From positions 1 through 22,306 of IMG/VR virus record IMGVR_UViG_3300030110_000419: a stretch of 22,306 bases of DNA; one strand, written 5' to 3'. A program made the position numbers and the translations under genes. The stretch comes from a virus. Shown here one piece after another: positions 1 to 22,306 of this stretch. The notes below the pieces were generated by a model that had not been told where the DNA came from, ran no database searches, and was given only the letters and a program-made list of their open reading frames with translations. Each line of letters opens with the position of its first letter. Within the stretch, counting starts at the first letter, position 1.

Positions 1-2
1 AA

Positions 3-83
3 AAGATTATTTCTGGTGGTTTGGATGCTTGCTTAATTTGTAGTCGCAAGGCAGAACAAGAATATCAAGCGAGGGTGAAATGA
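3..83 (+). CDS. C-terminal end of an upstream phage protein (partial)
   Basis: An open frame enters from the left edge and reads 26 codons before a TGA at 81-83. The tail contains a CxxC pair (CLICSRK) followed by a charged helix-like end. The stop overlaps the next start in an ATGA arrangement (80-83), the same coupling used through the rest of the window, which is the main reason to believe the frame is real. The CxxC could be half of a metal site, but the rest of the protein lies outside the window and no function can be assigned. Confidence 0.6.
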   Translation, partial: KIISGGLDACLICSRKAEQEYQARVK

Positions 84-424
84 CATTTGAGGAATTTTGG
101 GAAGTGTACCCGAGAAAATCATGTAAGGCTGTGGCACGAGCTACATTCGAGGAAATAACGACTAAAGGGAAAATGACCGCAACTTGTGGGGTTAAAATAT
201 TAGCGCGATCTACTCCAGAAGAATTAGTTGAGGCAGCTCTTGCTTTTAGATACAAAACAAATATTGTCGAAGAAACAGAGCAAAGATTTATTCCATTAGC
301 GGCAACGTGGTTAAATCAAGCGCGGTATGAAGATCAAGATGAAGATGAAAGAAAAGAAATGGCTGATAAAATGCGGAATTTGTTACAGCATATGAAAAAG
401 CCTCGATTAAATGTGGTCGGGTAA
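80..424 (+). CDS. Small phage replication-type protein (FWxxYP / ATWLN motifs)
   Basis: This 114-aa protein starts with FEEFWEVYPRK (residues 3-13) and has FIPLAATWLNQARYED in the second half. The pair FWxxYPRK...ATWLNxxRWED is the hallmark of the C-terminal domain found in many phage replisome-organiser or helicase-loader proteins (replication protein O and DnaD-like families), where it usually follows a DNA-binding domain. Here it stands alone, so the protein is either a minimal loader or works with a partner upstream. It overlaps the upstream gene by an ATGA and ends 24 bp before the structured RNA block. Placement in the replication or early module fits. The motif match is seen directly; the loader role is inferred. 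Confidence 0.72.
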   Translation: MTFEEFWEVYPRKSCKAVARATFEEITTKGKMTATCGVKILARSTPEELVEAALAFRYKTNIVEETEQRFIPLAATWLNQARYEDQDEDERKEMADKMRNLLQHMKKPRLNVVG

Positions 425-447
425 AACGGCAGCGCATTTGATTTAAA

Positions 448-690
448 GCCCTACTGTGGGGTCTAACCATAGGGCAAACTTGGTGCGAAAGGTGTGAGAG
501 TGGTTAGTGGCCTGATAACGAGGTCGTATAGTAGACACCGACTATTGTGTGGTTATCTCATATAATAGGCCGATAGCGAGGGGCTGGCTCCAGGAGTCTA
601 ATCTTCACGCAGAGGCAAGCACCATCCTTAGATATATTCTGAGGGTGGTCGTGCTATGCCTTTAGCTCAGAACTTCACCAAGAGTCTAAT
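448..690 (+). ncRNA. Large structured RNA candidate of unknown family
   Basis: No convincing ORF exists here, and hand-counted G+C over 481-660 is about 50%, far above the flanking AT-rich genes. Complementary segments build a branched fold. A 5' hairpin pairs 448-453 with 470-475. A closing stem pairs 479-485 with 676-682 (7 bp, perfect). Hairpin A pairs 509-512/568-571, 514-519/552-557 and 528-532/541-545. A small hairpin pairs 586-590/594-598. Hairpin B (611-663) has 21 bp: 611-617/657-663, 618-622/651-655 and 623-631/639-647, with bulges only on its 3' side. It has no U-tract, so it is not a terminator; it may be a free RNA or the leader of the 703 and 876 genes. It does not read as tRNA, tmRNA, RNase P or group I intron. 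Strand is inferred from the neighbouring genes. Confidence 0.6.
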
Positions 691-702
691 AGAGTATATA
701 TA

Positions 703-849
703 ATGAGATTAATATGGGTTAAAGATAACGATAAAATAAAATTAAGCATTGATAATAAAATTGTTGTTTTGTCTGAAGACCAAATAATTAAATTAGGAAA
801 AGATTTAATTAAAATTGGAGAGGAATCTAAAAAATTTCAAAACGAATAA
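703..849 (+). CDS. Small hypothetical protein (48 aa)
   Basis: The ATG at 703 opens a 48-codon frame ending TAA at 847-849. The product begins MRLIWVKDND and is rich in Lys, Ile, Asp and Glu. A short beta-like N-terminal half is followed by a predicted amphipathic helix (LSEDQIIKLGKDLIKIG), the look of a small folded or regulatory phage protein. A weak purine stretch (TAGAG) precedes the start; the gene begins 12 nt after the structured RNA block and ends 26 nt before the next gene. Codon choice matches its AT-rich neighbours. A TATAAT-like string overlaps the start codon (699-704), so translation from a transcript beginning there would be impossible. No family recognised. Confidence 0.62.
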   Translation: MRLIWVKDNDKIKLSIDNKIVVLSEDQIIKLGKDLIKIGEESKKFQNE

Positions 850-875
850 AAAAATTATCACGAACGAGGAGACAT

Positions 876-1304
876 ATGTTAAAAATTGATCCTTCAGAAC
901 CAATTGTTATTGAAGAAACTAACAAAGCTGGAGTCTATAGACAAAGAAGATTGTCAGTTTTTGAGCGATGGAGAATTGAAGAAAAATTAAAGCAACGCCA
1001 TGTAGATGCCGCCAAAATATTTAATTACGATTTTGAAATGGCTCAATTAAGTGATAATTATTCAATGGTAGATTTTCAAAAAGTTGCAAGAGTAATGATT
1101 TCTGATAATCACAACATTAAAACTATTGAAGCAAAAACTAAAGTAAACAACGTCATAAAAGAGCTTGGAGAAATTGCTGGAAAGATATTGTGGGATTATG
1201 TAGGGCTTGAAAAACCAATAACTAAATCAGGTGTAGACTCAAGAGAAATTTATGGATCATTAAAAATTGTTTTAGATCAGTTAGCAAATTATTACAGAAT
1301 ATGA
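876..1304 (+). CDS. Conserved phage protein, resembles DUF6456-type C-terminal domain
   Basis: A 142-aa protein with a strong ribosome-binding site (GAGGAG at 866-871). The N-terminal 30 residues are charged and probably extended. The C-terminal part has a helical pattern ending in VGLEKPI...SREIYGSLKIVLDQLANYY. That order of motifs recalls the DUF6456 domain of alphaproteobacterial proteins, where a short conserved Gly-Leu element precedes a final 'LkxaLdxLaxhY' helix; those proteins are of unknown or possibly regulatory function. The resemblance is from memory of the family pattern and needs a profile search. The gene is followed 70 nt later by an intrinsic terminator, so it probably closes a transcription unit with the 703 gene and the structured RNA. 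Confidence 0.72.
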   Translation: MLKIDPSEPIVIEETNKAGVYRQRRLSVFERWRIEEKLKQRHVDAAKIFNYDFEMAQLSDNYSMVDFQKVARVMISDNHNIKTIEAKTKVNNVIKELGEIAGKILWDYVGLEKPITKSGVDSREIYGSLKIVLDQLANYYRI

Positions 1305-1374
1305 AAAATAATTGTTGCGAGTTGCGAGTGAATATAGTACAAAAAGTTAAGATGAGGCACTATATGTAGAAACC

Positions 1375-1397
1375 GCTCCACTTTGGAGCTTTTTTTT
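1375..1397 (+). terminator. Intrinsic terminator after the 876 gene
   Basis: A perfect 6-bp stem, GCTCCA (1375-1380) with TGGAGC (1384-1389), closes a 3-nt loop and is followed directly by eight T residues (1390-1397). The next gene starts only 13 nt after the T-tract, leaving no room for a promoter between them. That gene must therefore be read from leaky termination or antitermination, or from a promoter at or before the hairpin. Confidence 0.85.
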
Positions 1398-1409
1398 ATG
1401 GAAAGTTAA

Positions 1410-2393
1410 ATGAACAATATTCAACAAATGGCGGCTATATTACAAGGGTTTGGTAGGGGCGGTGACACCATGCTTGCCCATATTAATCCAGAAGAGGCGA
1501 TGCTGTTGAATGAAGTAACAGATGGTGGAACGATTAATCCAGTTACAGGAATGCCAGAATTTTTTATAGAAGGGGGGTTTGGAGAAGGGGGGTTTGTAGA
1601 ATCAGACCCTGATTTTGGATCTGATTTTTCTGATATGAGTTTTGGCAGTGGCATGGACGATGTAGACATGGGTATGGGGGTTATACCTACATGGATGGAT
1701 TTCCCTCATACTGTAAATATTTATGATGCTACAAAAAACCCATATACATCTTTTGATGGGCCACTTGGTCAAAACTATACTTATAAAGCTGGAGATGTAG
1801 GAGCATCTATGTCTGTAGATAACATCCCAAATGTTAATCAGCCAAGTTTATTAGGTGCAATATTGTCAGCCCCATTTGAAACATTAGGAAATGTTTTTGG
1901 CGTGGATGCAGAATTTACAGGTAGAGATGTATTTGGGCCAGATTTTAGTCGGGCAATGGCTGGTGTAGAAAATACAACTCAACCAGTTGGCTTTGAGGTC
2001 AATCCATTAGGCATTGCAGGAACTGTTGTTGGTGGCCCAGTATTAGGAACATTAACGTCATTAGCAGGGCCAACATATCAATATGGTTCTGATTTTACCA
2101 AAACTGGAACTCATGGGGAAAATATTTTTAGTGGAAGCATGGATAAAGTTGCTAATTTTTTTGGAACTCCATCAATATTAAAACCCAACAATATTGCTGA
2201 TACTGATGATGACATTATTTTTGGGTCTGAAGGTGATGAGCAAATTTTAGGTGGTGAAGGAAATGACAGACTTTTTAGAATTGGAACCCCTGTAGTAACT
2301 CCAGAACAAGTTGCAGAAGTAAAAATTAATCAATTAGCAAATGCTTTAGCAAGACCAGGTTACACAAGGCCAGAAGGAATTGTTTACATTTGA
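1410..2393 (+). CDS. Putative virion-associated protein with RTX-like repeat
   Basis: This 327-aa protein has an N-terminal GRGGDTMLAHINPEEAMLL (about residues 15-33) followed by GGTINPVTGMPEFF. This 'GDTxLAHIxPxE...GxiNPxTGlPEFF' block recurs near the N-terminus of structural proteins of short-tailed and some other phages, so a virion role is likely. The middle is Gly-, Asp- and Phe-rich with low-complexity GGFGEGGF. Near the C-terminus DDDIIFGSEGDEQIL and GGEGNDRLF (about 264-289) match the GGxGxDxLx calcium-binding nonapeptide of RTX proteins, with one good and one degenerate copy. No signal peptide or transmembrane segment is evident. It starts with a GGAAAG site (1400-1405) right after a terminator and has its own terminator. 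It lies well away from the other virion genes. Confidence 0.7.
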   Translation: MNNIQQMAAILQGFGRGGDTMLAHINPEEAMLLNEVTDGGTINPVTGMPEFFIEGGFGEGGFVESDPDFGSDFSDMSFGSGMDDVDMGMGVIPTWMDFPHTVNIYDATKNPYTSFDGPLGQNYTYKAGDVGASMSVDNIPNVNQPSLLGAILSAPFETLGNVFGVDAEFTGRDVFGPDFSRAMAGVENTTQPVGFEVNPLGIAGTVVGGPVLGTLTSLAGPTYQYGSDFTKTGTHGENIFSGSMDKVANFFGTPSILKPNNIADTDDDIIFGSEGDEQILGGEGNDRLFRIGTPVVTPEQVAEVKINQLANALARPGYTRPEGIVYI

Positions 2394-2454
2394 TAGGGTA
2401 ACAATTATAAATAAAGAGCCGTGTACTGTAGCGGTGTTTAGTGTTATTTTTTAG

Positions 2455-2490
2455 AAGCGTTCCAAGTGTCAGCTTGGGGCGTTTCGTTTT
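2455..2490 (+). terminator. Intrinsic terminator between convergent genes
   Basis: The arm 2455-2466 pairs with 2473-2484 (12 bp including G-T pairs at 2460-2461 and 2457) around the loop TGTCAG, followed by TCGTTTT. On the opposite strand the G-T pairs become mismatches and no T-run follows, so it works for the + strand gene ending at 2393 rather than for the minus-strand gene ending at 2489. Confidence 0.65.
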
Positions 2491-2770
2491 ATTTGTCGAT
2501 AAAGATGATAGCTCTCTTGCCTACATCTTGCCCAACACTCCAAACACTATTGTCATAAAAATATGAGTAAGTGTTATCATTAACAAGGACACGAAATTTT
2601 CCAGTTTCTGATGACCCTTCTAGTTTTGCTTGAACTGAAATTTGAGGTTCAAAGCATTTGCGTAATTGGGTTCTATCTAAAACCCAGCTAACGCAAACTG
2701 TTTCGCCAATAAGATTTGCAAGAGCAGTTGTAATGCTCTCATGGTCTTTAGCAACATATGGTGTTTCCAT
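2489..2770 (-). CDS. Hypothetical minus-strand protein (93 aa)
   Basis: The start at 2770 is supported by AAAGGA on the minus strand (complement of 2778-2783), 7 nt upstream. The N-terminal third (KDHESITTALANLIGETVCVSW) looks like a helix followed by a beta strand. The rest alternates short strands (ISVQAKL, FRVLVND, YSYFYDNSVWSVG), so a small mostly-beta domain is likely. No known family or catalytic motif is recognised. It is read opposite to the late genes from the divergent region at 2771-3061, the typical place for an early or regulatory phage gene. Its 5' leader would carry a 6-bp hairpin. Confidence 0.75.
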   Translation of the reverse strand: METPYVAKDHESITTALANLIGETVCVSWVLDRTQLRKCFEPQISVQAKLEGSSETGKFRVLVNDNTYSYFYDNSVWSVGQDVGKRAIIFIDK

Positions 2771-2838
2771 AGTCTTGTCCTTTCATGGTCAAGGCTACAG
2801 CAACACGGCTAAATATTTACAATGACATTCAACAAACA

Positions 2839-2876
2839 TCGAGGTTGGTTCCTCGACTATTTTTACTATTATAACA
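2839..2876 (-). promoter_or_regulatory. Minus-strand extended -10 promoter with leader hairpin
   Basis: Read on the minus strand, TGTTATAAT (complement of 2868-2876) is a perfect -10 with the TGn extension; the -35 region is poor, as is usual for extended -10 promoters. Just downstream lies a perfect 6-bp dyad, TCGAGG (2839-2844) and CCTCGA (2851-2856), with a 6-nt loop. It would sit at the 5' end of the transcript of the 2489-2770 gene or act as a repressor site overlapping the start point. Confidence 0.5.
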
Positions 2877-2883
2877 TATTGGG

Positions 2884-2928
2884 TTTTTGAAAATCGCAAA
2901 AAACCGCCAAAAACGGCATTTTCAAAAA
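2884..2928. repeat. 11-bp perfect inverted repeat in the divergent intergenic region
   Basis: TTTTTGAAAAT (2884-2894) and ATTTTCAAAAA (2918-2928) are exact reverse complements. Between them CCGCC(A5)CGG forms a nested short dyad (2904-2906 with 2914-2916, or 2906-2908 with 2915-2917). A-tracts and T-tracts continue through 2957-2968 and 2982-3010, so the region is probably intrinsically bent. It lies between the minus-strand -10 element and the plus-strand late promoter, the expected position for an operator or architectural-protein site. No gene is seen in 2771-3061. Confidence 0.6.
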
Positions 2929-2991
2929 ATAACCTATTGAAAACAAAATGCGAATTTTTTTTAAAAAAACGCTTGGTGGCATTTTTGCCTG

Positions 2992-3020
2992 TGGACAACT
3001 TTTTAAAAAATAATTAAAAT
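2992..3020 (+). promoter_or_regulatory. Sigma70-type promoter for the packaging/head operon
   Basis: TGGACA (2992-2997) and TAAAAT (3015-3020) each match the consensus at five of six positions and are separated by exactly 17 bp. Transcription would begin near 3027, about 35 nt before the methyltransferase start at 3062. As the following genes to 10546 are contiguous or overlapping, this is the best candidate driver of the whole terminase-to-capsid unit. Confidence 0.6.
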
Positions 3021-3061
3021 AAACGACATTTAGCACTCTATAAGAGCCAGCGGATATAAAT

Positions 3062-3601
3062 ATGGGTAAAAGAACAAATTATAAAAAAATAGCGAGAGAT
3101 TTTTATGCAACGCCAATAGAGGCGGTGAGTCCAATTGTGCCTCATTTAGTAAACAATGAAACATTCTATGAGCCTTGTCATGGTAAAGGTGATTTAATTC
3201 GGCATTTAGAAAATTATAAAATTAAATGCGTTGGGTGTAGCGATTTAGTAGATGGTCAAAATGCGTTAGACATTAAAAATGTTAAAGGTGATTTATTTAT
3301 TACTAACCCACCTTGGACATGGAAAATATTAACAGCATTAATTAGTCATTTATGTTTAATGAAACCAACTTGGTTATTATTAAACGCTGACGTAATGCAC
3401 AATAAACGAATGTCAAAACACATGAAATACTGTGAAAAAATTGTTTCTGTGGGAAGAATTTCGTGGATGCAAAATGGTATAAATGGTTATGAAAATTGTG
3501 CGTGGTTTTTGTTTAATAAAGAATTTAAAAACAAAACAGAATTTTATGCACGATTAGAAGGTAGTGGATTATTCCCCACTATAAAAAGCTATGCAACGTA
3601 A
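3062..3601 (+). CDS. Orphan DNA methyltransferase (class I, NPPW motif)
   Basis: A 179-aa phage-size methyltransferase that would transfer a methyl group from S-adenosylmethionine to an amino group of a base in DNA. DFYATP (residues 13-18) is the N-terminal motif of many phage adenine methylases. FYEPCHGKG (35-43) is the SAM-binding motif I variant FxEPxxGxG, and NPPW (82-85) is the catalytic motif IV typical of N6-adenine or N4-cytosine enzymes. No separate target-recognition domain is visible, which fits a minimal single-domain enzyme. No restriction nuclease lies beside it, so self-protection or regulation of phage DNA is more likely than a restriction system. Its 3' end overlaps the small terminase gene by 11 bp. 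The ribosome site is weak. Base specificity cannot be told from sequence. Confidence 0.82.
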   Translation: MGKRTNYKKIARDFYATPIEAVSPIVPHLVNNETFYEPCHGKGDLIRHLENYKIKCVGCSDLVDGQNALDIKNVKGDLFITNPPWTWKILTALISHLCLMKPTWLLLNADVMHNKRMSKHMKYCEKIVSVGRISWMQNGINGYENCAWFLFNKEFKNKTEFYARLEGSGLFPTIKSYAT

Positions 3602-3947
3602 AAAATCTGTAGGCGCACCAACATTTAAACCAACTGAACAAGAACGTGAACAAGTTGAGCAAATGTCAGCCGTAGGCATACCACAAGAATCAATATGCAA
3701 AGTTATTCGGAATGGTATTGATGACAAGACGTTAAGAAAACATTTTCGCAAAGAATTAGACACAGCGTTAGCAAAAGCAAATTCAGCTATAGGAACCACA
3801 TTATACAACAAAGCTATGGGTGGCGATACTACAGCTTTAATATGGTGGTCTAAAACAAGAATGGGTTGGAAAGAAACAAACGTAACAGAGCATCAAGGAA
3901 ATGTTTCTGTAAATGTTCAATTAAATGCAACTAAACCTAAAGATTGA
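3591..3947 (+). CDS. terS: Terminase small subunit-like protein
   Basis: This 118-aa protein would recognise phage DNA and hand it to the large subunit during packaging. It begins with a basic, Pro-containing segment, then a helix-turn-helix-like stretch (EREQVEQMSAVGIPQESI, then IDDKTLRKHFRKEL). A helical part follows (AKANSAIGTTLYNKAMGGD) and then the motif ALIWWSKTRMGWKE. This 'GIDxKTLRKHFRxEL...LyxkAmGGdxxAxIwWlKtRxGWkE' pattern is a well-known small-terminase or packaging-protein family. It overlaps the methyltransferase by 11 bp and the large terminase by 23 bp, so the three are co-expressed. Confidence 0.85.
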   Translation: MQRKKSVGAPTFKPTEQEREQVEQMSAVGIPQESICKVIRNGIDDKTLRKHFRKELDTALAKANSAIGTTLYNKAMGGDTTALIWWSKTRMGWKETNVTEHQGNVSVNVQLNATKPKD

Positions 3948-5232
3948 TTTTCCCGAGGTATTTTCGCCTCTTATTAAACCAGCCAGATATAAAGGTGCAT
4001 GGGGTGGTAGAGGATCAGGCAAGTCGTGGTTCTTTGGTTTGATGACTGTAATTGCGTTGCTTGAAGGCAAAAGAGTTGTTTGTCTCAGGGAAGTGCAGAA
4101 CTCTATTAAGGATTCTGTAAAACAACTTATTGAAGACATTATTGAGCGACATGGTTTAGAAAGTTTATTTGATATTACAGAACAAGAAATCAGAGGGCCA
4201 CAAGGTTCAACTTGTTTGTTTAGAGGGCTTCATAATTCAACATCTGCTTCAATTAAATCGTTAGAAGGTATCGATAGAGCTTGGTTAGAAGAAGCTCAAA
4301 CAATTAGTCAAAGAAGTTTGGATTTGCTTACACCAACAATTAGAGCCGAAGGTTCGGAGTTGTGGTTTAGTTGGAACCCAGTATCTAGGTTAGACCCAAT
4401 TGATAAGTTATTAAGGCGATATACTCCAGAAGACGCGATTATTGTTGAGTCAAGTTGGCAAGATAATAAATGGTTTCCTAAAGCCTTAAAAGCTGACATG
4501 GAAAGAGATCGAGGCCAAGACCCTGAGAAAGCATCTCATATATGGGATGGTGAGTATGCAAGCGTGACAGGGGGAGCTTATTACGCATCCTTAATAGCTG
4601 ATGCTAGAAAAGCAAAGCGCATAACAAAGGTAGAATACGATTCTGACTTGCCTGTTAGTTCAGCGTGGGATTTGGGTATAGGCGATAGTTTAGCAATTGT
4701 CCTGTGGCAACAAGTTGGCAATGAAATAAGAGTAATAAATCATTATGAAAATCATTCTTTGCCATTGCCTCATTATGTTGAATGGCTTAAAGCTCTTCCT
4801 TATCCTGTTGACGTAGATTGGCTACCTCATGATGCAAGGGTAAGAGAATTAGGCACAGGATTGACGAGGGTTGAAGTATTAAAAAGAAAAAAAAGAAATG
4901 TTAAAATTGTTCCAATGCACAAGGTAGATGATGGAATTAACGCGGTTAGAGAATTGTTGCCAATTATGTATTTTGACTCTGACAAGTGTGAGTATCTTTT
5001 AGAGTGCCTAATGCAATATAGAGAAGATTATGACGAGCGATTATTGACGTTAAAAAGTAGGCCGCTACACGATTGGACTAGTCATTCCAGTGATGCGATT
5101 CGTTATATGTGCATGGCTTATAAAGAAGATAGACCAAAACCAATAAGAAAAACACCGACATTTATTGAAAAAGACCCATTAACAATAAATGATTTATTTG
5201 AAAATATCGGAGAGAAAAGGACAGAATTTTGA
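3925..5232 (+). CDS. terL: Terminase large subunit (PBSX-like ATPase/nuclease)
   Basis: The packaging motor: ATP-driven DNA translocation into the prohead plus endonuclease cutting. GGRGSGKS (residues 27-34) is the Walker A loop. IDRAWLEEAQ (116-125) is Walker B with the catalytic Glu pair, and LWFSWNP (146-152) is the coupling motif. The RNase H-like nuclease follows: AWDLGIGDS (247-255) supplies the first acidic residues, and SSDAIRYM near residue 390 holds the last conserved Asp. At 435 aa it has the usual length of the PBSX/Terminase_3 group. The gene starts inside the small-subunit gene and its stop overlaps the next start (TTGA). No residue expected for activity is missing. Confidence 0.95.
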   Translation: MQLNLKIDFPEVFSPLIKPARYKGAWGGRGSGKSWFFGLMTVIALLEGKRVVCLREVQNSIKDSVKQLIEDIIERHGLESLFDITEQEIRGPQGSTCLFRGLHNSTSASIKSLEGIDRAWLEEAQTISQRSLDLLTPTIRAEGSELWFSWNPVSRLDPIDKLLRRYTPEDAIIVESSWQDNKWFPKALKADMERDRGQDPEKASHIWDGEYASVTGGAYYASLIADARKAKRITKVEYDSDLPVSSAWDLGIGDSLAIVLWQQVGNEIRVINHYENHSLPLPHYVEWLKALPYPVDVDWLPHDARVRELGTGLTRVEVLKRKKRNVKIVPMHKVDDGINAVRELLPIMYFDSDKCEYLLECLMQYREDYDERLLTLKSRPLHDWTSHSSDAIRYMCMAYKEDRPKPIRKTPTFIEKDPLTINDLFENIGEKRTEF

Positions 5233-5471
5233 GCAATCAGTCAAATTTACAAGCCTCAATCAGAAGTGCAACAAGCACAACTCTTGATTTCAATGGTGAT
5301 TTTATGAAAGAATTTTCTGACTCTGGAACAGGTGGTGTAACTTTTAACGAAAAGTTATTAGCGTGGATTAATGGTGAATTATCTACGAGCTACACAAATA
5401 TCAATGAGGCTATGCAAGCCTTTGCTGTTTCTAAGAGTCGAAATAATTGGAACGCGGTAACTTCAATATGA
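5229..5471 (+). CDS. Small conserved phage protein, tandem paralogue 1 (TTG start)
   Basis: An 80-aa protein beginning MSNQSNLQ. The start is TTG at 5229, chosen because TTGA overlaps the terL stop exactly as ATGA overlaps the two following junctions, and because the translated start MSNQS is repeated at the start of the next gene. The C-terminal half, LLAWINGELSTSYTNINEAMQAFA, ends NNWNAVTSI. The pattern 'LlAWixxxlxxxYTNlNEAxQaxAxxxxxYNxxSv' occurs in small proteins near terminase or portal genes of related phages; the function is not known to me. Its position suggests a head or virion-assembly role. It is a shorter paralogue of the following gene. Confidence 0.75.
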   Translation: MSNQSNLQASIRSATSTTLDFNGDFMKEFSDSGTGGVTFNEKLLAWINGELSTSYTNINEAMQAFAVSKSRNNWNAVTSI

Positions 5472-5758
5472 GCAATCAATCTTTAGTTCAGCAAAGTGTA
5501 AGAGATTTAACTGGCACAGCACATACTTACATGGGAGATTGGCACGCATTGTTTGATTTAAATAATATTCCTGTTGGCTCTTTTCCAGGCCGAATGTTAG
5601 CGTGGCGCAATGCAATGCAAAGCGGATGGAATAATGCAATTTGGGATCGTTCTGAATGGGGCGCAAATGCAGAAGGATATACAAATTTAAATGAAGCTCT
5701 TCAAAGTATAGCAGCTGCAGAAGGCAAATATAACTTTAATTCGGTGACATCAATATGA
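5468..5758 (+). CDS. Small conserved phage protein, tandem paralogue 2
   Basis: A 96-aa protein starting at the ATG at 5468, not at the in-frame codon at 5447: the ATGA overlap with the upstream stop and the shared MSNQS start favour 5468. It keeps the paralogue landmarks: MSNQS at the N-terminus, a central GRMLAW matching EKLLAW, YTNLNEALQSIAAAEG matching YTNINEAMQAFAVS, and the identical ending VTSI. It carries an insertion rich in Trp, Asn and Gly (about residues 44-62) that paralogue 1 lacks. Its stop overlaps the portal start by ATGA. Two copies between terminase and portal point to duplication followed by divergence. Function unknown. Confidence 0.78.
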   Translation: MSNQSLVQQSVRDLTGTAHTYMGDWHALFDLNNIPVGSFPGRMLAWRNAMQSGWNNAIWDRSEWGANAEGYTNLNEALQSIAAAEGKYNFNSVTSI

Positions 5759-7704
5759 GTGAACAAATTGAAAGTATGGACGAATATAAAGGGTCGGCAG
5801 GGCTTGCTCGTTATTGGGACATTGAATTAAATTCTTCGGATGACGAGGAAAGAGAATGGCGAGAAGAAGGTGAAGATGTTGTTGACCGCTATCGTGCAGA
5901 TAAAGAAATGTCAGGCATTGGCAGAGAAAAGAAATTTAATATCCTGTGGTCAAATACAGAAACATTAAAAGGCGCACTGTTTGCTAGGATGGCAAAGCCT
6001 GAGATTAGAAGACGTTATTTAGATCGTGACCCCAATGGCAGACAAGTAGCGGAATTGTTAGAAAGAGCATTAGAATATAGTTCGGATGTTTATGATGAAA
6101 GAGATATAATTGCTGGGGCGATTGAGGATTACTTGTTACCAGGTCGAGGCGTTGTCTGGGTAGTTAAAGAAGATATAATGATTGAGGTGGATGCCGTAGA
6201 TGAATTTGGATTTTCTACAGGTGAAAAAATAGAAGAAATTGGCGATCAACGAGTTTATTTTGAGTATGTGCATTGGGAAGATTACAGAGAAAGCCCAGCA
6301 AAAAGACCAGAAGATGTAAGGTGGAAAGCAAGAAGGCATCTTATGACCAGAGATGATTTGCGTGACTTATCGCCAACTCATGCTGATAAAGTGCCGTTAA
6401 ATTGGTCGCCATCTGAAACTGGCGAATATAACTCAGATGATGTATTTCGCAGAGCCGAAGTTTGGGAAATATGGTGCGAAGACACACGAAAGCGGTATTA
6501 TGTTGTTAAAGGTTTTCCAGCCTTACTATTAGAAGAAGATGATCCTTATGAGCTTGAAAACTTTTTCCCAACACCAAAACCAATTATTTCAATTAAGACC
6601 AATGGTTCGGGTGTGCCTGTTCCAGAATTTAGGTTATATCAAGATCAAGCAGATGAGTTAGACAGAATTACAACTCGTATTGCAAAGCTAACTGATGGGT
6701 TAAGGCGCAGAGGTATTTATGATGGCTCTATTCCAGAGTTAGCAAAATTAGCAGAGGCTGCGGATAATGTTTTTATTCCTGCGGATAATTATGCAAATTT
6801 AGCTCAAAAAGGCGGTTTAGCTCAATCTATGCAAACCGAAGATATATCTCAAACGGCTGGGGTTTTGACAGGGTTATATCAACAAAGGGCGCAACTCATA
6901 CAAACCATTTATGAAGTTACTGGCATCAGTGACGTTATACGAGGGTCAACAAATCCCAATGAAACGGCAACGGCTCAAAGGTTAAAAGGTCAATTTGGGT
7001 CAATGAGATTAAAACAAAGGCAAGATCAAGTTCAAAGGTTTATTCGTGATCTTTACAGAATAAGAGCCGAATTAATTGCAGAACATTTTCAGCCTTACAT
7101 ATTGCAAAATATGACAGGGTTGCAAGTTACGCCAGAAATGTTACAAATTATGCGATCTGATAAACTTCGATCTTATCGCATTGATATAGAAACTGATTCA
7201 ACTGTGTTTGAAGATGCACAAATGGAGCAAAGAAACAGAATAGAATTTGTTAACACAATGGGGGCTTATCTTGAAAAAGCAATAAGCATTGTGCAAGTTG
7301 CCCCAGAATTAACACCTATTGCGTTTCAATCATTAGAATTTATGGTTAGAGGATTTAAAATAGGAAGAGAGTTTGAAGATTTAATTGATGAAGCTAAACA
7401 AAATTCTATGCAACAAATGCAACAACAGCAACAAATGCAACAGCAAATGCAACAGCAAGGGCCACCACCTGATCCTAAAATGATTGAAGCACAACAAAAA
7501 GCCCAATTGAAAAATGCAGAATTACAGCAAAAAGGTCAGTTAAAAGGCGCAGAGCTTCAACAAAAAGGCCAGTTAGAAATGGCTAAAATGGGTCAGGACG
7601 CACAAATAGATCGTGAGCAAATGGCGGTTAATGCACAAATTGCCAGAGAAAAGAATATGACAGATGCAGAAATAGAGTTATTAAAAGGCGCAGGGATGAT
7701 GTAA
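5755..7704 (+). CDS. Portal protein (P22-like)
   Basis: At 649 aa this is the dodecameric portal ring protein at one vertex of the head, through which DNA enters and leaves and to which terminase docks. The N-terminal part (ARYWDIELNSSDDEEREWREEGEDVV split by charged residues) and the following NILWSNTETLKGALFARMAKPEIRR region are typical of P22-type portals. Position directly downstream of terminase agrees. The centre (FRLYQDQADELDRITTRIAKL and GSTNPNETATAQRLKGQFGS) covers the conserved stem and clip region. The last ~110 residues are a Met/Gln-rich coiled coil (QQMQQQQQMQQQMQQQG) followed by a duplicated unit around AELQQKGQL, comparable with the C-terminal barrel extension of P22 gp1 but of different composition. 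Confidence 0.88.
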   Translation: MSEQIESMDEYKGSAGLARYWDIELNSSDDEEREWREEGEDVVDRYRADKEMSGIGREKKFNILWSNTETLKGALFARMAKPEIRRRYLDRDPNGRQVAELLERALEYSSDVYDERDIIAGAIEDYLLPGRGVVWVVKEDIMIEVDAVDEFGFSTGEKIEEIGDQRVYFEYVHWEDYRESPAKRPEDVRWKARRHLMTRDDLRDLSPTHADKVPLNWSPSETGEYNSDDVFRRAEVWEIWCEDTRKRYYVVKGFPALLLEEDDPYELENFFPTPKPIISIKTNGSGVPVPEFRLYQDQADELDRITTRIAKLTDGLRRRGIYDGSIPELAKLAEAADNVFIPADNYANLAQKGGLAQSMQTEDISQTAGVLTGLYQQRAQLIQTIYEVTGISDVIRGSTNPNETATAQRLKGQFGSMRLKQRQDQVQRFIRDLYRIRAELIAEHFQPYILQNMTGLQVTPEMLQIMRSDKLRSYRIDIETDSTVFEDAQMEQRNRIEFVNTMGAYLEKAISIVQVAPELTPIAFQSLEFMVRGFKIGREFEDLIDEAKQNSMQQMQQQQQMQQQMQQQGPPPDPKMIEAQQKAQLKNAELQQKGQLKGAELQQKGQLEMAKMGQDAQIDREQMAVNAQIAREKNMTDAEIELLKGAGMM

Positions 7705-7946
7705 TGCGAAAGACTTATGTTTACGATCATGGAACAAGAAAAGTTATTTTGAAAACTACTCCACATCAAAGCAAAGGTTACGCTGTAATAAGTGATGTTG
7801 AGCCTTTTACATCACCAATTGATGGCACTGTTTTGAGTTCACGATCCCAAATAAGAGACCATGAGCGCAAGCATCAGGTACGGCAATGTGGCAATGACTA
7901 CACCTCATCTGTTAAGCCAAGTTGGTGGGATAGTAGAAATGGATAA
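7704..7946 (+). CDS. Small conserved phage protein downstream of portal (80 aa)
   Basis: The ATG at 7704 shares one base with the portal stop (TAATG). The protein starts MRKTYVYDHGTRKVILK and holds a central motif DVEPFTSPIDGTVLSSRSQIRDHERKH before VRQCGND. The 'PFxSPIDGtxIxSRsxlRxHexxHxvxQxGND' pattern is widespread in small proteins between portal and scaffold or capsid genes of podophages. The His/Cys residues do not form a clear zinc site. Its biochemical role is not known; the fixed position suggests head assembly or a virion component. Confidence 0.75.
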   Translation: MRKTYVYDHGTRKVILKTTPHQSKGYAVISDVEPFTSPIDGTVLSSRSQIRDHERKHQVRQCGNDYTSSVKPSWWDSRNG

Positions 7947-7988
7947 ACACGAATAATTTTAATTTATTTTTAACAAAAGGAGAAAAAA

Positions 7989-9086
7989 ATGGCTGACAGC
8001 ACTCCCGAAAAGGAGTCGGCGGGTCAAGATGTTTCTGAAGTAGAAACCGCTGATAAAGATATACTAAGTGAAATGTTAACTGAAAACATTGAAAAAGAGT
8101 TTGCAGAAAAAGAGGAACCCAAAGAGCCTCAAGACGATGGGATCACCTCTGAAGACGTTGAGGTTCAAGAAGAAGACAACGCCCAAGACGAAGCACCTCC
8201 ACCCGAAGTTGAGGCCAGCGAGGGCGAGATAGATCAAGAGATAGTGGAAGAAACAAAGGAAACCGAAGAAGTTCCACCTTTAGAAGCTCCGCAACATTGG
8301 TCGGCAGGGGATAAACAGAGGTTTAAAGGTATGAAGCGTGATGCACAGGAATGGGCATTAGAGCGTGACAAATCTATGACGGCTGATTATACCCGAAAAA
8401 CTCAAGAGATAGCTCAATATAGACAAGCATTGGAACCCTTGAATCATGTGTTAGCACCAATTCGTCCCGCCCTTCAACAGTCAGGCATCAGTGAAGCTGA
8501 ATATGTTGCCAGACTTATGAGAGCAGATCGAATGTTGCAAGAAAACCCAACTGGGGCCATCCAAAACTTAGCACAAAATTATGGGATAAATCTTGAAGCC
8601 CTATCGCAACCAGTGGAAATGGCACAACAGCCTGACCCACGTTTGAACGCTTTACAGCAACAAGTTCAAAGTCTACAAGGATATCTACAACAAAATGAAG
8701 CAAGAGCGGCACAAGAAAACCAAGCTGGGCTTTATGACAAAATAGAATCATTTGCACATGAAAAAGACGAAAGTGGTGACCTAAAGCACCCACATTTTGC
8801 AAAGCTCCGTGAAACAATGGGGCATTTAATGCAATCTGGCGCAGTAGGTGAAGATATGAAAAAAGCATATACTTATGCACTTCGTTTAGATGACGAGTTG
8901 TATCAGCAAAGCCTAGAGGCAGAGCGTACAAAAATTCAAAAAGCAGAGGAAAAACGCAGACAAGAAGCGATTGCCAAAGCAAAAAAAGTTCCAACAAGGA
9001 GATCATCAAATCCCCCTGCTGGTTCTATTCAAGCAACTGATTTAGATGGTGTTATAGGTCAAAATTTAGACAAAGCTGGTTACTAG
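7989..9086 (+). CDS. Capsid scaffolding protein
   Basis: A 365-aa protein with a very acidic N-terminal third (runs of Glu/Asp such as EFAEKEEPKEPQDDG). A conserved 'APQHWSAGDKQRFK' element follows (about residues 100-113), then a Gln-rich coiled-coil centre (ALQQQVQSLQGYLQQNEARAAQ) and a basic C-terminus with KVPTRRSSNPPAG. Acidic start, helical middle and basic tail placed immediately before the major capsid gene is the classic scaffold layout; the tail would bind the capsid subunit inside the prohead. 'PxxWxxxdKxxFk...R' is common in scaffolds of this phage group. It has its own AAGGAG site and a 42-bp gap upstream, suiting high expression. Confidence 0.85.
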   Translation: MADSTPEKESAGQDVSEVETADKDILSEMLTENIEKEFAEKEEPKEPQDDGITSEDVEVQEEDNAQDEAPPPEVEASEGEIDQEIVEETKETEEVPPLEAPQHWSAGDKQRFKGMKRDAQEWALERDKSMTADYTRKTQEIAQYRQALEPLNHVLAPIRPALQQSGISEAEYVARLMRADRMLQENPTGAIQNLAQNYGINLEALSQPVEMAQQPDPRLNALQQQVQSLQGYLQQNEARAAQENQAGLYDKIESFAHEKDESGDLKHPHFAKLRETMGHLMQSGAVGEDMKKAYTYALRLDDELYQQSLEAERTKIQKAEEKRRQEAIAKAKKVPTRRSSNPPAGSIQATDLDGVIGQNLDKAGY

Positions 9087-9122
9087 TAAAGTTAACTTTA
9101 ATCAACTAAGGAGTGTTGAGAA

Positions 9123-10076
9123 ATGGCGAGTCCAAACTCATCGTTTACTGAAATTGTAACAACTACTCTTCAAGGTTACTCAAAAGTCCTTGCGGATAAT
9201 GTTACAAATCATAATGCCCTTATGCGTCACATGGACGATAAAGGGAACAAGCAACCTGCTACAGGTCGCACAATTGTTCAAGAGCTAGAGTATGCTGTGA
9301 ACTCCACATCAAAGTGGTATTCTGGTTATGAAGTTCTTGATACGTCACCAAGCGATGTTTTCACGGCTGCGGAGTTTAATTACAAGCAGTTAGCTGGAAA
9401 CGTAGTTATATCGGGTCTTGAAGAAGTACAGAACAGTGGTCGTGAAGCTGTTCATAATCTTTTAAAGTCTCGTATTCGCAACCTTGAAAAGTCATTGAAA
9501 AATACTTTTGCAACAGCAATGTACGCAACAGGAACTGGAAATGACGGCAAGGAAATTGGTGGCCTTCAAAGCCTGGTTGCTGATGCTGGCACAGGTACAG
9601 TTGGTGGAATTGATTCCTCAACTTACACTTTTTGGAAAAACCAATTTTATGATTTTTCTGGTGAAAGTGTTACACCTTCAGCAACAACAATTCAGAACGC
9701 AATGAATACGCTTTGGCTTTCAACCATTCGTGGTGCAGACAAGCCAGACGTAATTACGGCTGATAATGTTTATTTCACCTACTATTGGAGTAGCTTGCAG
9801 ACCAATCAAAGGTTTGCATCCGATAGCAAAGCCGCGGCTGGTTTTATGAACTTGCTTTTCATGGACGCACCTGTGTTCTATGATGACCAAGCTCCTGCAA
9901 GCCATATGTACTTTTTGAACACTGATTATTTGTTCATGCGTCCAGCGGCTGGTCGTGAATTTGTGCCTTTAGGTGAAAAGGCTTCCACTAATCAAGACGC
10001 TATGGTTATGCCAATGGTATGGGCTGGGAACATGACTTGTTCCAATCGCTCAGTCCAAGGCGTAATTGTAGCATAA
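9123..10076 (+). CDS. Major capsid protein (HK97 fold)
   Basis: The 317-aa shell subunit. It begins MASPNSSFTEIVTTTLQGYSK, followed by ALMRHMDDKG and the Gly-Arg element of the N-arm, then AGNVVISGLEE and a long helix (REAVHNLLKSRIRNLEKSLKNTF) corresponding to the spine helix. The second half (ADKPDVITADNVYFTYYWSS) and MYFLNTDYLFMRP match the P-domain/A-domain pattern 'kPdvIvadn...yY...n..yl' of HK97-fold capsid proteins in short-tailed phages. A strong AAGGAG (9108-9113) precedes the start and codon usage is less AT-biased than in neighbours, as expected for the most expressed protein. It lies between scaffold and decoration gene. Confidence 0.9.
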   Translation: MASPNSSFTEIVTTTLQGYSKVLADNVTNHNALMRHMDDKGNKQPATGRTIVQELEYAVNSTSKWYSGYEVLDTSPSDVFTAAEFNYKQLAGNVVISGLEEVQNSGREAVHNLLKSRIRNLEKSLKNTFATAMYATGTGNDGKEIGGLQSLVADAGTGTVGGIDSSTYTFWKNQFYDFSGESVTPSATTIQNAMNTLWLSTIRGADKPDVITADNVYFTYYWSSLQTNQRFASDSKAAAGFMNLLFMDAPVFYDDQAPASHMYFLNTDYLFMRPAAGREFVPLGEKASTNQDAMVMPMVWAGNMTCSNRSVQGVIVA

Positions 10077-10077
10077 A

Positions 10078-10083
10078 GGGAGG
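10078..10083 (+). promoter_or_regulatory. Ribosome-binding site fixing the start of the decoration gene
   Basis: GGGAGG ends 7 nt before the ATG at 10091. The same frame is open from 10019, but that start would lie inside the capsid gene with no ribosome site, so translation at 10091 is preferred. Confidence 0.8.
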
Positions 10084-10090
10084 ATTGAAT

Positions 10091-10546
10091 ATGTATCAAT
10101 TAGGCATTGATGAGACCCTTGTTTCTAGCACTTGTGACTTCAAATTGGGTCAGCTAGGAATGAATGATGGGAGTTCGGCTGTTTACAAGTGGGTACAGTA
10201 TGACACAGGATCAGGTTCAGTTGCGGCTGTTGCTGGTCAAGTAGCTTACTACTACACTTTGGATGGTTATAAGAACAATCAAGTAACTAGTGACTTATCT
10301 GACTCTGTTGAGATTGGTGCTGGTGTTCTTAAATCGACTCCTACGGATGGTCAATATTGTTGGATTCAAATTAAAGGTGCAGCAACTTTGACTATAGCTT
10401 TAACAGCGGGCGCAGATGGCGATCCTCTTACTCCAACAGGTTCTGGCGATGGTACGCTAGATGTATCTGGCGCGGTAACGGATAATGTTTGTGCAATTGC
10501 AGGGGATATTTCTGATAAAGAAATTGTCTGTGATTTTCCGTTCTAA
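10091..10546 (+). CDS. Probable head decoration protein
   Basis: A 151-aa protein rich in Gly, Ser, Thr, Asp and Val with alternating strand-like segments. It begins MYQLGIDETLVSSTCDFKLGQ and contains GQYCWIQIKGAATLTIALTAGADGDPL followed by GDGTLDVSG. The 'GqyxwvQixGxaxv...A..GdpL...GDG' element is shared by phage head decoration or stabilisation proteins that sit directly after the capsid gene. It would bind the outside of the expanded shell. It directly follows the capsid gene with only 14 nt between, and a strong terminator follows it. The assignment rests on composition and position more than on a diagnostic motif. Confidence 0.68.
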   Translation: MYQLGIDETLVSSTCDFKLGQLGMNDGSSAVYKWVQYDTGSGSVAAVAGQVAYYYTLDGYKNNQVTSDLSDSVEIGAGVLKSTPTDGQYCWIQIKGAATLTIALTAGADGDPLTPTGSGDGTLDVSGAVTDNVCAIAGDISDKEIVCDFPF

Positions 10547-10556
10547 CAAGTAGATT

Positions 10557-10583
10557 GGGGGGCTTTTGCCCCCCTTTCTTTTT
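10557..10583 (+). terminator. Strong intrinsic terminator after the capsid genes
   Basis: GGGGGGC (10557-10563) pairs perfectly with GCCCCCC (10568-10574) around TTTT and is followed by TTTCTTTTT. It ends the capsid/decoration unit. The next coding start (10598) is only 15 nt on, with no promoter seen, so downstream virion genes probably depend on readthrough at reduced level. Confidence 0.92.
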
Positions 10584-10597
10584 ATGAAAGAAATAAA

Positions 10598-10852
10598 GTG
10601 GCTAAACCGCAAAAAGGAAAAGCAAAAGTTAAAGTTACAGCATCTGGGAAACGTGTATCTTATGGACAAGCTGGCAAAGCTAAAGGCGGTGGGGCAAGAG
10701 TAAGGCCAGGAACTTCAAAAGGAGATGCTTATTGTGCTAGAAGTGCTGGTCAAATGAAAAAGTTTCCTAAATCAGCAAAAAATCCTAATTCGCCAATGAG
10801 ATTAAGTCGTAAAAGATGGAAATGTGCAGGGACAAAATCAAAGAGGGCATGA
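10598..10852 (+). CDS. Basic small phage protein, DUF6321-like
   Basis: An 84-aa strongly basic protein using a GTG start at 10598 (no in-frame ATG lies upstream before the terminator). It opens with a Lys/Gly-rich tail (AKPQKGKAKVKVTASGKRVSYG) and ends with a compact motif around DAYCARSAGQMKK, SPMRLSRKRWKC. The 'xxCARsxGqmkk...nPxSpxrlsrkrWkC' arrangement matches the phage DUF6321 pattern as I remember it. The paired Cys (around residues 46 and 76) and Trp suggest a small folded core; the basic tail suggests nucleic-acid binding. It overlaps the next gene by ATGA. Possible roles are DNA condensation in the head or a packaged protein; neither is shown. Confidence 0.72.
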   Translation: MAKPQKGKAKVKVTASGKRVSYGQAGKAKGGGARVRPGTSKGDAYCARSAGQMKKFPKSAKNPNSPMRLSRKRWKCAGTKSKRA

Positions 10853-11028
10853 TGGTAACAAAACAACAAAAAATTAAGAAATTAAAAAGTCAAAAACCAA
10901 GTTTATACAAGCACGTTAATTTAGTTAAACTTGGCGCAGGTAAAAACAAAACGAAAAGAAAAAAAGGTGCAAAAGGTGCGCCAACTGACTCCGCATTTAA
11001 AAACGCAGCGAAAACAGCTAAAGCATGA
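10849..11028 (+). CDS. Very basic small hypothetical protein (59 aa)
   Basis: The start is placed at the ATG at 10849, which overlaps the upstream stop (ATGA); an ATG directly after it at 10852 is equally possible and has better spacing from AGAGGG. The frame is open back to 10816 but that would overlap the previous gene without a ribosome site. The product is mainly Lys, Ala, Gly and Asn (KQQKIKKLKSQKPSLYK, KNKTKRKKGAKGAP), with no hydrophobic core, so it is probably disordered and binds nucleic acid or a negatively charged surface. It overlaps the next gene by ATGA. No family recognised. Confidence 0.65.
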   Translation: MMVTKQQKIKKLKSQKPSLYKHVNLVKLGAGKNKTKRKKGAKGAPTDSAFKNAAKTAKA

Positions 11029-11558
11029 ACAAAATTGAAAGCAATGTTATTGATGATATTAAAGGCTGGTCAAAAGAGGTTTTAGAAATACCAAATCCTC
11101 ATTTGTCTGGCCTCAAGGCTTGTCCTTATGCAGAAAAAGCGTGGAAAGATAATAAAGTTGATGTTTTAACAGGTGAAAATATAGACGATTTAAAAAGCGC
11201 GATTGGCAGTTTTAATCCTGCAAAGAAAGACATGGTTATCTGGACGACTTTTAATCTAAAATCTTATGATGTATGGGATAGATGGATTACGAAGTGGAAC
11301 AAGAAAAACGCTAAAAACGATTTACATTTGATGCTGTTTCATCCTGATTATCCACCAGAAAAAGGCGAGGATTATTTGTTAGACAATGATTGGCAATCAA
11401 GTGTTGACGATTATGTCATGGTTTTTATACAAAGTTTAACAGCACTTAATAAAGCAAGTGTTGCGTTGGAAGGTGTTGGTTATTATCGTAAATTTCCAAC
11501 ACATATTTTTGAAACTTTAGTTCTTGAAAGAAGGAGACTTGAAAATGGCTATGGGTAA
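11025..11558 (+). CDS. Conserved hypothetical protein (177 aa)
   Basis: A soluble mixed alpha/beta protein. The N-terminal part has NPHLSGLKACPYAEKAWKD (about residues 24-42), a Gly-Leu-x-x-Cys-Pro-Tyr/Phe-Ala element also seen in the DUF1415 pattern, where 'LnLCPFA' recurs; the remaining sequence does not clearly follow that family. Later come LHLMLFHPDYPPE and DDYVMVFIQSL, strand-like segments with conserved aromatic and Pro residues, and a C-terminal VGYYRKFPTHIFE. Two overlaps (ATGA with the upstream gene, 14 bp with the downstream micro-gene) place it firmly in the late operon. A virion or assembly role is possible from position only. Confidence 0.7.
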   Translation: MNKIESNVIDDIKGWSKEVLEIPNPHLSGLKACPYAEKAWKDNKVDVLTGENIDDLKSAIGSFNPAKKDMVIWTTFNLKSYDVWDRWITKWNKKNAKNDLHLMLFHPDYPPEKGEDYLLDNDWQSSVDDYVMVFIQSLTALNKASVALEGVGYYRKFPTHIFETLVLERRRLENGYG

Positions 11559-11610
11559 GAAAAAAGGTATGAAGCGTGGTGGCAAGAAAAGACCTGTTAA
11601 AAGGAAATAA
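11545..11610 (+). CDS. 21-residue polybasic micro-protein
   Basis: A 21-codon frame with an excellent ribosome site, AAGGAG (11531-11536), 8 nt before the ATG. The product contains eight Lys and three Arg in 21 residues (MGKKKGMKRGGKK...). It begins inside the end of the 177-aa gene in another frame, and its stop lies 2 nt before the next start, whose AAGGAA site it contains. Small KGMKRGGK-type peptides occur in related phages, so it is likely expressed. It could bind DNA or a virion surface, or merely couple translation to the downstream HhH gene. Confidence 0.6.
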   Translation: MAMGKKKGMKRGGKKRPVKRK

Positions 11611-11612
11611 AC

Positions 11613-12002
11613 ATGGCAAAAAACATTAGAGCCAAGTTCTTTGAAGAACAACGAGAAACAACAAAAGTTGCATTGGTTGAAATTTCTATTATTGGAGACC
11701 CTTCAACAGTTGTTTTAAAAGTAACTGAAGAACACAAAGAGCAATTTCCTGATGAATGGAAAGCATTTGCAGGTGGCAAAGATGATGTTGTTACAGATGG
11801 AACGCCTTTGACAGATGTTAAAGGTATTGGGCCTAAATTAGCTTCTAAATTAAAAGTTAATGGCATTCATACGGCAGAACAATTAGCCGCTGTAAATGAT
11901 GGTGGTTTAGAAGCTGTGGGAATGAGTGCTTACACTCACAGGCAAAGTGCAAGAGAATTGTTGAATTTAGTGCCTGATGCTGTTGGAGCTATTGCGCCAT
12001 GA
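11613..12002 (+). CDS. Helix-hairpin-helix domain protein
   Basis: In this 129-aa protein the first half (FFEEQRETTKVALVEISIIGD) has strand-like segments and a linker with EQFPDEWKAF. The second half (about residues 67-95), TDVKGIGPKLASKLKVNG followed by IHTAEQLAAV, is a canonical helix-hairpin-helix of the HhH_5 type: the KGIGPKLA turn contacts the DNA backbone without sequence preference. It lies between basic small proteins and the head-tail adaptor, and ends with an ATGA overlap with the latter. Similar proteins with an N-terminal beta part and a C-terminal HhH occur in phage connector regions; a role in holding or guiding DNA at the portal vertex is a fair guess. Confidence 0.8.
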   Translation: MAKNIRAKFFEEQRETTKVALVEISIIGDPSTVVLKVTEEHKEQFPDEWKAFAGGKDDVVTDGTPLTDVKGIGPKLASKLKVNGIHTAEQLAAVNDGGLEAVGMSAYTHRQSARELLNLVPDAVGAIAP

Positions 12003-12715
12003 CGTTATTAACTATTATAACTGGGGCAACAGATGAGATTGGTTTAGAACGGCCTGAGTCTGTTATTTCAAACACAGATCCACAAGTTCGGCAATTATTG
12101 CGAGCGGCATCACAAGAAGGAAAACATCTTGCTAGCGTGTATGATTGGGAAATATTACAAAAAGAAGGATCATTAACTACGGCAGCTCAAGAAAGCCAAG
12201 GAGTGATGACAACTGTTGCATCAGACTTTGATAGGTTTGCAAATGATACAATGTGGAATCGAACAACGAGTGAAAAGATTTATGGCCCTTTAACTGATGT
12301 TCAATGGCAAAGAGAAAAATCTGATGTTACAAGTGGAGTAACAAACTACTTTAGAATAAGAGGTGGTTCAATACTGTTCACTCCTAATCCTGTTGCAAGC
12401 CAAACAGTCAAGTTTGAATATTATTCTAAAAACTGGGTTGACACAGGATCAGGTGCTTCTCCTGCTGTTGCTGATGGTTCAGCATTTGATAATGACGCAA
12501 ATACAGTTGTTTTTGATGAAGAGCTAATGACTCTAGGTGTAACATTTAGATGGTTGCAAGGCAGAGGATTAGATTTTACAACAGCATTTTCAAATTATCG
12601 TGAAAGGCTTGAAATTGTTAGAGGCCAAGATGGGGCTAAACCTAATATTGATATGGGTGGGTTAAATTATGGCTTTCTTGGAGTTAATGTTCCATCGTCT
12701 AATTATGGGACATAA
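11999..12715 (+). CDS. Head-tail adaptor/connector protein
   Basis: A 238-aa protein. The N-terminal region (DEIGLERPESVISNTDPQVRQLLRAASQEGKHLAS then YDWEILQKEG) is a helical bundle pattern, followed by DFDRFANDTMWNRT, YGPLTDVQWQ, YFRIRGGSILFTPNP and VKFEYYSKNWV. This order is characteristic of a connector family in short-tailed and other phages of Alphaproteobacteria, fulfilling the gp4-like adaptor role below the portal in P22-type particles. Length is usual for the group. It overlaps the HhH gene (ATGA), and the next gene begins 3 nt after its stop. The family match is by motif order from memory; the adaptor role comes from family context and location. Confidence 0.82.
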   Translation: MTLLTIITGATDEIGLERPESVISNTDPQVRQLLRAASQEGKHLASVYDWEILQKEGSLTTAAQESQGVMTTVASDFDRFANDTMWNRTTSEKIYGPLTDVQWQREKSDVTSGVTNYFRIRGGSILFTPNPVASQTVKFEYYSKNWVDTGSGASPAVADGSAFDNDANTVVFDEELMTLGVTFRWLQGRGLDFTTAFSNYRERLEIVRGQDGAKPNIDMGGLNYGFLGVNVPSSNYGT

Positions 12716-12718
12716 AAA

Positions 12719-14041
12719 ATGCCAGTTTATAATCGGCAATCATTAGCGGATGCACTTTTATATCCTGATAGGTCGGTGAGCTACAGAGGAATGTTAGCTC
12801 CATATTTAAAACGTACAGTTACTGACCCGATTGATGATGTCAGCGAGTATGAGCAAAGAGAATTTGCTATGCCAAGCCTTTTATTTGACCCTTTGCAGGG
12901 TTTGGTTGGTATGGGGCAAATGCTTCGTGGAGAACGCTCTGTAGACCCAAGGGAGATCACCAAGACGGCATTGGATATTGGAATGCTGTCAGCCCCTGTC
13001 GGTGGGCTTCTTGGGGGTGTTCCCAAAGGGGCTGTGCTGGGTGCGAATGTAGGGGGTCGAACATTATTGTATGATGCACCATATTCAAATTACAAAATAG
13101 ATCCTAGTTTGCCAGAGCTTTTAAAAAAAGGAACAACAGTTAAAGAAACGTCTGATTATGTGCCAACTAAAATAATATCTCCAGAAGACCTTGCAAGCGA
13201 AGGGTATCTTTTAAATTTAGTGGGCGATAGAACAGGCGTTGGAAAAATTACCCAATTACTAGGAGAAGATTTAAACGTCCCTATACCACTAGATGGTGGT
13301 ATGGGATATATGCGTGGCAAAGGTACAGGCGCATGGGCATCTGATCCAAATGTTATTAGATCATTAAGTAAAAAAGTGCAATCGGCAGAGGGTAAACCTG
13401 TATATGGCACTTATAGTGCTATGAGTGGCACAGCTTCAGATTTTGCAAATATGACAAGAAATGTTGCTTTACGAAATTTCGATCCTAAAGATTTGCGTAA
13501 AAAAGATATTAAAAATTTTAATGAAAGATTTAAAAAACAAAAAGAATCTGAAAAATTGACAAAGGATTTTCCTGGGCTAGATTCGCCAGAACTTGATGTT
13601 TGGTTAAACAAGTCTGGGACAAGAAGGGCTGCTTTATTTAAATTTATGGATAAAGCTGAGTGGCGAGATAAAGGGTTTCCAAACATTACGCAAGCAAGGT
13701 ACGCTATCCAAGACCCATTGCTCAGAAATTTGCCTTCTGGCGTTGAGCAATATGGAGGGCAATCTATAGCAAGAATGGATGCTTCTGGAATACAAAAACC
13801 AACAAGTGAGTTAAGTATGCCACATGGCACATATTCTGTTGACCTTGGTGGAAATTATCTTGGGGGGCTAAAAAAAGCGGTTCCACGAAGCGTTTTGTTT
13901 CCAGAATGGTATAATTTGCGAAGACAAAGTGGTTCGCCAATGGCTAGTGACAATAGAGCGTTTCAAATGACTCCTGTTTTGCAACCTACTAATGATGAAT
14001 GGTTGTCAGGCGTAATGAAGTTTTTAGAATCTAATCAATAG
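12719..14041 (+). CDS. Polyvalent-protein-like domain protein, probable internal virion protein
   Basis: At 440 aa the N-terminal part includes LADALLYPDRSVSYRGMLAPY and a hydrophobic Gly-rich stretch (about residues 87-112: LDIGMLSAPVGGLLGG, then AVLGANVGG). From about residue 165 a distinctive domain begins: GDRTGVG, then PLDGGMGYMR and GAWASDPNVI. Later landmarks are GTYSAMSG, WLNKSG..RRAALFKFMDKAEWRDKGFP, GTYSVDLGGNYLGGLKKAVPR and FPEWYNLRR. This succession of 'GDRTgvG...GGxxyM...AWAS...YSAM...FP' motifs is found in domains of large phage and mobile-element polyvalent proteins. No catalytic residues are recognised. Position between adaptor and gp10-like tail gene suggests a virion or ejected protein. 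Its last 11 bp overlap the opposing gene. Confidence 0.68.
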   Translation: MPVYNRQSLADALLYPDRSVSYRGMLAPYLKRTVTDPIDDVSEYEQREFAMPSLLFDPLQGLVGMGQMLRGERSVDPREITKTALDIGMLSAPVGGLLGGVPKGAVLGANVGGRTLLYDAPYSNYKIDPSLPELLKKGTTVKETSDYVPTKIISPEDLASEGYLLNLVGDRTGVGKITQLLGEDLNVPIPLDGGMGYMRGKGTGAWASDPNVIRSLSKKVQSAEGKPVYGTYSAMSGTASDFANMTRNVALRNFDPKDLRKKDIKNFNERFKKQKESEKLTKDFPGLDSPELDVWLNKSGTRRAALFKFMDKAEWRDKGFPNITQARYAIQDPLLRNLPSGVEQYGGQSIARMDASGIQKPTSELSMPHGTYSVDLGGNYLGGLKKAVPRSVLFPEWYNLRRQSGSPMASDNRAFQMTPVLQPTNDEWLSGVMKFLESNQ

Positions 14042-14249
14042 CAATAAATTCTGAGTCGCCAAGGTAATCTTCTCGACACACTTGGTGTAAATTAAAAAGG
14101 CGTGATTGTTCGCTTAATAAAAAATTTTTGGCACTATCAGGAAGTTCGGCAAAGCACGTTGACTCATAAGTATTTAAAGCATTATAAGCAAGGCGTTCTA
14201 GTGTGTTGTAAATGTTAGAAATAGCTTTTTCTTGATCTTGAACAAACAT
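14031..14249 (-). CDS. Minus-strand small hypothetical protein inside the late operon
   Basis: A 72-aa protein whose start at 14249 has an ideal site on the minus strand, AAGGAG (complement of 14258-14263), 8 nt upstream. The sequence is helical and acidic (DQEKAISNIYNTLERLAYNALNTYES, then ELPDSAKNFLLSEQSRLF) with two Cys and no membrane segment. It is convergent with the 12719 gene, overlapping its last 11 bp, and is read from the intergenic region at 14250-14355, where a TATAAT lies on its strand. An isolated reversed gene in a virion cluster usually marks a later insertion with its own expression. Its transcript would run antisense into the 12719 gene, since no minus-strand terminator is visible. 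No family recognised. Confidence 0.72.
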   Translation of the reverse strand: MFVQDQEKAISNIYNTLERLAYNALNTYESTCFAELPDSAKNFLLSEQSRLFNLHQVCREDYLGDSEFIAID

Positions 14250-14251
14250 TA

Positions 14252-14280
14252 TTGTTTCTCCTTCAAAGTTAAATATTATA
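14252..14280. promoter_or_regulatory. Probable bidirectional promoter region
   Basis: On the minus strand TATAAT (complement of 14275-14280) precedes the AAGGAG of the 14031-14249 gene by about 12 nt. On the plus strand TTGTTT (14252-14257), a 16-bp spacer and TATTAT (14274-14279) could start transcription near 14287 toward the 14356 gene. The rest of 14281-14355 is very AT-rich and holds no gene that I trust. Both calls rest on consensus matching only. Confidence 0.4.
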
Positions 14281-14355
14281 CAAAATTTTTAAACAATTTA
14301 AAACAAAAAAGTGATAGCACATGAGCAATAAAAAAAATCAAATTAGAGGGAAATA

Positions 14356-15867
14356 ATGAGGCAAGCACAAGGCACAGCAATCCCTGCTCCTATAGGCGGT
14401 TGGAATACTCGTGATGCAGTAGACATGATGGGGCCAGCAGATGCTATTATTCTTGATAATTTCTTTCCTGATGAAAGTGAGGTAAGATTAAGAAAGGGCA
14501 GTGCATCCCATGCGACAGGGTTAACTGATGCAGTTGAGTCAATCATGCCTTACAAATCAGGTTCAGCAAGTAAATTGTTTGCGGCTACCAGTGGGGGCAA
14601 TGTTTACGATGTTACAAGTTCGGGGGCTGTAGGATCAGCCGCAATTTCCAGTTTATCTAATGGTCAATTTCAATATGTAAACTTTGGAACAAGTGGTGGT
14701 AATTTTTTGTGGATTTGCAATGGTGCGGATTCTCCCAGACATTTTAATGGCACATCATGGGCAACACCTTCTATTTCTGGAGTTACAGGTTCAACAATTG
14801 TTAATGTAACAGCGCATAAAACAAGGTTATTTTTTGTTTTAATTAACAGTTTAAAATTTGGTTATTTGCCTGTTGCAAGTGTAGCTGGAACAGTAGCAAC
14901 TTTTGATTTAGCTTCTATTGCTCAAAAAGGTGGATCATTGCAAGCCATAGGCACTTGGACGAGAGATGGCGGTGATGGTTCTGATGATTTAGCTGTATTT
15001 CTTACAAGTGAAGGCGAGGCAATTGTTTATGCAGGAACAAATCCTGGAAGTGCAGATGCTTGGAATTTAGTCGGTGTTTTTAATATTGGCAGACCAATTG
15101 GCAGAAGATGCGTTGAAAAAGTTGGGGCTGATTTAATTGTTACAACAGAAAATGGTTTTTTGCCTTTATCAAAAATTTTACCATTAGGGTTAAGTGCGCC
15201 AAGTGCGGCTATATCGGATAAAATATCAGGTTCAGTAAAAGAAGCTGCAAGAAATTTTAAAGGCACGTTTGGATGGCAGAGTATATTATATCCAAAAGGT
15301 GGTTTTGGTTTGTTTAATGTCCCAAATTCTACAGTTAGAGATTATCACCAATATGTAGTTAATTTAACGACAGGTTCATGGTGTCGGTTTACAGGTATGA
15401 ATGGAAATGCTTGGGGCGTTCACGAAGGTGATTTATATTTTGGTGGAGCAGGGATAGTATATAAGGCAGATACAGGTGCAAATGACGCTGGAACCGCCAT
15501 AGAAGGCAGTGGGAAGACTTCTTTTCAATACTTTGGTGGTAGGGGCATTTTAAAACAATTCACCCTTATACGGCCAATTATCGCCTCTGATGGCGCATTG
15601 CCTGTTAGTATAGGTTTTGATGTAGACTTTAAAGACGGCACAAGTATTTTTACACCAAGCTCTGTATCAAGTGAGGGAGCCGAATGGGACGTTGCAACAT
15701 GGGATGTTTCGGCATGGGCTTCTGATTCGGAGCCTATTCAAACATGGCGCAGTGTTACAGGCGTTGGATATAATGCGGCAATTAGGATAAGAACATCAAC
15801 AACAAATCAAGGTGTGACATGGCACGCTGTAGATGTTCAATATAAAAATGGCACTGGACTTAGATAA
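14356..15867 (+). CDS. P22 gp10-like tail/DNA-stabilisation protein
   Basis: A 503-aa protein that opens with GTAIPAPIGGWNTRDAVDMMGPADAIILDNFFPDE and RLRKGSASHATG, the signature of the family often annotated as packaged-DNA stabilisation protein gp10 or tail nozzle in P22-like and many alphaproteobacterial podophages. The remainder is a beta-rich, repetitive (propeller-like) sequence with units such as KLFAATSGGNVYDVTSSG and FLWICNGADSPRHFNGTSW, and a C-terminal part ending WHAVDVQYKNG. It would plug the portal channel after packaging and form the short tail tube. It has an AGAGGG site 5 nt before the ATG and probably its own promoter. The 12719 gene and the inverted gene separate it from the adaptor. 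P22 gp10 is 472 aa, a similar length. Confidence 0.86.
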   Translation: MRQAQGTAIPAPIGGWNTRDAVDMMGPADAIILDNFFPDESEVRLRKGSASHATGLTDAVESIMPYKSGSASKLFAATSGGNVYDVTSSGAVGSAAISSLSNGQFQYVNFGTSGGNFLWICNGADSPRHFNGTSWATPSISGVTGSTIVNVTAHKTRLFFVLINSLKFGYLPVASVAGTVATFDLASIAQKGGSLQAIGTWTRDGGDGSDDLAVFLTSEGEAIVYAGTNPGSADAWNLVGVFNIGRPIGRRCVEKVGADLIVTTENGFLPLSKILPLGLSAPSAAISDKISGSVKEAARNFKGTFGWQSILYPKGGFGLFNVPNSTVRDYHQYVVNLTTGSWCRFTGMNGNAWGVHEGDLYFGGAGIVYKADTGANDAGTAIEGSGKTSFQYFGGRGILKQFTLIRPIIASDGALPVSIGFDVDFKDGTSIFTPSSVSSEGAEWDVATWDVSAWASDSEPIQTWRSVTGVGYNAAIRIRTSTTNQGVTWHAVDVQYKNGTGLR

Positions 15868-16186
15868 TGCGTGGCCTCTCTTAGAAGAGGCAGCTCAAAT
15901 GGGCGATGGCATAAAATACGCAGAAGTTAAAGAAGCATTAAATAATGGAGAGTTTGCTTTTTTTAGCAGAGAACATAGTGCCGCAATTACCGCGTCTGAT
16001 GGAGACACTTTAAGAATAGGTTTAGCTGGTGGCGATCTTAATGAGTTGTTTGAAATAGAAAAAGAAATTACAAATTATGCTATTACTAATGGATATAAAA
16101 GAGTAGAAATAATGGGCAGACCTGGTTGGGAAAAAGCCTTGAAAGGATATGATAAAGTGGCTGTTTTATTAAGGAGAGAATTATGA
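15848..16186 (+). CDS. Small GNAT-like phage protein
   Basis: A 112-aa protein beginning MALDLDNAWPLLEEAA from the ATG at 15848; an in-frame ATG at 15833 is possible, and neither has a clear ribosome site, so coupling to the overlapping upstream gene is likely. The C-terminal half has EIEKEITNYAITNGYKRVEIMGRPGWEKALKGYDKVAVLL, a 'eae.~A.~~Gc~rvei.GRpGWe+.L.GY' pattern found in small acetyltransferase-like proteins of tail regions in many phages. The acetyl-CoA pyrophosphate loop is not evident, so catalysis is doubtful. It overlaps the next gene by ATGA. The family is recurrent next to gp10-like genes; its function is unsettled. Confidence 0.7.
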   Translation: MALDLDNAWPLLEEAAQMGDGIKYAEVKEALNNGEFAFFSREHSAAITASDGDTLRIGLAGGDLNELFEIEKEITNYAITNGYKRVEIMGRPGWEKALKGYDKVAVLLRREL

Positions 16187-17160
16187 GTTTCATTAAAAAT
16201 TTGTTTTCATCACCAACTCCTCCCCCTGCGCCTAATCCGCAATCGTTAATTGGAGCGCAAGGAGCTTCTAATGAGGCCGTTGCAAGATTAAATGCACGAT
16301 TAAACAGAATGGATACTTACACTCCATTTGGGTCTGTAACGTACACAGATATGGGTGACGATCGAACTCGTGTAGATCAAACTTTGTCTCCTACTTCACA
16401 AGCTCTTTATGACCAACAAATGGGCATTGGTGGCAATATGTTGGGTTTAGCAGAAGGTGCTATAAGTCAATTTCCAACAGAAGCCTTTTCTTTAGAAGGT
16501 GCGCCAGCGTATCAAACAGGGATAGACTATTCGGGGTTGCAAGCAATTCCAGGTCAAGGCGATTTTGCAAGCGCAAGCCAGTTAGCTTCAGATGCAGCTT
16601 TTAATAGAGTTATGGATCGTTTGAACCCTCAGTTTGATTTGCAACAAGAAGCATTAGAAACCCAACTTGCAAATCAAGGAATAGGTAGAGGCAGTGAAGC
16701 GTACACAAGAGCAATGGATGAATTTGCAAGACGTAGGAGTGACGCTGGTATAGCAGCAGGGTACGATGCTATTTCTGCTGGAGAAGCTATGCGTCAAGGA
16801 TTATTTGCTAATGCTTTACAAACAAGGGGGCAACAATTAGGAGAGCGTACATTTGATATGAACGCAATCAACCAAGCCCGACAGCAATATTTAAACGAAC
16901 AACTTATGGGGCGTAATCAACAAATTAATGAATTGGCGGCTTTGCTTCAAGGTGGCCCAGCAATACAAGGGCCAACTCCAATGAGTGGGGGGCAAGTAAA
17001 TGTTGCTCCTACAGATGTGTCAGGGGCTTATGGTTTAGCATCAGGCATAAATCAAAGTAATTATGCCAACCAAATGGCAGCTCAAAATGCGGCAATGGGC
17101 GGTTTAGCTAATCTTGGCGGTATAGGGTTAGTTGGCGCAATGGGAGGGTTTAAGCCATGA
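16183..17160 (+). CDS. Probable ejection / internal virion protein (325 aa)
   Basis: The N-terminal PTPPPAPNPQSLIGAQGASNEAVARLNARLNRMDTYTPFGS (broken by short linkers) is the hallmark of a protein family near podophage tails: a Pro-rich start, then 'anvarLNrvnqyTPyGS'. The centre (FNRVMDRLNPQFDLQQEALETQLANQGIGRGSEAYTRAMDEF) is a helical segment with a conserved LxxrLANqGixpGseAY element. The last 90 residues are Gln/Asn/Ala/Gly rich and end with a hydrophobic Gly stretch (LANLGGIGLVGAMGGF) that could enter a membrane. By analogy with P22 gp7/gp16/gp20 it would be ejected with DNA to build a channel. It has ATGA overlaps at both ends. Confidence 0.78.
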   Translation: MSFIKNLFSSPTPPPAPNPQSLIGAQGASNEAVARLNARLNRMDTYTPFGSVTYTDMGDDRTRVDQTLSPTSQALYDQQMGIGGNMLGLAEGAISQFPTEAFSLEGAPAYQTGIDYSGLQAIPGQGDFASASQLASDAAFNRVMDRLNPQFDLQQEALETQLANQGIGRGSEAYTRAMDEFARRRSDAGIAAGYDAISAGEAMRQGLFANALQTRGQQLGERTFDMNAINQARQQYLNEQLMGRNQQINELAALLQGGPAIQGPTPMSGGQVNVAPTDVSGAYGLASGINQSNYANQMAAQNAAMGGLANLGGIGLVGAMGGFKP

Positions 17161-18401
17161 CACCATCTTCAAGACGTATGTTAGCGTCAATGTTGCTAGG
17201 TAATGCACGGCAACCTGTTCAGCATCCTTTGCAAGCAATATCTAATCTTGCAAATACCTATTTTGGTTATAAATCATTGGGTGAGGCTGATAAAGCAGAA
17301 AAAGCTAAAAAAGCTAAAAAAGCAGAAATTATGGGAAGAGCTTTAAGTCAATTGCAACCCACAAAGGTAATGGTAGGTTCTGATGCACCACTAATTAATG
17401 CAGTGCCTAAATATGAAACAAAAGAAGGAAATATGTCTGGAGCAATTCAAACGCTTGCAAGTCTTCCAGAAACAGCAGATTTAGCCTTCCAATTACAAAT
17501 GAAAAATATAGCTAATAAAAATGCTCTTGCACAAGCACTAGCAATGAGAGAAATAACTCTAGGAGATAAAAGGGATGAATTAAAGCTAAAAAATACGTAT
17601 GGACAAGAAAAAGATGTAAATAGAGAGTTAATAAAGCTGAATATACAAAGAAACGCAGTGGGGCTACCTGCTCTTACGCGTTCCGATTTTAATGCTATGA
17701 CAACTGCTTCTCCAAATGTTTCTTCAAATGGTTCTTTAAATATTCCTATAACAAGTGGTTCCACAAAACCTCCAACAAGTGGTTCCCCAAAACCTCCAAC
17801 ATTAGCTGAAGTTAAATCAGATTTAGCCGTAAAAACAGCAGGAAAAGTGGCAGAAGCACAATCATTAGCAAAATTAAAAATTAAAAGAGAAGGAGAAAAA
17901 CCTGGGAAACTAAGGTTTATACAAAGTAAAATTGATGCTATACCCGCTATTGAAAAAAATATGAAAAAATTAATTAAAGAAACTCAATCTGCTTTTGTTA
18001 GTGGGAGAACAGGAGTAGTAGGAAGGGTAGTATCCCCAGGTGGAGATCAAGCAAAACTTGACCAAACAGTTCTTCAATTTAAAGGGCTTGTTGGGTTAGA
18101 TAAATTATTAGCTATAAAAGCCCAAGGCGGAACATTAGGTGCATTGAGTGAATCAGAAATGGAATTGTTAACTTCTACAATAGGAAGTTTAGACACGATT
18201 ACAGACATGGACACATTAAGAGAAAACGTAAAAGAAGCTGTTAGGCTTTATAAAAAAGGAATCAGTGGAGAAATAGAATCCTTTAAAGAAATTTATAAAG
18301 AAGCACCTTTTAAAAATACAGGATTACTGACAATAAAAAATGCAGGTTCTGGAATTTCTCAAAAAGCTCAAGAATTAATAGAACAATACACTACAAATTA
18401 G
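17157..18401 (+). CDS. Probable ejection / internal virion protein (414 aa)
   Basis: A 414-aa helical, charged, low-Cys protein. The N-terminal region (LGNARQPVQHPLQAISNLANTYFGY) precedes a short Lys/Ala repeat (AEKAKKAKKAE). A helical domain (FQLQMKNIANKNALAQALAMR) leads into a Ser/Pro/Thr linker with a 24-bp duplication. The C-terminal domain (from about residue 245) is conserved-looking: KLDQTVLQFKGLVGLDKLLAIKAQGGTLGALSESEMELLTSTIGSLD, then REAVR-type helices. The 'GalSexEmelL...ig.ld' element is common in phage ejection proteins. It sits between two other ejection candidates, with ATGA overlap upstream and 10 bp spacing downstream, so the three probably act as a set. Confidence 0.75.
   Translation: MTPSSRRMLASMLLGNARQPVQHPLQAISNLANTYFGYKSLGEADKAEKAKKAKKAEIMGRALSQLQPTKVMVGSDAPLINAVPKYETKEGNMSGAIQTLASLPETADLAFQLQMKNIANKNALAQALAMREITLGDKRDELKLKNTYGQEKDVNRELIKLNIQRNAVGLPALTRSDFNAMTTASPNVSSNGSLNIPITSGSTKPPTSGSPKPPTLAEVKSDLAVKTAGKVAEAQSLAKLKIKREGEKPGKLRFIQSKIDAIPAIEKNMKKLIKETQSAFVSGRTGVVGRVVSPGGDQAKLDQTVLQFKGLVGLDKLLAIKAQGGTLGALSESEMELLTSTIGSLDTITDMDTLRENVKEAVRLYKKGISGEIESFKEIYKEAPFKNTGLLTIKNAGSGISQKAQELIEQYTTN
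17751..17798 (+). repeat. 24-bp tandem duplication in the linker of the 414-aa protein
   Basis: Two adjacent 24-bp units (17751-17774 and 17775-17798) differ at one base, changing Thr to Pro (SGSTKPPT versus SGSPKPPT). The near-identity points to a recent duplication in a flexible linker. Confidence 0.9.
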
Positions 18402-18411
18402 GTATAAAGTA

Positions 18412-20259
18412 ATGAATTTAGAAAAAGCAATTCAAGCCTTAAAAAATGCACACGAAGCAGGAGATACAGAAGCGGCTACAATTATTGCTAACGAAATAAA
18501 AAATTTTCAAAGTAAAACAGAAAATTCTGAAACAGAGTATGATTTACAAGATGCAATTGTAGGTGGAATGACTTTTGGGCTTTCAAATAAAGTTGGAGCA
18601 TTAGGTGAAGCTACTGGAGAATTTATTGGAGACGCTTTAAATCCCGAAAAAGAAGCTGATTTTGGGAAATCATATGACAAGTCAATAGAAAGAAAACAAC
18701 AAGCAAGAAGAAATTATCTTAAACAAAATCCATATTTAGGTGGTGGAGCAGAAATAGTAGGGGGCGTTTTTACTGGTGGACCTGTAATTAAAAGTTTGAT
18801 TAAATCAGCCCCAACTACATTAGGTCGAATAGGTCGTGGCATAATAGGAGGAACAGGGTTTGGAGCTTTAGGAGGTTATGGGTTTTCTGAAAAAGAACCA
18901 ATAAAAGAAACATTAAAAGGAGGGGCATTTGGTGGCACTTTAGGAGGGTTTATTCCTGGTGCAACATCAGTAGCAAGCAAAATAGCACAACCAATTTTTT
19001 CAAGATTTAATGTAAGATCACGAGCGCAAAAAAAACTTGCAGAAGCATTAGTTGGAGGTTCTAACCAAGCAGAAAAAAGATTGAATAGATTAGGCCCAGA
19101 TGCAACGATTGCAGACCTTACTCCAGAAACCCAACTTTTAGCTAGAGATGTTAGGGCTACAAGAGTTCCAGGCACTACTATAGCAGATAGAATTTATACA
19201 AGAAGAGCAAGGGCGCAACCTGACAGATTATCAGATGCAGTTGAAAATCATTTAACAAAAACAAATGATGCGTATACAAGAGGAAAACAATTAGTAATAG
19301 CTCGTAAACAAACTGCAAACGAGGCTTATAAAGAAGCAAATAAAGCAATTCCTGAATACTCCAGTGAAAGCATTAAAGAATTAATGGAAAACCCTACAAT
19401 TAAATCTTTAATTAAAAAAATAAAACAAGTTCCAGGGTACAAAGATTTGCCAGACAACCATCCAGAAGTGTTAGATGAAGTCTACAAATTTGTTGGAAAA
19501 CGAGCTAGAAATCCTGGAGATAACCAATATTTAAATCAAAAACTTGCAAACAATTTGCGAGAAGCAATGGTTGAAGAAAATCCAGCTTATGGGAAAGCTC
19601 TGCAACAATTTTCGGATGATATGGGATTAGAGGATGCTCTAAAGTTAGGACGCAATTTTTTAAAAGAAAATCCTAAACGTATAACTGATTTGCTTGATAA
19701 TATGTCAGGCGCAGAAAAAACAGAATACCTTACAGGGGTAGCAGATGCGCTTATTGAAAAAATAGAAAAAGGTGTTAGAGGAAGAGATCGAACAACAGCA
19801 CTATTTGGTTCTCCAAGACAAGAAAAACAATTAGAGCGATTATTTCCTTCACGCAAAAATTTTCTAGAATTTAAAAAAGAAATATTAAGAGAAGCGGAAT
19901 TTGCAGAAACTAAAAAACAAGTTATGTTGGGTTCGCAAACCGCAGACAAACTTGCTGGAGCAAAATCATTAAATGTTACAGATGCTGCTAATGTTGCAAT
20001 TGACGTAGGTCGGGGCGATGCGATTGGTTTAGGAAGGCAAGGAGCGCGGGTTGCAGGAAAAGTTATTAGAAGACCTAATCGTGAAACAGCAAAAGAACTA
20101 GCAAAAATGTTATTTAATCAAGATCGTGATGCTAATATAGAAACTTTAAGAATGCTAAAAGGAAAGCCAGCTTCAGAAGTATTTTTAAATCAACAAAATC
20201 AAAATAGACTTGCATCCGCTTTAATTGCTGGAAGCATAGCAGAAAGAAATCGTAGATAA
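18412..20259 (+). CDS. Large internal virion / DNA-ejection protein (615 aa)
   Basis: This protein starts LEKAIQALKNAHEAGDTEAATIIANEIK (split by residues), the short 'aiqALrnAdaAGDteAA..lA..i' helix pair typical of phage ejection and tail proteins. A region of glycine-zipper character follows (about residues 107-190: YLGGGAEIVGGVF, GRGIIGGTGFGALGGYG, LKGGAFGGTLGGFIPGA), suited to membrane insertion or tight helix packing. The long rest is helical and highly charged, with RATRVPGTTIADRIYTRRARAQ and NQYLNQKLANNLREAM. It would be carried inside the head and pushed into the host envelope, by analogy with P22 gp16/gp20. The ribosome site is weak (TAGG). It is the last of three ejection-type genes before the fibres. 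Confidence 0.78.
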   Translation: MNLEKAIQALKNAHEAGDTEAATIIANEIKNFQSKTENSETEYDLQDAIVGGMTFGLSNKVGALGEATGEFIGDALNPEKEADFGKSYDKSIERKQQARRNYLKQNPYLGGGAEIVGGVFTGGPVIKSLIKSAPTTLGRIGRGIIGGTGFGALGGYGFSEKEPIKETLKGGAFGGTLGGFIPGATSVASKIAQPIFSRFNVRSRAQKKLAEALVGGSNQAEKRLNRLGPDATIADLTPETQLLARDVRATRVPGTTIADRIYTRRARAQPDRLSDAVENHLTKTNDAYTRGKQLVIARKQTANEAYKEANKAIPEYSSESIKELMENPTIKSLIKKIKQVPGYKDLPDNHPEVLDEVYKFVGKRARNPGDNQYLNQKLANNLREAMVEENPAYGKALQQFSDDMGLEDALKLGRNFLKENPKRITDLLDNMSGAEKTEYLTGVADALIEKIEKGVRGRDRTTALFGSPRQEKQLERLFPSRKNFLEFKKEILREAEFAETKKQVMLGSQTADKLAGAKSLNVTDAANVAIDVGRGDAIGLGRQGARVAGKVIRRPNRETAKELAKMLFNQDRDANIETLRMLKGKPASEVFLNQQNQNRLASALIAGSIAERNRR

Positions 20260-20280
20260 AAAAATAAAGGAGTAAAAAAT

Positions 20281-21534
20281 ATGGCATGGAATGGTAGCGG
20301 AGCCTTTAGCAGAACTAATGGCACTCACACAGGATCGACAGTGTGGACGCAAGACAAAGACGCTGGAACTAAAATAGTTTCCAATCGACACGACACGCAT
20401 GACCAAGATTTATCTGATGGAATAAATGCCTGTATTGCTAAGAATGGCGAAAACTACATGACAGGCGCATTTGATTTAAATGGTCAAGTTATTGAATTGG
20501 ATGCAGATGCAGATACAAAGATAGGTGCAACGGCTGATGACCGAATTGATATAACTGTTGCAAATTCAATTACGGAACGCATTGGACATGACTCAACTAA
20601 TTCAAGTGCTTTTCATTTAGTTGCCCCTGCAGCATTAACGGCACAGGCAAACACAGCGTATGCTCATTTTAACATTGCTCCAGCAGGGGCGGTGACAGTT
20701 CCTAGTGGAACAACAGCGGTGGTTGCGTCATTAGAAATTAACGAACCGAATATTACAGCGACAGGCACAGTAACAGCCGCCGCATCTCTTTATGTATCAG
20801 GCGCACCTTCGGAAGGTTCCAGTAACTATGCGTTATGGGTAGACGCAGGGAATGTAAAATTTGATGGAGATTTAACATTAGGGGCTGGCTCCGCAACTGA
20901 TGTTAAACTAGTAATTGATGGCAATGCAAAAGACTTTTATATGGGTCTTGATGATAGCGCAGATAAATTAGTGCTAGGCGTTGGTTCAACTGTAGGCACA
21001 AATGCAATTGTTACACTTGATGATGATTCTGTAATAATTGGTGATGGTGCGGCTGTAGATACAAAAATAGTTTTTGACGGCAATGCTCAAGATTATTACA
21101 TGGGGTTAGATGACAGTGCTGATGATTTAATAATAGGATTAGGGTCAACTGTAGGCACAACGCCAGCTATTTCTATTGATGAAAACCAAATAACATCATT
21201 TGGAAAAGCCGCACTAGGTGCTACAAATACAGATACGTCAAACACTGGAAGCGTAACTTTAGATTTTAATGCATATCAAAATCATATTTTGACGTTTACT
21301 GGAAATGTCACTCTTGCAAATCCATCCACAGAAAATGTTGGACAATCTGGAATTATTGTGTGCATACAAGATGGAACAGGCAGTCGAACTTTAACTCTTG
21401 GAACAGATTATGAAAGTGCTGGTGGTTCAGGAATTACACTTTCTACGGCTGGAGGTGCAACTGATATAATTCCTTATTTTGTAGTTGCTGCAAATAGGAT
21501 TTTGTTGGGCGCACCACAATTGGCGTTTTCATAA
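20281..21534 (+). CDS. Tail fibre protein with internal duplication
   Basis: A 417-aa fibre. The N-terminus NGSGAFSRTNGTHTGSTVW plus DKDAGTKIVSNRHDTHDQDLSDGIN (broken by residues) is the virion-anchoring segment shared by fibres of many phages. A beta-rich shaft follows. Two copies of a unit around DGNAKDFYMGLDDSADKLV lie at about residues 205-249 and 258-302; this 'GLDDSADDLviGlGstxGT' repeat is common in marine viral fibres. The end (NHILTFTGNVTLANPS, GIIVCIQDGTGSRTLTLGTDY) resembles a small beta-sandwich head. A strong AAGGAG (20267-20272) lies 8 nt upstream. The stop shares a base with the start of the next, adhesin-like gene, so anchor fibre and adhesin are coupled. Confidence 0.85.
   Translation: MAWNGSGAFSRTNGTHTGSTVWTQDKDAGTKIVSNRHDTHDQDLSDGINACIAKNGENYMTGAFDLNGQVIELDADADTKIGATADDRIDITVANSITERIGHDSTNSSAFHLVAPAALTAQANTAYAHFNIAPAGAVTVPSGTTAVVASLEINEPNITATGTVTAAASLYVSGAPSEGSSNYALWVDAGNVKFDGDLTLGAGSATDVKLVIDGNAKDFYMGLDDSADKLVLGVGSTVGTNAIVTLDDDSVIIGDGAAVDTKIVFDGNAQDYYMGLDDSADDLIIGLGSTVGTTPAISIDENQITSFGKAALGATNTDTSNTGSVTLDFNAYQNHILTFTGNVTLANPSTENVGQSGIIVCIQDGTGSRTLTLGTDYESAGGSGITLSTAGGATDIIPYFVVAANRILLGAPQLAFS
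20893..21186 (+). repeat. Fibre repeat units in the 20281 gene
   Basis: Two copies (about 20893-21027 and 21052-21186) encode closely similar 45-residue units with a 53-residue period. At DNA level the copies have drifted in many codons, so the duplication is older than the 24-bp one at 17751, and the protein repeat appears to be under selection. Confidence 0.75.
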
Positions 21535-22306
21535 TGTTTGGTTCTATATGGATTGCGAGTGCTGCAGCTCCTCCGACAGACTATAATGAGGCTACTGGTG
21601 GAACAATTACGACTGATGGTGATTTTAAAGTTCATACCTTTAACGCATCTGGTACATTTGATTTAACCTCTGTAGGCACAGTGAACTCCGATATCCAAAT
21701 ACTTGTTGTTGGTGGAGGTGGCTCTGGTGGAAAAGGACACCAATCTGGTGGAGGTGGCTCTGGAGGAATGCAGGAAAAATCAGGGCATACTCGAACAAAA
21801 GGAGCATATTCAATTGTTGTGGGTGCTGGTGGTTCTGGTATTGGTAATGCTAGTTCTGGTTCAGCACAATCTGGAACAAGCGGCTCTGACTCAAGTGGTT
21901 TATCAATCACAGCCAAAGGGGGTGGTGGAGGTGCTGGTAGTGCTGGTGCTGTAGCCCTGCAAGGTGGGTCAGGTGGAGGTAGCACTAATGCTGGAGGAGC
22001 AGGAGCCACATCTAACGAAGCTGATAGTGGGGGAGCATCTCATTATGGAGGTGATGGAGGAAGTGGAATTGCCGCCCCAAATTATGCTGGAGGCGGTGGA
22101 GGTGGCTGTGGCGGCAATGGAACTAATGCTGGGGGAGGCAGTACTAGTAATAATGGGGGCGATGGCGGTGCTGGGAGAGCAAATAGCATAAGTGGTAGTA
22201 GTGTGACATACGCTGGTGGAGGTGGTGGTTCTCCTTATACTGGGGGGTCCGTTGGCTCTGGAGGTTCAGGCGGCGGTGGAGATTCAGGTGCATACGATAA
22301 TGCTGG
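21534..22306 (+). CDS. Glycine-rich tail adhesin (partial, runs off the window)
   Basis: The ATG at 21534 overlaps the fibre stop (TAATG) and the frame stays open to the last base, at least 257 codons. The N-terminal part (DFKVHTFNASGTFDLTSVG then DIQILVVGGGGSGG) is the conserved entry of phage glycine-rich domains, where a short beta region precedes 'vevlvVGGGGgGG'. The rest is built of GGGGGxGG, GGGSTNAGG and similar runs separated by small polar, aromatic or Cys residues, as in polyglycine-II adhesins such as the gp38 of phage S16, in which the loops between glycine strands contact the host receptor. G+C is higher here because of the Gly codons. It probably decides host range. Confidence 0.85.
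   Translation, partial: MFGSIWIASAAAPPTDYNEATGGTITTDGDFKVHTFNASGTFDLTSVGTVNSDIQILVVGGGGSGGKGHQSGGGGSGGMQEKSGHTRTKGAYSIVVGAGGSGIGNASSGSAQSGTSGSDSSGLSITAKGGGGGAGSAGAVALQGGSGGGSTNAGGAGATSNEADSGGASHYGGDGGSGIAAPNYAGGGGGGCGGNGTNAGGGSTSNNGGDGGAGRANSISGSSVTYAGGGGGSPYTGGSVGSGGSGGGGDSGAYDNA

Follow-up and report, generated by a model that had tools for sequence, protein, structure and literature searches.

The reversed gene p72 lies in an accessory insertion between the adaptor and gp10-like genes of the window, i.e., the whole stretch of 22,306 nt that was analysed (IMG/VR record IMGVR_UViG_3300030110_000419). The locus contains the following features, given in window coordinates.

11999-12715, plus strand: adaptor (SU10-adaptor-like), left flank
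12716-14355, both strands: accessory insertion between adaptor and gp10-like gene, 1,640 nt from stop codon to start codon
12719-13051, plus strand: N-terminal domain (NTD), residues 1-111 of the 440-aa cargo protein, common to cargo proteins with other C-terminal modules
13052-14041, plus strand: C-terminal domain (CTD) module, residues 112-440, uncharacterised domain of phage effector/polyvalent-like proteins
14031-14041: overlap of the convergent 3' ends of p72 and the 12719 gene, 11 bp
14031-14249, minus strand: p72, 72 aa, ATG start, acidic (pI 4.4), predicted helical hairpin, proposed cognate neutraliser of the CTD
14258-14263, minus strand (read 14263-14258): Shine-Dalgarno sequence AAGGAG of p72, 8 nt from the ATG
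14275-14302, minus strand: promoter-like site of p72, TTTAAA-16-TATAAT, assigned by sequence
14356-15867, plus strand: phage stabilisation/gp10-like protein (phrog_5107), right flank; its relatives in GenBank are annotated as phage stabilization protein or tubular tail B protein

An earlier, sequence-only reading had described a 72-aa minus-strand gene that shares 11 bp with the end of the 12719 gene. This ORF (14031-14249) was confirmed, and its stop codon falls within the final 11 bp of the plus-strand ORF 12719-14041. The AAGGAG and TATAAT named in that reading were both found on the strand of p72 at fitting distances, a combination that occurs at one of the 819 ATGs on the two strands of the window, namely that of p72. 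The -10 element (TATAAT, 14280-14275) is preceded by a -35 element (TTTAAA, 14302-14297) with a 4/6 match and a spacer of 16, and the L007 copy of p72 also has TATAAT, there with TGC before it (extended -10). Clear sigma-70-like promoters upstream of p72 are limited to three lineages, those of the window, L007 and L082. Across the region promoter-like matches are not enriched (11 found vs 11.9 expected in shuffles), and the promoter suggested earlier for the gp10-like gene does not rise above this chance level. An intrinsic terminator-like site was not found in the region. A second reversed ORF of 93 aa is located left of the terminase gene (2489-2770, minus strand) and has no Pfam match.

By its pattern of conservation p72 is a real protein gene, because the reading frame is preserved in homologues down to 28% identity and pN/pS between the window and L007 is 0.38. 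The nine homologues are acidic without exception (pI 4.1-4.8), and divergence is faster in p72 than in its CTD (pN/pS 0.38 vs 0.11). An acidic pI and faster divergence than the partner are common in immunity proteins. The predicted helical hairpin has no meaningful match in the PDB, and searches of PADLOC, Pfam and PHROGs gave no match above threshold for p72. Residues 33-48 of the p72 family (window 14106-14153) show a pattern, F.ELP...Q..LL, with a weak resemblance to the ubiquitin-binding UBM motif (Pfam E 0.069 in one member; PDB pol iota E 0.042); 'LP..Q..LL' is probably a common hairpin pattern.

The 12719 gene belongs to the same insertion as p72, which had been taken for a single isolated insert. 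In the records L003 and L004, with flanks about 99% identical to those of the window, both genes are missing (1,637 bp) with clean edges. The adaptor stop codon and the gp10-like start codon are separated by 3 nt in these two records and abut (0 nt) in L006, L010 and L012; no copy of the cargo gene was found elsewhere in these five. Presence and absence with clean edges, which the sequence-only reading had rightly proposed to look for in syntenic relatives, was therefore seen, and p72 does not occupy this place in all relatives, since the slot is empty or filled by other cargo in some (L005, L008, L009 and more distant relatives). Alleles with p72 carry NTD and CTD (window) or NTD, an ADP-ribosyltransferase (ART)-like segment and CTD (L007), whereas those without p72 are empty (L003), NTD with another module (L005) or NTD with the ART-like segment (L008). 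This segment, which starts VFHGGPHR...GYGFYSA, resembles polyvalent-type ADP-ribosyltransferases by eye in L007 (3830-4739), L008 (4990-6004) and L082 and has no Pfam match. L005 (2297-2468), with the other module, keeps an 80-bp spacer before the gp10-like gene containing the -35-like region of the p72 promoter and TATACT, with no reversed gene, and this retained spacer is likely a recombination scar.

Other cargo was observed in the adaptor-gp10 slot of more distant relatives. L034 carries an S-adenosylmethionine decarboxylase gene (1600-1992; Pfam AdoMet_dc, E 5e-20), to which L041 3982-4377 and L033 2041-2397 are similar by eye, and L013-L016 have genes for repetitive, beta-rich-looking proteins of unknown function. 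NTD-bearing cargo proteins are encoded just after the gp10-like gene, i.e., on its other side, in L021, L023, L027, L031 and L032; the cargo gene therefore moves between neighbouring positions.

The cargo protein is modular. Its NTD recurs with other C-terminal parts in the phage group of the window and also, in a second group, upstream of the portal gene. The CTD gave no match in Pfam, PHROGs, NCBIfam or PADLOC, and its profile found nothing significant among PDB sequences. The AlphaFold model (pLDDT 74) had no PDB match in Foldseek (best E 1.0, prob 0.02), and VIA-align returned a best Z of 3.1 over 63 residues, with no PDB relative. Matches to the model in BFVD, with E values down to 2.5e-19, are exclusively uncharacterised phage proteins. 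The CTD homologue L079 carries LPD23 and, in the wider CTD family, MW202675 carries InPase; because homologues with the CTD carry these domains, their architecture would place the CTD among phage polyvalent proteins (PMC5512222).

A close CTD occurs in 13 contigs (nine distinct sequences, 61-88% identical to the CTD of the window), and every one of them has next to it a convergent, overlapping p72 homologue of 66-79 aa, which is acidic, and in nine of nine distinct lineages the overlap with the CTD gene measures 4-29 bp. The surroundings of the pair vary between adaptor/gp10, portal and terminase genes. In the portal-linked group L136, L137 and L151, whose portals are 97-99% identical, other cargo is found up to the portal start, without p72. 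After dereplication over two phage groups (families), p72 was present in 5/5 cases with the CTD vs 0/12 with another module or nothing (Fisher, 1.6e-4). As far as the scans of the viral collection reached, no orphan p72 without CTD was detected; no relatives of CTD or p72 were confirmed in cellular genomes, and none were found on plasmids.

The proportion of synonymous differences between the window and L007 is 0.51 for the CTD and 0.42 for p72, compared with 0.89 for the adaptor, 0.84 for the NTD, 0.73 for the gp10-like gene and 0.66 for the next gene. In L007 GC3 is low only in the CTD (0.38) and p72 (0.40), with 0.46-0.55 in the surroundings, so that these two arrived together in L007. Over nine pairs the distances of CTD and p72 correlate (Mantel r 0.80). 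The signature of recent transfer and the correlated divergence indicate that CTD and p72 moved jointly, and since p72 moves and diverges with the CTD its role is to be read from this partner. The sequence-only reading recognised a real and unusual gene but missed the share of the neighbouring gene in the insertion, which gives p72 its likely meaning.

Distant CTD proteins also have convergent small neighbours. In the clade of Roseobacter phage CRP-902 (gp72/gp71; L073, OQ401624.1, 3491-5037; L108-L129) a distant CTD protein is accompanied by a convergent 77-aa gene with a promoter-like site of its own (TTGTAT-17-TATATT). The gp71-type gene is present in about 10 contigs and cleanly absent in about 10 others, with effectors 74-86% identical to that of CRP-902. 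Due to these absences the partner is not obligatory in this clade, where it is either dispensable or has been replaced, and a universal partner rule becomes less certain. The L084-L104 group has a convergent gene of 68-69 aa (family A7), for the most part neutral to basic, whose overlap is always 20 bp. As this gene directly follows coding-like minus-strand sequence, it would appear to be the end of an opposite operon and was left out as support. Homology among the p72, CRP-902 gp71 and L084-type families was not detected by hhalign.

The locus is a cassette, as seen from the modular cargo, the strict linkage of the CTD to p72 within this clade, their joint transfer and the convergent, overlapping layout. 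We favour, with some reserve, the reading that p72 is the neutraliser half of a mobile effector-neutraliser cassette in a polyvalent-protein locus, in which the CTD would be the effector. Neutralisation is the simplest role for p72 because the protein is small, acidic and strictly tied to one effector-like module and not to the others in the slot, and an off-switch (immunity protein) of the CTD module thus seems its most likely function. In the proposed course of events the cargo protein would be made late and taken into the virion by its NTD. It would then be ejected together with the DNA, in the manner of polyvalent proteins or MuF toxins, and the CTD would act on a target in the newly entered cell. 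p72 would bind the CTD and shut it off. Because p72 is encoded on the other strand under a promoter of its own, it could be made independently of late transcription, probably earlier. The producing cell would thereby be protected, and the CTD would be active for no longer than the minutes after entry. Against this reading count the missing PDB match of the CTD, the absence of the small partner from about half of the relatives in the CRP-902 clade and the restriction of clear p72 promoters to the three lineages given above. More tentatively, the CTD may represent a widespread, unnamed domain of effectors delivered at entry. One clade of lytic phages would then have a dedicated reversed-strand neutraliser that serves as a timed off-switch, with the effector active only from DNA entry until early p72 expression, and different effector subclades would have recruited unrelated small partners at the same convergent position. 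An integrase was not found in any of the records examined, all of which are fragments, and lysogen immunity is therefore not the obvious purpose.

The main rival to the neutraliser reading is that p72 serves the CTD as a dedicated chaperone, packaging factor or activating cofactor, for solubility or capsid loading, with no toxicity to oppose. The same strict linkage and co-divergence would be expected, a small acidic protein with a predicted helical hairpin would suit such a role, and toxicity of the CTD is itself only inferred. However, one would look for a packaging helper beside its client on the late strand and not reversed under its own promoter, and the other modules in the slot need no such helper. 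We regard this alternative as unlikely, though still the strongest of those considered.

Somewhat less probable still is an independent moron, with an anti-defence or superinfection-exclusion function, that hitchhikes with the cargo gene. Like morons of tailed phages, p72 is a reversed accessory gene in a late operon, with promoter-like signals of its own (by sequence) in several lineages, and it is missing with clean edges in close relatives; the convergent small gene also comes and goes in the CRP-902 clade. To this extent the moron-like character given to p72 in the sequence-only reading holds, but its independence does not. Within this clade p72 is always found with the CTD and never without it, across phages and positions, and it was transferred jointly with the CTD half only; unlike in morons, the accessory unit takes in the plus-strand cargo gene. 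For the functions suggested earlier (host takeover, superinfection exclusion, anti-defence) nothing specific was found, and p72 has no defence-related match.

It is very unlikely that p72 acts mainly as a cis-antisense element, with reversed transcription silencing the cargo gene early and the peptide being secondary. The convergent overlap is found in all lineages, and, as the region has no intrinsic terminator-like site, transcription could continue into the cargo gene; however, the peptide is conserved over the identity range given above and under purifying selection, and the overlap itself is short in every lineage. An ordinary operon-boundary gene with linkage from common descent, as the L084-L104 gene resembles and as the relatedness of many contigs might allow, is the least probable explanation, since in the window clade the pair adjoins adaptor/gp10, portal or terminase genes and is exchanged as a whole between neighbours that stay 97-99% identical, and the synonymous-difference and GC3 data for CTD and p72 disfavour it as well.

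Among known systems, phage polyvalent proteins are encoded in the neighbourhood of late genes and are thought to be injected (Iyer et al., 2017, PMC5512222). The cargo gene likewise lies among virion genes, flanked by adaptor and gp10-like genes, and resembles these multi-module accessory proteins; among CTD homologues LPD23 is carried by L079 and InPase by MW202675. The window protein itself consists of NTD and CTD only, with no Pfam match. In difference to polyvalent proteins, the CTD matches no Pfam LPD family, and the genomic-context section of PMC5512222 describes no cognate convergent small gene.

The MuF polymorphic toxins of temperate phages, in which a small immunity ORF adjoins the toxin (PMC5576092), share with the locus a conserved N-terminal delivery-type domain, variable C-terminal modules and a small neighbouring putative immunity ORF. 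Here the variable modules are attached to the NTD of this locus, which matches no Pfam family, MuF included, and the small gene is linked to the CTD, which it would neutralise. The locus further differs in its place near adaptor/gp10, portal or terminase genes, in that p72 is reversed and convergent whereas the MuF immunity ORF is directly downstream, and in that no integrase was seen.

A two-gene cassette with a small acidic partner is also reminiscent of type II toxin-antitoxin systems, among them TscA (PF23767, NF047365), to which residues 4-33 of p72 have a weak match. p72 was rejected as a TscA antitoxin, as the scores (18.1 vs 27 bits and 17.5 vs 90 bits) are below cut-off and one of nine homologues matched; a search for literature on TscAT found nothing relevant. 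In contrast to type II systems, the partner is a large virion-locus protein and the genes are convergent and not co-operonic. The locus is a new, two-gene version of the polyvalent/polymorphic-toxin theme.

Phage polyvalent proteins are predicted injected effectors, and for many of the domains in them no activity is known. If a domain has to be neutralised, it probably harms the cell, which would make the CTD a strong candidate for a host-targeting activity, and p72 a ready reagent to express and crystallise it. The reversed layout also points to a way in which a phage might time an effector and its antidote separately.
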